A stretch of DNA of 64,000 bases from Erysipelotrichaceae bacterium (GTDB taxonomy: Bacteria > Bacillota_I > Bacilli_A > Erysipelotrichales > Erysipelotrichaceae). Shown here in pieces: positions 1 to 64,000 of the stretch (position 1 is the first letter of the stretch; each line of letters begins with the position of its first letter). Under the pieces are notes generated by a model. That model was not told where the DNA came from, did not search any database, and saw only the letters and a list, made by a program, of their open reading frames with translations. The stretch is from positions 281,863-345,862 of the forward strand of contig JAFRKI010000002.1 in the NCBI GenBank assembly GCA_017431825.1, read 5' to 3'. A program made the position numbers and the translations under genes.

Positions 1-1622
1 TCCAGTCCCTTGGATATCATCTGGGTACCGATGAGGATGTCGATCTCATGTCTTTCAAAACGGCTGAGGATGTTCTTGTGGGCTCCTTTTTGGGATACGT
101 TGTCTCTGTCCATCCTCTCGATCCGGGCTTCAGGGAAGAGCTTCTGCAGTTCCTCTTCCGCTTTCTCGGTGCCGAAACCGTAGCGGATAAGGGCCTTTTC
201 ACCGCATTTAGGACACTTTTCCGGAACTCTGTAGGTCCGGCCGCACTGATGGCATTTCAGCATATTTATGGACGAATGGTAATTCAAAGGCGTATCGCAG
301 TCGCTGCACATCAGGGTAGTGCCGCAGCTGCCGCATTTGATGATCGGCGAATAGCCCCGTCTGTTTAAGAGGATGATCACCTGCTTATTATTCTCTAAAA
401 CGTTGCTTATCTCTTCCTTCAGTCTGTCGGTTATGATGTAGGACTGTCTGCCCTTGATGGACTTTATCAGGTCGACAATCTCGATATCCGGCAGCATGTT
501 GTTGATACGCTGGGTAAGTTTCAGTAAGCCGTAATCGCCCTTTAAAGCCCTGGTATAGGAATCAAGGGAAGGTGTGGCGCTTGCCAGCAGGACCTTGGCG
601 CCAAAAGCCAGAGCTCTCTTAACGGCTACGTTCTTCACGTGATAGCACGGCGTATTGTCCTGCTTATAGGAAGTGTCATGTTCCTCATCGATGATGATGA
701 GTCCCAGATCGTTGAACGGCAGAAAGACGGAAGATCTGGTGCCGACGACGATCTTGACTTCCCCTTCCTTGACCCTCTTGTACTGTTCGTATCTTTCCTG
801 ATCGCTGAGTTCGGAATGATAGAAGATGACGTCATTGAAACGCTCCCTGACTCTCTCGATCATCTGCGGCGTAAGGGATATTTCCGGTACCAGGATCAGG
901 ACTTCCTTACCAAGATTCAGATAATGTCTGGCCAGGTGCAGATAGACTTCCGTCTTGCCCGATCCGGTAACGCCAAACAGCAGAGTGACCAGTTTATCGG
1001 TCCTGATCAGGGTATCATAAGCTTCTTTCTGATCAGGTGTCAGTTCCTTGAAATTGTCGTTTATCGTAAGCTTTGAATCCCTGTAGGAAGCTTCCTCCTT
1101 ATAGACTTCAACGATACCGGCATCGATGAATTTCTTAATGATGGAGACGGAGATCTTTCTGGCCTCAGCTGCGGTCATGCCGTCCTTTAAAGAGGCCAGG
1201 ACTTCTTCCTGTCTTTTAGTCAGTTTTTCATCAGTTTTATTGACTCTTATGTATTCGATCTCCTTGGCTGTTTTGATATTCCTGGAAGTCCTTAAGACCT
1301 TAGGAAGCATCGTATTGAGACAGCTGATGAAAGGAGATACGGTTATCCTTGAAAGCCATTTGGCCAGTTCGAACTGTTCGGAAGAAATGATCGGTTCTTC
1401 ATCTATCACTCTGATTATCTTTATGAGCCTAAAGCCAAGCCTTTCTTCTTCCGCCTTAAGATCAGCGATCTCATGGCAGTTTACGACCAGTGCCGTGGTC
1501 TTTCCCTTGGCAAAAAAGACTTCCACCCGCTTGAAGCTTTCGATGTATTCCTCATAGTAATAGGAATACAGCTGATTGACATTGAGTGATGAGTTGGTCA
1601 CGAAGACTTCACAGACATACAT
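1..1622 (-). CDS. priA: Primosomal helicase PriA (3' part beyond window)
   Basis: About 540 N-terminal residues are visible; the C-terminus lies beyond position 1. PriA is the SF2 helicase that restarts stalled replication forks by loading the primosome. Seen: an N-terminal DNA-binding region, Walker A GVTGSGKTEVY near residue 215, the DEEHD Walker B motif near 310, and the eight-cysteine zinc module (CGSC, CSDC, CHQC, CPKC) at about 430-475. An in-frame TAA lies two codons upstream of the ATG at 1620-1622, so this is the first possible start. There is no spaced Shine-Dalgarno; a TGCTATAAT box sits six bases before the ATG. Last gene on this strand after suf and the BspA-like remnant, but with its own promoter. 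Confidence 0.97.
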   Translation of the reverse strand, partial: MYVCEVFVTNSSLNVNQLYSYYYEEYIESFKRVEVFFAKGKTTALVVNCHEIADLKAEEERLGFRLIKIIRVIDEEPIISSEQFELAKWLSRITVSPFISCLNTMLPKVLRTSRNIKTAKEIEYIRVNKTDEKLTKRQEEVLASLKDGMTAAEARKISVSIIKKFIDAGIVEVYKEEASYRDSKLTINDNFKELTPDQKEAYDTLIRTDKLVTLLFGVTGSGKTEVYLHLARHYLNLGKEVLILVPEISLTPQMIERVRERFNDVIFYHSELSDQERYEQYKRVKEGEVKIVVGTRSSVFLPFNDLGLIIIDEEHDTSYKQDNTPCYHVKNVAVKRALAFGAKVLLASATPSLDSYTRALKGDYGLLKLTQRINNMLPDIEIVDLIKSIKGRQSYIITDRLKEEISNVLENNKQVIILLNRRGYSPIIKCGSCGTTLMCSDCDTPLNYHSSINMLKCHQCGRTYRVPEKCPKCGEKALIRYGFGTEKAEEELQKLFPEARIERMDRDNVSQKGAHKNILSRFERHEIDILIGTQMISKGL

Positions 1623-1628
1623 GCCTTA

Positions 1629-1637
1629 ATTATAGCA
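1629..1637 (-). promoter_or_regulatory. Extended -10 promoter of priA, leaderless arrangement
   Basis: TGCTATAAT, then six bases (TAAGGC), then ATG. Transcription would start at or next to the A of the start codon. No clear -35 box. Confidence 0.6.
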
Positions 1638-1660
1638 TTCTCCCAAATCTGATTCTGTCC

Positions 1661-1696
1661 CATAAAGAAACAAACAGGACCTTTACCGTCCTGTTT
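1661..1696 (-). terminator. Terminator after the BspA-like remnant
   Basis: Inverted repeat AAACAGGAC / GTCCTGTTT (1672-1680 with 1688-1696, 7-base loop), followed on the minus strand by GTTTCTTTATG. It separates the remnant from priA. Confidence 0.7.
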
Positions 1697-1731
1697 ATAT
1701 GTGAATCGTTTTTATTCTTTTATAAGTGTTA

Positions 1732-2740
1732 TTAATCTAATGCTTGGCACTTTACCAGACCTGCCAGATATTCGACCGCATGAAGAACAGGCGTGATCTC
1801 TCTTGACCAGACCCCTGCAAGGCTTGCATCCCAGTTATCATAGAGTCCTCCAACAGTGTAGGTAACAGAACCGTTGGTCCAGTTACCAGAAGGAAGGCCT
1901 GCGTCAGGATACCAGGAAAAAGTGCTCCCAAGATGTATGTTCTCAAGCGACGGACAGCTTTGAAACATGTTCAGCAAGCCGGAAAACTCTTCTTCCGTAC
2001 CGTCTGCTTTTTCAAAGACATTACCGGTATCGAAGCTGCTGATATCAAGTTCCTTTAAAGATATGCATCCTTCAAACATGGATACCATTTCCATAACGTT
2101 ATGTGTATCAAAATTTGAAAGGTCAAGGCGTTCCATTAACGGACAGTTTTCGAACATGTCACTCAGGATGATGACTTTGGATATGTTAAAGTTGAAACAT
2201 CTGCTGAAGTCAAAGATAAACAACCGCAGAACATTCCGCCTATATTTATTGTGTTGCCCGTATCAAAGCCTGATATGTCAAGAGATTCAAGCTTGGAACA
2301 TCCATAAAACAATGATGACATGCTGATGACCTTAGACGTGTCAAAATGTGACAGATCGAGAGACTCGATGGAATCACACATATGGAACCACGAATAAGTG
2401 GACGCAGGATGGATGGACTGTCCTTCCGCGATCCTTACGGTCTTTATTTCTTCATCTCCCCAGTATTCATGAACGATACGGCAGTCAGGATCTGACGGAT
2501 CTCCATCAAAGTTCCATAAATTTCCATAAGGGTAATCTTCAAAATCAGCATAAACGGTACCCGTATATTCGTTGCCTTCCAAATCGACAAAAGTGCCTGT
2601 GTTTTTATTGATATAAGGCCACTTGCTTCTGAAAAAACCAGATTGCCGTCGCCATCAAGCACCGCAAAAGCATAGCCTCCTTTGGATGAATTTCCTTCGG
2701 CTTCTATTATATTTACAGACGATATGCCAATAAGAAACAT
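1732..2740 (-). pseudogene. BspA-like leucine-rich repeat surface protein, frameshifted
   Basis: Three overlapping frames encode consecutive parts of one protein: a signal-like N-terminus with LDGDGNLVF (to about 2632), a middle with WGDEEIKTVRIAEG and repeats such as LESLDISGFDTGN (2582 to about 2188), and a C-terminus with repeats MERLDLSNFDTHNV and LKELDISSFDTGNV (2223-1732). The frames join if one base is restored in each of two short runs: the A6 at 2632-2637, which gives NLVFFRSKWPYINKN, and the AAA at 2188-2190, which gives ADVSTFNISKV. The repeats are the DUF285/BspA type found on secreted or surface proteins. The hydrophobic stretch RRFLAVLLALMFLIGI starts before any ATG, so the start may be lost too. 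Lies 32 bp after sufB. Confidence 0.8.
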
Positions 2741-2772
2741 TAATGCCAGTAAAACAGCTAAAAACCTTCTTA

Positions 2773-4179
2773 TTATCCTACCGATCCCTGCATGTTTATC
2801 TTAAGTAACTGGTTAAGCTCTACCGCATATTCCATCGGCAACTCTTTCGTAAACGGTTCGATGAAGCCAAGGATTATCATCTGAGTGGCTTCTTCAAGGG
2901 ACAGGCCTCTCGACATAAGATAGAACAGCTGGTCTTCTGATATCTTGGATACCGTTGCTTCATGTTCGATCGTGGAAGAGTTGTTGGAAACGATATTGGT
3001 AGGAATGGTATCGGAACTGGACTGATCGTCGAGGATCAGCGTGTCGCATTCGACCTTGGCTTTGGAGTTTATCGCTTCCTTTGACATCCGCACCAGACCT
3101 CGGTAATTGACCTTACCGCCGACCCGGCACAGCGATTTGGATATTATCGTGCTCGATGTATTCGGTGCCAGATGTATCATCTTGGCTCCGGCATCCTGGA
3201 ACTGTTCATGGGATGCTACGGCTATAGAGATACATACGCCCTTGGCGTTAGGACCGTTCAATACACAGCACGGATACTTCATATTGAGATGGGAACCGAT
3301 GTTGCCGTCTATCCATTCCATGATGCCGTTTTCATAGACCATGGTCCTCTTGGTGACCAGATTAAGGATGTTGCTGGACCAGTTCTGGACGGTCGAATAA
3401 CGGCACTTGGCGTCTTTCTTGACGATTATTTCCACTGTTGCCGCATGCAGGGAATCCTTGGAATACTTAGGAGCAGTGCAACCTTCCACGTAATGGAGGT
3501 CACTGCCTTCATCGCAGATGATGAGCGTCCTTTCAAACTGGCCCATCAGTTCAGAGTTTATCCTGAAGTAGGACTGTAAAGGCTTCTCGAGCTTTACGCC
3601 TTTCGGCACATAGATGAATGATCCTCCTGACCATACGGCCGCATTGAGGGCTGCGAACTTGTTGTCGGCATAGGATACGACGGTGCCGAAATACTCCTTG
3701 AAAAGCTCCGGATGCAGCCTCAAGGCCGTATCGGTATCATAGAAGATGACGCCCTTTTCTTCCACTTCCTTCAGCATGTTGTGGTAGACGACTTCCGATT
3801 CATACTGCGTGGAAACGCCGGCCAGGAACTTCTGTTCGGCTTCCGGTATCTTCAGCTTCTGGAAGGTGTTCTTGATGGTCTCCGGAACTTCTTCCCAGTC
3901 CTTGGATACCTTGTCGCTTGGCTTTATGTAGTACGTAAAATCCTGGAAATCGATATCGCTCAGGTCCGGTCCGAAATCAGGCAAAGGCATCTCCATGAAC
4001 TTGTGATAGGCCTTCAGTCTGTATTCCAGCATCCAGTCCGGTTCGCCCTTGGTCTTCGAGATGGCTTTTATGACGTCTTCATTAAGTCCTTTTTCCGTCC
4101 TGAAAACCGAGACGTCTTCGTCCTTGAAGTCATAAGCGTATTCTTCCTGTGAATTTATTATGTCCTTATTGTCCGTCAT
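2773..4179 (-). CDS. sufB: Fe-S cluster scaffold protein SufB
   Basis: 468 residues, the normal SufB length. SufB is the scaffold subunit of the SufBC2D complex on which Fe-S clusters are built. Seen: [19 protein letters not shown], the SWGG-like stretch [20 protein letters not shown], and the C-terminal signature [20 protein letters not shown] with RGLSLEEA. The start at 4177-4179 overlaps the end of sufU by 14 bp. Last gene of the sufC-D-S-U-B operon. No frameshift or missing segment. Confidence 0.98.
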
Positions 4180-4600
4180 AGCTCTTTATCAGGTCTTCCA
4201 TCGCATGGATGCCGATGGTACCGCACTTGATCCTGTTGGCCTGTTTCGACAGGGTGTCGAAGGCATTGGCCTCTTCCAGAAGATCGGGATCATAGTCTTT
4301 TTCTTCGATCATGTTATAGTAATTGTTTATGATATCCAGGGCTTCCTCTTTGCTCTTGCCCTTGATCAGATCGGACATGATGGAAGTGGACGCAAAACAG
4401 ATGGTACAGCCCACGCCGTCGAATCTGACGTCCTTTACTTTCCCCTCTTCCATCAGCATCTGCACCTTGATGTCATCGATGCAGGACTCGGAGGCATTAT
4501 GAATGAGATGATATCTTTCATCATCGACTAAGCCCTTGTTGTGAGGGTTCTGATAGTGATCCAGCAGGATGCTTCTTTTTAGATTGTCGTCAAATATCAT
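4166..4600 (-). CDS. sufU: Sulfur-transfer protein SufU
   Basis: 144 residues from the start [19 protein letters not shown]. This ATG has GGAG seven bases upstream and overlaps the sufS stop by 4 bp, so I prefer it to the ATG six codons earlier. SufU is the zinc-dependent acceptor that takes persulfide sulfur from SufS and passes it to SufB in Gram-positive bacteria. The three ligand cysteines are in [17 protein letters not shown] and [12 protein letters not shown] conserved HYQNPHNKG lies at the N-terminus. Confidence 0.96.
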
Positions 4601-5823
4601 ATTATCGCTCCGATACACTTTTCCAGTGTGACGTCCCTGATGGCGCCATACAGCTTATCCGCTTCCTCTTTGGTATTGTACAGATACACCGAAGCCCTGA
4701 TGGTCTCGGTAGTACCGATTATGTTGTCTATCACCTTGGCACAGTGATTGCCGGTCCTTACGGCTATGCCTAAGCTGTTGAGATAGGAACCAACGTCCTG
4801 GGCAAAGATGCCTTCCACGTTGAAGGCTACGATCGAACATTCCGATCTCGGATTGTAGATCTTCACGTTATCCAGGGTCGAAAGCTTTCCGATCAGATAT
4901 CTGACGATCTCATCATCATGTTTCCGGATGTTATCCATACCCAGATCCATCAGATATTCACAGGCCTTCTTAAGTCCCAGAACACCTTCGATGTTCGGTG
5001 TACCGGCTTCAAAGCGGACAGGTATCTCCTTGAGTATCACTTCACCGTCCTTGTTGAAACGGGCGTTGGCACCGCCGCCGTTCATCATCGGAGTCGTCTC
5101 TTCCAGCAGCTTCTTCTTTGCATAAAGGACACCGATGCCGCTTGGCCCCAGCATCTTATGGGCCGAGAAACCCAGAAAATCGACATCCAGGTCCATAACG
5201 TCGACCTTGATATGCGGTACGGCCTGAGCTCCGTCGGCATTGACCAAAGCTCCTTTTTCATGGGCCAGAGCACAGATCTCCTTTATCGGATTGATGTAGC
5301 CCAGCACATTGGACACATACGGCAGGGAAACGGCCCTGACGTTATACTTATCAAGACATTCCTTGTAGTTATCGATATTGAAAGTCCCGTCTTCATTGAG
5401 CGGAATGTATTCTATCCTTGCCTTCGTCTTCTTTGCCACCTCGAACCACGGCAGGATATTGGAGGCATGTTCGGCCAACGTAAGTAAAATGACGTCTCCT
5501 TCCTTTAAATGATCAAGGAAATAACCGTAGGCGACCAGATTAAGGGAAGCGGTGGCACCGGCTGTGAAAACTATCTGATCGGGATCGTCATTGTGTAAAA
5601 GCTTCGACACGACTTTTCTGGTATCGTCATAGTCCTTGGATACGATAAAGGAATTATCGTAGTCACCGCGGTGGATGTTGGCAGTGTGCCTCGTATAGAA
5701 GTCGTTTACCGCATCGATGACGCACTGCGGCTTGAAAGAAGTGGCGGCACTGTCAAAATAGACCAATCCCGGATCGTTCTTGAATATCGGAAAGTCTTTT
5801 CTGATCTTATCTACATCGAACAT
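4597..5823 (-). CDS. sufS: Cysteine desulfurase SufS
   Basis: 408 residues. PLP enzyme that removes sulfur from cysteine and holds it as a persulfide for SufU. Seen: YFDSAATSFKP near the N-terminus, the PLP-lysine motif FSAHKMLGPSGIGVLY, and the active-site cysteine loop VRTGNHCAKVI. The start overlaps sufD by 13 bp and is preceded by GGTGGAG. Length and motifs are those of the group II (SufS) desulfurases. The adjacency to sufU matches the SufS-SufU pair known from Bacillus. Confidence 0.97.
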   Translation of the reverse strand: MFDVDKIRKDFPIFKNDPGLVYFDSAATSFKPQCVIDAVNDFYTRHTANIHRGDYDNSFIVSKDYDDTRKVVSKLLHNDDPDQIVFTAGATASLNLVAYGYFLDHLKEGDVILLTLAEHASNILPWFEVAKKTKARIEYIPLNEDGTFNIDNYKECLDKYNVRAVSLPYVSNVLGYINPIKEICALAHEKGALVNADGAQAVPHIKVDVMDLDVDFLGFSAHKMLGPSGIGVLYAKKKLLEETTPMMNGGGANARFNKDGEVILKEIPVRFEAGTPNIEGVLGLKKACEYLMDLGMDNIRKHDDEIVRYLIGKLSTLDNVKIYNPRSECSIVAFNVEGIFAQDVGSYLNSLGIAVRTGNHCAKVIDNIIGTTETIRASVYLYNTKEEADKLYGAIRDVTLEKCIGAII

Positions 5824-6551
5824 ATCTTCTCCACCTTCTTATCAGCGATCTCTTTTATGGCCAGGCCTTCTTCATATGCCTGATAAAACTCCTCGTCCGG
5901 CATCAGATAGCTCACCAGCAGCAAAGACAGGGCATCTCTTCTGGAGAGACCCCGGGAATTCATATAGAACAGCACGTCTTCATCGATGGTTCCCGAAGAC
6001 AGGGAATGCGAAGCCTCGACATCGTTTTCGTCTATCTCCAGCACCGGCAGTATCTTGGACTGTTTCGGGCTTTCAAAGGTCAGACACCTGGATTTCTGGA
6101 AGCATTTGCTGCTTTTGGCACCCTTGACGATCTTGCCGACGACGTTCAGGACGAAATCCGCATCATCGAGACAGACGACGTTGTTGGAGATCTTGATATA
6201 GGAATCCCTTTCCTTGTTGAAGAGATGGTAATCGATCTTCTTGACGTTAACGCCCAGATACGTCGTATTGACGGTCAGGGAACTTCCCTTCAGGACATCG
6301 ATACTGCTGTCCTGAACGTAAGCGTGCTGATCGAGTTCCAGAAGATCTATCCCGACATTGCTGTTTTCGATAAAGCCCCTTTCCTTCAGGGTGATGTCCC
6401 TGGCGGTATTGATAAAGACGAGGATCCTGTAGTCGCCGTTTTTCAGTTCGTAGTTTATCTCCAGGTCGTCCTCGACGAAGACCGTTACGGTCTCTCCGCC
6501 GTCAAGCTTCAGGTCGAGCCTTCCCTTAAGGTCCTTATATACCTCAGCCAT
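5811..6551 (-). CDS. sufD: Short SufD-like Fe-S assembly protein
   Basis: 246 residues from MAEVYKDLKG, chosen because AAGGAG stands five bases upstream. An ATG eight codons further up has no such signal. The start overlaps sufC by 8 bp. SufD pairs with SufB and SufC in the assembly complex. Recognised by the C-terminal core: CFQKSRCLTFESPKQSKILP, EASHSLSSGTIDEDVLFYMN and SRGLSRRDA. SufD proteins are usually 400-440 residues, so the N-terminal half is missing. The frame is intact and the operon order is normal, so this looks like a short natural form. Confidence 0.88.
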   Translation of the reverse strand: MAEVYKDLKGRLDLKLDGGETVTVFVEDDLEINYELKNGDYRILVFINTARDITLKERGFIENSNVGIDLLELDQHAYVQDSSIDVLKGSSLTVNTTYLGVNVKKIDYHLFNKERDSYIKISNNVVCLDDADFVLNVVGKIVKGAKSSKCFQKSRCLTFESPKQSKILPVLEIDENDVEASHSLSSGTIDEDVLFYMNSRGLSRRDALSLLLVSYLMPDEEFYQAYEEGLAIKEIADKKVEKICSM

Positions 6552-7371
6552 TAAGACTCCTTGTGTTTCTGGCACATACTCCCAGGGAATAGACCATCGG
6601 CCTGTCTTCCTTCAGAGGTTCTATCTTGAGCTCTTCATAGAGCCAGTCATAACCGTCATTGTCGATCTTGAATACCAGTTCGTCATCGCCTTCGACGACG
6701 ATCTTTCCGTCAACTATGACGTGGGAATGAGTAGGTTTGATCGAGGTAAAGAAACGCTCGTAATGGGATACGACGATGAGCGCCAGATCCGTTTCTTCCT
6801 TGAGTTTCAGGATGGCATCGGATACCAGTTTTATGGCATCGACGTCCAGACCGGAATCTATCTCATCGAGCATCGCTATGTCCGGTTTCAGCATCATCAT
6901 CTGCAGTATCTCATTACGCTTCTTTTCGCCTCCGGAAAAACCGTCATTGACGAATCTGTGAGCCAGATCGTCCTTCATCTTGAGGTCCCTGATGTTCTTT
7001 TCGATCTCCTTGATGAACTTGAAGATCGATACCGGGTTCTCGTTACGGGCATTGATGGCAGCTCTGAGGAAATCGGAATTGGTAACACCGGATATCTCCT
7101 GCGGGTACTGCAGGGCCAGAAACAGGCCTTTCCTGCTCCTGACGTCTACCGGCATGGCTAAAACGTCTTCACCGTTATAGGTGATGCTTCCTGATGTTAC
7201 CGTATAGTTCGGGTTGCCCATGATGGTCTGCAGGAGCGTCGATTTGCCGTTGCCGTTAGGACCCATGATCGCATGGATCTCTCCGCTTTTTACCGTAAGG
7301 GATATGCCCTTAAGTATTTCCTTTTCTCCGGCACTTACGTGCAGGTCTTTTATTTCCAGAACATTTGCCAT
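6544..7371 (-). CDS. sufC: Fe-S assembly ATPase SufC
   Basis: 275 residues. ABC-type ATPase of the SufBC2D complex, with no membrane segment. Walker A GPNGNGKSTLLQ, the signature FSGGEKKRNEILQMMM, Walker B MLDEIDSGLDVDAI and the switch histidine in IVVSHYERF are all present. First gene of the suf operon; SD-like CGAGGT lies seven bases before the ATG. The tail beyond IEPLKEDRPMVYSLGVC runs about 25 residues past the usual end, covering the sufD ribosome-binding site. Confidence 0.98.
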   Translation of the reverse strand: MANVLEIKDLHVSAGEKEILKGISLTVKSGEIHAIMGPNGNGKSTLLQTIMGNPNYTVTSGSITYNGEDVLAMPVDVRSRKGLFLALQYPQEISGVTNSDFLRAAINARNENPVSIFKFIKEIEKNIRDLKMKDDLAHRFVNDGFSGGEKKRNEILQMMMLKPDIAMLDEIDSGLDVDAIKLVSDAILKLKEETDLALIVVSHYERFFTSIKPTHSHVIVDGKIVVEGDDELVFKIDNDGYDWLYEELKIEPLKEDRPMVYSLGVCARNTRSLNG

Positions 7372-7388
7372 AAAAATACCTCGTGCTA

Positions 7389-7397
7389 ATTATAACA
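7389..7397 (-). promoter_or_regulatory. Promoter of the suf operon
   Basis: Extended -10 box TGTTATAAT on the minus strand (hexamer at 7389-7394), about 17 bases before the sufC ATG with an SD-like CGAGGT between. A -35 match is weak (TAAGCA at 17-base spacing). Confidence 0.65.
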
Positions 7398-7467
7398 TCT
7401 TCCCTTTTTCCTGCTTAAAATACTATCCTCCCCTGTCTGAAATTTAACTGAAACCGTGATGTTTAAA

Positions 7468-7496
7468 TTGTTTTAGGAAGACTCATAATATATAAT
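7468..7496 (+). promoter_or_regulatory. Promoter of the foldase operon
   Basis: TTGTTT (7468-7473), 17 bases, TATAAT (7491-7496), followed by AGGAGG (7508-7513) before the ATG at 7520. Confidence 0.8.
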
Positions 7497-7519
7497 TAAG
7501 TAGTTTTAGGAGGCGACTT

Positions 7520-8569
7520 ATGAATTCTAAGGAATTACTTAAAAAGTACTGGTTTCTGGGCATCGTCGCACTGGGCCTGCTGGCATATTTCATCGTCTAT
7601 GCCATTCAGTCCTATAATGCCCGTCCGGTATACGTTGATACCAAAACTGACGGTGAAGGAAAGTCGATAGTCTATTCCATCAACGGCGAGAACTATCTGG
7701 CTGACGATCTCTATGAAGATCTCTACAATGACGTAGGTGCCTATACCGCTTATTCCAAGTGGTCAAGGGCAGTCATCGATGCTGCAGTCAAGAATACCGA
7801 TGACATCACGACCTATGCCAACAACTATGCGCAATACATTGCCTACTACAATGATCAGGCGACCATCGATTCGACCCTTAAGTCCTACGGCTATGCCGGA
7901 GGCTATGACGATCTGGCTCAGTACTGCCTGGATATCGTCAAGGCCGATGCCTTATACAAGGAATTCTATTCCAATAACTATGACACCTATGTCAAACAGG
8001 TAGTCGATGCCAAGCATCCGAAGAAGGTCTACCACATCCTGGTCAAGGTTGCTGACGTTCAGGAGATCACCGATGAAGCCGGCAATACCGTCAAGGTCGC
8101 CAACATGACTGCCGAAGAGGAAGCTAAGTATAACGCTGTTATCGAGGCACTGAAGACCCAGGATTATGACAGCGTCTGTGCACAGTATTCCGATGAAGAC
8201 TCCACCAAGGATAACGGCGGATATCTGGGCATCTATGATGACGATACCATCGCCTCGACCATGGTCAGCGAATTCGCCAATGCGGTCATCGTTCTGCCAA
8301 ACGGTACCGTAAGCGAACCGGTCTTAAGTGAATTCGGTTACCACTTCATCAGAGTCGAAGAACCGAGTGCCGACGAGATCAAGGAAGACACCCAGTTCAT
8401 GTCCGAAGTCAGCAATTACTACTCCTATTCCAACGTCCTGGCCATCAAGGAAAAATCCGATGAGCTGGGTTTTGAGATAGTCGACGAAAAGCTCAGGTCA
8501 GCCGTTGATGAATATCTTGAACTGGCCAAGAGCGAGATCGCTTCAGGAGAAAGCGAGGTGAATGAATAA
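7520..8569 (+). CDS. Membrane-anchored PrsA-like peptidyl-prolyl isomerase
   Basis: 349 residues. One N-terminal transmembrane helix (about residues 10-27, FLGIVALGLLAYFIVYAI) anchors it to the outer face of the membrane; there is no lipobox. A parvulin domain spans about residues 166-280: KKVYHILVKV, the NGGYLGIYDDD turn, GTVSEPVLSEFGYHFIRVEE. Proteins of this type help fold secreted proteins after Sec export. Starts a three-gene operon with a second lipoprotein and a HIT protein joined by TAATG overlaps. prsA also lies close to hit in Bacillus. Unlike PrsA it is anchored by a helix rather than by lipid. Confidence 0.88.
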   Translation: MNSKELLKKYWFLGIVALGLLAYFIVYAIQSYNARPVYVDTKTDGEGKSIVYSINGENYLADDLYEDLYNDVGAYTAYSKWSRAVIDAAVKNTDDITTYANNYAQYIAYYNDQATIDSTLKSYGYAGGYDDLAQYCLDIVKADALYKEFYSNNYDTYVKQVVDAKHPKKVYHILVKVADVQEITDEAGNTVKVANMTAEEEAKYNAVIEALKTQDYDSVCAQYSDEDSTKDNGGYLGIYDDDTIASTMVSEFANAVIVLPNGTVSEPVLSEFGYHFIRVEEPSADEIKEDTQFMSEVSNYYSYSNVLAIKEKSDELGFEIVDEKLRSAVDEYLELAKSEIASGESEVNE

Positions 8570-9441
8570 TGAAGAAACTTCTTATAGTCTTAGCTGCTCT
8601 GCTGCTCTTATGTGCCTGCGGCAGTGATAATCATTCTTCCAAGGTAAGCGATGGCGAAGAAGTCATCTATACCGATCCTAAGGGCAAGGCCTATACCAAG
8701 CAGTCCTTATATGAAGACATGAAACTCAATGACTTCACTACCTACCTTTCCAGCAGCCTCATCACCAAGATAGCCGGTTTTGAAGGCCTCGATCTTGATG
8801 AACTGCAGAAGGAAGCCGAAGAGGACGCTCAGGTAGCCGTCGATGCCGGACAGGAATACTATCTTGTTTACTACTACGGCAGTGTCGAAAACTACATCAA
8901 GCAGATGGTGCCTTATAAGGCTCTCGATCTTCTGTGCAAGCGGGAAGTTGAAAACAGCTTCGATACCTATGTGAGCTCTTATATCCCATACAAGGCCGAG
9001 ATCGTCTATTTCGATGATCTGGAAGCCGCACAGGCTGTTATCGAAGCCGTAAACAGCGGTGAGAACACCTTCGCCTATGCCTGCAGCGAAAACGGCTATA
9101 CGGACGTCGTAAGCGAGACGATCTACACCGATGACGATACCAATCTTCCGGTCGAAGTCAAGGACTATGTCGCCAATAATCAGCCGGGCTTATCCGGAAT
9201 CATCGAGACATCCACGACCATCACCGATACCGAAGGCAATTCCGTCATCAATCCGCGCTATTACCTGGTAAACCTCATCTCCAAGGACGTCAATGACTTC
9301 AGGGATGAGTTCACTGACCTGATGGTAAGCACCGTTGATTCCAACATGGTGATCACCAATCTCTTAAGCAAGTACGACGTATCGATCCACGATCAGAGAG
9401 CCTATGACCTGCTGACTGCAGCCTACGAGGTACTGAAGTAA
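8569..9441 (+). CDS. Lipoprotein, probably a degenerate PrsA/SurA-type foldase
   Basis: 290 residues with a lipoprotein signal, MKKLLIVLAALLLLCACGSD; the modified cysteine would be in LCAC. Its layout resembles the preceding gene: YTDPKGKAYTKQSLYEDM matches the start of its helical part, and a weak parvulin-position segment (KAEIVYFDDLEAAQAVIEAV) follows. The parvulin glycine-rich turn and final GYHFI strand are absent, so isomerase activity is doubtful. Start and stop of the two genes overlap as TAATG, implying coupled translation and perhaps joint work on the same export substrates. Confidence 0.7.
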   Translation: MKKLLIVLAALLLLCACGSDNHSSKVSDGEEVIYTDPKGKAYTKQSLYEDMKLNDFTTYLSSSLITKIAGFEGLDLDELQKEAEEDAQVAVDAGQEYYLVYYYGSVENYIKQMVPYKALDLLCKREVENSFDTYVSSYIPYKAEIVYFDDLEAAQAVIEAVNSGENTFAYACSENGYTDVVSETIYTDDDTNLPVEVKDYVANNQPGLSGIIETSTTITDTEGNSVINPRYYLVNLISKDVNDFRDEFTDLMVSTVDSNMVITNLLSKYDVSIHDQRAYDLLTAAYEVLK

Positions 9442-9833
9442 TGTGCATCTTCTGTGAGATAATCAAGGGAAACATCCCTTCAGCCAAGGTCGATGAAGAC
9501 GAAGACTTCCTGGCCATCCTCGACATCTCCCAGACCACATACGGTCATACCCTGGTAATGCCTAAGAAGCACTACGACAATTACCTGGAGATGCCAAAGG
9601 AAGAAGCCGGAAGGCTGATGGAACTGGTAAACGTTCTGGCTAACAGGATCGTTAAGAATCTTGATGCCAAAGGCTGCAACATCCTCATCAATACGGGTGA
9701 GGTAGCCGGACAGAGCGTCTTACATACCCACGTCCACATCATCCCAAGATACGATGAAAACGATACCGTATCCTTCTCTTTCAGGGAAAACAAATTCGAT
9801 CTGGAAGAAGTACTCAAAAAGATAGATTCATAG
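9441..9833 (+). CDS. hit: HIT family nucleotide-binding hydrolase
   Basis: 130 residues. Histidine-triad motif VLHTHVHIIPR near the C-terminus and N-terminal CIFCEIIKGNIPS, whose two cysteines usually bind zinc in this subfamily. These proteins hydrolyse AMP linked to amines or sulfur, or related nucleotide bonds; the substrate here cannot be told. Third gene of the foldase operon, starting in a TAATG overlap. Confidence 0.93.
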   Translation: MCIFCEIIKGNIPSAKVDEDEDFLAILDISQTTYGHTLVMPKKHYDNYLEMPKEEAGRLMELVNVLANRIVKNLDAKGCNILINTGEVAGQSVLHTHVHIIPRYDENDTVSFSFRENKFDLEEVLKKIDS

Positions 9834-9847
9834 TTGCATAAAGTATC

Positions 9848-9880
9848 AAAAGCAGGCATTTACGGATGCCTGCTTTTATT
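9848..9880 (+). terminator. Terminator of the foldase-hit operon
   Basis: AAAAGCAGGCAT (9848-9859), 6-base loop, ATGCCTGCTTTT (9866-9877), then ATT. Confidence 0.88.
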
Positions 9881-9884
9881 ATGA

Positions 9885-9893
9885 TGTTATAAT
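9885..9893 (+). promoter_or_regulatory. Promoter of the alcohol dehydrogenase gene
   Basis: Extended -10 TGTTATAAT (9885-9893). It is followed by a roughly 30-base leader carrying AAAGGAG before the ATG at 9932. Begins a few bases after the previous terminator. Confidence 0.65.
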
Positions 9894-9931
9894 TCAGGTA
9901 AGTATCAGTTATCAATAATAAAGGAGATAAT

Positions 9932-11104
9932 ATGAAGAATTTCGTCTACAGTATCCCGACCAAGGTCTATTTCGGCAAAGGACAGCTGGACAATCTCGGT
10001 GCAGAACTGAGCAGCTACGGCAAGAACGTCCTTCTGACCTACGGCGGCGGTTCCATCAAGAAAAACGGCGTCTATGACAAGATCATGGAACAGATCAGAA
10101 AGTATGACCTCAACGTCTTTGAACTGAGCGGCATCGATCCTAATCCGCGTATCACTTCCGTAAAGGAAGGCGCAAGGATATGCAAGGAAAATAACGTCGA
10201 CGTGGTACTGGCAGCCGGAGGCGGCTCCACCATCGACTGTTCCAAGTTCATCTGTGCCAATGCGGCCGATGACGTGGAAGATCCCTGGGACTACTTCATC
10301 GGCAAGGCCAAGGTCACCAAGGCACTGCCGTTGGTGAGCATCCTGACCTTATCCGCTACCGGTTCGGAAATGGACTGCGGCGGTGTCCTGACCAACATTG
10401 AGACCAGGGAGAAGCTGGGCAGCGGCAATCCGATCCTGAGACCGAAAGCCTCCTTCCTCGATCCGACTATCACCTATTCGGTATCTAAGTATCAGACAGC
10501 CTGCGGTACGGCCGATATCTTCTCCCATATCTGTGAAGTTTACTTCAACCTGGGCAGCGACTTCTACATGCTGAGAAGATTCATGGAAGGCATGTTCAAG
10601 ACGCTGGTCAAATACGGTCCGATAGCCGTGGAAGAACCGGAAAACTATGAAGCCCGAGCCAACCTGATGTGGACTTCATCCTGGGCCATCAATGACTTCA
10701 TCAAGTGCGGTGACGGCATCCCTTGGTCCTGCCATCCGATCGAACATGAGCTTTCAGCCTTCTATGACATCACTCACGGTTTAGGTCTGGCCATCCTTAC
10801 TCCTAGATGGATGGAATACTGCCTTAATGAAAAGACGGTCGATACCTATGTGGAATTCGGCACAAACGTCTTTGACATCGATCCTTATCTCGACAAGTTC
10901 GAGATAGCCAAGAAGGCCATAGCCAGGACCTACGATTTTCTCTTCAATCAGCTCAAACTCACCGATACCCTTACCAAAGTCGGTATTAAGGAAGAAGACT
11001 TCGAAAAGATGGCTGAAAATGCCTGCAGGAACGGCGGGGCTATCGACGGCTTCGTTAGACTGGAAAAGGATGATGTCGTAAACATCCTCAAGATGTGCAA
11101 ATAG
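9932..11104 (+). CDS. Iron-containing alcohol dehydrogenase (butanol dehydrogenase type)
   Basis: 390 residues. Group III Fe-dependent alcohol dehydrogenase that reduces aldehydes to alcohols with NAD(P)H at the end of fermentation. Seen: the N-terminal IPTKVYFGKGQL, the nucleotide-binding GGGSTIDCSKFI, and metal-ligand segments FLDPTITYS, ADIFSHICEVY, PIEHELSAFYDITHGLGLAIL. The FGKGQL start and YDITHGLGLA favour the butanol dehydrogenase/YqhD branch. Transcribed alone: own promoter, terminator right behind. SD AAAGGAG precedes the ATG. Confidence 0.95.
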   Translation: MKNFVYSIPTKVYFGKGQLDNLGAELSSYGKNVLLTYGGGSIKKNGVYDKIMEQIRKYDLNVFELSGIDPNPRITSVKEGARICKENNVDVVLAAGGGSTIDCSKFICANAADDVEDPWDYFIGKAKVTKALPLVSILTLSATGSEMDCGGVLTNIETREKLGSGNPILRPKASFLDPTITYSVSKYQTACGTADIFSHICEVYFNLGSDFYMLRRFMEGMFKTLVKYGPIAVEEPENYEARANLMWTSSWAINDFIKCGDGIPWSCHPIEHELSAFYDITHGLGLAILTPRWMEYCLNEKTVDTYVEFGTNVFDIDPYLDKFEIAKKAIARTYDFLFNQLKLTDTLTKVGIKEEDFEKMAENACRNGGAIDGFVRLEKDDVVNILKMCK

Positions 11105-11125
11105 ACATAACTTATGATCCAAATA

Positions 11126-11153
11126 AAAACAGCTGCTGATGCAGCTGTTTTTT
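11126..11153. terminator. Bidirectional terminator between adh and ymdB
   Basis: AAAACAGCTGC (11126-11136), loop TGAT, GCAGCTGTTTTTT from 11141. The A-run and T-run on either side allow use on both strands; the ymdB stop is at 11163. Confidence 0.85.
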
Positions 11154-11162
11154 ATTTCCGTA

Positions 11163-11942
11163 TTATTCCGGTCTTATCTGTATCCTTTCGATAGCGACAC
11201 ATTTCTTAGTATCATCGTTAAATTCCGTGTACAGTCCGCAAAGTATCGGATCGGCCTCGGAAATGACGTATTTGGTCATTTCGTTGTTGACCATACGCTG
11301 GATACATTCGTTGATGTCCCGGCCGATTATCGACCTGAAAGGGCCGCACATACCCGCATCGGTGATGTAGGCCATGCCGTCTATTATCTGTTCATCGGCC
11401 GTCTGGACATGGGTATGGGTACCGATCACCGCATTGAGCCGGTCTTTGTAGTACTCCGCAAAGACCCTCTTTTCAGCCGTTGCCTCGCCATGGAAATCGA
11501 CTATGTAGTAATCGACTCCGTATCTTTCCGTGGCCTTAAGGACCCTGTCCATGGCCTCATAAGGACTGGTGGCATACTCTTCCTGCATGAAGACGCCCAG
11601 GATGTTTATCACCAGCACACGCTTACCGTTTACCTTGAACTGACGGCAGCCTTCTCCCAGATGCGATACATGGTTTAACGGGCAGACCAGTCTGTCCATT
11701 TCATCGAGATGTTCGATGATCTCCTTCTTCGCAAAGGCATGATTGCCCATGGTTATGCAGTCGACACCGGCATCCAGGATCTGCTGGTAGGTCTTTTCCG
11801 TAAGACCCTTGCCGTGGGCGGCATTCTCGCCGTTGGCGATGACGAAGTCGGCCCCGTATCTGTCCTCTAATCTCGGTAAAAGGTCGCGAACTGCTTCGCG
11901 ACCTCTTTTTCCTACGATGTCTCCTAAGAACAATACTTTCAT
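11163..11942 (-). CDS. ymdB: YmdB-family metallophosphoesterase
   Basis: 259 residues. Dinuclear metallophosphoesterase; in Bacillus YmdB cleaves 2',3'-cAMP and works near RNase Y. Motifs: [48 protein letters not shown] and GTHTHVQTADE. The loop after GNH reads AFAKKEI where the family normally has TWDKKEI. Start overlaps the rny stop as TAATG. A perfect 10-bp hairpin is encoded inside codons 13-21 (see the hairpin entry). Confidence 0.94.
   Translation of the reverse strand: MKVLFLGDIVGKRGREAVRDLLPRLEDRYGADFVIANGENAAHGKGLTEKTYQQILDAGVDCITMGNHAFAKKEIIEHLDEMDRLVCPLNHVSHLGEGCRQFKVNGKRVLVINILGVFMQEEYATSPYEAMDRVLKATERYGVDYYIVDFHGEATAEKRVFAEYYKDRLNAVIGTHTHVQTADEQIIDGMAYITDAGMCGPFRSIIGRDINECIQRMVNNEMTKYVISEADPILCGLYTEFNDDTKKCVAIERIQIRPE
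11881..11904 (-). other. Perfect hairpin inside the 5' end of ymdB
   Basis: AGGTCGCGAA (11881-11890), 4-base loop, TTCGCGACCT (11895-11904). On the minus strand it is followed by TTTTA, on the plus strand by CTTTTT. It codes for GREAVRDL, so it may be coincidence, or an attenuator or processing site between rny and ymdB. Confidence 0.4.
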
Positions 11943-13486
11943 TATTTGGCTACTTCGTTAGCTCTTGTTTCTCTTATGACAGTGACCTTGATCTGACCAG
12001 GATAGGTAAGTTCGCTCTCGATACGGTCCTTGATCTCTCTGGCGATAACTGCCGCCTTGTCATCGGACACTTTCTCCGGTACGACCATTACTCTGATCTC
12101 TCTGCCGGCCTGGATGGCGTAAGCCTTATCGACGCCGTCAAAGTCATTGGCGATCTTTTCCAGATTCTCCAGTCTGCTGATGTAGTTCTCGATACCTTCG
12201 TATCTGGCGCCAGGTCGGGCGGCACTGAGGGTATCGGCAGCAGCTACCAGGTAGGAAATGACGTTGCTAGGTTCCTTGTCTCCGTGGTGGGATTCGATGG
12301 CGTTTACTACCACATTGTTCTCACCGTACTTCTTGGCTATCTTGGCGCCCAGTTCGACATGAGTTCCTTCCTGTTCGAAGTCTACGGCCTTGCCGATGTC
12401 ATGCAGCAGGCCGGCTCTTTTTGCGAGGTTCTGATTGAGACCCAGTTCAGCGGCCATCATACCCGCAAAGGAAGCGACTTCCATTGAATGTTCAAGGCCG
12501 TTCTGGCCATAGGAATATCTGTATCTCAAACGTCCGATCAGCTTGACCAGTTCCTTGTCCATCTTGCCGATCTTGAGCTTGAAGCAGGCTTCTTCGCCGA
12601 ACTTGAAGATGTTCTCATCCATTTCCTTGGATACTTTATTAACGACATCTTCGATCCTTCCCGGCTGTATCCTGCCGTCTTTGATAAGCGTTTCCAGAGC
12701 CAGTCTCGCTATTTCCCTTCTGATCGGGTCAAAACAGGAAACGGTAATGGCTTCCGGGGTATCATCGATGATCAGGTCGGCACCCGTAGCCTGTTCGATG
12801 GCTCTGATGTTCCTTCCTTCACGTCCGATGATCCTGCCCTTCATCTCCTCGTTCGGCAGCTGTACTACCGATACGGTACGGTCGAAGGTCTCTTCCTGTG
12901 AGTATCTCTGGATAGCCGTAGCTATGATCTCACGGGCGTTCTCTCTGGCCTTGGTCTTGGCCTCATCTTCCTGTTCACGGATGTAAGCAGCTACTTCATT
13001 CTGCATCTTCTTCTCAACGGCTTCCATGAGTTCATCATGTGCTTCCTGTTGAGTCATGTTCGATACACGTTCCAAAAGTGCAATCTGTCCGTCTATTCGC
13101 GATTGCAGTTCAGCTTCCATTTTATCCAGTTGGGCAGCCTTATCTTCAGCTCTTCTTAACTTCTCTTCTAACTTCTGTTCTTTAGCAGTAAGATTCTCAT
13201 CTCTGAAGTTTAAAGAATCTTCTCTTCGAAGTATCTTATTTTCCTGATCTTGAAGTTCCTGTTTCTTTTCTTTAATTTCCTTCTCTGCCTGAAGTTTCAG
13301 TTCATGAACCTGAGTTTTTCCTTCTAAAACAGCCTGTTTAACGGTGTTTTTAGCCTGAATGTTAGCTTCTTCTAAGACATTATTAGCCTTGGCCTTCGCT
13401 GTGTTGAGCTTGGTATTGTTGTACACCAGCATCGACAGTACGCCGACAGCTAAACCTAATAAAACGGAAGTAATGTTGAATCCCAT
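11942..13486 (-). CDS. rny: Ribonuclease Y
   Basis: 514 residues. Membrane-anchored endoribonuclease that starts mRNA decay in Firmicutes. Order of parts: N-terminal transmembrane helix ([18 protein letters not shown]), long charged coiled coil to about residue 200, KH domain with [13 protein letters not shown], then the HD domain with [13 protein letters not shown] near residue 363. SD GGAGGT seven bases before the ATG. The gene and ymdB form an operon with a TAATG overlap. Confidence 0.98.
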
Positions 13487-13534
13487 AAATTACCTCCTAT
13501 TGAAAACACTTTATGGTCATAATAAACCAGTATT

Positions 13535-13563
13535 ATTGTACTATCTTTTTCATGATTTCACAA
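13535..13563 (-). promoter_or_regulatory. Promoter of rny-ymdB
   Basis: On the minus strand TTGTGA (13558-13563), 17 bases, TACAAT (13535-13540), then a leader of about 40 bases ending in an SD site. Confidence 0.7.
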
Positions 13564-13613
13564 ATGTAAACTTTTCATAGAAGAAAATACTGTCATGAAA
13601 GAGCTAAAGCTGC

Positions 13614-13619
13614 CATAAT
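13614..13619 (+). promoter_or_regulatory. -10 box of the NUDIX gene, leaderless arrangement
   Basis: CATAAT followed by six bases (AAAGAT) and the ATG at 13626. CTGTCA at 13590-13595 could be a -35 at 18-base spacing. No usable SD. Confidence 0.5.
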
Positions 13620-13625
13620 AAAGAT

Positions 13626-14009
13626 ATGATAAAAGTAGTTGCAGCCCTCATCAGAAAAGATGATAAGTACCTCATAGCCAGAAGGTCGACAGGCTCTCCT
13701 GAAGTCTTTGGCAAGTGGGAATTCCCCGGAGGAAAGGTAAAGCCTGACGAGAGCGAAGAAGAAGCCATCGTAAGAGAAATAAAGGAAGAATTCGACATGG
13801 ATGTAAGAGCCTTAAGATATCTTACCAACAATATCTGTGTCTACCCTTCCAAGACCATAGATCTGAGATTGTATGAATGTGAATACATAAGCGGAGACTT
13901 TCATCTCCATGATCACTTTGAATCCAGGTATGTCTCAAAGGATGAGATACTGGATTATGACTTATGCCCTGCGGATGTGCCGTTGGCGGAGTTTGTTTCT
14001 AGACTTTAG
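13626..14009 (+). CDS. MutT-like NUDIX hydrolase
   Basis: 127 residues. The NUDIX box GGKVKPDESEEEAIVREIKEEF is complete apart from Asp for the last Gly (EEFDM). KWEFPGGK just before it is typical of the MutT/8-oxo-dGTP diphosphatase branch, which cleans oxidised nucleotides from the pool. It lies 3 bp ahead of the PLD-helicase gene on the same strand, so the two are probably co-expressed. There is no SD; the ATG sits six bases after a CATAAT box. Confidence 0.9.
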   Translation: MIKVVAALIRKDDKYLIARRSTGSPEVFGKWEFPGGKVKPDESEEEAIVREIKEEFDMDVRALRYLTNNICVYPSKTIDLRLYECEYISGDFHLHDHFESRYVSKDEILDYDLCPADVPLAEFVSRL

Positions 14010-14012
14010 TAT

Positions 14013-16796
14013 ATGAAAGATCAATTTCTCAGTAACAATTCAGATGTTCTCTTCTTAAGCAAACTTAAGGATTGTTTTAAGACTTGCAAATCTTTTTCTC
14101 TGTCTGTGAGTTTTATCAAAAAAGCCGGACTGGTGCTGATCGAAAGAGAAATGGAGGAAGCACTAGAAAGAGGTGCCACAGGAAGAATCATTACTTCCAC
14201 CTATCAGAACTTTACCGATATAGCTTCGCTTAGAACCTTCCTTTTCTGGCAAGAAAAGTATCCGAATTTCTTCTGCCATCTTGAAAAGAATTGTTTTGGA
14301 GATGATGGTTTTCATACGAAGGGTTATCTCTTTGAATACGAGAATTCAATAGAAATAATAATCGGATCAAGTAACATAACCCGATTTGCTTTACTGAAAA
14401 ATTATGAATGGAATATTTCTTTGGTTTCGAAAGAAAATATCGAATCTTATAACGATGCTTTAAAGGAATTCGGATTCCTATGGGAAAGAACCTTTATCTT
14501 GACTGATGACATCATCAAAGAGTATACACTTATCCTTGATTACGCTATCGAGAGATGGGATATGGATTACTTCAATCCTCTGACACAGAATGTAATCCCT
14601 AATTCCATGCAGAGAAAGGCTCTGAAAGAACTACGCAGATACCGTAGCATGGGCGTTAAGAGAGCTCTTATAATAAGTGCTACAGGTTCAGGAAAGACAT
14701 ATCTTGCAGCTTTCGACGCAAGGAATTGTGATGCTAAGAGAGTTCTGTTTGTCGTACATAGAGAACCGATTTTAAAGGATGCTAGGAATACTTTTCTGAA
14801 CGTTTTTGGTACCGAAAAGACCTGTGGTCTTTTTACTGGCAATCAGCAAGATCTGGATGCTGATTTTGTTTTTGCTTCCAGTCAGATGCTTGCAAGACAT
14901 CTGGATCAGTTTGACAAAAATGAATTTGACTATATCTGTTATGATGAAGTGCATCATATTGTAGCCGAATGTGGAAGGAAAATCCTGGATTACTTTAGTC
15001 CGGACTTTCTCTTAGGATTAACAGCAACACCAGAAAGAATGGACAATCAGGATATCTTTGAACTGTTTGAACAGAACGTTCCATTTGAACTAAGGCTAAG
15101 AGATGCCATTTTGAATGATCTGGTTGTTCCTTTCCATTACTATGGCATCAGAGATGAACTTATCGATTACGGAATTGATGATAAGAACAAACTTTCAACT
15201 AATATTGCGGAAGCAAAGAACGTTGATTTCATTTCTCAAGAGATAGAGAAATACAGGCCAAATGATGAGAAATTAAAAGCTATCGCCTTCTGTACCAATA
15301 TTGCCCATTGTCGATTAATGGCTAATGAACTAGCCATGAAGGGTTACTCGACCGTTGCCTTAACCGGAAGTGATAATACCGGTGAAAGAATAAAAGCTTT
15401 TAACGATCTTCAGGACAACAACAATGATCTAGAGATTATCTGTGCGGTTGATATTCTTAATGAAGGCGTTGATATCCCTGCCATTAATATGGTTCTTTTT
15501 CTTAGGCCAACCGAAAGTTCAACTATATTCCTGCAACAGCTAGGAAGAGGCTTAAGAAAATATCCGCACAAGCATTATCTGACTGTTTTAGATTTTATAG
15601 GTAATGATTACCGCCGTTCAGTTCAAATCGCATTAGCTTTAGGAACTTTGGGAAAAACAGCGTATACGGAAAAGTCGTATCTTAAGCAATTGATCGAGTC
15701 GGAATATAAAACGCTTGGAATTCCTGAAGTTGAAATTCATATGGATGAGCTTTCTAAGAAAGAGATTCTTAAATACATCGATAAAGAAAACTTCAATAAG
15801 CGTTCTTTCCTGCAAAAAGACTATGAAAACTTTAAAAACTATCTGAATAAAAACAAGATTCCAACGCATATGGATTATCTCGAATCAGAGATTTCACCTA
15901 ACTTGGACAGATTCCTTAAGTCTAAAGTTGCAAACGGAAAGAAGCCGATTTCTTATTACAATTTCTTGAAAGCCATTGGTGAGGAAGATTTACCAATTTT
16001 CACTGAAGAAGAGAACAAACTGATTGATAACATCGAAGAAATGCTTCCAATTGTGAGACCAGATGAATATCTGATCATTGATTATCTTGTAAAGAATCAG
16101 AATCTTATTATTGATGAACTGGAAAATTATAACTCCAGGGTTAGTCATGTTTCATTGAGTAACGCCATTGAATACCTCAACTCAAAAGAAATCCTAAAGG
16201 GGAATGAATTAAATATCAGTAATATCTCAAATATAAAAGGCTATCTCTTGGACCTTCTTGATTATGGTTTGAGTAGATATGAAATGGAGTTTGGTGATTT
16301 TGAAGGCGAATACAAACTATATGCTAACTACACTAAAGAGCAAACAATGACATCGGTAAGCAGACAGTATTCGATGGATATTAAACTTAAAGGTACTTAT
16401 TTTGATACAGACAATGGAAACACATATGTTTACGTGGGCTTGAAAAAAGATAAAGCAAAAGAAATACGTACTAATTACAAAGACAAATTCATCAGTCCTT
16501 ATATTTTTCAATGGGAATCAGAAAATAACACAACCGTCAATAATAACATAGGAAAAAAAATCTTAAACACTAAAAAGGTATATGTTTTTGTCAGAAAAGC
16601 AGACGATGAAGATGGAATAATCCTTCCATTTACTTATTTTGGCACAGGAAAATTCACAAACATGCGTGAGTCAAAAGTTGTTAATCAGAATACTGGCAAA
16701 GAGTTTAGAACGTTATTGTTTGATATCCTCCTGGATAATGTAGTTCCTAAAGAATACCACATTGACTTCGAAGTACCTGATAAATTAGATAATTAA
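14013..16796 (+). CDS. PLD-nuclease/SF2 helicase/DUF3427 protein
   Basis: 927 residues. Domain order: N-terminal phospholipase-D-like nuclease (about 10-170; FHTKGYLFEYEN near 103 supplies HxK, IIGSSNIT supplies the Asn); SF2 helicase with ATGSGKTYLAAF near 222, YDEVHHIV near 311 and GLTATPERMD; C-terminal helicase half with QQLGRGLRKY; then a C-terminal DUF3427-like region (about 765-920, ANYTKEQTMTSVSRQYSM). A single-protein nuclease-helicase that may cleave damaged or foreign DNA. Coding sequence is clearly more AT-rich than the flanking genes, suggesting transfer. No SD; the ATG is 3 bp after the NUDIX stop, so reinitiation is likely. Confidence 0.9.
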   Translation: MKDQFLSNNSDVLFLSKLKDCFKTCKSFSLSVSFIKKAGLVLIEREMEEALERGATGRIITSTYQNFTDIASLRTFLFWQEKYPNFFCHLEKNCFGDDGFHTKGYLFEYENSIEIIIGSSNITRFALLKNYEWNISLVSKENIESYNDALKEFGFLWERTFILTDDIIKEYTLILDYAIERWDMDYFNPLTQNVIPNSMQRKALKELRRYRSMGVKRALIISATGSGKTYLAAFDARNCDAKRVLFVVHREPILKDARNTFLNVFGTEKTCGLFTGNQQDLDADFVFASSQMLARHLDQFDKNEFDYICYDEVHHIVAECGRKILDYFSPDFLLGLTATPERMDNQDIFELFEQNVPFELRLRDAILNDLVVPFHYYGIRDELIDYGIDDKNKLSTNIAEAKNVDFISQEIEKYRPNDEKLKAIAFCTNIAHCRLMANELAMKGYSTVALTGSDNTGERIKAFNDLQDNNNDLEIICAVDILNEGVDIPAINMVLFLRPTESSTIFLQQLGRGLRKYPHKHYLTVLDFIGNDYRRSVQIALALGTLGKTAYTEKSYLKQLIESEYKTLGIPEVEIHMDELSKKEILKYIDKENFNKRSFLQKDYENFKNYLNKNKIPTHMDYLESEISPNLDRFLKSKVANGKKPISYYNFLKAIGEEDLPIFTEEENKLIDNIEEMLPIVRPDEYLIIDYLVKNQNLIIDELENYNSRVSHVSLSNAIEYLNSKEILKGNELNISNISNIKGYLLDLLDYGLSRYEMEFGDFEGEYKLYANYTKEQTMTSVSRQYSMDIKLKGTYFDTDNGNTYVYVGLKKDKAKEIRTNYKDKFISPYIFQWESENNTTVNNNIGKKILNTKKVYVFVRKADDEDGIILPFTYFGTGKFTNMRESKVVNQNTGKEFRTLLFDILLDNVVPKEYHIDFEVPDKLDN

Positions 16797-16857
16797 GCAT
16801 ATCATGTTAAAATAAAATCAGTTATTCTTTAACGTATAAAAGAAACGGAGATGCATT

Positions 16858-17241
16858 ATGAAAAAACTGTTAACGATAATACTTACTGTACTTATGGCTT
16901 TATGCCTGACTGCCTGTGCCAAAGGCAGCGTCAAAAACGTATACGGTGAATGGGAAATAGTTAAGATAGAAGATCCAAGCGGTCAGATATCCCAGGAGAT
17001 CCTGGATGCCATGATCCCGGCACTTAAGGAACAGGGTCAGCTCTTTACCCTTACCTTAGGCAAGGATGTTTCCTATATGCATTCATATGGTGAGGATTAC
17101 CGGATAGAGATGGACTTTGAAAACGGACTGATAAAAGACGTCGATTACGGTCAGGACGTCAAGTTCGAATACAAGAACGGCCAGATCATCGTCATCGAGG
17201 AACAGAGCGGTTATAAGTTCTATATGGAAAAGGTATCCTGA
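16858..17241 (+). CDS. Small lipoprotein of unknown function
   Basis: 127 residues. Lipoprotein signal MKKLLTIILTVLMALCLTAC with the cysteine at residue 20, then a small beta-rich domain beginning VYGEWEIVKIED and ending SGYKFYMEKVS, which resembles the small lipocalin-like folds seen in other Gram-positive lipoproteins. SD ACGGAG eight bases upstream. Monocistronic, with a terminator directly downstream. I do not recognise the family. Confidence 0.8.
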   Translation: MKKLLTIILTVLMALCLTACAKGSVKNVYGEWEIVKIEDPSGQISQEILDAMIPALKEQGQLFTLTLGKDVSYMHSYGEDYRIEMDFENGLIKDVDYGQDVKFEYKNGQIIVIEEQSGYKFYMEKVS

Positions 17242-17267
17242 TATCCTGATACCTCTGTAAGACTGTC

Positions 17268-17294
17268 AAAGGGCTCATAAAGAGCCCTTTTGTT
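17268..17294. terminator. Terminator between the lipoprotein gene and recA
   Basis: AAAGGGCTC (17268-17276), loop ATAAA, GAGCCCTTTTG. The flanking A-run and T-run could serve both converging genes. Confidence 0.82.
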
Positions 17295-17316
17295 TTGTGT
17301 TTGTATATTATGCTTA

Positions 17317-18342
17317 TTAATCCTGATCTCTCTTGAAGAGTTCAGCCTTGATCTTTTCGGTTATCTCCTTATCGATCTCCGGATTGGCCTGCAGGTAAGC
17401 CCTGACAGCTTCAGATCCCTGACCGATCTTTTCTCCGTTGTAGGAGAACCAGGAACCGGATTTATCGATGATGCCCATATCGACACCTAAGCTTACTATT
17501 TCAGACAGATGAGAGATGCCTTCACCGTAGTAGATCTCGACCTGACATGACTTGAATGGCGGAGCTACCTTGTTCTTGGATACCTTGACGTTGACCTTGT
17601 TACCGATGATCTCCGAGCCGTTCTTGATGGCTTCGGACTTTCTTACTTCCAGTCTGATCGTCGCATAGAACTTCAGGGCTCTTCCGCCGGTGGTCGTTTC
17701 CGGATTGCCGAACATGACGCCGACCTTCTCTCTTAACTGGTTGATGAAGATGGTCGTACAGTTGTTCGCATTCATGGCACCGGCCAGTTTTCTCATGGCC
17801 TTGGACATCAGACGGGCATGGAGGCCGATATTGGAATCGCCCATCTCCCCGTCCAGTTCCGCCTGCGGTACCAGGGCCGCCACGGAGTCGACGACGATCA
17901 GGTCGATGGCTCCCGATCTGATCAGCACTTCCGCTATCTCCAGAGCCTGTTCACCCGAATCAGGCTGGGAAAGTATCAGTTCATCAACGTCGACGCCCAA
18001 TGCCTTCGCATATCTGGGGTCGATCGCATGTTCCGCATCGATGAAGGCCGCCTTGCCGCCGCCTTTCTGGCATTCGGCAATGGCCTGTAAAGCCAGGGTG
18101 GTCTTGCCGCTGGATTCCGGACCGTATATTTCGATGATCCTTCCTCTAGGCAGTCCGCCCACGCCCAAACAATAGTCAATAGCCAGTGAGCCGGTCGAGA
18201 TGGTATCGATATCGACATTTCCCCTGTCCCCCAGTTTCATGACCGATCCTTTACCGTACTGTTTTTCGATCTGTTTTAAGGCTTCATTAAGCAGCTGTTC
18301 ACGTTTTTCGTCGCTTACTTCCATTTCTTTTTCTTTAGCCAT
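17317..18342 (-). CDS. recA: Recombinase RecA
   Basis: 341 residues. ATP-dependent strand-exchange protein of homologous recombination and SOS induction. Walker [14 protein letters not shown] near residue 70, [17 protein letters not shown], and the [21 protein letters not shown]2 region are all intact. SD GGAGGT before the ATG. Lies 43 bp after pgsA on the same strand, as in many Firmicutes (though cinA is missing between them). I see no LexA-like operator in the gap, so it probably depends on the pgsA promoter. Confidence 0.99.
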
Positions 18343-18385
18343 AAATAACCTCCTACACTATTATTGACAGGTAATCCTGAAATTC

Positions 18386-18979
18386 CTACATGGATTCAAA
18401 AATATAGTCCTTGACCTGGGCAAAATACGAATATCCCGAAGTAAGGGATACGAAGGATGCGAACCAGATCAGCAGGTCTCCTACCGGCAAGGACCACAGT
18501 TCGAACGGCAGATTGTTTAAAAGGGCTACTATTATCGCCAGCATCTGCAGCACCGTCTTGGCCTTGCCCAGCATTCCCGCAGCCACCACGACACCGTGCT
18601 GGGAAGCGATCATGCGGCAGCCGTCGACTATGATGTCTCTGCCGATCATGATGATGACACAGACTACCGGTATCATGCCCTTGCAGGCCAGTATAATGAG
18701 CGTAATGTTTACCAGGAGCTTGTCGGCTATCGGATCGGCAAACTTGCCGAATGTGGTCACCATATTGCGTTTCCTGGCGATATTTCCGTCCAGAAAGTCC
18801 GTAAATGAGGCGATACAGAAGATGGCCAGCACGACGATATTTACTAAAGGCAGTCCTACCGGACCTATCTCATAGGTAACGAATGATAAGCCCAGATACC
18901 TGTAAGGAAACAGCCACACCAGGACCATCAAAGGCACCAGTATTATTCTTAAAAGCGTTAATTTATTAGGTAAATTCAT
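18386..18979 (-). CDS. pgsA: CDP-diacylglycerol-glycerol-3-phosphate phosphatidyltransferase
   Basis: 197 residues, integral membrane. Makes phosphatidylglycerol phosphate, the first step to phosphatidylglycerol. The CDP-alcohol transferase motif is complete: DFLDGNIARKRN, then TTFGKFADPIADK. Begins MNLPNKLTLLRIILVPLMV as usual for PgsA. No SD; the ATG lies six bases after an extended -10 box, so its mRNA is predicted to be leaderless. Confidence 0.97.
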   Translation of the reverse strand: MNLPNKLTLLRIILVPLMVLVWLFPYRYLGLSFVTYEIGPVGLPLVNIVVLAIFCIASFTDFLDGNIARKRNMVTTFGKFADPIADKLLVNITLIILACKGMIPVVCVIIMIGRDIIVDGCRMIASQHGVVVAAGMLGKAKTVLQMLAIIVALLNNLPFELWSLPVGDLLIWFASFVSLTSGYSYFAQVKDYIFESM

Positions 18980-18985
18980 AACTTA

Positions 18986-18994
18986 ATTCTAACA
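18986..18994 (-). promoter_or_regulatory. Extended -10 promoter of pgsA-recA, leaderless arrangement
   Basis: TGTTAGAAT on the minus strand (hexamer 18986-18991), then TAAGTT, then ATG. Confidence 0.6.
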
Positions 18995-19048
18995 TATTCT
19001 ATTTTAATATATTACTTGATTTATTTTCAAGTAAAAGATATAAGACCA

Positions 19049-19076
19049 TAATAAAAGGCCCTTTAAGGGCCTTTAT
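19049..19076 (-). terminator. Terminator after the nitroreductase gene
   Basis: AAAGGCCC (19054-19061), loop TTTAA, GGGCCTTT (19067-19074); on the minus strand it ends in TTTTATT. Confidence 0.85.
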
Positions 19077-19081
19077 CGTTC

Positions 19082-19603
19082 TTATTCCGCCCAGTAGACT
19101 CTGTTTTCCAGTCTTTCCTTGACCGGAGGCAGTTCTCCGTCAGGATAGCCTACGACACAGTTGCCTATGCCTTCATAATCTCCTTCAAGACCTTTTTCCT
19201 TTAAGAAAGCCTTCCATCCATCCATCTCGAAGGTCTCCTTGGCTCTGTGGATCCACACTGCTCCCAGACCCAGTGAATGGGCTGCCAGCAGCATGTTTTC
19301 CATGACCAGGCATCCGTCATAAAGATAGGTAGGATACTGCTTATCGGACAGTACTACAAGCACTGCAGGAGCACCATAGAAAGGATCGCCTTCCCTGCCC
19401 ATTACGGCAGCATTGTCTTTGGCAAGTCTGTCCCTGATCTCCTTATCGGTGATGGCCAGGATGACTGCACCCTGCCTGTTCATGCCGCTTGGTGCGGCAA
19501 GTCCTGCTTCGATGATGGCTTCAAGTTCTTCCTTTTTCGGAACTTCAGCCTTGAACTTGCGGACGCTTCTTCTGTCTTTGATCCCCTTAATAAACTCGTT
19601 CAT
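19082..19603 (-). CDS. Nitroreductase family protein
   Basis: 173 residues from MNEFIKGIKDRRSVRKFK; GGAGGT stands four bases upstream, so the ATG four codons earlier is not used. FMN-dependent NAD(P)H oxidoreductase fold: RRSVRKF binds the flavin phosphate, AAPSGMNRQ follows, and GLGAVWIH with GYPDGELPP closes the fold. The natural substrate is unknown. It directly follows rnpB with no promoter of its own that I can see, so it may be read from the gpsB-rnpB transcript. Confidence 0.92.
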   Translation of the reverse strand: MNEFIKGIKDRRSVRKFKAEVPKKEELEAIIEAGLAAPSGMNRQGAVILAITDKEIRDRLAKDNAAVMGREGDPFYGAPAVLVVLSDKQYPTYLYDGCLVMENMLLAAHSLGLGAVWIHRAKETFEMDGWKAFLKEKGLEGDYEGIGNCVVGYPDGELPPVKERLENRVYWAE

Positions 19604-19624
19604 GGGTACCTCCATTTAATAAAA

Positions 19625-19954
19625 AAATAACATCAATAAGCCATGTTCTGTACTGGACAATCATTTATCTCTATTTCTAGCCCTGATTCGCTTCGCTTCG
19701 CTATCCGGGTTCCCCTACCGTATTTTGGGTTTCTCGCTTGCGGGGTTTATCACGTTCCACTCTTAACGTTTCCGTTAAGCTCGTCTCTTTGACACTTTTA
19801 CAGGCCTTAGCCATAGTTTCCCTTAGGCATCAGCCGGCCGTCAGCATTAAGCTGCCCCTGCTTATTTTTTCGCAGGGCACAAACACTACCGTCATCACAG
19901 ACGGTGCGAGCATGGACTTTCCTCTGCTTTCACAGCGATTGTCTGATGTTATTT
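19625..19954 (-). ncRNA. rnpB: RNase P RNA (type B)
   Basis: The catalytic RNA that trims tRNA 5' ends. The universal core GAGGAAAGTCCATGCTCGCA appears on the minus strand near 19920, and the conserved segments AGTGGAACGTG, GAGAAACCCAA and ACATGGCTTA follow in order. The ends pair perfectly: AAATAACATCA (19944-19954) with TGATGTTATTT (19625-19635) forms the P1 helix. The 5' end overlaps the gpsB stop codon, and P1 is followed by a T-run, so P1 may also terminate transcription. About 330 nt, shorter than the roughly 400 nt of Bacillus. The gpsB-rnpB order is conserved in Firmicutes. Confidence 0.95.
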
Positions 19955-20269
19955 GTTGTTTCCGTATACTTCTTCTTCCAGGCGGGAGAGTCTCTTTAAA
20001 AGATCTACTGAAGAATAGGATGTGGTGTTGGACAGATCAAAACTTCTGGCTTTGCCCTTGAGTTCCACGATCTCGTTATTCAGCTTGCTGATCTCATCCT
20101 GTAAGGAGGAGATGACATCCAGCAGTTCCTGAATATTAGCTTCAGTGGTCTGATAATCAGCCAGGATCAGATCGAGAAAAGCATCGACTTCACTTGGTGA
20201 ATATCCCTTGAAATCTACCTTTGGCTGAAAATTCAAAACATCTTCCGGACTAACGTTTAATTTTTCCAT
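19949..20269 (-). CDS. gpsB: Cell division protein GpsB
   Basis: 106 residues from MEKLNVSPEDVLNFQPKVDF; GTGGAG ten bases upstream supports this ATG over the one five codons earlier. DivIVA-type coiled-coil protein that links PBP1 to the division and elongation machineries. The conserved GYSPSEVDAFLDLILADY is present, followed by a coiled coil and a C-terminal segment (SVDLLKRLSRLEEEVYG). It lies divergently from recU-pbp1A, whose PBP1 product is its known partner in Bacillus. Its stop codon lies within the rnpB P1 helix. Confidence 0.95.
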   Translation of the reverse strand: MEKLNVSPEDVLNFQPKVDFKGYSPSEVDAFLDLILADYQTTEANIQELLDVISSLQDEISKLNNEIVELKGKARSFDLSNTTSYSSVDLLKRLSRLEEEVYGNNK

Positions 20270-20288
20270 AGTAAAAATCTCCACAGAT

Positions 20289-20297
20289 ATTTTACCA
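20289..20297 (-). promoter_or_regulatory. Promoter of gpsB-rnpB
   Basis: Extended -10 TGGTAAAAT on the minus strand (hexamer 20289-20294), then a leader of about 14 bases with GTGGAG before the gpsB ATG. Confidence 0.6.
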
Positions 20298-20368
20298 CAA
20301 CTTCAGTATTAAATGCACTTTATAACTGATAAAACATGCGGTAATTAGATATTTAAGTGACCTTATTA

Positions 20369-20374
20369 TATAAT
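20369..20374 (+). promoter_or_regulatory. -10 box of recU-pbp1A
   Basis: TATAAT at 20369-20374, 15 bases before the recU ATG. The expected leader is only about 8-9 bases and contains no SD (AGTAGTTTTTT). Confidence 0.6.
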
Positions 20375-20389
20375 ATTAAGTAGTTTTTT

Positions 20390-20959
20390 ATGAAATATCC
20401 CAACGGAAAAAAGACAGAAACGAAAACGGTAAGGAATGCCAGCACCTCGAGAAGAGGCATGTCGCTGGAAGCCGACATCAATACGACCAACGAAGATTAT
20501 CTCCGGATGGACGTTGCGGTCATTCATAAGAAACCGACGCCGATAACGATCGTCAAAACAGATTATCCCAAAAGAGAACTGGCCAAGATAACCGAAGCCT
20601 ATTTCAAGATCCCGAGCACCACCGACTACAACGGCATCTACAAGGGAAGATACATCGACTTTGAAGCCAAGGAATGTCATTCGAAGACATCCTTCCCCTT
20701 CTCGAGCATCCACCCTCATCAGATAAGACATCTGGATGCCGTGGAAAGGCACGGTGCCATCGCCTTCCTCATCATCAGGATGTCCCATTATGAAAAGGAC
20801 TACCTGATCGATGCCAGGACCTTCATCGATTATTATGACAGCAGGCAACGCAAATCGCTGTCCTATGAATGGATAAAGGAAAACGGGCATGAGATAGCCT
20901 ATAAGTATCAGAGGCCCTGTGATTATCTGAACGTAATAGACAAGGTATACGGACTGTAA
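20390..20959 (+). CDS. recU: Holliday junction resolvase RecU
   Basis: 189 residues. Structure-specific endonuclease that cuts four-way junctions in recombination and chromosome segregation. Conserved parts: GMSLEADINTTNEDYL near the N-terminus, the nuclease core IYKGRYIDFEAKECHSKTSFPF (Asp, Glu, Lys), then HPHQIRHLDAVERHGAIAF. Followed after 2 bp by pbp1A, the same recU-ponA operon as in Bacillus. Very short predicted leader without SD. Confidence 0.97.
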   Translation: MKYPNGKKTETKTVRNASTSRRGMSLEADINTTNEDYLRMDVAVIHKKPTPITIVKTDYPKRELAKITEAYFKIPSTTDYNGIYKGRYIDFEAKECHSKTSFPFSSIHPHQIRHLDAVERHGAIAFLIIRMSHYEKDYLIDARTFIDYYDSRQRKSLSYEWIKENGHEIAYKYQRPCDYLNVIDKVYGL

Positions 20960-20961
20960 TT

Positions 20962-23900
20962 ATGGAAAAGAAAAGAACACTGAGAAGAAACACGACTGCA
21001 AAGTCACCTAATAAGAAGAAAAGAAAGATCAACAAAGTCAACCTTTGGGCTGTCATCATCTCCTGCATAGCCTGCTTAGGCCTGATCTGTGTGGCTGCCG
21101 GAATGGTAGTGATAGTAGGCATGCTGAAGGACAAGCCGACCCTGGACGTCAACGACTTCACCAACTCCCAGTCATCGATCATCTATGACCGCGACGGCAA
21201 CGAGATAGCGGAACTGGGTACGACCATCAGGGAAAACGTATCCTTTGAGGATCTGCCTAACTGTCTCGTGGATGCCTTCGTAGCCGTCGAAGACTCGAGA
21301 TTCTTTGAGCACAACGGCTTTGACGTACCGCGTTTCACCAAGGCCTTCCTTTCCAACCTGAGGACGCTGTCCTTCTCCCAGGGCGGTTCCACCTTTACGA
21401 TGCAGCTGATCAAGAACACCTACTTCCAGAAGGATGATACCGGCGAGATGGCATCGAGGTCCGGTGTTTCCGGCGTTACCAGAAAGGTCCAGGAAATAGC
21501 TCTGGCCATGGAACTGGAGAACAGCTCCGAGATCAACAAGAAGATCATCATGGAGCTTTATCTCAACAAGCTGAACTTCGGCGGCAACCGAAACATCAGA
21601 GGTGTCGAAAAGGCGGCCGAATACTATTTCAATAAATCAGTTACCGAACTCAATCTTGCGGAATCGGCACTTCTGGCCGGCGTCATCAACGCCCCTAGTG
21701 CCTACAACCCTTACTATAATCTCGAAAAAGCCACCAACAGGCGTAACGAGGTCCTTTATCAGATGATGTACCACGGCTATATAACCGAAGAGGAATATCA
21801 GCTGGCCAGATCCATCAAGGTCGAAGACCTGCTGGCTGACGGCAGTACCCGTTCTTCATCGAACGGCGTCGCCATCCCTTACCAGGCCTATATCGACCAG
21901 GTGGTAGCGGAAGTCTACGAGATCACCGGCAAGGATCCTTATACCACCGGCATGCGTATCTATACCTACATGAGCAGGGAAGTCCAGGAACTGATGGACT
22001 CCATCCAGAACGGTACCTATGAGCGTATCGAGTTCCCGGATGAGGAATTCGAACTGGCTTCCATCGCGGTAAACAACCAGACCGGTGCGATCGTGGGAAT
22101 CCTTGGAGGAAGGAACTATGCCGACGGCGGTTCATTACTTTTGAACCATGCGACCGACCAGTACAAGCAGCCTGGTTCTTCCATCAAGCCGATCCTGGAC
22201 TATGTCCTGGCTTTCGAGAATCTGGGCTGGGCTACCGACCATGTCCTTGTTGATAAGCCGATAACCTATCCGGGTACCAGCGTCATCATCGCCAACTCCA
22301 ACGGCAAGTATCAGGGTCAGGTAGTACTGAAGGATGCCTTGGGTAATTCCCTCAATACGCCGGCTATACAGACCCTGGAGGCGGTACTAGATGCCAAGGG
22401 CTATCCGTATGTCGTCGACTATATGAATTCCATGGGCTTCGACATCGCTCTGGAAGACTTCGATGTCCAGTGCGGTATCGGCGGTAACAAGCTGCAGGTT
22501 TCATGTCTCCAGATGGCGGGTGCCCAGGGAGCGCTCCTCAATTACGGCAACTACACCAAGCCGCATACCATTTCCCGTATCGAATTCCTTGACGGCAAGG
22601 CACCGATAACTCCTGCCTACACCAGTACGCAGACCGTATCGGCCGAAGCCGCCTACATGATCTCGACACTGCTCAATTCCAACGTATCGGGCGGCTATGC
22701 CAACCTGATGCAGGTACTGATAGATGACTATCCGGTCTATGCCAAGACCGGTACCACCGACTGGGGCAATTCCGGTGTTTCCTACGGCATTCCTGTCGGT
22801 GCCATCAAGGATGCCTGGATGATCGGTTCGACATCCGAATACACGGTAGCTACCTGGATAGGCTATGAACGGGCGCAGAAGGACAAGCAGTCCTATATCA
22901 CGCTCCATGACTATCTTACCAATATCCAGGGCAAGACGACCAATGCGATCCTGGACATGACGGTCGACGTCTATGGCAGACCGGCTGTCCTGCAGGAACC
23001 AGAAGGCCTCGTCTCTTTGACCCATATCCTGGCTACCTTCCCTTATGCCGCTCCGATCGAGGGCATGAACGAACAGTTCGTGACTACCGGTCTCATTAAG
23101 AGGGAATTCGCCAACCTCGTAGATCCGGAAGCTGCCGGAGCCGTAGAAGCCATGAACAGTGATCCTAAGATCAGCTTCGAGAAAGGCGAACTGACCATCG
23201 AATGGCCTAAGTATCCGAATGAAGAAGCCCTGCATGTGGCAGATCAGGAAATGGATATCTCCCTTAAGAGGAACGACGGATCGATCATAACCGAGTGGAA
23301 AGGAACGAGATTATTCGACTACTCCTGGGTATACGGTCCGATCAGATACAAGGCTGAGATCAAGATCAATAACAACACCGTAAGCACCGTATCTTCAGAG
23401 ACGGAAAAGAACTCCTATAAGATCGACGCCCAGGCTGGAGATGAAGTAACAGCCTGTGCCTTCTACGCCTATGAGAATGCGGGCAACTCTTCTACTCAAC
23501 GCTGTGTGAAACTGAGCATTGATGATAAGAAGATTACCTTCATTATTCCTGCGACTTCGGTTGATGATGCCAAGGATTATTTGGAAAATCTGGGTGCAAC
23601 TGTCGTTGTCGAAACAGCTATTGCTGATCAATATCATAGCGTCGATACCTTCTCGGTATTCAATGGAACAGAGGAGTTGAACCTTAGCGAGCCTCATGAA
23701 ATGTATCAGTCAGAATTAAATGAGACCACTTTCAAGATCGTAAAGTATATTGAACCGCAGGAAACTATTTCTCTCTCCAAGACGGCTTTGTCGGTTTCTG
23801 GCAATGGTACCTGTGAAATCAGTGCTACAAGCAACAACGGACTCCTTGTCGATGTTACCTGGACATGGACTGTCGATGCTGATGATGAACAAGGACAGGA

Positions 23901-24060
23901 TACTATTGAATATCTAAATGTCAGCATTTATGAAGTTCCGAATACCGTTGGAAAACTAAGGGTAGATGGCGGTGGTCAGACTAAAGCAGGTACAATTACA
24001 ATAACCGCAAGAACAAGCAATGGTTTAACGGCTACTACAACATTACGAATAACGGAATGA
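20962..24060 (+). CDS. Class A penicillin-binding protein (PBP1A)
   Basis: 1032 residues. Bifunctional peptidoglycan glycosyltransferase and transpeptidase. Basic cytoplasmic tail, transmembrane helix at about 30-56, GT51 domain (EDSRFFEHNGFD, GGSTFTMQLIKNTYF), transpeptidase with PGSSIKP (SxxK, near 405), GNSLNTP (SxN, near 462) and YAKTGTTD (KTG, near 594). A long C-terminal extension (about 730-1032) of beta-rich, Ig-like segments ends in a bacterial Ig-like domain (SLSKTALSVSGNGTCEISAT). From about 23480 on the codons are visibly more AT-rich than before, so the last 190 residues may have been acquired or exchanged separately. Confidence 0.96.
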   Translation: MEKKRTLRRNTTAKSPNKKKRKINKVNLWAVIISCIACLGLICVAAGMVVIVGMLKDKPTLDVNDFTNSQSSIIYDRDGNEIAELGTTIRENVSFEDLPNCLVDAFVAVEDSRFFEHNGFDVPRFTKAFLSNLRTLSFSQGGSTFTMQLIKNTYFQKDDTGEMASRSGVSGVTRKVQEIALAMELENSSEINKKIIMELYLNKLNFGGNRNIRGVEKAAEYYFNKSVTELNLAESALLAGVINAPSAYNPYYNLEKATNRRNEVLYQMMYHGYITEEEYQLARSIKVEDLLADGSTRSSSNGVAIPYQAYIDQVVAEVYEITGKDPYTTGMRIYTYMSREVQELMDSIQNGTYERIEFPDEEFELASIAVNNQTGAIVGILGGRNYADGGSLLLNHATDQYKQPGSSIKPILDYVLAFENLGWATDHVLVDKPITYPGTSVIIANSNGKYQGQVVLKDALGNSLNTPAIQTLEAVLDAKGYPYVVDYMNSMGFDIALEDFDVQCGIGGNKLQVSCLQMAGAQGALLNYGNYTKPHTISRIEFLDGKAPITPAYTSTQTVSAEAAYMISTLLNSNVSGGYANLMQVLIDDYPVYAKTGTTDWGNSGVSYGIPVGAIKDAWMIGSTSEYTVATWIGYERAQKDKQSYITLHDYLTNIQGKTTNAILDMTVDVYGRPAVLQEPEGLVSLTHILATFPYAAPIEGMNEQFVTTGLIKREFANLVDPEAAGAVEAMNSDPKISFEKGELTIEWPKYPNEEALHVADQEMDISLKRNDGSIITEWKGTRLFDYSWVYGPIRYKAEIKINNNTVSTVSSETEKNSYKIDAQAGDEVTACAFYAYENAGNSSTQRCVKLSIDDKKITFIIPATSVDDAKDYLENLGATVVVETAIADQYHSVDTFSVFNGTEELNLSEPHEMYQSELNETTFKIVKYIEPQETISLSKTALSVSGNGTCEISATSNNGLLVDVTWTWTVDADDEQGQDTIEYLNVSIYEVPNTVGKLRVDGGGQTKAGTITITARTSNGLTATTTLRITE

Positions 24061-24064
24061 TAAT

Positions 24065-24096
24065 AAAGGCGGAATATGGATTCCGCCTTTTCTTTC
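24065..24096 (+). terminator. Terminator of recU-pbp1A
   Basis: AAAGGCGGAAT (24065-24075), loop ATGG, ATTCCGCCTTT (24080-24090), then TTCTTT. Confidence 0.9.
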
Positions 24097-24097
24097 A

Positions 24098-24127
24098 TTA
24101 AAAAAAACTATCCTCCGGGATAGTTTT
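24098..24127 (-). terminator. Terminator of the asp23-like gene
   Basis: AAAACTATCC (24104-24113) pairs with GGATAGTTTT (24118-24127); on the minus strand the hairpin is followed by a run of T. Confidence 0.85.
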
Positions 24128-24133
24128 ATTTTC

Positions 24134-24433
24134 TTACTTCACGAAACCTACGATACTGACGTTGATCTTCTTGCAGTCGATACCGGTCATTTCCTCTACC
24201 AGTTCATGGACCCTTGACTGCAGACGGCTCGATACCTTGCTGATATCGATACCGCTTTTGGCTTTGATATTGAGATCGATGATCAGTTCATCATCCTTCA
24301 TCGTACATTCGGCGATGCCGCTGTTTCTCTTATTCGGATAGATCCCTTTGATCTTGGATGCGGCGATGTTCGCAATGTCTTCGAATGCCGAATTGCAGAT
24401 CTCGACGCTTCCGTATTCATTTACTGTTTTCAT
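24134..24433 (-). CDS. Asp23/Gls24 family envelope stress protein
   Basis: 99 residues. Small Asp23-domain protein; relatives associate with the membrane and respond to cell-envelope stress in Gram-positive bacteria. Seen: NEYGSVEICNSAFEDIANIAA at the N-terminus, DDELIIDLNIKAKSGIDI and LQSRVHELVEEMTGIDCKKI, then the usual closing strand NVSIVGFV. No SD; the ATG lies six bases after TGGTATAAT, whose hexamer overlaps the stop codon of rsmF. Confidence 0.9.
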   Translation of the reverse strand: MKTVNEYGSVEICNSAFEDIANIAASKIKGIYPNKRNSGIAECTMKDDELIIDLNIKAKSGIDISKVSSRLQSRVHELVEEMTGIDCKKINVSIVGFVK

Positions 24434-24439
24434 AGGTCA

Positions 24440-24448
24440 ATTATACCA
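24440..24448 (-). promoter_or_regulatory. Extended -10 promoter of asp23-like gene, leaderless arrangement
   Basis: TGGTATAAT (hexamer 24440-24445 on the minus strand), then TGACCT and ATG. The TAA inside TATAAT is the rsmF stop. Confidence 0.6.
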
Positions 24449-25751
24449 CCCTTCTGAGTCCTTTAGGATACTTGTTTTTTATGATGCCTTTGCTGCACCT
24501 GCCGTGTCCTATGGACATCCCTTTATACGTAAGAAGATAATATGCATCTTCCAGTTCAGCCTTAAGCTCTTTTCCGCTTATGTAGTCTTCATATTCCTTA
24601 TCGTTCAGTTCATGGACATGTCTGTACTTTCCTTTAAGGATGTTGGACCTGTACAGGCTGTGAGAAGGTTCGAATCTTTTGCCTTTGATGCTGCCGAGAT
24701 ATATGCCCTGACTTAAGACGTTTGTCTTTATATCCGGTAAAGGAATGAAGGAAAGATAATAGTGTTCAGCACTGGAATAGAGATAATAATCATCGATATC
24801 GAGTTCATCCTTTATAAAGGCCGTAACGAGGTCATTTTTAGCGGTTTTCCTGTATCTGATATTCAGATGTGTCTTATTGCCTTTCTTTCTCAAAAGGGCC
24901 ATAAACTGGCCTTCCGTGCCGTTTAATGGTGAAAGCTTTAGGGTTCCTTCCAGTTTTGAGGAATTATCAAGATAAGGCAGCTTTATGAGTTCCATGTCTT
25001 CGTGTCTTTCGAGGAAATTCCTTATCTGGTCCTCGTCTTCCTCAAAGGCATAGGTACAGGTAGAGTATAACAGCTGCCCCTCATTATTAAGCAGTTCATG
25101 AGCCGTATCCAGCAATGACGACTGTATCTTTGAAAGAGACAGAATATTTGAAATAGAGTAATCGTCCAGGATCTCCGGATACTTTCTGATCATGCCTTCC
25201 CCTGAACATGGTACGTCGAGGATGACCAGATCGAAGACGCCCGCAAGATCCTTAAGAAAATGCTTAGGGTCTAAGGAAGTGACGATGACGTTGCTTAAGC
25301 CGAGGCGTTCGAGATTGCTGCCCAGGATGGATGCCCTTTTATAGGAAACGTCGTTGCAGATGAGCAGAGCGTCATCGCTCATCCTGTTTAAAGCGTTGAT
25401 CGATTTGCCGCCCGGCGCGGCGCAAAGATCGATGGCCAGTCTTACGTCTTTGTAAGCGGCATATGAAGCCGGCAGTGATGATTCGATGTCCTGGGGATAG
25501 ATCAGTCCAAGTTCATAGGCTTTGCTTCTGCCGATGCCTTCGCTTCCACAGCTGAAGCTTTTATCTGCCAGAGGGTCTTCTTCGTATTTAAAGTCGACGA
25601 TGTCAAGGATCTCCTGCTTCGAGGCTTTCTTCTCATTAAGAAAAAAAGCCGATCTGCTTCTTTCGTTAAGCAGACTGATGAGCTCATCGGCCCTGTCGCC
25701 GAAGTATTCCCTGCATCTCTGATAGAAGAGTTCTTTATTTCCGGTATTCAT
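24441..25751 (-). CDS. RsmF/RsmB-type rRNA (cytosine-5) methyltransferase
   Basis: 436 residues. SAM-dependent m5C methyltransferase of the NSUN/RsmF group. Catalytic parts: DLCAAPGGKSINAL (SAM binding), VILDVPCSGEGMIRKYPEI (catalytic Cys in PCSGEGM) and LLYSTCTYAFEED (second Cys). The C-terminal third carries the extra domain typical of RsmF (SHSLYRSNILKGKYRHV...TYKGMSIGHGRCSKG). Its start overlaps ribF by 17 bp. Third gene of truB-ribF-rsmF. The exact rRNA position cannot be told from sequence. Confidence 0.92.
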   Translation of the reverse strand: MNTGNKELFYQRCREYFGDRADELISLLNERSRSAFFLNEKKASKQEILDIVDFKYEEDPLADKSFSCGSEGIGRSKAYELGLIYPQDIESSLPASYAAYKDVRLAIDLCAAPGGKSINALNRMSDDALLICNDVSYKRASILGSNLERLGLSNVIVTSLDPKHFLKDLAGVFDLVILDVPCSGEGMIRKYPEILDDYSISNILSLSKIQSSLLDTAHELLNNEGQLLYSTCTYAFEEDEDQIRNFLERHEDMELIKLPYLDNSSKLEGTLKLSPLNGTEGQFMALLRKKGNKTHLNIRYRKTAKNDLVTAFIKDELDIDDYYLYSSAEHYYLSFIPLPDIKTNVLSQGIYLGSIKGKRFEPSHSLYRSNILKGKYRHVHELNDKEYEDYISGKELKAELEDAYYLLTYKGMSIGHGRCSKGIIKNKYPKGLRRVV

Positions 25752-26286
25752 ATCCCAGCATCTTCTCCGCCAGTTCGGTCTTTCCTTCGGCTATGGCCTT
25801 CCTGATCCTGGTACTGGATATCTTCTTTCCATAGTACTTCAGTTCCGGTACCACTTCGACCTTCATTCCCAGTCTTTCAAGATCGGCAGCCCTTCCCTGT
25901 CCCTTATAGGCAAATGAAAAATCAAAGCCGCAGGTCAGGGTATCGATATTGAGCTTTGAGAGGATCTTATGACAGAAGTCTTCCGGAGACATCCTCATCG
26001 TTTCCTCGTCAAAAGGAATTATTATCACTGTTTCTATGCCGAACTGCTCAAACAGCTTTATACGCTTTTTAAAGCTGTTTATATGGCTGTTTCTGGTCCT
26101 GTGTATCACTTCATCGGGATCGGGCTTAAACGTGATCAGAGCCGCTTCCAGGCCTTTGGAGGATGCCAGAGCGACCGTTCTTTTTATCAGTTCCTGATGG
26201 CCTCTGTGGACACCGTCAAAATAGCCGATGCAGGCGACGTTCCTTTTTACTTTTATTCCCTTTTCATATTCGATGACGTTTATCAT
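25735..26286 (-). CDS. ribF: FAD synthetase RibF, adenylyltransferase domain only
   Basis: 183 residues. Transfers AMP to FMN to make FAD. The nucleotidyltransferase parts are present: ACIGYFDGVHRGHQELIKR, then CGFDFSFAYKGQGRAADL and KKISSTRIRKAIAEGK. Bifunctional RibF is about 310 residues with a C-terminal riboflavin kinase domain; here the protein stops right after the first domain (MLGYEYRK). The frame is intact and the next gene overlaps its end. Follows truB with an ATGA overlap, the usual truB-ribF order. Confidence 0.92.
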   Translation of the reverse strand: MINVIEYEKGIKVKRNVACIGYFDGVHRGHQELIKRTVALASSKGLEAALITFKPDPDEVIHRTRNSHINSFKKRIKLFEQFGIETVIIIPFDEETMRMSPEDFCHKILSKLNIDTLTCGFDFSFAYKGQGRAADLERLGMKVEVVPELKYYGKKISSTRIRKAIAEGKTELAEKMLGYEYRK

Positions 26287-27125
26287 AAAAGACCTCTTAC
26301 ACAGCGGTAGACACCGTTATCCTTTCTGTATACGGCCAGTGCCTCATCCTTATCGGTACAGAGGATGTATTCGTCTTCCCTGTCCAGTTTTAGGGGCTTG
26401 CCGTTGACGATGTCTTCCCTGTTCATAACTTCATATACCGGATAGTATCTTTCAAGGACTTCAAGGACCGTAAGGCTCCTGAAGGTTCCTTCAGCTATCT
26501 CTTCGATCGTCGATGCGTTCTCTACGGAAAAAGCGTCGATCATCGTCCTTCTTAAGTCGGATAAGGTGCCGATGATGCCGAGCTTCTTCAGGATGTCCTG
26601 GGCCAGGGTCCTAATGTAGGTACCGCCCGATACCGTCGTTTTGAAGGTAAAGGTGTCTTCATCCATGTTCATGAGCTCTATGGAAAAGACCTCGATATCT
26701 CTGGGCTTTACTTCGACTTCCTTTCCTTCTCTTTTGTACTGGTAAAGCTTTTTTCCTTCGACCTTGATGGCGGAAGTCATAGGCGGTATCTGTGATGACT
26801 TTCCCAGAAACGATGAAAGGACTTCCTTTATCCTTTCCTTTGAAGGCATCGTCTCTTTCTTTTCTTCCAGGACTTCTCCGTCGATATCCTCGCTGTCGGT
26901 CCTGATGCCGATCCTGACTGTCGCGACGTATTCCTTCTTTGAAGTCACGACGAACTGGTTTATCTTGGTCGCATTGTCTGTCAGTACCATCATCAGTCCC
27001 GTCGCGTTGGGATCAAGAGTTCCGGTATGACCGATCTTCTTCGTGCCGAAGATCTTCCGCATCCTAAAGCAGACATCAAACGATGTGATACCCTTGGGTT
27101 TATCGACCAGTATTATCCTGCCCAT
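26283..27125 (-). CDS. truB: tRNA pseudouridine-55 synthase TruB
   Basis: 280 residues. Converts U55 of the T-loop of tRNAs to pseudouridine. N-terminal DKPKGITSFDV, catalytic Asp in GHTGTLDPNATGLM, YVATVRIGIRTDSEDIDG and SGGTYIRTLAQDILK are typical; the C-terminal part is a PUA-like domain. Position 6 of the catalytic motif is Asn where Leu is usual. No SD: the ATG is six bases after TGGTATAAT. Diverges from the ttcA-like gene across a 42-bp gap. Confidence 0.96.
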   Translation of the reverse strand: MGRIILVDKPKGITSFDVCFRMRKIFGTKKIGHTGTLDPNATGLMMVLTDNATKINQFVVTSKKEYVATVRIGIRTDSEDIDGEVLEEKKETMPSKERIKEVLSSFLGKSSQIPPMTSAIKVEGKKLYQYKREGKEVEVKPRDIEVFSIELMNMDEDTFTFKTTVSGGTYIRTLAQDILKKLGIIGTLSDLRRTMIDAFSVENASTIEEIAEGTFRSLTVLEVLERYYPVYEVMNREDIVNGKPLKLDREDEYILCTDKDEALAVYRKDNGVYRCVRGLL

Positions 27126-27131
27126 AGTTGC

Positions 27132-27140
27132 ATTATACCA
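27132..27140 (-). promoter_or_regulatory. Extended -10 promoter of truB, leaderless arrangement
   Basis: TGGTATAAT on the minus strand (hexamer 27132-27137), then GCAACT and ATG. It faces the matching promoter of the divergent gene. Confidence 0.62.
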
Positions 27141-27152
27141 AAGATGGCAAAC

Positions 27153-27161
27153 TGTTATAAT
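27153..27161 (+). promoter_or_regulatory. Extended -10 promoter of the ttcA-like gene, leaderless arrangement
   Basis: TGTTATAAT (27153-27161), then AAGGAT and the ATG at 27168. Confidence 0.62.
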
Positions 27162-27167
27162 AAGGAT

Positions 27168-27914
27168 ATGTCCGTTAAGAAGATACTGGCACAGGTGAGA
27201 AAAGCCGACGAGATGTTCGGCCTGATAGAGGACGGTGACCGGATAGCCGTAGGCGTATCCGGGGGCAAGGATTCCTCGCTGCTTTTATACTGTCTGCATC
27301 TTTATCAGTACCTCGCAAAAAACTCATTAAACAAGTCCTTTGAACTCACCGGCATCCATATCGATCTTAATTTCGGTGAAGACGATGCGAGTCAGCTGGA
27401 GGAATTCTTCAGGCGCTATGACATAAACTACTATAAGGAAGATTCAAAGATCGCCGATATCCTGGAACTCAATAAGAACAATGACCGGATCGACTGTTCT
27501 CTGTGCTCGACGCTGAAGAAGGGCTCGGTCATCAAGGCTGCCAAGGAACTCGGCTACGATAAGGTGGCCTTTGCCCACCACGGAGATGATGCGATCGAGA
27601 CGCTTTTTTTGAACATGATCTACGGCGGACGTATCGCCACCTTCGATCCGAAGATGTTCCTGACCAATACGCAGACGGCCTTCATCAGGCCTTTCTGTCT
27701 CTGCTTTGAATCGGATATCGCCAAGACCTGCCGGGAACTTGAGATACCGGTAATAAAGTCCGGCTGTCCTAATGACGGTTATACCAAGCGTCAGGAAGTA
27801 AAGGAGCTCCTGCATTCCATTTATCATAAGTATCCGGGATCAAAGGAGAACTTCCTTCTGTCTTTATACAACCACGAAAAGGTCAACCTTTACATAGAAC
27901 CCAAAGCCAAGTAA
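27168..27914 (+). CDS. TtcA-like tRNA thiolation enzyme
   Basis: 248 residues from MSVKKILAQVRKADEMF. An in-frame ATG 47 codons earlier lies inside truB on the other strand and is not credible. PP-loop ATPase: VGVSGGKDSSLLLY. The Fe-S ligands of the TtcA/TtuA group are present: CSLCSTLKKG (CxxC) and the later SGCPNDGYTKRQ; AFAHHGDDAIETLFLN is the family's second signature. These enzymes exchange oxygen for sulfur in tRNA (2-thiocytidine-32 in TtcA). Overlaps the radical SAM gene as TAATG. Leaderless promoter arrangement. Confidence 0.87.
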   Translation: MSVKKILAQVRKADEMFGLIEDGDRIAVGVSGGKDSSLLLYCLHLYQYLAKNSLNKSFELTGIHIDLNFGEDDASQLEEFFRRYDINYYKEDSKIADILELNKNNDRIDCSLCSTLKKGSVIKAAKELGYDKVAFAHHGDDAIETLFLNMIYGGRIATFDPKMFLTNTQTAFIRPFCLCFESDIAKTCRELEIPVIKSGCPNDGYTKRQEVKELLHSIYHKYPGSKENFLLSLYNHEKVNLYIEPKAK

Positions 27915-28735
27915 TGAAAAAGATCTATCTTGAAATAACAAACGCCTGTAATCTCGACTGCCCTTTCTGCACGATAGCCAAAGGGAACTCTTTCATGTCC
28001 ATGAAAGACTTCGACGATTACACGGACCAGATAAAGGAATATACCGATTACATCTATCTTCATGTGCTGGGAGAACCGCTTCTGCATCCGCAGTTCGATG
28101 AGTTTTTAAACATACTTGACGAAAAGGACCTTAAGCTGCAGCTTGTCAGCAACGGCGTGCTACTCGATAAGCATCCAGATCTGTTAAGCCATAAATGCTT
28201 AAGAAAGCTATCGGTCTCCATCCATTCGGTAAACAGCGTCGATGTGCCTGAGAGCTATTTCGAGACCATCGACAGGCTCATCGAAGAAGAGCACAGCTGC
28301 AGCGTCGAACTGCGTTTTTACGATCTTAAGAACCTCGATGAGAAGATCAGGAACTATCACGATTCTCTTAAGAAAAGATATCCTTTCATTCAAACCAGCA
28401 GGCCTGACAGTTTCAAACTGAAAGAAAAGACCTACGTTTATTACGAAGAGCTTTTCCGCTGGCCCGATATGAACGATGAGGAGCTTCCGGAAGAAGGTCT
28501 GTGCCATGGGATCTCTGAACAGCTGGCCATCCTTTCTGACGGTACCGTCACTTCCTGTTGCCTGGATCCCAGGGGGATAAATGCTTTCGGTAATTTAAAA
28601 AAGGATCCCCTTAAGAAGATCCTTGAAAGCGATAAGTATCTTAAGGCTTATGATGACCTCATGGCCCATAAGCTTTCGCTCAGTCTTTGCCGGCACTGTT
28701 CCTACCGGCTGCGTTTTGGCCATACGCATAGTTGA
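27914..28735 (+). CDS. Radical SAM protein with C-terminal cysteine cluster
   Basis: 273 residues. EITNACNLDCPFCTIAKG gives the CxxxCxxC that binds the radical-generating 4Fe-4S cluster. A C-terminal region with GLCHG, VTSCCLDPRG and SLCRHCSYR has the look of a SPASM-type auxiliary cluster. Its substrate is unknown; translational coupling to a TtcA-like enzyme hints at RNA modification, but SPASM proteins often act on peptides. Its last 56 bp overlap the tail-to-tail SPOUT gene on the other strand. Confidence 0.88.
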   Translation: MKKIYLEITNACNLDCPFCTIAKGNSFMSMKDFDDYTDQIKEYTDYIYLHVLGEPLLHPQFDEFLNILDEKDLKLQLVSNGVLLDKHPDLLSHKCLRKLSVSIHSVNSVDVPESYFETIDRLIEEEHSCSVELRFYDLKNLDEKIRNYHDSLKKRYPFIQTSRPDSFKLKEKTYVYYEELFRWPDMNDEELPEEGLCHGISEQLAILSDGTVTSCCLDPRGINAFGNLKKDPLKKILESDKYLKAYDDLMAHKLSLSLCRHCSYRLRFGHTHS

Positions 28736-29402
28736 GAACGATGCTGGATAAGGAGGACAGGGATATTTCTCCGTCTCCCTTATGTCCGAGATAATAGCCG
28801 TCTTCGTATATCTCATCGAGACCGTAATAGTCCTGAGGGATGACGATGCTGTACGGCTTTTTTAATTTAAGGGTCTTGAGCTCCCTGGAGCCCCTGCTGA
28901 TGAAGGGATAGATATTGTATTTATAATCATCGAGATATTCGTCCAGAGTGCTGTATTCTCTGATGTTCAGATGGAAGATGGAACCCATGGATGCCCTGAT
29001 GACTCTGGGGTCGAAGTAATCGATGTCGCTGTTTACCAGGACGATATCACGGAAATCGAAGGATACGGCTGAACGCATGATGGTGCCCAGCTCTCCCGGA
29101 TCATTGAAAGCGTAGAGAATGATGTGGGCATCGCTCTTAAGATCATGTTTGAATTTCCTGAAGACGCCGATGCCGTAGCAGTTTTCCTTTACCGACAGGG
29201 TATTTATGACCCTGTCGTCTTCGATTACTTCGATATCATTCTTCCTGCAGAGTTCCTGCAGTTTTTCATACTGGGAGTTTCTTATCGCCCTTGATGAAAG
29301 ATAGACCTTTTCGATATAGGAAGGCACGTTCTTTATGGCTTCTATCGTCAGGGAAATGCCCAGGATGTAGGAATGAGGATCACTGCTTTTATATCTTTCC
29401 AT
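28680..29402 (-). CDS. SpoU/TrmH-like SPOUT methyltransferase, divergent
   Basis: 240 residues. An N-terminal substrate-binding region (IEKVYLSSRAIRNSQYEKLQ) and a SPOUT domain with FNDPGELGTIMRSAVSFDFRD and DYFDPRVIRASMGSIFHL, the usual motif 1 area. The SAM-binding knot is altered: SIVIPQDYYGLDEIYE stands where IVIGNEG is expected, and GEISLSSLSSIVL where SLNVSVAA is expected. It could methylate RNA differently or be a binding-only relative. The C-terminal 18 codons overlap the radical SAM gene antisense. No SD; the ATG lies six bases after TAGAAT. Confidence 0.8.
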   Translation of the reverse strand: MERYKSSDPHSYILGISLTIEAIKNVPSYIEKVYLSSRAIRNSQYEKLQELCRKNDIEVIEDDRVINTLSVKENCYGIGVFRKFKHDLKSDAHIILYAFNDPGELGTIMRSAVSFDFRDIVLVNSDIDYFDPRVIRASMGSIFHLNIREYSTLDEYLDDYKYNIYPFISRGSRELKTLKLKKPYSIVIPQDYYGLDEIYEDGYYLGHKGDGEISLSSLSSIVLNYAYGQNAAGRNSAGKD

Positions 29403-29408
29403 ACTATT

Positions 29409-29414
29409 ATTCTA
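29409..29414 (-). promoter_or_regulatory. -10 box of the SPOUT gene, leaderless arrangement
   Basis: TAGAAT on the minus strand, then AATAGT and ATG. Lies just behind the clpB terminator hairpin. Confidence 0.5.
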
Positions 29415-29419
29415 ATACA

Positions 29420-29447
29420 TTAAAGGCTTCTATTCAGAAGCCTTTAA
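29420..29447 (-). terminator. Hairpin at the clpB stop, probable terminator
   Basis: TTAAAGGCTTC / GAAGCCTTTAA, 11 bp with a 6-base loop; the clpB stop codon (29430-29432) starts the loop. The T-run behind it is short (TTTAATGTATT). Confidence 0.65.
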
Positions 29448-31985
29448 TGTATAGTTTTTGCCGTCGGTATCGACCGTGATCTTCCTGACGTCAGGATTGG
29501 CGATCACGTATCTGGCAAGCTTTGATTCGATCTCTCTTTGGATATGACGCTTCATCGGTCTGGCACCGTAGGTCTCGTCGAATCCTTCCTCACAGATGAG
29601 TTCGACGGCCTTATCGGTAACAGTCAGCTCGATGTCGTTTTCCTTCATCCTTTTTATCAGCTGGTTGAGGAACTTTCTGGCGATATCCTTGATGACCGTC
29701 TCGTTCAGAGGATTGAAGATGACGATCTCGTCGATCCTGTTGACGAATTCCGGCTTGAAGGTCGCCTTGACGATCATGTCGTACTGCCTGTGTTTCTTTT
29801 CCTCGTCTTCCTCGAAGGCGAATTCGGAACCGAGATTGGACGTCATGATGATGACCGTATTCTTGAAGTCGACGGTAACGCCCTTGGAATCGGTGATCCG
29901 TCCGTCATCGAGGATCTGCAGGAGGATGTTGAAGACATCCGGATGGGCCTTTTCGATCTCGTCCAGCAGGACGATGGAATAAGGCTTCCTTCTGACGGCT
30001 TCGGTAAGCTGTCCGCCTTCCTCGTAGCCTACATATCCCGGAGGAGCTCCGATGAGTCTCGACACGGAGAACTTCTCCATGTATTCGGACATATCGATAC
30101 GGACGATCTTGTTTTCATCGTCAAAGAGCTGTTCGGCCAAAGCCTTGGCTACTTCCGTCTTGCCGACACCGGTCGGACCCAGGAAGAGGAAGGAACCGAT
30201 AGGCCTGTTGATATCGCCGATATTGGCCTTGTTTCTTAAGATCGCATCGGACACAAGATCCAGTGCTTCATCCTGACCCATAACTCTTTTGGCCAGTATC
30301 TCATCGAGCTTCAGGAGCTTTTCCCTTTCGGTGGAAAGAAGTCTGGTGACCTCGATATGCGTCCACTTGGAGACGACGGAAGCGATGCTTTCCTCGTCGA
30401 CCACTTCCTTGATCATCCTGCCTTCCTTGTCGGCATTCTTGGCAGCTTCGAGCTTTCTTTCAAGATCCGGTATGATACCGTACTTGAGTTCGGAAGCTCT
30501 GTTGAGGTCGCCTTCCTTGTCGGCTGAGGCATATTCGAGTCTCGCCTTTTCGAGGTCTTCCTTGACGGTCTTGGAGGCATTCAGCGTCTCCTTTTCCTCT
30601 AGCCATTTCTTGTATAACTCTTCGTATTTTTCCGTTACGTTTTTTAAGTCATTCTGCAGATCTTCCAGTCTCTTGAGAGCCTTCTCATCGTCCTTTTCTT
30701 TCTTCAGGGATACTTCTTCGATCTCCAGCTGTTTCTTCCTGTGTTCCAGTTCATAGAGTTCGTTAGGCATGGAATCCATGTCGACTCTGGTAGCTGCATA
30801 GGCCTCATCGATCAGGTCGATGGCCTTGTCGGGCAGGAACCTGTCGGTGATGTATCTGTTGGACAGTGTGGCAGCCGCAATGATGGCTTCATCCTTGATG
30901 GTGACGCCGTGATGGGCTTCGAATCTGTCCTTCAGGCCTCTTAAGATGGAGATGGTCTCTTCAACGCTCGGTTCATCGACCGTTACCTTCTGGAAACGTC
31001 TTTCCAGAGCAGCATCCTTTTCGATGTACTGACGGTACTCGTCGAAGGTGGTGGCACCGATGCACTTGAGTTCGCCTCTTGCCAGCATCGGTTTCAAAAG
31101 ATTAGCCGCATCCATGGCGCCCTCGGTCTTGCCGGCACCGACGAGGTTATGGATCTCATCGATGAAGAGGATGATCTGTCCTTCCTTGTCCTTGATCTCT
31201 TTTAATACTGATTTCAGTCTTTCCTCGAATTCGCCGCGGTATTTGGCACCCGCGATCAGGGCGCCCATATCCAGTTCATAGAGGTCCTTGTCCTTGAGAC
31301 TTACCGGTACGTCGCCGTTGAAGATACGCCAGGCCAGACCTTCGACGATCGCCGTCTTGCCGACGCCCGGTTCACCGATAAGGACCGGATTGTTCTTGGT
31401 CTTACGGGAAAGTATTTCGATGACCCTTCTGATCTCATCGTCTCTGCCGATGACCGGATCGACCTTGCCTGCTCTTACGTCCAGGACCAGGTTCCTTCCG
31501 TATTTTTCCAAAGGGTTGAGATTGTTTTCATCGCTCTGTTCATTTATCACGGTATCACCCCTTTCGCTCCTGCAGGCTTCTTCCAGCTGTTTCCTGCTAA
31601 AGCTTATGAGCTTTCTTAAGTCCTTACAGAAAGAGGACTCGTTGAACAGCAGGGTAACGAAGTAATCCAGAGCTCCCAGATACCTGTCACCTCTTTCCTT
31701 TGAAACTCTGCCGGCTTCATTGAAGGATTCCAGGACATATCTGTTGATGGTCGGCTCCGCATTGGAATCGTTGACCGGAAGCCTTTCGATGTAGTCGTTG
31801 GTCAGGTTGACCAGCGGATTGATATTGGTATTAAGCTTGCCTAAAATGCTTTTTACGTCGTCATCATCCAGGAAGGCCTTCATCAGATGCTCGTTGGTGA
31901 GCTCGGGATTATGATTATCCTTGCAGATGGTCAGTCCGTTGATCAGTATCTTCTGAAGTTTTTCAGTCATGCTTTCAAAATTCAT
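29430..31985 (-). CDS. clpB: Disaggregase ClpB
   Basis: 851 residues. Hexameric AAA+ machine that dissolves protein aggregates with DnaK. N-terminal repeat domain, first AAA+ ([15 protein letters not shown] near 205), the long coiled-coil middle domain (about 400-530), second AAA+ ([15 protein letters not shown] near 605), [20 protein letters not shown] and the C-terminal [22 protein letters not shown] six bases before the ATG. Comes after dnaJ with a CIRCE operator in the gap, so it is under HrcA control either with the dnaK operon or separately. No P-element ((I/L)GF) of ClpA/ClpX was seen. Confidence 0.98.
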
Positions 31986-31998
31986 AATCGACTCCTTT

Positions 31999-32025
31999 CT
32001 GGCACTCTTAATAATTCAGTGCTAA
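31999..32025 (-). promoter_or_regulatory. CIRCE operator upstream of clpB
   Basis: On the minus strand TTAGCACTG, 9 bases, GAGTGCCAG: 8 of 9 and 7 of 9 matches to the CIRCE halves TTAGCACTC and GAGTGCTAA. It lies between dnaJ and clpB, 14 bp from the clpB ATG. Confidence 0.85.
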
Positions 32026-32040
32026 CAGTTCTGCTTTTTT

Positions 32041-32062
32041 AAGTAAGGATCGCTCCTTACTT
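32041..32062 (-). other. Hairpin over the dnaJ stop codon
   Basis: AAGTAAGGA / TCCTTACTT, 9 bp with a 4-base loop; the dnaJ TAA is part of the stem. Followed by an A-run rather than a T-run on the minus strand, so not a normal terminator; perhaps an mRNA-stability or processing element. Confidence 0.5.
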
Positions 32063-33172
32063 AAATGCTTTCTTAAATTTATTGAATACGCTGTCTTTAC
32101 CGTGGCTCTGCAGCTTCTGGTAAAGCTCCTTTTCTTCCTTGCTTAACTTGGTCGGTATTTCCACCCTGACCTCCACGTACTGGTCACCGACGTTGTTGCT
32201 TCTTAAGCTCTTTACGCCATAGCCCTTGATACGCAGTTTCTGACCCGGCTGAGTGCCGGCAGGAATAGTAAGGGAAACATCGCCGTTACAGGTAGGAACG
32301 TCTATCTTGCATCCCAGTGTCGCATCGATGGCGGATACCGGAACAGTGATGTAGATATCGTTTCCTTCCCTGGTGAAGTAGCGGTGAGACTTGACGTAGA
32401 TCTCGATATAGAGGTCGCCGTTAGGTCCGCCGTTCCTTCCTCTTTCGCCATAGCCGGCAAGTCTTACCTGCTGGCCGGAATTGATGCCGGCCGGGATGTT
32501 CACTTCAACGTTTTCCTTCTTATTGACATATCCGGCACCGTTGCAGTGCGGGCACCTGTTCTTGATCTTCTTGCCTGTACCGTTACAGTCAGGACATTCG
32601 ACTACCTGCTGCATGACGCCGAAGGCGGTCCTGGTCTGTCTGGTGATCCTGCCGGTTCCCTTACAGGTCGGACAGGTCTCGATATCGGACTTGGACTTGG
32701 CGCCCGTGCCGTCGCATTTCTCGCACTTGCGGTCGACGGAGATGGAGATGGTCTTCTTGATGCCCTTGACGGCTTCCAGGAATTCGATGTTCATCTGCAT
32801 GTAGCGGTTTTCGCCCTTCACCGGTCCGGTGTTACGGGAACTTCGGGAGCTTCCGCCGAAACCGAAGTTGGAGAAACCGCCCATGCCGCCCATGAAGGAT
32901 TCGAAGATATCACCGAGATCGGAGAATCCCGTTCCGGAGAATCCGGAGAAGCCTTCGAAACCGCCCATGCCGCCGTTTTCCAGACCCGCATGACCGTACT
33001 GGTCATAGATCTGTTTCTTCTGCGGATCGCTCAGGACTTCATAGGCTTCATTTATTTCCTTGAATCTTTCTTCGGCACCGGCTTCCTTATTGATATCCGG
33101 ATGATATTTCTTGGCTAACTTACGGTAGCTTTTCTTGATATCTTCCGCGCTGGCGTCTTTGGCGAGGCCCAA
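32057..33172 (-). CDS. dnaJ: Co-chaperone DnaJ, start codon unclear
   Basis: 371 residues if read from TTG at 33170-33172. J domain with YHPDINKEA, Gly/Phe-rich stretch, four zinc repeats ([32 protein letters not shown]), then the C-terminal substrate domains. The expected beginning [10 protein letters not shown] is encoded upstream in the same frame, but no ATG, GTG or TTG precedes it; an in-frame TGA lies at 33212-33214. AGGAGG at 33205-33210 leads to a TTG (33198-33200) that is off by one base because of a CCC run at 33196-33198. Fourth gene of the hrcA operon. Confidence 0.93.
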
Positions 33173-33219
33173 TACCTCATAATAGTCTTTCTTAGCCCAA
33201 AATACCTCCTTTCACCTGC

Positions 33220-33247
33220 CTGCAGTCCCGGGTGAGCGGGACTGCAG
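33220..33247 (-). other. Strong hairpin between dnaK and dnaJ
   Basis: CTGCAGTCCCG (33220-33230), 6-base loop, CGGGACTGCAG (33237-33247): an 11-bp GC-rich perfect stem with no T-run. Probably lowers dnaJ expression or protects the dnaK mRNA end after cleavage. Confidence 0.75.
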
Positions 33248-33260
33248 ATCATTTATTATT

Positions 33261-35665
<2,405 letters not shown>

Positions 35666-35676
35666 GAGACTCCTTT

Positions 35677-36687
35677 CTATTTGTATATCTCTTCGATCTG
35701 TCTGGCGATGAAATCGACCAGAGAAATGACGCGGTTGTATTCCATCCTTCTAGGTCCTACGACCATCAGCCTGCCCACATCGGAGTTGGCCAGTTTGATC
35801 TCGCTGGTGACGATGGCCATATCATCCTTCCAGAACAGTTCCGTTCCTTTGGGAGTGATGACGGCAACGTCCGTTACGTCCTTGTTGTCGACGACTTCCC
35901 TGATGGCTTCCGGATCATCGAAGATCTTTATCAGTCCTTTAAGCTTCTCGATATCGGAATATTCCGGCTGATACATCAGCTTGCTGGTACCGGAGAAGTA
36001 GAGCCTGTCGGAGGCAAATCGCGAGAAGGCTCCGATAAAGGCGTTGAACAGCATCTCATGCCTTTTGACGCTCTGGACCAGTATCGGTCTTATGGATTCG
36101 AGTTTTTCCTTAAGTTCATTGACCGGCGTGCCCTTTAACCTGTCGTTAAGGATATCGGTGCAGATCTTGATGTCATCAGCCGACACTTCGCTCTGGAAGT
36201 TGAAGGTCTTGTTTTCGGTATGACCGGTATTGGTCACGAAGACACAGACCGCCGTTTTGGCATCCAGCGGGAACACCGAGATGTGTTCCAGGGTCTGGGT
36301 ATTGGAATTAGGGCCCAGAACGCCGCTGGTAAGGTTGGTCATATCCGATATCATGCGGCAGGATTCCCTGACGCAGTCTTCCACGTTCATGCTGGAATCG
36401 GAGAAGATGTTGCTGACGGCATACTTGATCTCTTCATCCATGTCCTTGTTGAGCAGGTGTTCGCAATAGAACTTATATCCCTTGTTCGAAGGCACTCTGC
36501 CGGCTGAAGTGTGCGGTTTTTCGATATATCCTTCGGCTTCCAGGATGGCCATGTCATTTCTGATGGTGGCACTGGAATAAGGAAGCTTATACTTGTCGAC
36601 CAGGGTCTTGGAGGCCACCGGTTCGGCCGTTTCGACAAATTCATCTACTATGGATCTTAAGATATCCACCATTCTTTGTGTCAGCAT
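35677..36687 (-). CDS. hrcA: Heat-shock repressor HrcA
   Basis: 336 residues from MLTQRMVDILRSIVDEFVET; GGAGGTG lies just upstream, whereas the ATG seven codons earlier spans the SD itself. HrcA binds CIRCE and represses the chaperone genes. Winged-helix N-terminus with LVDKYKLPYSSATIRNDMAI, dimer and inserted domains, C-terminal LVDFIARQIEEIYK. Autoregulated: two CIRCE elements lie in its own promoter region. First gene of the five-gene heat-shock cluster. Confidence 0.97.
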   Translation of the reverse strand: MLTQRMVDILRSIVDEFVETAEPVASKTLVDKYKLPYSSATIRNDMAILEAEGYIEKPHTSAGRVPSNKGYKFYCEHLLNKDMDEEIKYAVSNIFSDSSMNVEDCVRESCRMISDMTNLTSGVLGPNSNTQTLEHISVFPLDAKTAVCVFVTNTGHTENKTFNFQSEVSADDIKICTDILNDRLKGTPVNELKEKLESIRPILVQSVKRHEMLFNAFIGAFSRFASDRLYFSGTSKLMYQPEYSDIEKLKGLIKIFDDPEAIREVVDNKDVTDVAVITPKGTELFWKDDMAIVTSEIKLANSDVGRLMVVGPRRMEYNRVISLVDFIARQIEEIYK

Positions 36688-36701
36688 GTTTTCACCTCCT
36701 T

Positions 36702-36728
36702 TTAGCACTCTAAAACCTTTTCTGCTAA
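36702..36728 (-). promoter_or_regulatory. Second, leader-located CIRCE element of hrcA
   Basis: On the plus strand TTAGCACTC, 9 bases, TTCTGCTAA. One half is perfect, the other 7 of 9. Lies between the -10 box and the hrcA SD, so in the transcribed leader. Confidence 0.75.
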
Positions 36729-36729
36729 T

Positions 36730-36758
36730 ATCTTACCAACAATATTAGCACTTGTCAA
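36730..36758 (-). promoter_or_regulatory. Promoter of the hrcA operon
   Basis: On the minus strand TTGACA (36753-36758), 17 bases, TAAGAT (36730-36735). The -35 box lies inside the upstream CIRCE, so HrcA binding would block RNA polymerase. Confidence 0.9.
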
Positions 36759-36771
36759 TAGAAAGTGCTAA
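36745..36771 (-). promoter_or_regulatory. CIRCE operator overlapping the hrcA -35 box
   Basis: TTAGCACTT, 9 bases, AAGTGCTAA: a perfect 9-bp inverted repeat, one base per half from the CIRCE consensus. Confidence 0.95.
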
Positions 36772-36796
36772 TATTTTGTCAGCTGTTTTTTCTTAT

Positions 36797-36826
36797 GAAA
36801 AAAGCCCCGTTCAGGGGCTGTTTTTT
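36797..36826 (-). terminator. Terminator after coaD
   Basis: On the minus strand AGCCCC, loop TGAAC, GGGGCT, then TTTTTC. Begins right behind the coaD stop codon. Confidence 0.88.
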
Positions 36827-37304
36827 AATGTTTGAGTTTCTTTATGACATCGTCATAGATGACCTTGGGGATGTACTTGGTAATGTCTCCGCCGAAGTAG
36901 GCCATTTCCTTGACGATGCTGGAAGATATGAAGGAAAGCTCCGGTTTGGCGACCATCAGATAGGTCTCGACCTTGTCATTCAGCATCATGTTGGCGGTAG
37001 CCTGAGCCAGTTCGTATTCATAGTCCGTAACGGCCCTGATGCCTCTGATGATGACGCTGCAGCCCAGCTTCTTTGCCAGATCCACGGTCAGTCCGTCATC
37101 GCTTACCACATGGACGTTCTTTATGTTCCTCGTACACTTCCTGATGAACTTCAGTCTTTCTTCCAGGGTATAGGTGCAGACCTTGGTCTTGTTCTGCATG
37201 ACGGCCACATAGACTTCGTCAAAGGTCTTTGCTGCCCTTCTGATGACATCCACATGACCCTCGGTTATCGGATCGAATGTACCGGGATAAATAGCCTTAC
37301 TCAT
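36825..37304 (-). CDS. coaD: Phosphopantetheine adenylyltransferase CoaD
   Basis: 159 residues. Fourth step of coenzyme A synthesis: joins AMP to 4'-phosphopantetheine. Nucleotidyltransferase motif YPGTFDPITEGHVDVIRRAA, VIIRGIRAVTDYEYE and the closing FISSSIVKEMAYFGGDI are complete. Starts 8 bp inside rsmD and ends at a terminator; last gene of ftsW-rsmD-coaD. The rsmD-coaD pair is common in Firmicutes. Confidence 0.97.
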   Translation of the reverse strand: MSKAIYPGTFDPITEGHVDVIRRAAKTFDEVYVAVMQNKTKVCTYTLEERLKFIRKCTRNIKNVHVVSDDGLTVDLAKKLGCSVIIRGIRAVTDYEYELAQATANMMLNDKVETYLMVAKPELSFISSSIVKEMAYFGGDITKYIPKVIYDDVIKKLKH

Positions 37305-37845
37305 CTTCGTTTCTCCTTCTGTAGTATAAGAGCTTGCTTATGCCGTACCTTCTTTCCTTATAGAGATACAGGTCGGCGTAATGATCTTTGAGATCGACGT
37401 TCTTTCTTACTTCCGCTATTCTTATACCCATAGCTGCCAGCACAGGATAAGTCTCTATCAGTTCAAAGAGCCTGTCATATTCCTCAAAGGCATAAGGAGG
37501 ATCAAGATAGATATAGTCGAAAGGGTATTCATTCAGTTTGAACAGGCATTCTTCATAGGGAAGATCATAGACCCTGGCATCTTCGTTTATCTTGCGGAGA
37601 TTCTCTTTGATGATCTTACAGGCTTCCGGATTGGCATCGTTGAATACGACTTTCGAGGCGCCCCTGGATATGGCTTCGATGCCGATGGCACCGCTGCCTG
37701 CGAAAAGATCCAGGAACCTGCTTCCTTCATCGATGGAAAGCGAAGAATACAGGGCTTCCTTCACCATGTCCTTGGTAGGTCTCGTATCAAGGCCTTCCAG
37801 GGTCTTTAAAGGCGTTCTTTTATACTTCCCGGCTATTATGCGCAT
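37297..37845 (-). CDS. rsmD: 16S rRNA (guanine966-N2) methyltransferase RsmD
   Basis: 182 residues. Methylates G966 of 16S rRNA. MRIIAGKYKRTPLKT start, RPTKDMVKEALYSSL, SAM motif FLDLFAGSGAIGIEAISRGA and the catalytic DYIYLDPPYAFEE (DPPY) are intact. Overlaps ftsW upstream by 26 bp and coaD downstream by 8 bp. Confidence 0.96.
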   Translation of the reverse strand: MRIIAGKYKRTPLKTLEGLDTRPTKDMVKEALYSSLSIDEGSRFLDLFAGSGAIGIEAISRGASKVVFNDANPEACKIIKENLRKINEDARVYDLPYEECLFKLNEYPFDYIYLDPPYAFEEYDRLFELIETYPVLAAMGIRIAEVRKNVDLKDHYADLYLYKERRYGISKLLYYRRRNEDE

Positions 37846-39013
37846 GTTTTTCCTTTTCCTTCTTATAGCGGATTATTTCGCTCTCACAGATGCCGATGGC
37901 ACACATCGTCGCAAACAGGGACGAACCGCCCGATGATATGAGCAGCAGCGGTACGCCGGTCAGAGGTATCAGCCCCGATACGCCGCCGACATTGAGCACG
38001 AAATGCAGGGCCAGAAAGACGAAAGTCCCCATGAGTATCATCTTTCCCGATGTATAGGTACAGTCCAGAGAATGTCTCCACAGCTTATAGAATATGATTC
38101 CGTAGCCGATCAGGATGACGATGAAACCCATGATGCCCAGTTCTTCGACGATGACCGGAAGGATGAAGTCGGTAGCCGGATTTGGGAAGTTCATGTATTT
38201 GTGGATGGACTGACCGTAACCCAGTCCGAACCAGCCGCCGGTCGCAAAGGATACCAGGCCCATGATCAGGTGATAGCCGGTGTCATACTGATATGCGAAA
38301 GGATTGGCGGAAGCCAGGAATCTGCCGATCATGTAATGGCCGGCATGTTTCTCAAGGAAGGTCGTGAACCACGGCGAAAGCAGCAGCAGCACCAGGCTCA
38401 GCAGTATCAGTATCCCCAGCAGCATGCCCAGATGCCACTTCGTATAGTCCTTATACGGCGGTACCAGAGCTACACAGTAGCAGATGCCCAGGAAGATGAT
38501 GGCTGAACCCAGGTCCTTCTGGATAAAGAGTATTATGACGAAATAGACTACGGTGCAGATCCAGAACTTCTTGAAGTTCTCGATATTATTCTTTGCGCTG
38601 TTATGGCCCAGGAGCTTACCGCCGAAAGCCATCATGAAGACCTTGGCCAGTTCTGAAGGCTGTATCGAAACAGGCCCCAGTCTTATCCAGGCATAGGCGC
38701 CGTTGGCCGAAGGAAAAAAGCGGCATATCAAAAGGCTTCCCAGCAGAACGAAATAGCCTATCCAGTACAGTTCGAGCCTGATCCTTTCGATAGCGCCGAG
38801 TCTTGTGAAAAAGATCATGCCTATCAGTCCGAGCAGGAAATAGGCCCCCTGCCTTCCGGCTGAAGTTATTATTACTGAAGCGTCTCCGGCTGCCGAGCCC
38901 ATTTCCGCCGATACCACCATAAAAGAGCCGAAGATGACCAGGCCCAGTGTTGCAAGTATCAGTAATCTGTCGCAGTATGCCGGAAACAAGGAGAATCGCT
39001 TCTTCTTCTGCAT
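37820..39013 (-). CDS. ftsW: FtsW/RodA/SpoVE-family peptidoglycan polymerase, FtsW-like
   Basis: 397 residues with about ten transmembrane segments. SEDS-family glycosyltransferase that polymerises lipid II at the septum (FtsW) or side wall (RodA). Family signatures: GPVSIQPSELAKVFMM, GWFGLGYGQSIHKYMNFPNP followed by ATDFILPVIVEELGIMGF, and GLIPLTGVPLLLISSGGSS near the end. The Q-S-x-x-K-Y loop and VxxEELG favour FtsW. No SD; the ATG is six bases after TAAAAT. First of ftsW-rsmD-coaD. Confidence 0.92.
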   Translation of the reverse strand: MQKKKRFSLFPAYCDRLLILATLGLVIFGSFMVVSAEMGSAAGDASVIITSAGRQGAYFLLGLIGMIFFTRLGAIERIRLELYWIGYFVLLGSLLICRFFPSANGAYAWIRLGPVSIQPSELAKVFMMAFGGKLLGHNSAKNNIENFKKFWICTVVYFVIILFIQKDLGSAIIFLGICYCVALVPPYKDYTKWHLGMLLGILILLSLVLLLLSPWFTTFLEKHAGHYMIGRFLASANPFAYQYDTGYHLIMGLVSFATGGWFGLGYGQSIHKYMNFPNPATDFILPVIVEELGIMGFIVILIGYGIIFYKLWRHSLDCTYTSGKMILMGTFVFLALHFVLNVGGVSGLIPLTGVPLLLISSGGSSLFATMCAIGICESEIIRYKKEKEKHAHNSREV

Positions 39014-39019
39014 ACAATA

Positions 39020-39025
39020 ATTTTA
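39020..39025 (-). promoter_or_regulatory. -10 box of ftsW-rsmD-coaD, leaderless arrangement
   Basis: TAAAAT on the minus strand, then TATTGT and ATG. A TGT stands three bases before the hexamer. Confidence 0.45.
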
Positions 39026-39059
39026 TCACAGGGCGTTAGAAAAAAGGTTTCATCTGTAC

Positions 39060-39065
39060 TATAAT
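39060..39065 (+). promoter_or_regulatory. -10 box of def, near-leaderless
   Basis: TATAAT at 39060-39065, eight bases before the def ATG at 39074. The leader would be 0-2 bases long. Confidence 0.5.
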
Positions 39066-39073
39066 GGTTAAGG

Positions 39074-39634
39074 ATGATTATCAATAACGAGACCATAATC
39101 AAAGACAGTGATCCGATCATCAGAAAGAGATCTTCCGATGTGGCTTTGCCGCTGTCTGAAGAAGACAGAAAGCTCCTTCTGGATATGCATAAATACGTCT
39201 ACGATTCCACTATCGAAGAGATAGCGGAAAAGGAAAACCTGAGACCGGCCGTGGGCATTTCCGCCATTCAGCTGGGCGTTCCCAAGAAGATGACTGCCAT
39301 CATCCTCAAGGACAGCGAAGGCAACGTCGAGACCGAATATGCCCTGGTCAATCCCAAGATCATCTCTTCTTCCGTGGAACAGGCTTATCTTAAAAACGGT
39401 GAAGGCTGTCTTTCCGTCGAAGACGAACATGAAGGCTATATCTACAGATCGGCCCGCTGCAAGGTCAAAGGCTACGACCTTATCAGCGATAAGGACGTCC
39501 TCATCAAGGCCGAAGGCTATCTGGCCATCGTCCTGCAGCACGAACTCGACCATTTCAAGGGAGTCCTTTTCTATGACCACATAAATAAGAAAGACCCTTT
39601 CTACGAAGATCCGGATGCCGTCTGTATTGAATAA
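39074..39634 (+). CDS. def: Peptide deformylase
   Basis: 186 residues. Metal hydrolase that removes the formyl group from new proteins. The three motifs are present: GISAIQLGVPK (motif 1), GEGCLSVEDE (motif 2, Cys ligand) and LQHELDHFKGVLFYD (motif 3, two His and Glu). Length and the extended N-terminus suggest the Gram-positive type 2 enzyme. Stands alone before rnjA. AAGG directly abuts the ATG, too close for an SD. Confidence 0.96.
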   Translation: MIINNETIIKDSDPIIRKRSSDVALPLSEEDRKLLLDMHKYVYDSTIEEIAEKENLRPAVGISAIQLGVPKKMTAIILKDSEGNVETEYALVNPKIISSSVEQAYLKNGEGCLSVEDEHEGYIYRSARCKVKGYDLISDKDVLIKAEGYLAIVLQHELDHFKGVLFYDHINKKDPFYEDPDAVCIE

Positions 39635-39693
39635 TCATTCCGATTGTTTTAAAATATCATTACAACTAGTGAAATAAATATCATGGAGGAATA

Positions 39694-41427
39694 ATGCGAG
39701 AAGAAAAGGCCAATGTTTATAGTGGCATAAACTATGATAGTGAAAAAGACACGCTGGTTTATGCGCTGGGAGGATTGGGTGAGATCGGCAAGAACATGTA
39801 CTGTTTTGAACAGGACGACGAGATCATCATCGTCGATGCGGGAGTCAAGTTCCCTGACGATGACCTTTTAGGCGTAGACTATGTCATCCCTGATTATACC
39901 CATCTCATCAAGAACCAGCAGAAGATACAGGCTCTGATAATAACCCACGGACATGAAGACCACATCGGCGGAATACCTTTCCTGCTGATGGCCTGTCCGA
40001 TCAAGAAGATCTACGCTCCGCGTTTTGCGAAGGCGCTGATCGAAAAGAAACTGTCCGAAAGAAGAAGGGCCAATAATCCTGAAATCATAGAAATAAACGA
40101 AGATTCAAGGATCGAGACCAAGTACTTCAGGGTGGGCTTTTTCGATACGGTCCATTCCATTCCTGATTCCCTGGGCGTACTCATCAATACGCCTAACGGC
40201 AGGATCGTCGAGACCGGCGACTTCAAGTTCGACCTGACCCCTGTCGGCATCAATGCGGACTATCAGAAGATGGCCTATATCGGTGCGGCCGGCGTTACCC
40301 TGCTGATGTCCGATTCCACCAACTCCGAAGTCGAAGGTTTCTCCATCTCCGAAAAACAGGTGGCCCAGTCGATCCTCGATATAACCAGAAAGACTACGGG
40401 CAGACTTATCGTATCGACCTTTGCCTCCAACGTCCACAGGCTCGCCCAGATCATCAAGGCTGCCAAGGAATGCGGCAGAAAGGTCCTGATACTGGGAAGA
40501 TCGATGGAAAACGTCGTGGAGATCGGCAAGCAGCTGAAGACCATTGACGTACCGGAAGATACCTTCATAAGTGCGGAAGCCGTCGATTCCTATCCGGCCA
40601 ACGAACTGTGCATAATCTGTACCGGCTCCCAGGGTGAAACATTAGCGGCCTTGAGCAGGATAGCCAACGGCACCCATAAGAACATCAAGATCATACCGGG
40701 CGACAGCATCGTCCTTTCATCCAACCCGATACCGGGCAATGCCCTGAACGTATCCGGCATCGTCAATCAGCTGGTAAGGAACGGAGCCAGAGTAATGGAG
40801 AACGCCACTTTCCAGTCCCTGCATACGACAGGACATGCCTCCAGGGAGGAACAGAAACTGATGCTGCAGCTGATCAAGCCTAAGTACTTCATGCCGGTGC
40901 ACGGCGAATATAAGATGCTGAAACTGCATGCCTGGACCGCCATGGAGACCGGTGTCCCGGAAGAGAACTGCTTCATCTGCGCCAACGGTGACGCTCTGGT
41001 GCTCAGGAACGAGGAAGTCTTCAGAGCCAATACGAGGATACAGACCGATGCGATCTATGTCGAAGGAAGAGACATTTCCGGTCTTTCGACTTCCGTATTA
41101 AAGGACAGACAGATCCTGGCCGATAACGGCATGGTGGCCGTCGTCGTCTGCATCGATTCTAGGACCAACAAGATCCTCTGCCGTCCGGGCATAGTATCAC
41201 GAGGCTTTATCTACATCAAGGAGAACCAGAGCCTCATCAAGGAAGCCGAGAGTCTGGTATATGAAGCCCTGAAGGAGACCATGAAGAAAAAAGTCACCTT
41301 CAACGATCTGAAGAACTGCATCAAGAATACCCTCGAGCCGTTCCTTTACGATCATACCAACCGCAATCCGATCGTCATTCCGGTCATCCTGAATAACGTG
41401 GAAGTAGCCAAAAAAAGATATCAGTAG
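39694..41427 (+). CDS. rnjA: Ribonuclease J
   Basis: 577 residues. 5'-to-3' exonuclease and endonuclease of mRNA decay and rRNA maturation. Metallo-beta-lactamase motif ITHGHEDHIGGIPFLL, MSDSTNSEVEGFSISEK, beta-CASP parts (STFASNVHRLAQI) and C-terminal PVHGEYKMLKLHA and GFIYIKEN. SD GGAGG seven bases before the ATG. The closer of the two Bacillus paralogues (J1 or J2) cannot be settled; its J1-like GGLGEIGKNMYCFEQDDE favours J1. Confidence 0.97.
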   Translation: MREEKANVYSGINYDSEKDTLVYALGGLGEIGKNMYCFEQDDEIIIVDAGVKFPDDDLLGVDYVIPDYTHLIKNQQKIQALIITHGHEDHIGGIPFLLMACPIKKIYAPRFAKALIEKKLSERRRANNPEIIEINEDSRIETKYFRVGFFDTVHSIPDSLGVLINTPNGRIVETGDFKFDLTPVGINADYQKMAYIGAAGVTLLMSDSTNSEVEGFSISEKQVAQSILDITRKTTGRLIVSTFASNVHRLAQIIKAAKECGRKVLILGRSMENVVEIGKQLKTIDVPEDTFISAEAVDSYPANELCIICTGSQGETLAALSRIANGTHKNIKIIPGDSIVLSSNPIPGNALNVSGIVNQLVRNGARVMENATFQSLHTTGHASREEQKLMLQLIKPKYFMPVHGEYKMLKLHAWTAMETGVPEENCFICANGDALVLRNEEVFRANTRIQTDAIYVEGRDISGLSTSVLKDRQILADNGMVAVVVCIDSRTNKILCRPGIVSRGFIYIKENQSLIKEAESLVYEALKETMKKKVTFNDLKNCIKNTLEPFLYDHTNRNPIVIPVILNNVEVAKKRYQ

Positions 41428-41449
41428 ATATCTTTAGGATCATAAAGAA

Positions 41450-41476
41450 TAAAGGGCAGTCATACTGCCCTTTTAT
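41450..41476. terminator. Bidirectional terminator after rnjA
   Basis: AAAGGGCAGT (41451-41460), loop CAT, ACTGCCCTTTT (41464-41474). Shared with the converging membrane protein gene, whose stop codon lies in it. Confidence 0.85.
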
Positions 41477-41928
41477 ACTGTTTCCTCTTCGTCATCATCT
41501 TCATCTTCATCGTCTTCGTCATAGTCATAGGCGTTCGCCTCGCTTTTGAGCTTGAAAACGAAGAACACGATCAGAGCGCTTATCACCACATGAACGGCCG
41601 TCTGGATATTGAAGGCACCTAAAAGAGAGAAGATGCCGCCGACGACGCCCAGGATGCCCAGGACGAGGATCAGCGTGCCCTTGCTGTGTCCTTCGGCAAC
41701 TCTGGAAAGCAGCCAGGCATACCAGAGATAGAACAGCGCTTCCACACCGTAGATGATGGCCACGATGGCTCTTGGATTATAGCCTTTGAGATTAGTGGCG
41801 CCTCTGCTGTTGGCGATAGCCGTTGCGGCTTCCGTCGAACGCATGCCGTATACTCCCAGAAAGACCGTTATGACAGCGAAAGCCACATATACCCAGCTCA
41901 GTCCTCTAACTATTTTCTTTGAATTCAT
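41473..41928 (-). CDS. Small four-helix membrane protein with acidic tail
   Basis: 151 residues. About four hydrophobic segments (WVYVAFAVITVFLGVYGM, then helices near 60-75, 85-105 and 110-127) and a very acidic C-terminus (YDYDEDDEDEDDDEEETV). SD GGAGGAG five bases before the ATG. It follows the aldehyde dehydrogenase gene after 31 bp. I do not recognise a family; the layout resembles uncharacterised small membrane proteins of Firmicutes. Confidence 0.82.
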   Translation of the reverse strand: MNSKKIVRGLSWVYVAFAVITVFLGVYGMRSTEAATAIANSRGATNLKGYNPRAIVAIIYGVEALFYLWYAWLLSRVAEGHSKGTLILVLGILGVVGGIFSLLGAFNIQTAVHVVISALIVFFVFKLKSEANAYDYDEDDEDEDDDEEETV

Positions 41929-41959
41929 AAAAACTCCTCCGTAATGCCTTTTTATTCTA

Positions 41960-43366
41960 CTACTTTTCGAATCTCTTTATCATATCCTTCTTTTTCTTTG
42001 AATAAGGATGATACCGCAAAGGCAGATCGAAACCGCTCTTACCGAACAGTACCGTCTGCGGGTGGGAGAATTCCCGGAAGCCCCATTCGCCGTGATATGC
42101 ACCCATGCCCGAATGGCCGGTGCCGTTGAACGGTACGCCCTTGACCATCAGGTGTATGCATACTTCGTTGATGCAGCCTCCGCCGAACTGCAGGGTGCTC
42201 ATGATCCTTCTGGCCCAGCTGACGTCTTTCGTGAAAAGATACATGGCCAAAGGATGTTCCCTTTCACTTATCGTTTTAAGCAGATCATCTATCCTGTCAT
42301 CTTCGTATTCCACTATCGGTAAGAGCGGGCAGAAGAGCTCGTGCTTTACTATCTCTTCATCGATATCTACCGGATAAATGACGGTCGGTTCAAATCTCAG
42401 TGTTTCTTCGTTGCCCTTGCCGCCGTAAACGATGCGGTCCTTATATCCTTCCGCTTCCTTCAGGCACTTGTCAAAGGCCTTTCTGTTTATCAGACGCGGA
42501 TACTCGCTGTCATAGATCTTCTTATCGCCGATCTGTCTGTCGTATTCCTTCTTCAGTTCTTCGACAAATCCTCCGGCTATCTCTTTTGCGACCGCGACCT
42601 GATTGATGTTGATGCAGATCTGACCCGCATTGAGGATCTTGAAGAAAGCGATCTTTCGGGCAGCGTCCTTTATGTCCGCATCCTTTCTGATGATGCACCA
42701 GTTGCCGGTCTCTCCGCCCAGTTCCAGGGCTACCGGTATGAGCTTCCCTGAAGCCTTTTCCAGCACATGCCTGCCAACTGAGGGCGATCCGGTATAGAAG
42801 ATCTTGTCTACCCGCTGATCCAGACACATGTCGGCCACGTCATGGCCGCCGTTTATTACCGTGATATACTCTTCCGGAAAGGTCTCTTCGATCATCTTCC
42901 TTAAGGCAGCGCTGCAGGCTTCCGATTTGGAAGAAGTCTTGATGATAGCGGTATTGCCGGCTGCCATGCTGGCGGTAAGGACGCCCAATGATAAAAGGAT
43001 GGGAAAGTTGAACGGTGAAATGATCAGCGTAACGCCGTAAGGCATCTTGTATACTTTGGTGAAGATGCTCGGAAAGCACATCAGACCGGAGAAATGCGTT
43101 TCCGGTCTGGCCCATTTTCTTAAGCCCCTGATGGTCTCGTTTATCTCGAGGATGCAGGGACCGATGTCGGTAAGATAGGCTTCGAAATCATCCCTGCCCA
43201 GGTCCTTTTTCAGAGCCTCTTCCAGCAGTTCCTGATGGCTGATGATGGCCTGCTTAAGCTTCTTCAGCTGACTTATCCTGAAGCTCACATCGAGCGTTTC
43301 ATTTATGCTGAAATAAGCCCTTTGTCTTTCAACGATGTCCCTGATGCTTTCAAACGTATATTCCAT
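41960..43366 (-). CDS. Aldehyde dehydrogenase family protein
   Basis: 468 residues. NAD(P)-dependent oxidation of an aldehyde to its acid. Seen: SPFNFPILLSLGVLTASMAAGN (cofactor region), the general-base segment VALELGGETGNWCIIRKD near 215, and the catalytic Cys in LNAGQICININQVAV near 247. Ends with a basic tail (KKKKDMIKRFEK). The group with N-terminal RISQLKKLKQAIISHQELLEE and C-terminal GYHGEWGFREFSHP is the class 3/fatty-aldehyde type. SD AGAGGTG precedes the ATG. Substrate unknown; could act with the alcohol dehydrogenase at 9932. Confidence 0.93.
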   Translation of the reverse strand: MEYTFESIRDIVERQRAYFSINETLDVSFRISQLKKLKQAIISHQELLEEALKKDLGRDDFEAYLTDIGPCILEINETIRGLRKWARPETHFSGLMCFPSIFTKVYKMPYGVTLIISPFNFPILLSLGVLTASMAAGNTAIIKTSSKSEACSAALRKMIEETFPEEYITVINGGHDVADMCLDQRVDKIFYTGSPSVGRHVLEKASGKLIPVALELGGETGNWCIIRKDADIKDAARKIAFFKILNAGQICININQVAVAKEIAGGFVEELKKEYDRQIGDKKIYDSEYPRLINRKAFDKCLKEAEGYKDRIVYGGKGNEETLRFEPTVIYPVDIDEEIVKHELFCPLLPIVEYEDDRIDDLLKTISEREHPLAMYLFTKDVSWARRIMSTLQFGGGCINEVCIHLMVKGVPFNGTGHSGMGAYHGEWGFREFSHPQTVLFGKSGFDLPLRYHPYSKKKKDMIKRFEK

Positions 43367-43385
43367 GTTTCACCTCTTTCATAAA

Positions 43386-43425
43386 AAAGATGCCTTATAC
43401 ATCGCAAGACGTAGAACGCATCTTT
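43386..43425 (-). terminator. Terminator after the HAD fusion gene
   Basis: Outer stem AAAGATGC (43386-43393) with GCATCTTT (43418-43425) and partial inner pairing; followed on the minus strand by TTTTTTATG. Confidence 0.7.
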
Positions 43426-43434
43426 GAAATCTTA

Positions 43435-45312
43435 TTATAAGTATTCCGTCACTTCAGCCAGCGATTCCATGATGATGTCCGGACGGTAATCGTAGTTCTC
43501 CAGATCTTCCAGCTGGGTCTCACCGGTCAGGACCATGATAGACAGCGTGTCCCTGCCGTCAGCTACCTTGATATCCGTATAGATACGGTCGCCGATGACA
43601 CAGATCTCGTCTTCCTTATAGCCTGTTTCCTTGATGATGTAGTCAAGAGTATGATGGGACGGCTTGCCGAAGAATTCCGGGAAACGTCCGGTCGATCTTT
43701 CGACCAGCTTGGCAATCGAACCGCAGTCCGGAATATACTCGCCGCCGGCTACCGGACAGTTGTAGTCCATGTTTACACCGTAGTACTTGGCACCGTGTCT
43801 CAGGAAGGTACAGGCCTTTTCCAGCTTCTCGTAATTGAGCGAGGTATCAAAGCCCAGTATGACCGTATCCGGATGTTCATCGTCAAGGGCCAGTCCGGCA
43901 TCCCTGAAGGCCTTTACGAGACTGTCGGTACCGACGATATAGTAAGTGTCATTCGGACCCTTTTCCTTGAGATATTCGATGATGACCTGCGTTGACAGCA
44001 TCATGTGTTTCTCGTCGGTCGGAATGCCAAGTCTTTCGAGCTTGCTGAGGTAGTCGCCCTGATTCTTGGAAGAGTTGTTGGTAAAGTAGTAGGCTTCCCT
44101 GCCGCTTTCCTTAACCTTGTCCAGGAAGTCCTTGGTAAACGGGAAAAGATCGTTACTGAGGTAGATGGTTCCGTCCATGTCCAGGACGAACATCTTTACC
44201 TTATCGATCATTTCCTGATTTCTTTTTTTCTTATATTCCTTATATGTTTTCTGATCGTCGAAGTAAGAAGCAGCTTCTTCGGTGCAGCCCTTTTCACCTG
44301 TCAGGGTATTGCCGTCAAAGACCGCTTCCAGTCCTTCTTTCAAAGAAGCTTTGGAAAGACTCAGCTGTTCCGGATTGATGGCAGCGCCAAGATCCAGCAG
44401 TTCCTTTTCGCACTCTTCAGTATCCGGAAAATCTTTTGCGTCTTCATTGCCTTTGGCTAGCTTTTCATACATCTTAAGGCAGGAGATGAGGCTCAGGGCC
44501 ATGCAGCGTTCCTTTAAAAGAGGTTTCTTTCCTTTGCGGTATGTTTCGGCTTCAAGATACTGTGCCAGATCGCTGGCGCTGGAAAGGTCAAGCTTTCCTT
44601 CCTTATCGGTCAGGATGGCCATGTCTCTTGTTATGATGGCGTTCATTATCTTTCTGATGTTCTTATCGGACCGGGCTTCCTTTACAGCCGTAAGGATCCT
44701 GTCATAAGTACCGTCAGTGACCAGTCCCTTCGTTTTCCATTCAAAGAGGTTGAGCAGGATGCCGTAAAGCTGGGCTCTGGCAACAGGACAGTTGCGGTTG
44801 AGGTATGACGTATCCGCAAACAGGGCCACAGGTCCTGCCGTTTCATGGATCTCTTCCTCACCGTCAGATAAAAGGATCGCCCTGTCGCTTATGAAACCTT
44901 CAATACACGGTGAAGTCGGATAAGACGTATAAGGAATGCCTAAGCGGCTGCTTACATACTTGCACAGGTCATTGATCTGTCTGCCTCCGGCCGCAATGAT
45001 GAGACCGGTATCTTCAGGAGTACTGACGATCAGTTCGCCTACCTTCTCCTTGTCCGGAGTAAAACCTTCCTCAAGGATATGACAGTCTGTTTCGATGTTT
45101 TTCTTCTGGAACAGTTCATAAAGCCTGTCTGCTGCTTCCCTGCGGTCCTGACTTCCTATGAGCATTACTCTGCCGTAATCTGATCCTTTGATAAAGGCAG
45201 GGATCTTTTCGGTCGCCTCATCGCTTATCAGGATCTTTTCAGGAAGTACAGACCCTTTTTCTTTAAGCTCTCTTAATGCCCTGTTTTTAAGATGATCATT
45301 CAGTTTAATCAT
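43435..45312 (-). CDS. Fusion: degenerate glycerol-1-phosphate dehydrogenase-like domain + NagD-type HAD phosphatase
   Basis: 625 residues in one intact frame. Residues 1 to about 360 follow the sn-glycerol-1-phosphate dehydrogenase (AraM) fold: LIIAAGGRQINDLCKYVSSR, then SYPTSPCIEGFISDRAILL. The metal-ligand segments are changed: CPVARAQLYGILLNLFEWK replaces the Asp-bearing G-D-L-x-A-K, SSASDLAQYLEAET replaces the GSEH...H region, and LLKERCMAL replaces LHGEKV. From about 370 a complete HAD-IIA phosphatase follows: FVLDMDGTIYLSND, YYFTNNSSKNQGDYL, FFGKPSHHTLDYII, CVIGDRIYTDI. The phosphatase should be active, the dehydrogenase half probably not. Follows pfkA-pyk, so a triose- or glycerol-phosphate substrate is likely. 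SD AAGGAG present. Confidence 0.88.
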   Translation of the reverse strand: MIKLNDHLKNRALRELKEKGSVLPEKILISDEATEKIPAFIKGSDYGRVMLIGSQDRREAADRLYELFQKKNIETDCHILEEGFTPDKEKVGELIVSTPEDTGLIIAAGGRQINDLCKYVSSRLGIPYTSYPTSPCIEGFISDRAILLSDGEEEIHETAGPVALFADTSYLNRNCPVARAQLYGILLNLFEWKTKGLVTDGTYDRILTAVKEARSDKNIRKIMNAIITRDMAILTDKEGKLDLSSASDLAQYLEAETYRKGKKPLLKERCMALSLISCLKMYEKLAKGNEDAKDFPDTEECEKELLDLGAAINPEQLSLSKASLKEGLEAVFDGNTLTGEKGCTEEAASYFDDQKTYKEYKKKRNQEMIDKVKMFVLDMDGTIYLSNDLFPFTKDFLDKVKESGREAYYFTNNSSKNQGDYLSKLERLGIPTDEKHMMLSTQVIIEYLKEKGPNDTYYIVGTDSLVKAFRDAGLALDDEHPDTVILGFDTSLNYEKLEKACTFLRHGAKYYGVNMDYNCPVAGGEYIPDCGSIAKLVERSTGRFPEFFGKPSHHTLDYIIKETGYKEDEICVIGDRIYTDIKVADGRDTLSIMVLTGETQLEDLENYDYRPDIIMESLAEVTEYL

Positions 45313-45322
45313 GGCTTTCTCC

Positions 45323-46741
45323 TTACTTGATGCTTATGATCTTCATCATATTGGCAGAACCTTCACCTGTCGGATAACCGGCGGAAAGGATGATCAGTTC
45401 GCCCGGTTTGAAACCGTACTTCTTACATACGGCACTTGCCAGTTCGTCATCGTTGGTCATGTCGTTCTGGACCTGGGACAGTACCGGTATGACGCCCCAG
45501 TAATCCTGGAGGGCGTGCTGGGTCTGTCTGGTGAAGGTGACCGCATAGATCGGACAAAGCGGTCTGTATTTGGATATCACCCTGGCCGTCGTACCGCCCT
45601 GGGTAAAGACGACGATGGCCGATATAGGCAGTGACAGCGAAGCATCGGAAATGGCGATACCGATGGCATCCTGAATGGAGTTGTTGGTATAGTTCTTCAT
45701 ATGGTCAAGATGCTCGCGGTATGGATAGATCTCTTCAGCCGTATTCGCGATGGCAGCCATGGTCTCTACGGCTTCTACCGGATACTGTCCGGCTGCCGTC
45801 TCTCCTGACAGCATGACCGCGTCGGTGCCGTCAAGGACCGCATTGGCCACGTCGGCCGCTTCGGCTCTGGTACAGCGCGGATTGGTCGTCATCGAGTCCA
45901 GCATCTGCGTGGCCGTTACGACCGGCTTGCCGCATTCGTTGGCTTTTCTGATGATGGTCTTCTGATAGATCGGCACCTTGTCAGTCTTGACTTCGACGCC
46001 CAGGTCGCCTCTGGCCACCATGACACCGTCCGCGAAATCCAGGATCTCGTCGATGTTGTCGACGCCTTCCTGATTCTCGATCTTGGCGATGATGTTGATC
46101 TTCGGCTTGCCCATTTCCCTCAGGATCTTCCTGATCTTCAGGACGTCATCGGCTCTTCTGGTAAAGGAAGCCGCGATGAAGTTGACGTCCATCTCACAGC
46201 CGAACCTGATATCGCTGTCGTCTATTTCGGATATGAAAGGCATGGACAGTTTTACGCCCGGTACGTTGCAGCCCTTGTGGTCGGCAAGTTCGCCGTTCAC
46301 CATGACTTCACACTTCAGTTCCTCACCGGTATTCTCCAGTATCTTAAGCTGCATCTTGCCGTCATTCACCAGGATCAGGTTTCCGGCTTTCACGTCATTG
46401 AAAAGATCGGGGCACTTGATATGAAAACGTTCATGGGTACCCATCATCTTTTCCTTGCAGATGGTGACGATCTCGCCTTTTTCATAAGTTTCCTTGCCGT
46501 TGGCGAAATCGCCGAGTCTGATCTCCGGTCCCTTGGTATCGAGCAGGATGCCGATATTCAGGCCGTTCTCCTTCTCGACCTGTCTTATCAGTTCTATGTT
46601 CTTGCGATGGCTTTCATGATCGCCATGCGAAAAGTTGAGTCTGGCAATGTCCATACCGGCCCTGGCCATCTTAAGGATGGTATCGTAATTGCTGCTGGCC
46701 GGTCCGATCGTGCAGATTATCTTGGTCTGTTTATCTATCAT
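45323..46741 (-). CDS. pyk: Pyruvate kinase
   Basis: 472 residues. Makes pyruvate and ATP from phosphoenolpyruvate. TKIICTIGPASSNYDTI start, IARLNFSHGDHESH, IIAKIENQEGVDNIDEIL (active-site Lys and Glu), MVARGDLGVEV and ATQMLDSMTTNPRCTRAE. Ends at the normal C-terminal domain; the extra PEP-utilising domain of Bacillus Pyk is absent. Starts 2 bp after pfkA, the classic pfkA-pyk pair. Confidence 0.98.
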   Translation of the reverse strand: MIDKQTKIICTIGPASSNYDTILKMARAGMDIARLNFSHGDHESHRKNIELIRQVEKENGLNIGILLDTKGPEIRLGDFANGKETYEKGEIVTICKEKMMGTHERFHIKCPDLFNDVKAGNLILVNDGKMQLKILENTGEELKCEVMVNGELADHKGCNVPGVKLSMPFISEIDDSDIRFGCEMDVNFIAASFTRRADDVLKIRKILREMGKPKINIIAKIENQEGVDNIDEILDFADGVMVARGDLGVEVKTDKVPIYQKTIIRKANECGKPVVTATQMLDSMTTNPRCTRAEAADVANAVLDGTDAVMLSGETAAGQYPVEAVETMAAIANTAEEIYPYREHLDHMKNYTNNSIQDAIGIAISDASLSLPISAIVVFTQGGTTARVISKYRPLCPIYAVTFTRQTQHALQDYWGVIPVLSQVQNDMTNDDELASAVCKKYGFKPGELIILSAGYPTGEGSANMMKIISIK

Positions 46742-46743
46742 GT

Positions 46744-47703
46744 CTATACCAGCCTTTCAAAGAGCCGGTAGAAATCCTTCTTTGATTCACGAGGCATATT
46801 GAGAGCTTCATCTATCGGCATATGGACGATGGCACTGTCATCGACGCCTACACAGTGTCCGCCGACTCCCTGAAGGATCAGATCGACGGCCTTTTCTCCC
46901 ATCCTTGAAGCCAGGACCCTGTCGTTAGGTGTCGGGGATCCGCCTCTTTGGATATGACCCAGAACGGTGACTCTGCCCGCAAAGCCGGTCTTGGATGTGA
47001 CTTTGGAGGCGAGATTGTTGACATCTACGAGCTTTTCGGTGACGATGACGATCGCATGGTTCTTGCCCTGTCTTTCAAGATAAGCCAGTTTCTCGACTAC
47101 CGCGTCCTCGTCAAAGCCGGTCTCCGGTGTTACCAGGATCTCGGCACCGGTAGAAAGACCCGCATAGATGGCCAGATCGCCGCACCTGTTGCCCATTACT
47201 TCGACTATCGAAGCCCGGTGATGGGATGAACTGGTATCTCTCAGTTTATCGATGCAGTCTACTATCGTATGCAGAGCCGTATCGAAACCGATGGTGAAAT
47301 CGGTTCCTGGTATGTCATTGTCGATGGTTCCCGGTATGCCGATGCAGTTGATGCCTTTATTGGTAAGGGATACGGCTCCTCTGTATGTGCCGTCTCCTCC
47401 TATTACACAGATGGCGTCGATCTCATTGGCCTGCAGGGTCTCGCAGGCTTTGACTACCACCTCATCATTCTTGAATTCCGGAAGTCTGGCACTGCCCAGT
47501 ATCGTTCCGCCGCGATTCAGAAGATTGGAAACGCTCGATCTCTTAAGATCGATGAAACGGCCTTCCACCAGGCCCTTGTAACCGTCAAGGATGCCCGTGA
47601 CTTCGATGCCGTTGCTAAGGGCGGTCCTTGTTACCGCTCTTATGGCCGCGTTCATTCCCGGGGCATCACCGCCCGAAGTCAATACACCTATTTTTCTGAT
47701 CAT
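46744..47703 (-). CDS. pfkA: 6-phosphofructokinase
   Basis: 319 residues. ATP-dependent phosphofructokinase, committed step of glycolysis. GVLTSGGDAPGMNAAIRAVTR (ATP site), VIGGDGTYRGA, IPGTIDNDIPGTDFTIGFDT (catalytic Asp), EVMGNRCGDLAIYAGL (effector and sugar site). Length and motifs are those of bacterial PfkA of the ATP type. Starts 3 bp after dnaI, so glycolytic genes continue a replication/repair gene run. Confidence 0.98.
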   Translation of the reverse strand: MIRKIGVLTSGGDAPGMNAAIRAVTRTALSNGIEVTGILDGYKGLVEGRFIDLKRSSVSNLLNRGGTILGSARLPEFKNDEVVVKACETLQANEIDAICVIGGDGTYRGAVSLTNKGINCIGIPGTIDNDIPGTDFTIGFDTALHTIVDCIDKLRDTSSSHHRASIVEVMGNRCGDLAIYAGLSTGAEILVTPETGFDEDAVVEKLAYLERQGKNHAIVIVTEKLVDVNNLASKVTSKTGFAGRVTVLGHIQRGGSPTPNDRVLASRMGEKAVDLILQGVGGHCVGVDDSAIVHMPIDEALNMPRESKKDFYRLFERLV

Positions 47704-47706
47704 ATC

Positions 47707-48576
47707 TTACCCCCTGCGTTTATTCTTTCCCTGTAAGACGAAATTGTCGCTTAATATATCGATCCTCTCCAGGAGCCTTCTGGCTCTTATTACCGAAGAG
47801 TTGTCGTTCTTGTCGAATGTGTAATGCTTCATCAGCGAATCCTTGCTTAAATTGGATGTAAAGACCGTACAGAGCTTATTCTCCATCCGGTAATCTAGTA
47901 TGTTGAACAGCAGGTCGTCCCTGGAATAGGCGCTTACCGATTCCGAGCCGATGTCATCGATGAAGAGGTATTTCACCTTCTTGATCTTATCTATCGTTTC
48001 CGCATATTCCGATGAGTTCTCGGCTATGAGCTTGCGCATCTCATTGACGAAGTAATTGGACTTGACGAAAGCCACCTTCTCGCCCTTTCTGACCAGTGAA
48101 TTGGCCAGGGCTATGCACATGTAGGTCTTGCCTACGCCCAGGTCTCCGGAAATGTAGAGACCTTTCTCTCTTTTGCCGTCCAGGATGTCATAGCACAGGG
48201 CACAGAGATTCTCGGTATCGTTATCCGGCAGACTGATGTTGTCAAGATAAACGTCGGAATAATTATCAGGTATGTCGTTTCTTATGAAAGAATTTATCTG
48301 CTTATCCTTCTTGAGTTTATTTAGGTAGTAAGGACAGTAGGTTATGTCGTTGTATGCTTCACCGTCATACACCAGTGTCAGTATCTCGCCGCTTTTTTCC
48401 TGGCTGCAGGTATATAAGCCCTTACAGCCCCTGCATCTGCTGATGGATTCATAACAGGCTTCAAAGCTGCTGCTGTGTTCAAGAAGGTATGAAGCCGAAA
48501 GAGAATGCTTTTCACAGAAGGCCCTGATGTAAGGATTGTTCAGCATTTCCATTATCTTTTCCTGTTTATTGTCCAT
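47707..48576 (-). CDS. dnaI: Helicase loader DnaI
   Basis: 289 residues from MDNKQEKIMEMLNNPYIRAF; GGAGGAAG lies seven bases upstream. The longer frame reaching 48693 lies in dnaB and is not used. AAA+ ATPase that loads the replicative helicase DnaC at origins and restarted forks. N-terminal zinc-cysteine region (SRCRGCKGLYTCSQ, CPYYLNK), Walker A SGDLGVGKTYMCIALAN, Walker B YLFIDDIGSES, and the arginine-finger region VIRARRLLERIDIL. Overlaps dnaB by 11 bp, as expected for partners. Confidence 0.95.
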   Translation of the reverse strand: MDNKQEKIMEMLNNPYIRAFCEKHSLSASYLLEHSSSFEACYESISRCRGCKGLYTCSQEKSGEILTLVYDGEAYNDITYCPYYLNKLKKDKQINSFIRNDIPDNYSDVYLDNISLPDNDTENLCALCYDILDGKREKGLYISGDLGVGKTYMCIALANSLVRKGEKVAFVKSNYFVNEMRKLIAENSSEYAETIDKIKKVKYLFIDDIGSESVSAYSRDDLLFNILDYRMENKLCTVFTSNLSKDSLMKHYTFDKNDNSSVIRARRLLERIDILSDNFVLQGKNKRRG

Positions 48577-49705
48577 TGTTCTTCCTCCGTTCCATGAGGG
48601 CTTTTCTTCTTTCTTCATCATATAAAGGATTGTCGGAACCGTCATATTTTTCGTCTTCCTCGACGATCCGGCCTCTTGTTGCTTCGCGTTCAAGCCTGCT
48701 CAATGCTGCCTTTGCCGTTTCGATGTTATTGCGGTGCAGATCGGAAGCTATCGGATAGATGTAGTTTTCCAGCAGGCGGTTGTCGCAGTTTCTTAAGGAA
48801 TGCTCCAGAAGGACGTTGATGACGGCCGGTTTGAGTTTGTAGTCATTGGCCAGACGGTAGATCAGTTTCTTATCGTAAGGAGTCACTTCCTTGCCTTCCT
48901 GCTTGTTCATCAGGAACAGCAGACAAGGAACGTCATAGATATCATTTCCGATCTCCCGGTAGTCGGCAACGGCATTCTGGCACAGGTATCTTAAAAGATT
49001 CAGATCAAAGGTGCTGGAATCGGACTTCGATACCTGCGGTATATAGGTACGCATCCTGTCATAGGAGATATTGTACAGATCGGCCAGTCTGGCGATCTCG
49101 CTCAGGTTCTCATATGTACGGTACTTTAAAGGAAACATCGTGCCTGAGATGTCCTTAAGGAATACGTTTATATCGAACATGGTGTCAAAGGAATAAGTCT
49201 CTTTTTCCCTTGGTTTAAGATAGGATTCGTCATCGCTGGTCCAGTCATTGAGGACGGAACTGTCGAATCTGGCACTGACGTCATCATAGCCTTCATGATG
49301 GCTGCCGAAACGCAGATCGGCGATAAGGGACTGGTAATAGAGCCCGCTGGTCTTGAGGATGAAGTCTCTTACGAAAAGATCGTCTTTGACGAATTCTTCC
49401 GGCGTGAGCGGGTTATTAAGTACGAAGACGTAGCTGTCTTCATCCTTTTTCTTAAGCGTCTTTACGAGCCTGTATTCATTGAGCCTGCTGATGCTTTCCT
49501 CGAAGGAATCGATGGAGATACCCAGGGAATTGAGCAGCTTATTGAGTTCCTCAAAAGAGGCGCTGGAGCCCTTTAAGACCAGGAATTCATAGAGATAATG
49601 GGCGTCATTGCCGATAAGATGATTATAGAAAAGGATCAGGGCTTCATATCTCTTCTGGCTCAGATCGACTTTTGATTCAACTTTAAACAAATCCTTACCC
49701 AGCAT
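48566..49705 (-). CDS. dnaB: Replication initiation and membrane attachment protein DnaB (Firmicutes type)
   Basis: 379 residues. Gram-positive DnaB, a DnaD-like helicase co-loader working with DnaD and DnaI; it is not the helicase. N-terminal winged-helix-like region (SQKRYEALILFYNHLIGNDA, ELNKLLNSLGISIDSF), a middle domain with conserved SGTMFPLKYRTYENLSEI, and a DnaD-like C-terminal domain (YKLKPAVINVLLEHSLRNCDNR). Ends with a charged tail. Overlaps coaE by 11 bp and dnaI by 11 bp. Confidence 0.9.
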   Translation of the reverse strand: MLGKDLFKVESKVDLSQKRYEALILFYNHLIGNDAHYLYEFLVLKGSSASFEELNKLLNSLGISIDSFEESISRLNEYRLVKTLKKKDEDSYVFVLNNPLTPEEFVKDDLFVRDFILKTSGLYYQSLIADLRFGSHHEGYDDVSARFDSSVLNDWTSDDESYLKPREKETYSFDTMFDINVFLKDISGTMFPLKYRTYENLSEIARLADLYNISYDRMRTYIPQVSKSDSSTFDLNLLRYLCQNAVADYREIGNDIYDVPCLLFLMNKQEGKEVTPYDKKLIYRLANDYKLKPAVINVLLEHSLRNCDNRLLENYIYPIASDLHRNNIETAKAALSRLEREATRGRIVEEDEKYDGSDNPLYDEERRKALMERRKNNGQ

Positions 49706-50261
49706 ACTGTCTTAACCATTTATCTGTTTCTTTATATAGATCCCACAAATTACCATTATTATATATTATTTCATCAGCCCGATAAATCTTCTTTTCCACG
49801 GACATCTGGCTGTTTATCCTTCTTCTGGCTTCCCCTTCCGACAGGCCTCTTTTGATGAGCCTTTCAATGGCTATGTCCTCGTCGCAGACTATCAGCAGGT
49901 TCCGGTCAAAGAGCCCTTCCAGATCGCATTCAAACAGCAGCGGAACTTCCGCAAAGAATGGATCGTATTCCTTGGATTCCTTCAGCATTTCCTCTATTAT
50001 CAGGGGATGGAGGATAGCCTCCAGTTCCGCCTTTTTATCCGGATCACGGAAGATGATATCCGATAGTTTCTTTTTATCCGGTTTTGTGCCTGCAAAAGCC
50101 TCAGGGAAGCTTTCCCTGACTCTCTTATAGCCTTCATTGCCTCTTTTAAGCAGCAAGGCATTGTAGGCATCACAGTCGAAAACATGGTATCCCTTATCCC
50201 TGAGATATTCCGATACCGTGCTCTTTCCCGATCCGATGCTTCCCGTGATGGCTATCTTCAT
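49695..50261 (-). CDS. coaE: Dephospho-CoA kinase CoaE
   Basis: 188 residues from MKIAITGSIGSGKSTVSEYL, whose ATG overlaps the mutM stop as ATGA; a start four codons earlier lies inside mutM. Last step of CoA synthesis. P-loop GSIGSGKST, FDCDAYNALLL, AEVPLLFECDLEGLFD and RLIKRGLSEGEARRRINSQM (lid) are typical. Sits between mutM and dnaB, as in many Firmicutes. Confidence 0.95.
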   Translation of the reverse strand: MKIAITGSIGSGKSTVSEYLRDKGYHVFDCDAYNALLLKRGNEGYKRVRESFPEAFAGTKPDKKKLSDIIFRDPDKKAELEAILHPLIIEEMLKESKEYDPFFAEVPLLFECDLEGLFDRNLLIVCDEDIAIERLIKRGLSEGEARRRINSQMSVEKKIYRADEIIYNNGNLWDLYKETDKWLRQYAG

Positions 50262-51067
50262 TTCTTCTGACACGAAGGGCAGTAATAAGTGCCCCTTCCT
50301 CCTACTCTGATCTTCTTGATGTCCTTACCGCATCTTCTGCATGTTTCCACGGTATGACAGTTGAGTGAGAGCTGAAAGCGCCCCGTTACGCCTAATGATG
50401 AAGTATAGGAACGGATGGTGGTGCCTCCGGCTTTGATGGCTTTTCTGAGTATCTTCCTTGTGGATGCGATTAGGTCTTTTATTTCCTCGTCGTTAAGCTT
50501 ACTGGCGCTTCTTAAAGGGTTGACCCTGATATCCCAGAGTATCTCATCCGCATAGATGTTGCCTACACCCGCAACGAAGCTCTGGTCCAGCAGGACCTCC
50601 TTTACCGGTTTCTTTCTGTCTTTCAGATATTCCCTGCAGTACTTAAGCGAAAAGTCCCTGCTGAAAGGTTCAGGACCCAGTCCCTTGAAAACGGAATAGT
50701 CATCAGCTTTAGGGATGAGCTCCATCCTGCCGAATTTACGCACATCGTGATATCGCAGCTGTCTGCCGTCATCAAGATGAAAGATGACGTGGGTATGCTT
50801 ATCGATCGGATCTTTATCGGTAAGGATATAGTACTTTCCTTCCATCCTTAAATGGGATACCAGGGTGATATCGTCCATTCCGAATATCAGGAACTTGCCT
50901 CTTCTGTCAAACTCGCGGAAATGCTGGCCGATGAGCTTATTCTTAAAGGTCTTTACGTCACCTTCCACTATCGGTGCATACAAAATATCGATCCCGTTTA
51001 TCCGGGCATCCTTTATCCTTTCTTCCAGGGTCCTTAAGACCGTTTCGACTTCCGGCAGTTCAGGCAT
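50258..51067 (-). CDS. mutM: Formamidopyrimidine-DNA glycosylase MutM (Fpg)
   Basis: 269 residues. Removes 8-oxoguanine and opened purines from DNA. MPELPEVETVLRTLEERI gives catalytic Pro2 and Glu3; the H2TH region holds KEVLLDQSFVAGVGNIYADE, and a C-terminal zinc finger (CRRCG, YCPSCQKK) with VGGRGTYYC is complete. Start overlaps the polA stop as TAATG. polA-mutM-coaE is a conserved Firmicutes order. Confidence 0.97.
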   Translation of the reverse strand: MPELPEVETVLRTLEERIKDARINGIDILYAPIVEGDVKTFKNKLIGQHFREFDRRGKFLIFGMDDITLVSHLRMEGKYYILTDKDPIDKHTHVIFHLDDGRQLRYHDVRKFGRMELIPKADDYSVFKGLGPEPFSRDFSLKYCREYLKDRKKPVKEVLLDQSFVAGVGNIYADEILWDIRVNPLRSASKLNDEEIKDLIASTRKILRKAIKAGGTTIRSYTSSLGVTGRFQLSLNCHTVETCRRCGKDIKKIRVGGRGTYYCPSCQKK

Positions 51068-53640
51068 TATTTGGCCTCATACCAGTCCTTGCCGGAGGAT
51101 ATCGATACGTCAAGGTTCACCTTGAGCTTATAGGCATTGAGCATGTTTTCTCTGACCAGTTTGATCATGGTCTCCAGTTCCTCAACAGGTACGTCGAAGA
51201 TAAGTTCGTCATGGACCTGCAGAATAAGTTTCGACTTCAGGCCCTTTTCGTTTATGGCGTTAAAGACCCTGATCATGGCGATCTTTATGAGGTCGGCAGC
51301 CGAGCCCTGAATGGTGGAATTCATGGCCGCTCTTTTACCGAATTCCCTGAGGTTCCATTTGGTGGACTTGATCTCTTCGATGTATCTTCTTCTGCCCAGC
51401 ATGGTCTTTACATAGCCGTTTTCTTCACAGAACTTCACCTGGGAATCAAGATATTCTTTTATGTTCGGATAGGTATTGAAGTAATCGTCGATGAACTTCT
51501 TGGCTTCCTTGAAGGACAGAGCCGTCTGATTGGCCAGACCGAAATCGCTGATGCCGTAGACCACTCCGAAATTGACGGCCTTGGCATGTCTTCTGATTAA
51601 AGGAGTAACTTCCTCTTCCTTTACGCCGAAGACGTCCATGGCGGTCTTGGTGTGGATGTCAATGCCGTTATTGAAGGCTTCGATCATCTTCGGCTCATCG
51701 GCCAAGGATGCCAGGACTCTCAGTTCTATCTGGGAATAGTCACTGGAAAGGATGACGTTGCCTTCACTTGGCAGGAAGGCCTTCCTGATCTCCCTGCTTT
51801 CATCGTCTCTGACGCTGATGTTCTGCAGATTAGGATCATAGCTCGAAAGCCTGCCGGTGGCAGTGATGGTCTGGGAGAAGACGGTATGGATCTTTCCGTC
51901 TTTGGCGATGTATTTCTTCAGTCCTTCCGCATAGGTCGAATAGAGCTTTGAATACTTTCGGTATTCCAGGATCTTCTCGATTATCGGATGGTAATCGGCC
52001 AGCTTGTTCAGGACGTCCGCATTGGTGGAACCCTTCTTGAGATCAGGCAGATCCAGTTCGTCGTAGAGAACTTCCTTGAGCTGGGCCGGAGAATTGATAT
52101 TGAACTTCCTGCCGGCCAGGACATAAATGTCTTCTTCAAGGATCTTTATCTTTTCCATGGTCTCATCCGCTATCTTTGAAAGTATCTCTTCATTGCAGAT
52201 GATGCCGGTCTTTTCCATGTCGTAGAGGACATCGACCAGCGGCAGTTCCACGTTCTTATAAAGATCGGTGAGCCCGTATCCGTCCAGTTTTTCTTTGGCC
52301 TTCTCGTAGATCTTATACAGATAGGTACAGACCTCATAGGTATAGGACATGACGTTGGCTTCATCGAAGGCGATCGGCTTCTTTTCCGTGCCGAAAACGT
52401 CCTTCAGGACTCTCGTCATATTGAAGCCGTATTCGTGGGCGATACGCGGCAGTTCGTTGTGATTGTTGTTGATGAGGAAACACATCAGCAGCAGATCGTC
52501 GGTATTGCCACCGATCTTCAGACCGTTGAAATCGAGCTGATGCCTGATGTCCTTCAAACCGTAGACGATCTTGTGCCTGTCACCTGCCAGGAAATCGACA
52601 GCTTCCCTGTCATTTCTGAAGTCATCCAGCGTAATGTATTCCAGCTGCTTTCCGTTATTGAAACACAGTGCAAACAGCGATCTTTCAAAATAGGAGAAAT
52701 CATCGGAAACGAAGTAGACGAAAGGATCATCATACATCTCCTTTGACAGTTTCGATACCTTCTTGCCGTTGGTCTTTACTTCCTTTCTGAACTTTCCGGC
52801 ATCCCTGATCAGGGAGCGCATCTCATACTTGTCGAAGAAGGCATTACGGGCTTCTTCATCGATATTGAGCCTGATATCGTCAAGCTCGACCGGCACGTCA
52901 CCGTCGGTAACGATGGTCGCCAGTTTCTTGGACAGAAAACAGGATTCCCTGTCATTCAAAAGCTTGTCCTTGAGCTTTCCCCTAACTTCATCGATATGTT
53001 CATAGATGCCTTCACAGGTATCGAATTTCTGCAGGAGATCCACAGCCGTCTTGTCGCCTACTCCGGCAACGCCTTTGATGTTGTCGGACTTGTCTCCCGC
53101 AAGGCCTTTGTAGTCGATGATCTGATAAGGCTTCAGACCCATCTCGTCATAAAGGGCCTGTTCATCCATGACGCCTATTTCCGACATGCCCTTCTTCATG
53201 CAGTAGACGGAAGTCGAATCATCGATCAGCTGAAAGAGATCGTGGTCACTGGAAAAGATACAGGTCTCGATGTCGAACTTCTTGGCTAAGGTGCCGATGA
53301 TGTCATCGGCTTCTATCTCATCGTATTCATAATACGGTATGTTGTAGGCCTGCAGCATTTCCCTTACCAGGGCAAACTGTTCCACCAGTTCAGGAGGCGT
53401 CTCCCTTCTGCCGGCCTTGTAGTCAGGAGTCATCCGGTGCCTGAAGGTCTCCTTGCCTTTATCGAAAGCAACACAGCAGTAATCGGGCTCTATCATCTTC
53501 AGAGCCTTGTTCATCATATTCGCAAAAGCATAGACGGCATTGGTATGGACACCGAATGACGTCTTCATCATATTGGCATAACTGGTCGCATAAAAAGCTC
53601 TGAACAGAACAGAGTTTCCGTCAATCAATAATATCTTCAT
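51067..53640 (-). CDS. polA: DNA polymerase I
   Basis: 857 residues from MKILLIDGNSVLFRAFYATS; GGAAGGTG upstream favours this ATG, and the longer frame extends into the preceding gene. 5'-nuclease domain (DNIKGVAGVGDKTAVDLLQKF), a middle 3'-5' exonuclease-fold domain without the acidic metal ligands (FVYFVSDDFSYFERSLFA), and the polymerase domain: SSDYSQIELRVLASL, RRHAKAVNFGVVYGISDFG and LQVHDELIFDVP. Proofreading is therefore probably lost, as in other Firmicutes. Starts one base after the ZnuA-like gene. Confidence 0.97.
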   Translation of the reverse strand: MKILLIDGNSVLFRAFYATSYANMMKTSFGVHTNAVYAFANMMNKALKMIEPDYCCVAFDKGKETFRHRMTPDYKAGRRETPPELVEQFALVREMLQAYNIPYYEYDEIEADDIIGTLAKKFDIETCIFSSDHDLFQLIDDSTSVYCMKKGMSEIGVMDEQALYDEMGLKPYQIIDYKGLAGDKSDNIKGVAGVGDKTAVDLLQKFDTCEGIYEHIDEVRGKLKDKLLNDRESCFLSKKLATIVTDGDVPVELDDIRLNIDEEARNAFFDKYEMRSLIRDAGKFRKEVKTNGKKVSKLSKEMYDDPFVYFVSDDFSYFERSLFALCFNNGKQLEYITLDDFRNDREAVDFLAGDRHKIVYGLKDIRHQLDFNGLKIGGNTDDLLLMCFLINNNHNELPRIAHEYGFNMTRVLKDVFGTEKKPIAFDEANVMSYTYEVCTYLYKIYEKAKEKLDGYGLTDLYKNVELPLVDVLYDMEKTGIICNEEILSKIADETMEKIKILEEDIYVLAGRKFNINSPAQLKEVLYDELDLPDLKKGSTNADVLNKLADYHPIIEKILEYRKYSKLYSTYAEGLKKYIAKDGKIHTVFSQTITATGRLSSYDPNLQNISVRDDESREIRKAFLPSEGNVILSSDYSQIELRVLASLADEPKMIEAFNNGIDIHTKTAMDVFGVKEEEVTPLIRRHAKAVNFGVVYGISDFGLANQTALSFKEAKKFIDDYFNTYPNIKEYLDSQVKFCEENGYVKTMLGRRRYIEEIKSTKWNLREFGKRAAMNSTIQGSAADLIKIAMIRVFNAINEKGLKSKLILQVHDELIFDVPVEELETMIKLVRENMLNAYKLKVNLDVSISSGKDWYEAK

Positions 53641-53641
53641 A

Positions 53642-54664
53642 TTATTCACCTTCCTCGGTCGGGGTTTCTGCTGATGCTTCCCTGATGGAAGTGGCAATGT
53701 TTTCCAGCACTGCCAGGTTCTCGTACATGATGGTCAGATAATCCTTGTTGTCGGTCTGCTGGGTAACGGTCAGTGACGAAAGATTCGAAAGGTTGACTCT
53801 CTTTAATCCCAGTTCGCTTTCCAGGCTCGTAAAGAGATTGAGCATCTCCGAAGACATATTAGGTTCATAGGCGATGTACTCAACACCGTCTTTTATTATT
53901 CTTTCCTTGATGATTTCCAGCTGAGACTGGGTAGGTATGGCTCCGAATCTTGACAGACATACCGGATAGACTTCAAAGCCGTAGGCTTTCTGCCAGGAAC
54001 CGAAGGACGGAGTCATGGATACGAATTTTATGGTACGGCCTTCCTTCTGCAGGGAAGTTGCCAGGTTCTGGTAAGCGGCATCAAGAGCGATCAGGTCGCT
54101 TTCCAGCGTCTCGTAATTGGCATTGAAATACTCGGAAGCTTCGACATAGTTGCTGGAAAGGCTGTTACAGATGCTCTTGGCCATAGACAGCATGCCGATA
54201 GGGTCCAGCCATATGAAGAGGTCGTCCTTATACGTATTGGCAAACTCAAAGGCGTCGCCTTCATAGTAGTCGGATTCCACGAAACTCAAAGTACCGTTCA
54301 TATTGATAGGCGTATAGCGCTTGAAGGCATAGATGGAATTGGTTCCCAGATCGATCTGGTTCACTCCGCTTTCATCGATCTCTTTGCCGCAGACTTCGAG
54401 ATATGGCTCCAGATCGCCGATATGAAAGAAATATAAAGACTCATTAAGGATCTCCTTGTAGTTATCAAGGACCGTCGCCGTCTGGACGATGGTATTGCTC
54501 TGTACAGAAATGGTATTGATACGGTTTCCGCCTATCCTGTTCAGGAGATAGCCTACCGGATATATCGAATATGAATAATAGGTCCTGATATTGGTCGTTT
54601 CCTTACCGCAGGCACATAACATCAGAACCATGATCACACACAGGAGTTTTCTAAAAATCTTCAT
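53642..54664 (-). CDS. ZnuA/TroA-like solute-binding lipoprotein with lost metal ligands
   Basis: 340 residues from MKIFRKLLCVIMVLMLCACG, a lipoprotein signal with LCAC. The cluster A-I fold is recognised by YSYSIYPVGYLLNRIGG, FFHIGDLEPYLEVCG, DLFIWLDPIGMLSMAKSI, FVSMTPSFGSWQKAYGFEVY and YIAYEPNMSSEML. Two metal-ligand positions are substituted: the His of HIWLDP is Phe, and the His of SHxAFGY is Thr. No transporter genes lie nearby. No SD; ATG six bases after TATAAT. First gene of the long run ending with the HAD fusion. Confidence 0.82.
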   Translation of the reverse strand: MKIFRKLLCVIMVLMLCACGKETTNIRTYYSYSIYPVGYLLNRIGGNRINTISVQSNTIVQTATVLDNYKEILNESLYFFHIGDLEPYLEVCGKEIDESGVNQIDLGTNSIYAFKRYTPINMNGTLSFVESDYYEGDAFEFANTYKDDLFIWLDPIGMLSMAKSICNSLSSNYVEASEYFNANYETLESDLIALDAAYQNLATSLQKEGRTIKFVSMTPSFGSWQKAYGFEVYPVCLSRFGAIPTQSQLEIIKERIIKDGVEYIAYEPNMSSEMLNLFTSLESELGLKRVNLSNLSSLTVTQQTDNKDYLTIMYENLAVLENIATSIREASAETPTEEGE

Positions 54665-54670
54665 ATAAGA

Positions 54671-54676
54671 ATTATA
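54671..54676 (-). promoter_or_regulatory. -10 box of the ZnuA-like/polA run, leaderless arrangement
   Basis: TATAAT on the minus strand, then TCTTAT and ATG. Lies in the T-rich tail of the trmB terminator. Confidence 0.6.
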
Positions 54677-54678
54677 CA

Positions 54679-54704
54679 ACAAAAAAGCAGCCTCATCAGG
54701 CTAC
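54679..54704 (-). terminator. Terminator at the trmB stop
   Basis: On the minus strand AAGTAGCC, loop TGATGA, GGCTGCTT (one G-T pair), then TTTT. The trmB stop codon (54701-54703) is inside the 5' arm. Confidence 0.8.
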
Positions 54705-55309
54705 TTTGACAGTTTGATCCAGTAAATCGGCTCACCCAGATCCCTGAATTTGCGCTCATAGGCCGTCAGCGGTTCCTTTCTCGGGACGCTGTGATAATCA
54801 TAGCTGATATCAAGGGTCTTAAGACCCGCTTCCTTAAAGTACTCCAAAGAATCGGTAAAGAAATCCGCATTGTCGGTCTTGAAGATGATGATGCCGTCGT
54901 CCTTGAGCACTCTTTTGTATATTTCAAGGAAGGAAGGATAAGTCAGTCTTCTCTTGTGATGCCCCTTTTTAGGCCAGGGATCGGAGAAATGCAGATAGAT
55001 GCGGTCAACGCTTTTCTCCCTGAAGTATTCGTTTATGAGATCGGCATTGAGCAGCATGATCCTTAAATTCTCGAGTTTCAGTTCTTCAGCCTTCTTTATG
55101 GCCCTGGCCACACAGGTCTCATCCTTTTCCAGGCCTATATAAAAGATGCCGGGATCTTCCTTTGCGGATTCCGTTATGAAATCACCCATGCCCATCCCTA
55201 TCTCCAGATATAAGGGCCTGTCGATATCAAGGTCATCCGGTGTTTCCAGCAGATAGGTGTCTTCTTCTTCCAGAAAGGGTCTTACCCATTTCTTCTTACG
55301 CATTCTCAT
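54701..55309 (-). CDS. trmB: tRNA (guanine46-N7) methyltransferase TrmB
   Basis: 202 residues. Forms m7G46 in tRNA. Basic start MRMRKKKWVRPFLEEEDTYL, SAM motif YLEIGMGMGDFI, and the TrmB signature LHFSDPWPKKGHHKRRLTYP. Transcribed alone: terminators on both sides, own -10 box. No SD; ATG six bases after TATAAT. Confidence 0.97.
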   Translation of the reverse strand: MRMRKKKWVRPFLEEEDTYLLETPDDLDIDRPLYLEIGMGMGDFITESAKEDPGIFYIGLEKDETCVARAIKKAEELKLENLRIMLLNADLINEYFREKSVDRIYLHFSDPWPKKGHHKRRLTYPSFLEIYKRVLKDDGIIIFKTDNADFFTDSLEYFKEAGLKTLDISYDYHSVPRKEPLTAYERKFRDLGEPIYWIKLSK

Positions 55310-55315
55310 ATCTTT

Positions 55316-55321
55316 ATTATA
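55316..55321 (-). promoter_or_regulatory. -10 box of trmB, leaderless arrangement
   Basis: TATAAT on the minus strand, then AAAGAT and ATG. It directly follows the pnp terminator stem. Confidence 0.55.
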
Positions 55322-55347
55322 AAAGACAATTCCTGGGAATTGTCTTT
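55322..55347 (-). terminator. Terminator after pnp
   Basis: AAAGACAATTCC (55322-55333) pairs with GGAATTGTCTTT (55336-55347), a near-complete palindrome, then TTTATAAT. The tail doubles as the trmB -10 box. Confidence 0.75.
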
Positions 55348-55351
55348 ATGA

Positions 55352-57565
55352 TTAATCTTTCTTTTTACCGAAGAATCTTCTTTCACCCTTGGATTTCTCT
55401 TCCTTTTTCTCTTCTGCTGGAGCCTTTTCTTCGGTCTTTTCTTTCTTTTCCTTTTTCGGCTTTTCCGGCTTAGGAAGCAGTTCCTTGGCTGATACGTTCA
55501 CTCTGCCCTTTTCGTCTATCTCCATGACCTTGACCTTGATCTTGTCACCGATCTTGAGAACGTCTTCCGGTTTCTCGACTCTTTCATGGGAGATCTTGGA
55601 TACATGCAGTAAAGCGTCAGTGCCCTTGAAGAGTTCCACGAAAGCACCGAACTTTTCGAGTCTTACGACGGTCGCATCATAGATGTCACCGATCTTGGCT
55701 TCTCTGGTGATGTCTTCGATGATGGCCTTGGCCTTGTTGATGGTATCTCTGTCCATATGGTAGAGTACGACCTTGCCGTCATCGTCGATGTCGATCTTGA
55801 TGTCGTCGCACTCGGCGATGATCTTATTGATCTGTTCACCGCCCTTGCCGATGACGTCTCTGATCTTGTCGACAGGGATCATGAAGGTATCCATCTTAGG
55901 TGCATACTTGGATACGTCTTTTCTAGGTTCGGCGATGCAGGCTTCCATGTTGTCGAGGATCTCCATCCTGCCCTTCTTGGCCTGAGCCAGAGCTTCCTGG
56001 AAGACTTCTCTGGAGATACCGGTACACTTGATATCCATCTGTAAGGCCGTGATGCCCTCTCTTGTACCGGCGACCTTGAAGTCCATGTCGCCGTAATGGT
56101 CTTCCATACCCTGGATATCGGTAAGGATCGAATAGGAATCGCCGACTTCTATAAGACCCATAGCCACACCGGCTACCGGAGCCTTGATCGGAACACCGGC
56201 GGCCATTAAGGACATGGAACCGGCACAGATCGAAGCCTGGGAGCTGGAACCGTTGGATTCGACGACTTCCGCTACCGTTCTGATGGCATAAGGGAATTCC
56301 TCTTCGGAAGGAATGACCTGCTTAAGAGCTCTTTCGCCAAGAGCGCCGTGGCCGATCTCTCTTCTGCCAGGTGAACCCATTCTGCCTACTTCACCTACGG
56401 AATAAGGAGGGAAGTTGTACTGATGCATGAATCTCTTTTCATCGACTTCCGTCAGGTCATCAATGATCTGATTATCGCCTAAAGGACCTAAGGTCGTAAC
56501 GGAAATGACCTGAGTCTGTCCTCTGGTAAACATGGCTGAACCGTGAACTCTAGGCAGCAGATCTACCTGGGAATCAAGAGGTCTGATCTCATCGAGAGCT
56601 CTGCCGTCAGGTCTGATCTTTTCAACACTGATCAGTCTTCTGACTTCACCGGCAATGATCTCGGTACAGTATTCACCGGCCTGTTTTACCAGCTTCTCTC
56701 TGTCTTTCTCGGATAATGATTCATCATTCTCAAAATGATCCTTCATTTCCTGAGTGAGGCTTTCCTGAGCATTATAGGATTCCAGCTTGTCATGGATGGA
56801 AACGGCTGCTTCCAGTCTTTCCCTGCCGTTGGCATCGATGTATTCCCTGACTGCCGGATCGATCTCATAAAGCACGACTTCCATCTTTTCCTTGCCGACC
56901 TTGGCAATGATCTCTTTCTGGAAACGGCACAGTTCCTGGACCTTTTCATGACCGAACATCAGGGCATCCAGCATCAGGTCTTCCGATACTTCCTTGGCAC
57001 CGGCTTCGACCATGTCGAGTGCTTCTTCCGTACCGGCAACCGTCAGATCGATCAGAGATTCTTCAGCCTGGGCAACCGTCGGATTGACGATGAATTCACC
57101 GTTGACATAACCGACCTTGACACCGGCGACCGGACCGTTGAACGGAATGTTGGAAATGCAGATGGCAAGTGAAGCACCAAATAAAGCCGCCATTTCAGCA
57201 GAACAGTCGGTATCGGCTGATAGGACGGTATTGACTACCTGTACTTCGTTTCGAAATCCTTCGGCAAATAAAGGCCTGATAGGTCTGTCTATCAGCCTTG
57301 CGGTAAGCGTAGCATGTTCAGACGGTCTTCCTTCTCTTCTAAGGAAACCACCCGGGATCTTACCTACTGAATAGAGTTTTTCTTCAAAAGATACTGTAAG
57401 TGGGAAAAAGTCAGTATCTTTGGCGACATTTGATGCGCATGCAGTAGATAAAGTAACAGTGTCCTCATAACGGACCAGAACAGACCCCCCAGCCTGTTTT
57501 GCGATTTCACCGGTCTCGACGCTTAACTTACGACCGTAGAAATCAAGAGTAAATACTTCTTTCAT
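55352..57565 (-). CDS. pnp: Polynucleotide phosphorylase
   Basis: 737 residues. Phosphorolytic 3'-5' exoribonuclease. Two RNase PH domains ([53 protein letters not shown]), KH domain ([18 protein letters not shown]), S1 domain ([20 protein letters not shown]), then a Lys/Glu-rich tail ([20 protein letters not shown]) of about 40 residues. The third degradosome-type nuclease of the window with RNase Y and RNase J. Extended -10 promoter upstream. Confidence 0.98.
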
Positions 57566-57597
57566 TCGTTTCTCGCTTTCTGTATATTAACTGTTTA

Positions 57598-57606
57598 ATT
57601 TTAGCA
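57598..57606 (-). promoter_or_regulatory. Promoter of pnp
   Basis: Extended -10 TGCTAAAAT on the minus strand (hexamer 57598-57603), leader of about 26 bases with AAAGCGAG before the ATG. Confidence 0.6.
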
Positions 57607-57625
57607 TAATATCCTATAAATAAGA

Positions 57626-57652
57626 AACAACTTCCTGATATAGGGAGTTGTT
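57626..57652 (-). terminator. Terminator of the HNH island
   Basis: On the minus strand AACAACTCCC, 7-base loop, GGAAGTTGTT (one mismatch), then TCTTATTT. Confidence 0.75.
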
Positions 57653-57682
57653 ATGTATCTTTCAGCCTTTATAAATTGGCAG

Positions 57683-59257
57683 TTATTTATACCCATAATA
57701 TGATAAAAGCTTTTCTATTGTTATGTATATTCTTTTTTTCTCCAGTAATTCTTTTCTTTCGCTATATAACTTTCTAATAAGCATTTCTGCATCTTTACCA
57801 TAGTGGATTCTATTATGACAGTCACTACATAAAGATATTATGTTCTCTTCAATGTCGATGCTTACATCAAAATCTCTTTGGGCAGCCATTGGAATCAGAT
57901 GATGCGGTTCGGTGTACTTAATACCAGAGTTCTTTCTAATAAATGACTTATGAGTGTGGTCATATTGACATTCAAATTTTGCGATTTTTAAAGCGTTTAA
58001 CGCTGTGCTTCTATCTCTTTTGTAGACTGTTTGGCCATTTATAAAGCTTTCTTTAGGCCGATCTTTTATATCTTTGCTATATTCTCCTGATAATTTGGAA
58101 AAATTAGAATTTTTTCTTAAATCATCATTAAGTTTATTGTCTAATTCTTCGTTTATTTCTAAACTCTTTAAATTAGGAAAAGCTTCCTCTATTGCAGCAA
58201 CTAAATCTGGTTTTAGTTTCCATTCAAATCGATTGTTTTCTACATAATTGCCCCAGAATAAAACATCCCAATATTTTTCTTTTCCATTCTCTACATGTGC
58301 TTTATTCTTTGTGTATTCTAGCACTCTCCTTGCAAGAGCAACTACTGGTTTATTATATGATTGGGCAGGAACGCCGTTCATTATTTCAAGGTTTTTACAA
58401 GTCGATGCATGGTTATGGCAAAAATATATGTCTTTCATCAGTTGAATGTTTTCTTCATGAAATATGTCCTTATTCTTAAGCATTATTTTCCATTGCTCTT
58501 TTGTTATTGGAATATTGTATTGGTATTTTTTGCTATATTGTTTATCTAGCTCTTTCTGTTCATCTTTAACCTTTTTATCTTCTCTTGAAGGTATGCTAAT
58601 TCTTTCATATAAGAACCACATAAAAATATAATTTGACCATTTTCTAGATAATACATTCTTATTCTTTTCTGCGAATAATAATCGCTGTTTATCTAAGAAA
58701 CTGGCTTCTTTTGGGAACGAAATCCCAAATTCGGTCAGAAACTCATCAATATGATTCTCGTTATAAATTGCAAAAAAGCGATCAGGGTAATAAGTGTTAA
58801 GTATTTTGTATTTGAATAGCGGCTCTAAAGGAGATTGTGTAATAGCTACAGTATCATTCTTAGCTCCAAATTCTATTAGTTCACATATTTCCCCCTTAAC
58901 TATTTCAAGCGCATCGTTCAAATCACTTCCATAACCATTTTTAATTAAATAAGTTCTTTCTTTACTTCCTCTTTTTGGTTTTCCATAATAAACACAGAAT
59001 TTTCTTGAAGGAGATCCGTGTATTTCTCCTAACTCATTTAATTCGTTTTCGATACGGTAGCAAAAGGTTCGATAATTTTTAAATCCGGCAGTTTTAAAAC
59101 CTATACAATACTCTTCTTTTGACAAGCCTTTAATATGATCGACACTATAATCATCCACGAACGTTTGTCTGATCTTATCCAATTTCTTTTCTTCTTTAAT
59201 AAGCTTGGGAATTTGACTTTGGTATTTGTATATTTCATCATTGATATAATCATTCAT
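57683..59257 (-). CDS. HNH endonuclease with McrB-like N-terminal segment
   Basis: 524 residues. The C-terminal 100 residues form an HNH nuclease: CQYDHTHKSF, EPHHLIPMAAQRDFD, ENIISLCSDCHNRIHYG. Upstream, KYKILNTYYPDRFFAIYNEN with HIDEFLTEFG resembles the segment ahead of the AAA+ domain in McrB-type restriction proteins, which also read a modified or foreign DNA signal; no ATPase domain is present. The rest is unfamiliar. Codons are very AT-rich against pnp next door. SD AAAGGAT. Last of a four-gene island; most likely a restriction or phage-defence nuclease. Confidence 0.8.
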   Translation of the reverse strand: MNDYINDEIYKYQSQIPKLIKEEKKLDKIRQTFVDDYSVDHIKGLSKEEYCIGFKTAGFKNYRTFCYRIENELNELGEIHGSPSRKFCVYYGKPKRGSKERTYLIKNGYGSDLNDALEIVKGEICELIEFGAKNDTVAITQSPLEPLFKYKILNTYYPDRFFAIYNENHIDEFLTEFGISFPKEASFLDKQRLLFAEKNKNVLSRKWSNYIFMWFLYERISIPSREDKKVKDEQKELDKQYSKKYQYNIPITKEQWKIMLKNKDIFHEENIQLMKDIYFCHNHASTCKNLEIMNGVPAQSYNKPVVALARRVLEYTKNKAHVENGKEKYWDVLFWGNYVENNRFEWKLKPDLVAAIEEAFPNLKSLEINEELDNKLNDDLRKNSNFSKLSGEYSKDIKDRPKESFINGQTVYKRDRSTALNALKIAKFECQYDHTHKSFIRKNSGIKYTEPHHLIPMAAQRDFDVSIDIEENIISLCSDCHNRIHYGKDAEMLIRKLYSERKELLEKKRIYITIEKLLSYYGYK

Positions 59258-59303
59258 ACGATTATCCTTTATTTATATTTGTCTCCAAATCTTTGACAGT
59301 TCC

Positions 59304-60320
59304 TTAACTATATAAATCCAATTTCTTGGATGCTGTTTGCACTAATTCCTGAACTTCGGCATCATTCTCAAGATTTAATTCCGCAATTGAGCTATTGATG
59401 TCCTTGATTACACCCTGATTTATATAACTCAGCATATCACTATACTGTTTTCTAGTATCATTTGTTTCAATTAGAAACTGTCTATCCAATACGGTCTGCT
59501 TTGCTTCCTTGAATTCATCGGTTATTGCAGTTACTAATAGATCCGTCTGATACTGATTATTGCCTTCCTCTATGAATGCATAATCTTGTAAGCATTCAAC
59601 AAACTTGCCCGTTGTTAATTTATCGAAGACTTCCATCCAGGAATCATGACTCATGTGCCATTTTTGCTTATCCCTGTTATTGTAGTAATATATTTCATCG
59701 AAGTTAACAAGAGTGCATGCCATCATTGATGAGAGAGCCATAATTGCATATAACACGTCACCCCTATTGTTACATGTTTCATTCATAAACACTTTAATCA
59801 TCAGTTTTAATACTGTGTTTTCACTGGAAATAAGCTCTCTATACTTTTCTTCAGAGTACTCTTTGCCAATTTTCCTTGAATCAAGCATATCTTTATAATC
59901 TTCTAAAACATTGTCAAACTTATAGAAAGTTTCGTTTTCATTAACGTCTAAGATTGTTTTTGCAACACCCTTAATATCATCGCTCATTTTTTTCAATTCT
60001 TTATCGATGATATAAAAACCGGCAACTGTCGAACATAAATTTGCTATGCCAACAATTGAACTGAATTTAAGTAACGCACCGCTAATTTCTGCTATCTTAT
60101 TTAAATCAACTGCGGAATTATTTAGTTTTTCTGCATTTTTTAGGAGAGATTGCGCTAAGTTTTGAACTTCTTCTTTAGAATCTTTGTTTGATTCCTTAAT
60201 AATTATTTTGGCAAAGTCTTTATATTTTCCTTTTGCCTGCCTAGTGACAACTTCAAAAACCTTTTTACCGTATTTGTTCACAAACTCTTCCATGGTCATC
60301 TCTATTGCTTTGTTTGCCAT
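59304..60320 (-). CDS. Unknown helical protein with membrane-inserting segments
   Basis: 338 residues from MANKAIEMTMEEFVNKYGKK; GGTGGAGG upstream supports this ATG, not the one ten codons earlier. Strongly helical: N-terminal amphipathic helices, a hydrophobic stretch at about 85-108 (SSIVGIANLCSTVAGFYIID) followed by KELKKMSDDIKGVAKTIL, a second at about 180-195 (LYAIMALSSMMACTLVNF). Such hydrophobic helix plus K-x-M-x-x-x-I pattern recurs in helical pore-forming or membrane-acting effectors, but I cannot name a family. AT-rich. One base after the stop of the preceding gene. Confidence 0.78.
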   Translation of the reverse strand: MANKAIEMTMEEFVNKYGKKVFEVVTRQAKGKYKDFAKIIIKESNKDSKEEVQNLAQSLLKNAEKLNNSAVDLNKIAEISGALLKFSSIVGIANLCSTVAGFYIIDKELKKMSDDIKGVAKTILDVNENETFYKFDNVLEDYKDMLDSRKIGKEYSEEKYRELISSENTVLKLMIKVFMNETCNNRGDVLYAIMALSSMMACTLVNFDEIYYYNNRDKQKWHMSHDSWMEVFDKLTTGKFVECLQDYAFIEEGNNQYQTDLLVTAITDEFKEAKQTVLDRQFLIETNDTRKQYSDMLSYINQGVIKDINSSIAELNLENDAEVQELVQTASKKLDLYS

Positions 60321-60321
60321 A

Positions 60322-60921
60322 TCAATCCTCCACCTCGCTTTGCGGTGCATTCATTAACATATCTAGATATAAGAGCACTAGTAAAAAATCAACGAATAGA
60401 ATTTTATTGTACTTAATATCGTAATCTGTTTTTCTGTTACTTTTATGCAAATCTTTATATGTCTTACTTTCTTTTAATCTGCTTATGGTTGATTTCAGAT
60501 AGTCCATCGAGAGATCAAAACTGAAAGTCTTTTTATCTATAAGACAATAATGATATAAAGAAACAAAGATTCTACTCACATTTTTAAGAAGGTCAATATT
60601 CGCTGCTTTTGCTTTCTTAATTTCCTTAACAGTCGTTTTTAATTTGTTAAAATACTTCTCTTCTCTGGAGCCTTTAATAAGTTTAAAAGAGGCCGCCATT
60701 TGTAGTCTTTCGGCAAAAACATCATAAAGGTCAACTTCCTTTACTGTATTTTTAATGCAAAACGCCTCAATGTAACTGCATACCTTTTCAATGTAATTCT
60801 TCTTTGTAACATCATCCTTAGTAAGATAATCAAAGGTAATTACCTCATTACTAAATTCTTTTAATTCATCGAAATAATTTTCGTTTAGGTTTTCAATGAT
60901 ATCTATTATTTCGGTTTTCAT
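60322..60921 (-). CDS. Unknown helical protein of the HNH island
   Basis: 199 residues from MKTEIIDIIENLNENYFDEL; AAAGGAGGGG upstream gives a strong SD. Predicted to be all helical and charged, with KLKTTVKEIKKAKAANIDLL and a hydrophobic C-terminal stretch KILFVDFLLVLLYLDMLMNA just before the end. No recognised domain. Follows the 52-residue gene and is followed after one base by the membrane-segment protein, so the three are surely co-translated. Confidence 0.75.
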   Translation of the reverse strand: MKTEIIDIIENLNENYFDELKEFSNEVITFDYLTKDDVTKKNYIEKVCSYIEAFCIKNTVKEVDLYDVFAERLQMAASFKLIKGSREEKYFNKLKTTVKEIKKAKAANIDLLKNVSRIFVSLYHYCLIDKKTFSFDLSMDYLKSTISRLKESKTYKDLHKSNRKTDYDIKYNKILFVDFLLVLLYLDMLMNAPQSEVED

Positions 60922-60949
60922 CGTTCCCCTCCTTTTAATTCGATTCTCA

Positions 60950-61108
60950 TTAAAGCGTTTTATAATCGATCCCCTCTTCATTGCATAGATCCTCAAGAGT
61001 AACTGTGTCGTTTAAATCAACGCTTTTCAGTGCCTCTTCAGCAGCTTTTAAGTCTTCAATATCTTCAGGTAATTCTATGCATTCTTTTTTTGTTTTGTTG
61101 TCAGTCAT
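60950..61108 (-). CDS. Small acidic protein, first gene of the HNH island
   Basis: 52 residues, ATG at 61106-61108 with GGAGG six bases upstream. Starts MTDNKTKKECIELPEDIEDL, continues with Ala/Glu-rich helix KAAEEALKSVDLND and ends EEGIDYKTL. Two cysteines, net negative charge. Sits in the antitoxin, regulator or leader-peptide position ahead of three larger genes. No family recognised. Confidence 0.7.
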   Translation of the reverse strand: MTDNKTKKECIELPEDIEDLKAAEEALKSVDLNDTVTLEDLCNEEGIDYKTL

Positions 61109-61133
61109 ATATTCCTCCGTTATTTAACAGCTT

Positions 61134-61161
61134 ATTGTACAACGATTAACGGTCAAAACAA
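61134..61161 (-). promoter_or_regulatory. Promoter of the HNH island
   Basis: On the minus strand TTGTTT (61156-61161), 16 bases, TACAAT (61134-61139), then a short leader with GGAGG. Confidence 0.6.
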
Positions 61162-61169
61162 CAACATTT

Positions 61170-62138
61170 TTACTTGGTTATTGCCACCAGCAACGTCCCT
61201 ACAATAAACAGTCCTATCGAACTTGCCAAGAGGATCTTTGTTTTTCTTGATATGCCCGCAAACTCCTTATAGTACATGCCCCAGAAGATGGTCCACAAGC
61301 TCGATGTCCTTCCTAAAAGGAAAGATATCGTAGCTGTTAAAGCCGGCATCGAATAGATCGATATCAGATTGCCTCCGTAATGACATGCTCCACAGATAAC
61401 ACCATAGATAAGAGGCTTCTTGTCTTCATTTAAGCACAGTACCGTACTCCACATCTTTTTGTATGAGAAATAGAATAATGACAGTATCAGCACCGATATG
61501 AATGATCCTGTAGCCATATAGGCACAGGTCAGGATCGGAGGTATACCATTAGCCGTACCGGCAGCTACACCTATGGACCACCCATTGGTCAGGAATGCTG
61601 CCATCAGCATCAGTATCAGTATCCTTAGAGTTATGGTATTCCTGCTGTTTTTAATGCCTCTGTCGATGTTGCGCATATATGATGCATAAGCGGAAGTTAT
61701 GGCACCCACTATATAAACGATGGAGATCAGGATAATAAGTCCTATACCCTTTTCCGGTATTCCTTCTTCGATGATCGAAGTTATGATGCCCAGTATCACA
61801 CCTACTCCTGAACTTACGGTAGTGGACAGTATCATTCCCACATCCCTTATGACCGTAACATTACAGAAGATACCCATGGACATCATGGCTCCGCCCAGGA
61901 TTACCCTGGGAATGATATCTAAATAGGCTTTTGAAGCAGCAACGATTCCTTCAGGCAAAAGATATGGTGCCAGTATCAAAGTAATTATCCAGATAAACAC
62001 AAAAGAAAAGGCATACAGCCAGAAAATGAGTCCGCTGATCGGATATCCTTTAAGATGTTTCGCTGTCTGCATCCAGCTGCCCCATAATGCTGCCGCAAAC
62101 AGGGTCAGGATGAATGATGCGCCGACTGAAAAATACAT
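61170..62138 (-). CDS. GRP/RhaT-type sugar transporter
   Basis: 322 residues, ten transmembrane helices, no signal peptide. Drug/metabolite superfamily, glucose-ribose porter branch: start SFILTLFAAALWGSWMQTAK, GLIFWLYAFSFVFIW, then ICGACHYGGNLISIYSMPAL and LLGRTSSLWTIFWGMYYKEF near the end. Likely proton-driven uptake of a sugar; the substrate cannot be told. No catabolic genes adjoin. The ATG is eight bases after a TATAAT and lacks an SD. Confidence 0.87.
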   Translation of the reverse strand: MYFSVGASFILTLFAAALWGSWMQTAKHLKGYPISGLIFWLYAFSFVFIWIITLILAPYLLPEGIVAASKAYLDIIPRVILGGAMMSMGIFCNVTVIRDVGMILSTTVSSGVGVILGIITSIIEEGIPEKGIGLIILISIVYIVGAITSAYASYMRNIDRGIKNSRNTITLRILILMLMAAFLTNGWSIGVAAGTANGIPPILTCAYMATGSFISVLILSLFYFSYKKMWSTVLCLNEDKKPLIYGVICGACHYGGNLISIYSMPALTATISFLLGRTSSLWTIFWGMYYKEFAGISRKTKILLASSIGLFIVGTLLVAITK

Positions 62139-62146
62139 ACAGACTT

Positions 62147-62152
62147 ATTATA
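62147..62152 (-). promoter_or_regulatory. -10 box of the sugar transporter, near-leaderless
   Basis: TATAAT on the minus strand, then eight bases (AAGTCTGT) and ATG; predicted leader 0-2 bases. Confidence 0.45.
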
Positions 62153-62154
62153 TC

Positions 62155-62232
62155 TTAATGAAAGCCAAACATTCTAAGAACGAACTTCAATCCTTTGATC
62201 GTGCAGTAGATGACGATGATGATCTCCAGCAT
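62155..62232 (-). CDS. Possible 25-residue hydrophobic peptide
   Basis: ATG at 62230-62232 preceded by AAGGGGAG (seven bases away), then 25 codons and TAA. Begins MLEIIIVIYCTIKG, a hydrophobic helix followed by a basic, aromatic tail (LKFVLRMFGFH). Size and shape recall type I toxin or small membrane peptides. Stop lies just upstream of the transporter -10 box. Too short to judge by length alone. Confidence 0.42.
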   Translation of the reverse strand: MLEIIIVIYCTIKGLKFVLRMFGFH

Positions 62233-62333
62233 ATTTCTCTCCCCTTTCTTCAGTTTTTATGGTAAAGAAGCAGCTGGGCTAAAAATATGCCAGTATTAGT
62301 TACAAATGCTATAACTCATCCTTTAGTATTATT

Positions 62334-63608
62334 TTATTCAAGTTCTTCTACCCATTCGCCGTTTTTATCAGCGACCCAGCAATCTATTCCTATCCGATAC
62401 CATGTGTAATCATCTTCTTTTACAGTTTCGAAATAAGGTAGGATGTTTCCTTTTTCAACTCTGCCCATGAGATTGCCTGATGTTGATGGTTCGCTCCTTA
62501 ATCTGATTGAATCTGCTAATATGCAGATATATTTCATTCCAAGGTCATCTACTTTATAATTGCTAACTCTTAATGTTTCTTCGTCTAAAGTTATGTCGTT
62601 ATCAAGTATATAACTTATATCAATTCTTCCGGTTCTGCCATTATATATAACCCAAGCTTTACCATCACATAATTCTGTAGCCTTATCAAAAACAGAATCT
62701 ATAATAACGTTGCCATTAGTATCTATATAGCCCCATTTTCCATCTTTTTTTACTGGGGCTATACCTTCAAAGAAATCGCCACCATCATCATACCCTTCAA
62801 CTATTACCCTTCCATTTGAATCAATATAAGTGGTGTTTTTACCATCTTCATACGAAAACCTGGCGATATTAGATGTAAAGTTTCTAGCCATCATTTCTTC
62901 GCTTACATTCAAGAGATTATAACTGCTTTTGTTAAGTACAACATAGCCATCAATATAGCCATTCCCTTCGCTTATACCGCCGTCTTCATAAAGATATGAT
63001 TTGATCAGATAGGTATAGCTCTGGTCCGTGTATGCTGCATCATTTTCTACTATACCAAATGTAAAATCATCAACATAAAACAAATACATTGTGCCGTCAT
63101 TTTTAACAGTAAAATGTTGTTTTGGTCCAATCGCCCCATAAGTCTTAATAGTAGGTTCTACTGAATAATCGCTATTTAAATAAAACCATCCTTCACGGGA
63201 ATTAGGACCAAGATTATTATAAGGGCTGACAAAGAATAAACACATATCATTAATACCCTTATCAACTTTAAAATAGCTTTCGTTATTAATCTGAACCTTC
63301 AGATTTCCCGAACCGTCCAAAACACCGATTAATCCTTTTTTTGACACAATCAAACCACCGTTTTCATACAATTCATACGGAGTATTAACGTTTCTTATAA
63401 ACTCATTTTCAAGATAATCGATATTTAAATGTTTATTACAGTTAAAGTCAACTGTTATATCATCAAATTCAAATACTGGATCAACGACCCATATTTGTGA
63501 ATAATCAATTGTTTTATCCAATTCAGAATCTGATCCGCTTTCGACTGTCTTATAAGAACAGGAGCAAATAAGACATATCAAAATTAGAAACAATAAAAAC
63601 CTTTTCAT
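62334..63608 (-). CDS. WG-repeat and SH3-domain lipoprotein
   Basis: 424 residues. Lipoprotein signal MKRFLLFLILICLICSCSYK. Middle contains WG-type beta repeats: YIDSNGRVIVEGYDDGGDFF, then EGIAPVKKDGKWGYIDTNGN and VIIDSVFDKATELCDGKAWV. The C-terminus is a bacterial SH3 domain (ILADSIRLRSEPSTSGNLMG, GNILPYFETVKEDDYTWYRI) of the wall-binding sort. Probably surface-exposed. AT-rich against the adjoining permease gene. Its ATG (63606-63608) lies inside a hairpin. Confidence 0.88.
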   Translation of the reverse strand: MKRFLLFLILICLICSCSYKTVESGSDSELDKTIDYSQIWVVDPVFEFDDITVDFNCNKHLNIDYLENEFIRNVNTPYELYENGGLIVSKKGLIGVLDGSGNLKVQINNESYFKVDKGINDMCLFFVSPYNNLGPNSREGWFYLNSDYSVEPTIKTYGAIGPKQHFTVKNDGTMYLFYVDDFTFGIVENDAAYTDQSYTYLIKSYLYEDGGISEGNGYIDGYVVLNKSSYNLLNVSEEMMARNFTSNIARFSYEDGKNTTYIDSNGRVIVEGYDDGGDFFEGIAPVKKDGKWGYIDTNGNVIIDSVFDKATELCDGKAWVIYNGRTGRIDISYILDNDITLDEETLRVSNYKVDDLGMKYICILADSIRLRSEPSTSGNLMGRVEKGNILPYFETVKEDDYTWYRIGIDCWVADKNGEWVEELE

Positions 63609-63633
63609 ATTTTAATGATAATGTATGAAAAGG
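63600..63633 (-). terminator. Hairpin spanning the WG lipoprotein start codon; likely permease terminator
   Basis: CCTTTTCATA / TATGAAAAGG, 10-bp perfect inverted repeat (63600-63609 and 63624-63633). On the minus strand it is followed by TTTTTATTGTTTC. The lipoprotein ATG is in the 3' arm; a TATCAT (63615-63620) lies six bases before that ATG. Confidence 0.6.
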
Positions 63634-63669
63634 CTGGTTTTCTATAGTATTGTTGATAATTATGACTAC

Positions 63670-64000
63670 CTATTCTACCGACTTAAGTGATTCCACCATC
63701 TTTATTTCCCTTAACGGCTTCATCTCAAAGAGGAAGACTATCAGGGTAAAGCCGATGGTGATGATGAAAGCCAGCGAATATGACAGAACCTTTATGTTCA
63801 TTCCGAACATGACCATCTCCATGTTTATGACGTTCATGATGAAGTGGTGTTCAAGAGTGCCCAAAGGTATGCCGATAAAAGAACCGATGATACTCAGGAT
63901 CATGATCTCCTTGAAGATGTAGGTGTTGACTTCATGACTGTTGAAGCCGAGGACTTTTAAGGTGGCTATCTCCCTGATCCTCTCGGAGATATTGACCTGG
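63670..64000 (-). CDS. FtsX-like ABC transporter permease, C-terminal part
   Basis: 110 residues visible; the N-terminus is beyond the right edge. QVNISERIREIATLKVLGFN followed by YIFKEIMILSIIGSFIGIPLG is the conserved FtsX/MacB permease loop and helix; two more membrane helices follow, and the stop is at 63670. Probably part of an ABC exporter of the antimicrobial-peptide or lipoprotein type. Higher GC than the lipoprotein gene next to it. Confidence 0.9.
   Translation of the reverse strand, partial: QVNISERIREIATLKVLGFNSHEVNTYIFKEIMILSIIGSFIGIPLGTLEHHFIMNVINMEMVMFGMNIKVLSYSLAFIITIGFTLIVFLFEMKPLREIKMVESLKSVE

Follow-up and report, generated by a model that had tools for sequence, protein, structure and literature searches.

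A phosphatase fused to a degenerate AraM-like dehydrogenase half in an Erysipelotrichaceae bacterium

The window, that is, the whole stretch of 64,000 nucleotides analysed here, contains a complete open reading frame of 625 codons which starts with ATG, comes third in a row with pfkA and pyk, and codes for a protein that joins a half similar to the glycerol-1-phosphate (G1P) dehydrogenase AraM to a HAD-IIA phosphatase (Table 1). As stated in the preliminary description of this DNA, the gene begins 10 nt past the stop codon of pyk. The hairpin and U-run that follow it form a probable terminator of the pfkA-pyk-fusion series, and its position after these two genes perhaps gives it constant expression. 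The arabinose genes araB and araD, which adjoin some of its relatives only, are not found beside it. We rejected an assembly artefact as the origin of the fusion, since the frame is open and has its own ribosome-binding site and the same architecture is shared by the genomes of isolates (Clostridium brassicae, Clostridium sp. CMCC3677, and Anaerostipes sp. 992a).

Table 1. Features of the fused gene and its borders in the window.
Feature	Position	Strand	Evidence or remark
Gene of the 625-aa fusion, pseudo-AraM (G1P dehydrogenase-like) joined to HAD-IIA phosphatase	43435..45312	(-)	ORF and domain matches
Dehydrogenase-like half (residues about 1-350), with a Rossmann part at 30-172 and a degenerate helical part at 173-350	44263..45312	(-)	Pfam Fe-ADH_2 and AF2 match to AraM
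Codon 111, cofactor-motif Gly (GxG), now Arg	44980..44982	(-)	Alignment
Codon 181, metal-ligand Asp position, now Gln	44770..44772	(-)	Alignment
Codon 247, first metal-ligand His position, now Ser	44572..44574	(-)	Alignment
Codon 267, second metal-ligand His position, now Lys	44512..44514	(-)	Alignment
HAD-IIA phosphatase half with complete catalytic motifs (residues about 369-625)	43438..44208	(-)	Pfam, NCBIfam, motifs, 1vjr match
Shine-Dalgarno AAGGAG	45319..45324	(-)	Overlaps pyk stop codon, 6 nt upstream of fusion ATG; read from sequence
Hairpin then U-run directly 3' of fusion stop	43384..43425	(-)	Fold z -3.4; 1/200 shuffles equally good

Two other regions of the window are worth describing. 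The segment 57683-60996 (minus strand) has a GC3 of about 0.26-0.34, compared with 0.5-0.7 in most of its neighbours, and encodes a 524-aa HNH nuclease with a PD-T4-1/mREase_IV match as well as a 348-aa protein and an adjoining 224-aa protein with weak PADLOC matches only (JukB, BrxB); it looks like a small acquired defence island. At 14013-16796 (plus strand, GC3 0.34), PADLOC strongly matched a 927-aa protein combining a PLD-like nuclease, a helicase, and DUF3427 to a methyl-directed restriction enzyme of type IV.

The phosphatase half is complete, as had been proposed. Pfam detected Hydrolase_6 on residues 375-474 and Hydrolase_like on residues 548-620, and the protein reached 111.6 bits with the NCBIfam HAD-IIA model TIGR01460 (cut-off 100.15). 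HAD motifs I-IV are all present (D378/D380 in VLDMDGT, T411 in FTNNSS, K550 in FFGKPS, and D575/D580 in GDRIYTD), and these residues are invariant across a 12-row alignment. The closest solved structure is the 4-nitrophenylphosphatase TM1742 (1vjr; 39% identity, Z 35.8, 1.5 Å over 258 residues), which is a stand-alone enzyme, unlike the window fusion. The Rv1692 glycerol phosphate phosphatase (4i9f/4i9g) has a HAD-IIA core annotated for glycerol phosphate, 25% identical when this core of its 361-aa chain is compared. AraL of Bacillus subtilis is likewise a HAD-IIA (NagD-like) protein encoded with a G1P dehydrogenase (PMC3207120), a likeness by family and gene setting; however, AraL is a separate protein of the arabinose operon, whereas the window protein is fused and located after pyk. 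In its own genome, the window protein is the sole clear HAD-IIA member (Pfam Hydrolase_6). Judging from its motifs, this half presumably functions as a phosphatase acting on G1P or on other small sugar or polyol phosphates.

As for the dehydrogenase-like half, Pfam assigned residues 30-172 to the iron-containing alcohol dehydrogenase domain Fe-ADH_2 (6e-17), and the protein scored below the threshold of the NCBIfam G1P dehydrogenase model. Alignment with 47 ligand-intact dehydrogenase homologues showed that the three segments originally picked out for the metal ligands are the correct ones and that the metal-binding Asp and two His have indeed been lost (D to Q181, H to S247, and H to K267). 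Residues 157-368 of the protein contain no histidine at all and, therefore, a two-His metal site is impossible there; an Asp and two His at the metal site are already contradicted by the sequence alone. The cofactor motif, by contrast with its initial description as kept, is only partly so: the near-invariant GSGTINDL of the homologues reads GGRQINDL, preserving INDL and one Gly but with GGRQ instead of GSGT/GAGT and Arg111 instead of the second Gly of G-x-G. Altogether, 10 of the 43 near-invariant dehydrogenase positions survive and 33 are lost, with 7/16 retained in the Rossmann part versus 3/27 in the C-terminal part (Fisher p 0.024). We infer from these replacements that this half would be devoid of dehydrogenase catalysis.

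An AlphaFold (AF2) model of the protein, built from a 42-sequence alignment, had a pLDDT of 89, a confidence that borrows from the intact homologues included in that alignment; the dehydrogenase half folded alone by AF2 and without alignment had a pLDDT of 36. The model matched the crystal structure of AraM, the Ni2+-dependent G1P dehydrogenase of B. subtilis (9h4x; Z 35.3, rmsd 3.0 over 338 residues, 18% identity). According to this model, the AraM fold probably persists in the dead half, which differs from AraM in being fused to a phosphatase and in lacking the three metal ligands and the GxG motif.

Scanning contigs with the single protein gave no match, and an alignment-led scan recovered the fusion loci. 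At least 22 other loci of the named genome collection encode a G1P dehydrogenase and a HAD-IIA phosphatase in one ORF and in the same order; their hosts are Clostridium, Anaerostipes, Lachnospiraceae, Oscillospiraceae, and single metagenome-assembled genomes (MAGs) labelled Robertmurraya and Atribacteria. Single-protein similarity searches in 1,284 genomes of the phylum detected no other whole-length fusion, an absence due to sensitivity and sampling since the named collection does yield fusions. We found no paper on a G1P dehydrogenase-HAD-IIA fusion in the literature searched. The question of whether all such fusions lack the metal ligands has a negative answer: the D/H/H triad is intact in 20 of the 21 other fusions with readable metal sites, as it is in all 27 stand-alone dehydrogenases of the alignment. 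Because nearly all readable fusions keep their ligands, the dead half is derived and rare. The exception, L097 from the Lachnospiraceae RUG12263, has V, Y, and P at these positions.

Other loci encode the two proteins as neighbouring genes (Amedibacillus, Faecalicoccus, Catenisphaera, Absicoccus, and Anaerostipes). In the Erysipelotrichaceae Amedibacillus, Faecalicoccus, and Catenisphaera, a phosphatase ~57% identical is encoded immediately downstream of a canonical dehydrogenase or separated from it by one gene. Both the intact fusions and these gene pairs support the proposed pairing of a glycerol-phosphate dehydrogenase with a phosphatase. In Clostridium (L093) and Robertmurraya (L130), the fusion has the L-ribulokinase gene araB as a neighbour; araD is located between dehydrogenase and phosphatase in G006 and, judged by N-terminal sequence, also in Catenisphaera. 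These loci mirror the AraL/AraM pair of the B. subtilis arabinose operon araABDLMNPQ, in which AraL is a HAD-IIA sugar phosphatase, inactive on glycerol 3-phosphate and without G1P among its listed substrates (PMC3207120), and AraM is a G1P dehydrogenase (PMC13400652). In the MAG labelled Robertmurraya (Bacillaceae; L130, 1089-8119), the fusion precedes araB, and upstream of it there are regulator-like genes and a G3P-dehydrogenase-like gene. The window genome also possesses two ligand-complete canonical G1P dehydrogenase-like genes elsewhere (L043 and L044). In L044 (4382-6574), the dehydrogenase gene precedes one for a Cof-type HAD-IIB phosphatase; the two form a further dehydrogenase-HAD pair of neighbours, here with a different HAD subclass. 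A supply of G1P for PcrB-type ether lipids was rejected, as the window genome has no match to PcrB.

The preliminary description had also linked the fusion to a glycolytic operon, but this link is not general. We detected pyk in 29 of the 36 genomes of the window's genus and, among the 25 best pyk matches in other genus members, none of the 24 readable loci carries the fusion gene downstream; it is absent after pyk also in the nearest genus member with pfkA-pyk. Because of this absence, the glycolytic setting appears local to the window species and not a conserved link.

In a phylogenetic tree of 121 phosphatase halves, the window protein and that of a genus-mate (L045) joined the Lachnospiraceae fusions (support 94/94 for a 12-row group and 100/96 for a 17-row group). 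The HAD half of the window protein descends from a common ancestor with other fusions, and its placement among those of Lachnospiraceae suggests that it was acquired from a donor of this kind. In the dehydrogenase tree, agreement with this placement was weak (84/0). Within intact fusions, the two halves show similar identities (dehydrogenase/phosphatase 48/48, 64/66, and 79/87%), whereas the window protein and L099 are 26% identical in the dehydrogenase half and 65% in the phosphatase half; for L097, these values are 46% and 76%. The end branch of the window protein measures 4.2 in the dehydrogenase tree versus 0.25 in the phosphatase tree, which amounts to an about 17-fold higher rate of evolution in the dehydrogenase half than in its partner.

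Several relatives show comparable losses. L097 (5713-8106) encodes a second pseudo-dehydrogenase fusion, which lost all three ligands independently of the window protein and apparently more recently; despite the change from D/H/H to V/Y/P, it keeps 35 of the 43 near-invariant dehydrogenase positions. Six of the 62 species of its genus match the fusion with long open frames; three have the phosphatase only and L097 has the pseudo form. The genus-mate L045 conserves an N-terminal remnant of ~107 aa matching the Rossmann part (1-2 of 1000-2000 shuffles were as good), and three members of the same clade (L107, L131, and L146) have the phosphatase only. The opposite-strand gene downstream of these three starts like the gene after the fused L101. 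No dehydrogenase remnant was found upstream of the phosphatase in L107 and L131, and the same search in L146 gave one weak dehydrogenase match (E 0.47) overlapping the start of its HAD gene. From the pseudo form, the remnant, and the phosphatase-only members, it follows that the dehydrogenase half has been lost several times.

We compared the replacements in the dehydrogenase half of the window protein with neutral-drift simulations starting from L099. Their mean BLOSUM score was -0.37 versus about -0.89 in the simulations, none of which (0/500) was as conservative. Starting at the 57-65% identity that the phosphatase half would lead one to expect, 0/300 simulations reached the observed BLOSUM value; starting at 50% identity, about 4-12% did so, the overall range for the observed values being about 1-12%. 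A claim that this half is still constrained is not firm, since the test loses force if half of the divergence had accumulated before the loss. The AraM fold was probably selected for part of the time after ligand loss, which falls short of proof of present function.

Our preferred explanation, to which we assign a probability of about 0.7, is that the window protein comes from a bifunctional fusion and is an active HAD-IIA phosphatase whose AraM half is catalytically dead but probably still folded. The ancestor would have been a single bifunctional protein with an sn-glycerol-1-phosphate dehydrogenase of the AraM type in its N-terminal half and an AraL-like HAD-IIA phosphatase in its C-terminal half; to judge from the two families, it may have converted DHAP and NAD(P)H to G1P and then G1P to glycerol and Pi. 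In the window lineage, the dehydrogenase half has lost the three metal ligands and most active-site residues, and hence presumably catalysis, with the HAD half remaining intact and presumably keeping its phosphatase activity. The reading frame of the dead half is maintained because ribosomes must pass through it to translate the phosphatase; this half is, if anything, probably a structural or oligomerisation domain in slow decay.

Several observations could also be accommodated by other explanations. The long end branch of 4.2 substitutions per site, the loss of 33 near-invariant positions, and the repeated disappearance of the dehydrogenase half in relatives would all agree with a pure relic, functionless and drifting neutrally. 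We nevertheless consider a pure relic doubtful: in most settings, neutral simulations give less conservative replacements than those seen here, and neither stop nor frameshift interrupts 350 codons, even if the downstream phosphatase by itself enforces an open frame. A regulatory role had been put forward in the preliminary description, with the pseudo-dehydrogenase as a sensor of triose phosphate, glycerol phosphate, or NAD. A sensor of NAD(P)H, DHAP, or G1P controlling the phosphatase could explain why the Rossmann segment is the best kept, why only a Rossmann-like remnant is retained in the genus-mate L045, and why the substitutions look conservative. However, the GxG motif is broken by Arg111, most substrate and metal residues are gone, relatives within the same clade have the phosphatase alone, and we found neither a regulatory precedent in the literature searched nor positive evidence for such a sensor, which makes it improbable. 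We give slightly less credit to the proposal that the HAD-IIA phosphatase is regulated by a pseudoenzyme, the dead dehydrogenase being retained as a regulatory domain that binds nucleotides or triose phosphates, and that such a phosphatase evolved from a bifunctional DHAP-to-glycerol enzyme on at least two occasions.

Enzymes of the G1P dehydrogenase family are oligomeric, and the dead half, with its AraM-like fold kept in the model, might pair with one of the two canonical ligand-complete dehydrogenases of the same genome, thereby tethering the phosphatase to an active dehydrogenase. However, these paralogues fall in other subgroups of the dehydrogenase tree and are located elsewhere in the genome, and we regard such a pairing as improbable too. 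Coming back to the bifunctional origin, the dead AraM half most likely represents one half of a former two-function enzyme, now in decay or put to another use, and not a special glycolytic sensor.

Taken alone, one pseudoenzyme half in a single species is of modest importance. The host is a gut-type bacterium with a fused sugar/glycerol-phosphate phosphatase, and the dehydrogenase half has decayed repeatedly with retention of the phosphatase, which suggests that selection acts on the latter. In the intact fusions, a single polypeptide carries both the G1P dehydrogenase AraM and a phosphatase; together with the araB and araD neighbours, this arrangement provides a concrete and testable hypothesis for the AraL/AraM pair, namely that it may convert DHAP to G1P and then to glycerol, or serve for G1P disposal.

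Follow-up and report, generated by a model that had tools for sequence, protein, structure and literature searches.

This locus raises the question of how a gene may be expressed when its start codon lies within a hairpin that resembles the transcription terminator of the gene before it. The locus is found in the window, i.e., the whole stretch of 64,000 nucleotides that was analysed, which is part of a 363-kb contig (C14) of the 1.68-Mb genome (G000) of an uncultured and probably gut-dwelling bacterium of the Erysipelotrichaceae. The features concerned are listed below by their positions in the window, and all of them lie on the minus strand.

63670..64000, minus strand: 3′ end of the gene for an FtsX/MacB-type ABC permease (Pfam FtsX, E 8e-15), with the stop codon TAG at 63672-63670.
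Upstream of the hairpin, minus strand: run of TetR, ABC ATPase and permease genes, the permease being the last (TetR and ATPase named by eye).
63639..63644, minus strand: possible −35 box TAGAAA (4/6 match), 18 nt before TATCAT, which is given little weight (see below).
63624..63633, minus strand: 5′ arm of the hairpin, CCTTTTCATA, read from the sequence.
63610..63623, minus strand: hairpin loop of 14 nt, CATTATCATTAAAA, read from the sequence.
63615..63620, minus strand: presumed −10 box TATCAT, in the loop, exactly 6 nt before the ATG.
63600..63609, minus strand: 3′ arm of the hairpin, TATGAAAAGG, read from the sequence and holding the ATG of the lipoprotein gene (63608-63606).
63591..63599, minus strand: T-run TTTTTATTG, read from the sequence, presumed U-tract of the terminator and at the same time codons 4-6 of the lipoprotein gene.
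62334..63608, minus strand: lipoprotein gene, 424 aa, with an MKRFLLFLILICLICSC signal, WG repeats and SH3_3 (domains searched; lipobox assigned by eye).

Read along the minus strand, the stop codon of the permease gene is followed after 36 nt by the hairpin and after 61 nt by the ATG of the lipoprotein gene. The two arms (63633-63624 and 63609-63600) form a perfect inverted repeat of 10 bp with an AT-rich stem, to which computed folding added a G-U pair at the base, giving 11 outer pairs and −12.3 kcal/mol. The features expected of an intrinsic terminator were thus present, namely a stable hairpin located shortly after the permease stop and UUUUUAUUG directly behind it, and the same T-run is read as TTT TTA TTG in the lipoprotein gene. 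A preliminary description of this DNA had reported a 10-bp inverted repeat and a T-run behind the permease gene, an ATG inside the 3′ arm with the T-run as codons 4-6, and a TATCAT six bases before the ATG. The repeat proved to be exact (63633-63600), the positions of the ATG (63608-63606) and of the T-run (63599-63591) agree, and the TATCAT was found at 63620-63615.

The hairpin has a defined geometry and is non-random. Of 20,000 dinucleotide-preserving shuffles of the 125-nt region, 2 produced a perfect stem of 10 bp or more followed by TTTTT. In the 363-kb contig, a search of both strands for such strict hairpins (perfect stem, 10 bp or longer, loop of up to 20 nt, TTTTT behind) revealed 10, of which 7 lie within 90 nt after a stop codon on the same strand and 2 lie deep in genes. 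It would therefore be very improbable that the hairpin is a coincidence in AT-rich DNA; the AT-richness of the lipoprotein gene and the two equally strict hairpins deep in genes speak for this reading, but the rarity of such a structure among composition-matched shuffles speaks against it. A consensus scanner called no terminator at the hairpin, its loop limit being 8 nt and the hairpin loop 14 nt, and Rfam gave no match at the gathering score between 63000 and 64000. A lax terminator finder produced 452 matches at −8 kcal/mol in the contig, of which 300 lie deep inside genes, and for this reason our main claim rests on perfect stems with TTTTT. We also considered that the inverted repeat could be an operator bound by a protein over the −10 box and the start codon, with no RNA element involved. 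The palindrome flanks the −10 box, which is a usual position for a repressor, but this exact repeat pattern occurs just once in the whole genome, the T-run behind it and its location 36 nt past a stop codon are terminator-like, and the TetR-like gene upstream is preceded by a different palindrome (by eye). An operator is accordingly a highly improbable explanation.

Computed folding was then compared for the RNAs of different origin. In the read-through RNA, the three bases of the AUG were unpaired with probabilities of 0.005, 0.001 and 0.000, whereas the values were 0.90, 0.86 and 0.15 for an RNA with the AUG at its 5′ end (0.83, 0.64 and 0.52 for a longer one). By computed pairing only, the AUG thus follows the pattern of a switch set by transcript origin, being paired in the long RNA and free in the AUG-start RNA, and the earlier suggestion that read-through mRNA hides the ATG while a leaderless transcript frees it agrees with these values. 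We propose, with moderate confidence, that the hairpin acts as intrinsic terminator for the ABC-transporter run and that the lipoprotein gene has a leaderless promoter of its own, with the −10 box in the hairpin loop. In this mechanism, RNA derived from the permease gene would fold the hairpin and mostly stop at the U-tract, which would end transcription of the upstream run, and any read-through RNA would have its AUG hidden in the hairpin. Transcription of the lipoprotein gene would start at the A of the ATG, and the resulting RNA would neither terminate nor hide its start, because the 5′ arm is absent from it. The same DNA would thereby serve two roles, as a terminator and as the start region of the next gene. 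The transcript start, the termination and the translational difference between the two RNAs are what we infer from the DNA.

The leaderless part of the proposal was examined on the starts of many genes. The longest ORFs, with a minimum length of 303 nt, served as genes in place of the output of a gene finder. This gave 318 in the contig of the window; we dropped starts too close to an end and those whose first ATG was over 90 nt from the beginning of the ORF, and 312 of the 318 were kept. For every spacing upstream of the ATG, we then tallied the hexamers that differ from TATAAT in no more than one base. The results showed that 30 of the 312 starts carry such a box at a gap of 6 nt, compared with a mean of 5.2 at the eight neighbouring gaps (P 3.5e-14), and 1.0 gap-6 boxes would be expected from internal ATGs in this contig. 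The same peak was found in two other members of the genus, G003 (20/356, P 1e-7) and G035 (14/155, P 4e-6), and was not significant in four more (G034, 2/146; G014, 3/120; G012, 1/86; G017, 3/102). With the genome of the window included, 3 of 7 sampled genus members have the peak, and none of 3 genomes from another family of the order has it (G038, 5/296; G051, 1/167; G042, 1/180). Across G000, G003 and G035, a Shine-Dalgarno (SD) motif precedes 0 of 64 gap-6 starts and 419 of 738 starts with no box at gap 6 or 7. This absence is mostly mechanical and carries little weight as support, since the box occupies the SD window; in the control, an SD motif precedes 5 of 50 starts whose box lies at gaps 3, 4, 5, 8 or 9 (P 0.014 against 0/64). 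It is therefore the gap-6 peak that provides real evidence for the class. Within the boxes of the class, T is over-represented at −15 and at −17. For −35 boxes the mean best match was 3.0, practically the value of shuffled sequences (2.98), and without enrichment of this box the TAGAAA at 63639..63644 was given little weight. We conclude that the leaderless class in this genome is likely real; if it holds for some members of the genus, standard annotation of start sites may misplace starts there.

The lipoprotein gene fits this class in the position of its box more than in the quality of it. Its TATCAT lies at gap 6, the same gap as the peak of the genome, and among 823 starts TATCAT occurs twice at this gap (one of the two being the lipoprotein gene) against 0.12 per neighbouring gap. 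On the class matrix, which was built from boxes selected for at most one mismatch to TATAAT and owes part of its sharpness to this selection, TATCAT scores 4.5 and the TAAAAT directly before the ATG (gap 0) scores 7.5. The −10 region has no T at −15, and in the flank from −17 to −13 only 11 of 63 other class members score below the lipoprotein gene. Its own −10 box is a below-average match to the class. With 33% GC, the gene is the third lowest of 318 in a contig with a median of 47%, and because it is AT-rich, statistics drawn from native genes may apply less to it. Two further genes at 59304-60996 of the window (contig 341166-342858) have 31-34% GC against the same median. The AT-richness of the lipoprotein gene and of these two genes suggests recent acquisition.

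The weak box bears on two other accounts of the gene. According to the first, the hairpin terminates and shields, no leaderless promoter exists, and low expression of the lipoprotein comes solely from read-through RNA, perhaps with the hairpin melted or cleaved. Besides the poor −10 match, this account is favoured by the result of the consensus scanner, which detected one promoter-like site (TAGAAA-18-TATCAT) where shuffles yield 1.8, and by the 96 of 318 contig genes that were classed with neither signal. We nevertheless consider it unlikely, as TATCAT sits exactly at the gap of the peak, and in the read-through RNA the AUG is buried and preceded by no SD motif, the latter being a weak test in that an SD motif has little room beside a box at this distance. 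According to the second, the competing box TAAAAT, which would place the transcript start inside the ORF, is the actual −10 box, and translation begins at the TTG of codon 6 (63593) with AAAAGG as a weak SD motif. TAAAAT indeed outscores TATCAT and AAAAGG lies 6 nt before the TTG, but the signal peptide M-K-R-F-L-L would lose its K-R charge, which would be unusual for a lipoprotein, and a TTG start with a short SD motif would be needed. These points make a TTG start distinctly improbable. Taken as a whole, the interpretation given in the preliminary description was upheld in part: the structure and the folding stood, and the leaderless pattern invoked there was backed by the sharp −10 peak at gap 6, whereas the weaker-than-average −10 box and the better-matching TAAAAT at gap 0 count against it.

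Analysis of hairpins near the other leaderless-type starts placed the lipoprotein gene in a wider setting. Leaderless-type genes were defined by the lack of an SD motif together with a box at a gap of 6 or 7 nt, which gave 43 in the contig, some of them by chance as judged from the neighbouring gaps. With the lax finder, a terminator-like hairpin was found near the ATG (U-tract between −70 and +60) in 22 of these 43, and in 10 of those 22 the U-tract begins 13-20 nt before the ATG. In these ten genes the U-tract and the −10 box nearly touch, and the −35 region would fall in the stem. Among the 22, only the lipoprotein gene has the U-tract inside its reading frame. Strict hairpins near the start were also more frequent in the leaderless-type genes of the contig (10/43) than in those led by an SD motif (12/179, P 0.003) or those with neither signal (6/96, P 0.008). 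This link was not seen in G003 (2/41 leaderless-type against 21/247 SD-led) and in G035 (2/21 against 8/79), where the lax finder gave 8/40 and 4/21, respectively, near leaderless-type starts. The lipoprotein gene represents the extreme case of a close packing common in this contig, which the counts do not establish as general for the genus. Pairs of leaderless-type starts also occur head to head in contig C14 of G000: the divergent starts 64893(−) and 64916(+) (L051) are 22 nt apart, with one palindromic ATTATATAAT providing −10 boxes on both strands, and more such pairs lie at 109392/109430, 147588/147644 and 308987/309030.

It is doubtful, in our estimation, that the fusion of a terminator with a leaderless start is a recurrent design in this lineage, the link between leaderless-type genes and strict hairpins being seen only in the contig of the window. 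In such a design, a terminator across the next start would cost nothing, since the 5′ arm precedes the first base of a leaderless RNA, and would insulate the next gene in both transcription and translation. Two genes would be further forms of such a design. One encodes a prepilin peptidase (L050:13600-13680; G000:C14:53632; A24_N_bact from residue 9 on, E 1.4e-26). No ATG, GTG or TTG other than one ATG precedes the family motif, and this ATG sits in a hairpin of 13 pairs, within its 6-nt loop; the U-run that follows the hairpin forms part of the codons of the gene. This start has neither an SD motif nor a gap-6 box, so the leaderless explanation does not simply transfer to it, and inspection by eye of 29 loci from relatives, with identities of 30-38%, showed no such hairpin at their starts. 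The other lies behind the orthologous permease gene in G009 (C104, L029:1110-1210). It has TACAAT at gap 7, and its codons 15-24 contain a strong terminator-like hairpin of −16.1 kcal/mol with a U-run; its start is uncertain because the product has no Pfam match. An ORF in G034 with its ATG in a hairpin was rejected, as it looked spurious by eye.

Among 36 genomes of the genus, no orthologue of the lipoprotein was found: at E 1e-15, matches came from 3 genomes, namely the protein itself and two matches over 88 and 64 residues. With a 521-nt query, DNA matches were obtained in 24 of the 36 genomes, and only that of the own genome passes position 334, where the permease gene ends. The hairpin is thus untraceable through relatives. 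The 3′ flanks of the related permease genes vary (by eye), containing terminators of their own, operon neighbours or tRNA-like sequence. Of the 38 named loci with related permeases, 17 are labelled Erysipelotrichaceae, including the best match (78% identity), and the remaining ones bear labels such as Bacillota, Oscillospiraceae and Clostridiales, many being from ruminant guts. The case concerns one gene with no conservation. If the proposed mechanism is true, the translated RNA would be the one starting at the AUG, a single hairpin would close one message and guard the next gene against read-through, and leaderless initiation would let neighbouring transcription units overlap.

The proposed arrangement can be compared with several known systems. 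Like ordinary intrinsic terminators, the hairpin follows a stop codon by 36 nt and precedes a U-tract; unlike them, its 3′ arm and U-tract double as the opening codons of the following gene, its stem is AT-rich and its loop has 14 nt. In IS10 and IS50, inward read-through RNA folds over the transposase start codon and protects against read-through. The read-through RNA of the lipoprotein gene would likewise cover the start codon, whereas IS10 and IS50 have a mobile-element context and no known terminator function. In the portions of the surveyed literature at hand, we found no terminator with a leaderless start in its 3′ arm and no study on leaderless genes in Erysipelotrichaceae. For TA-led leaderless genes, the sections consulted of Zheng et al. 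(2011, PMC3160421) describe a TANNNT that precedes the start by about 12 nt, with the form TAtAAT in Firmicutes, where the cases are concentrated in Lactobacillales and Mycoplasma; the string 'Erysipelot' has no occurrence in the main text. The lipoprotein gene resembles these genes in having a presumed −10 box at the leaderless distance, and an overlap with a terminator is not described in those sections. In the lysozyme gene e of phage T4, where a comparable logic operates in translation, according to the part of the report seen (PMC3014915), long early RNAs fold an inhibitory structure over the start region, and RNAs from late promoters located just upstream do not contain the 5′ portion of this structure. 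The likeness is that the start is covered in the long RNA and free in the short one, here by computed pairing only. The T4 hairpin is not described as a terminator in that part, and the short T4 RNA retains its ribosome binding site, whereas the short RNA of the lipoprotein gene is presumed to be leaderless and a U-tract follows the hairpin. As far as these partial accounts extend, a terminator fused to a leaderless start would represent a variant beyond the descriptions of both T4 gene e and the TA-led genes.
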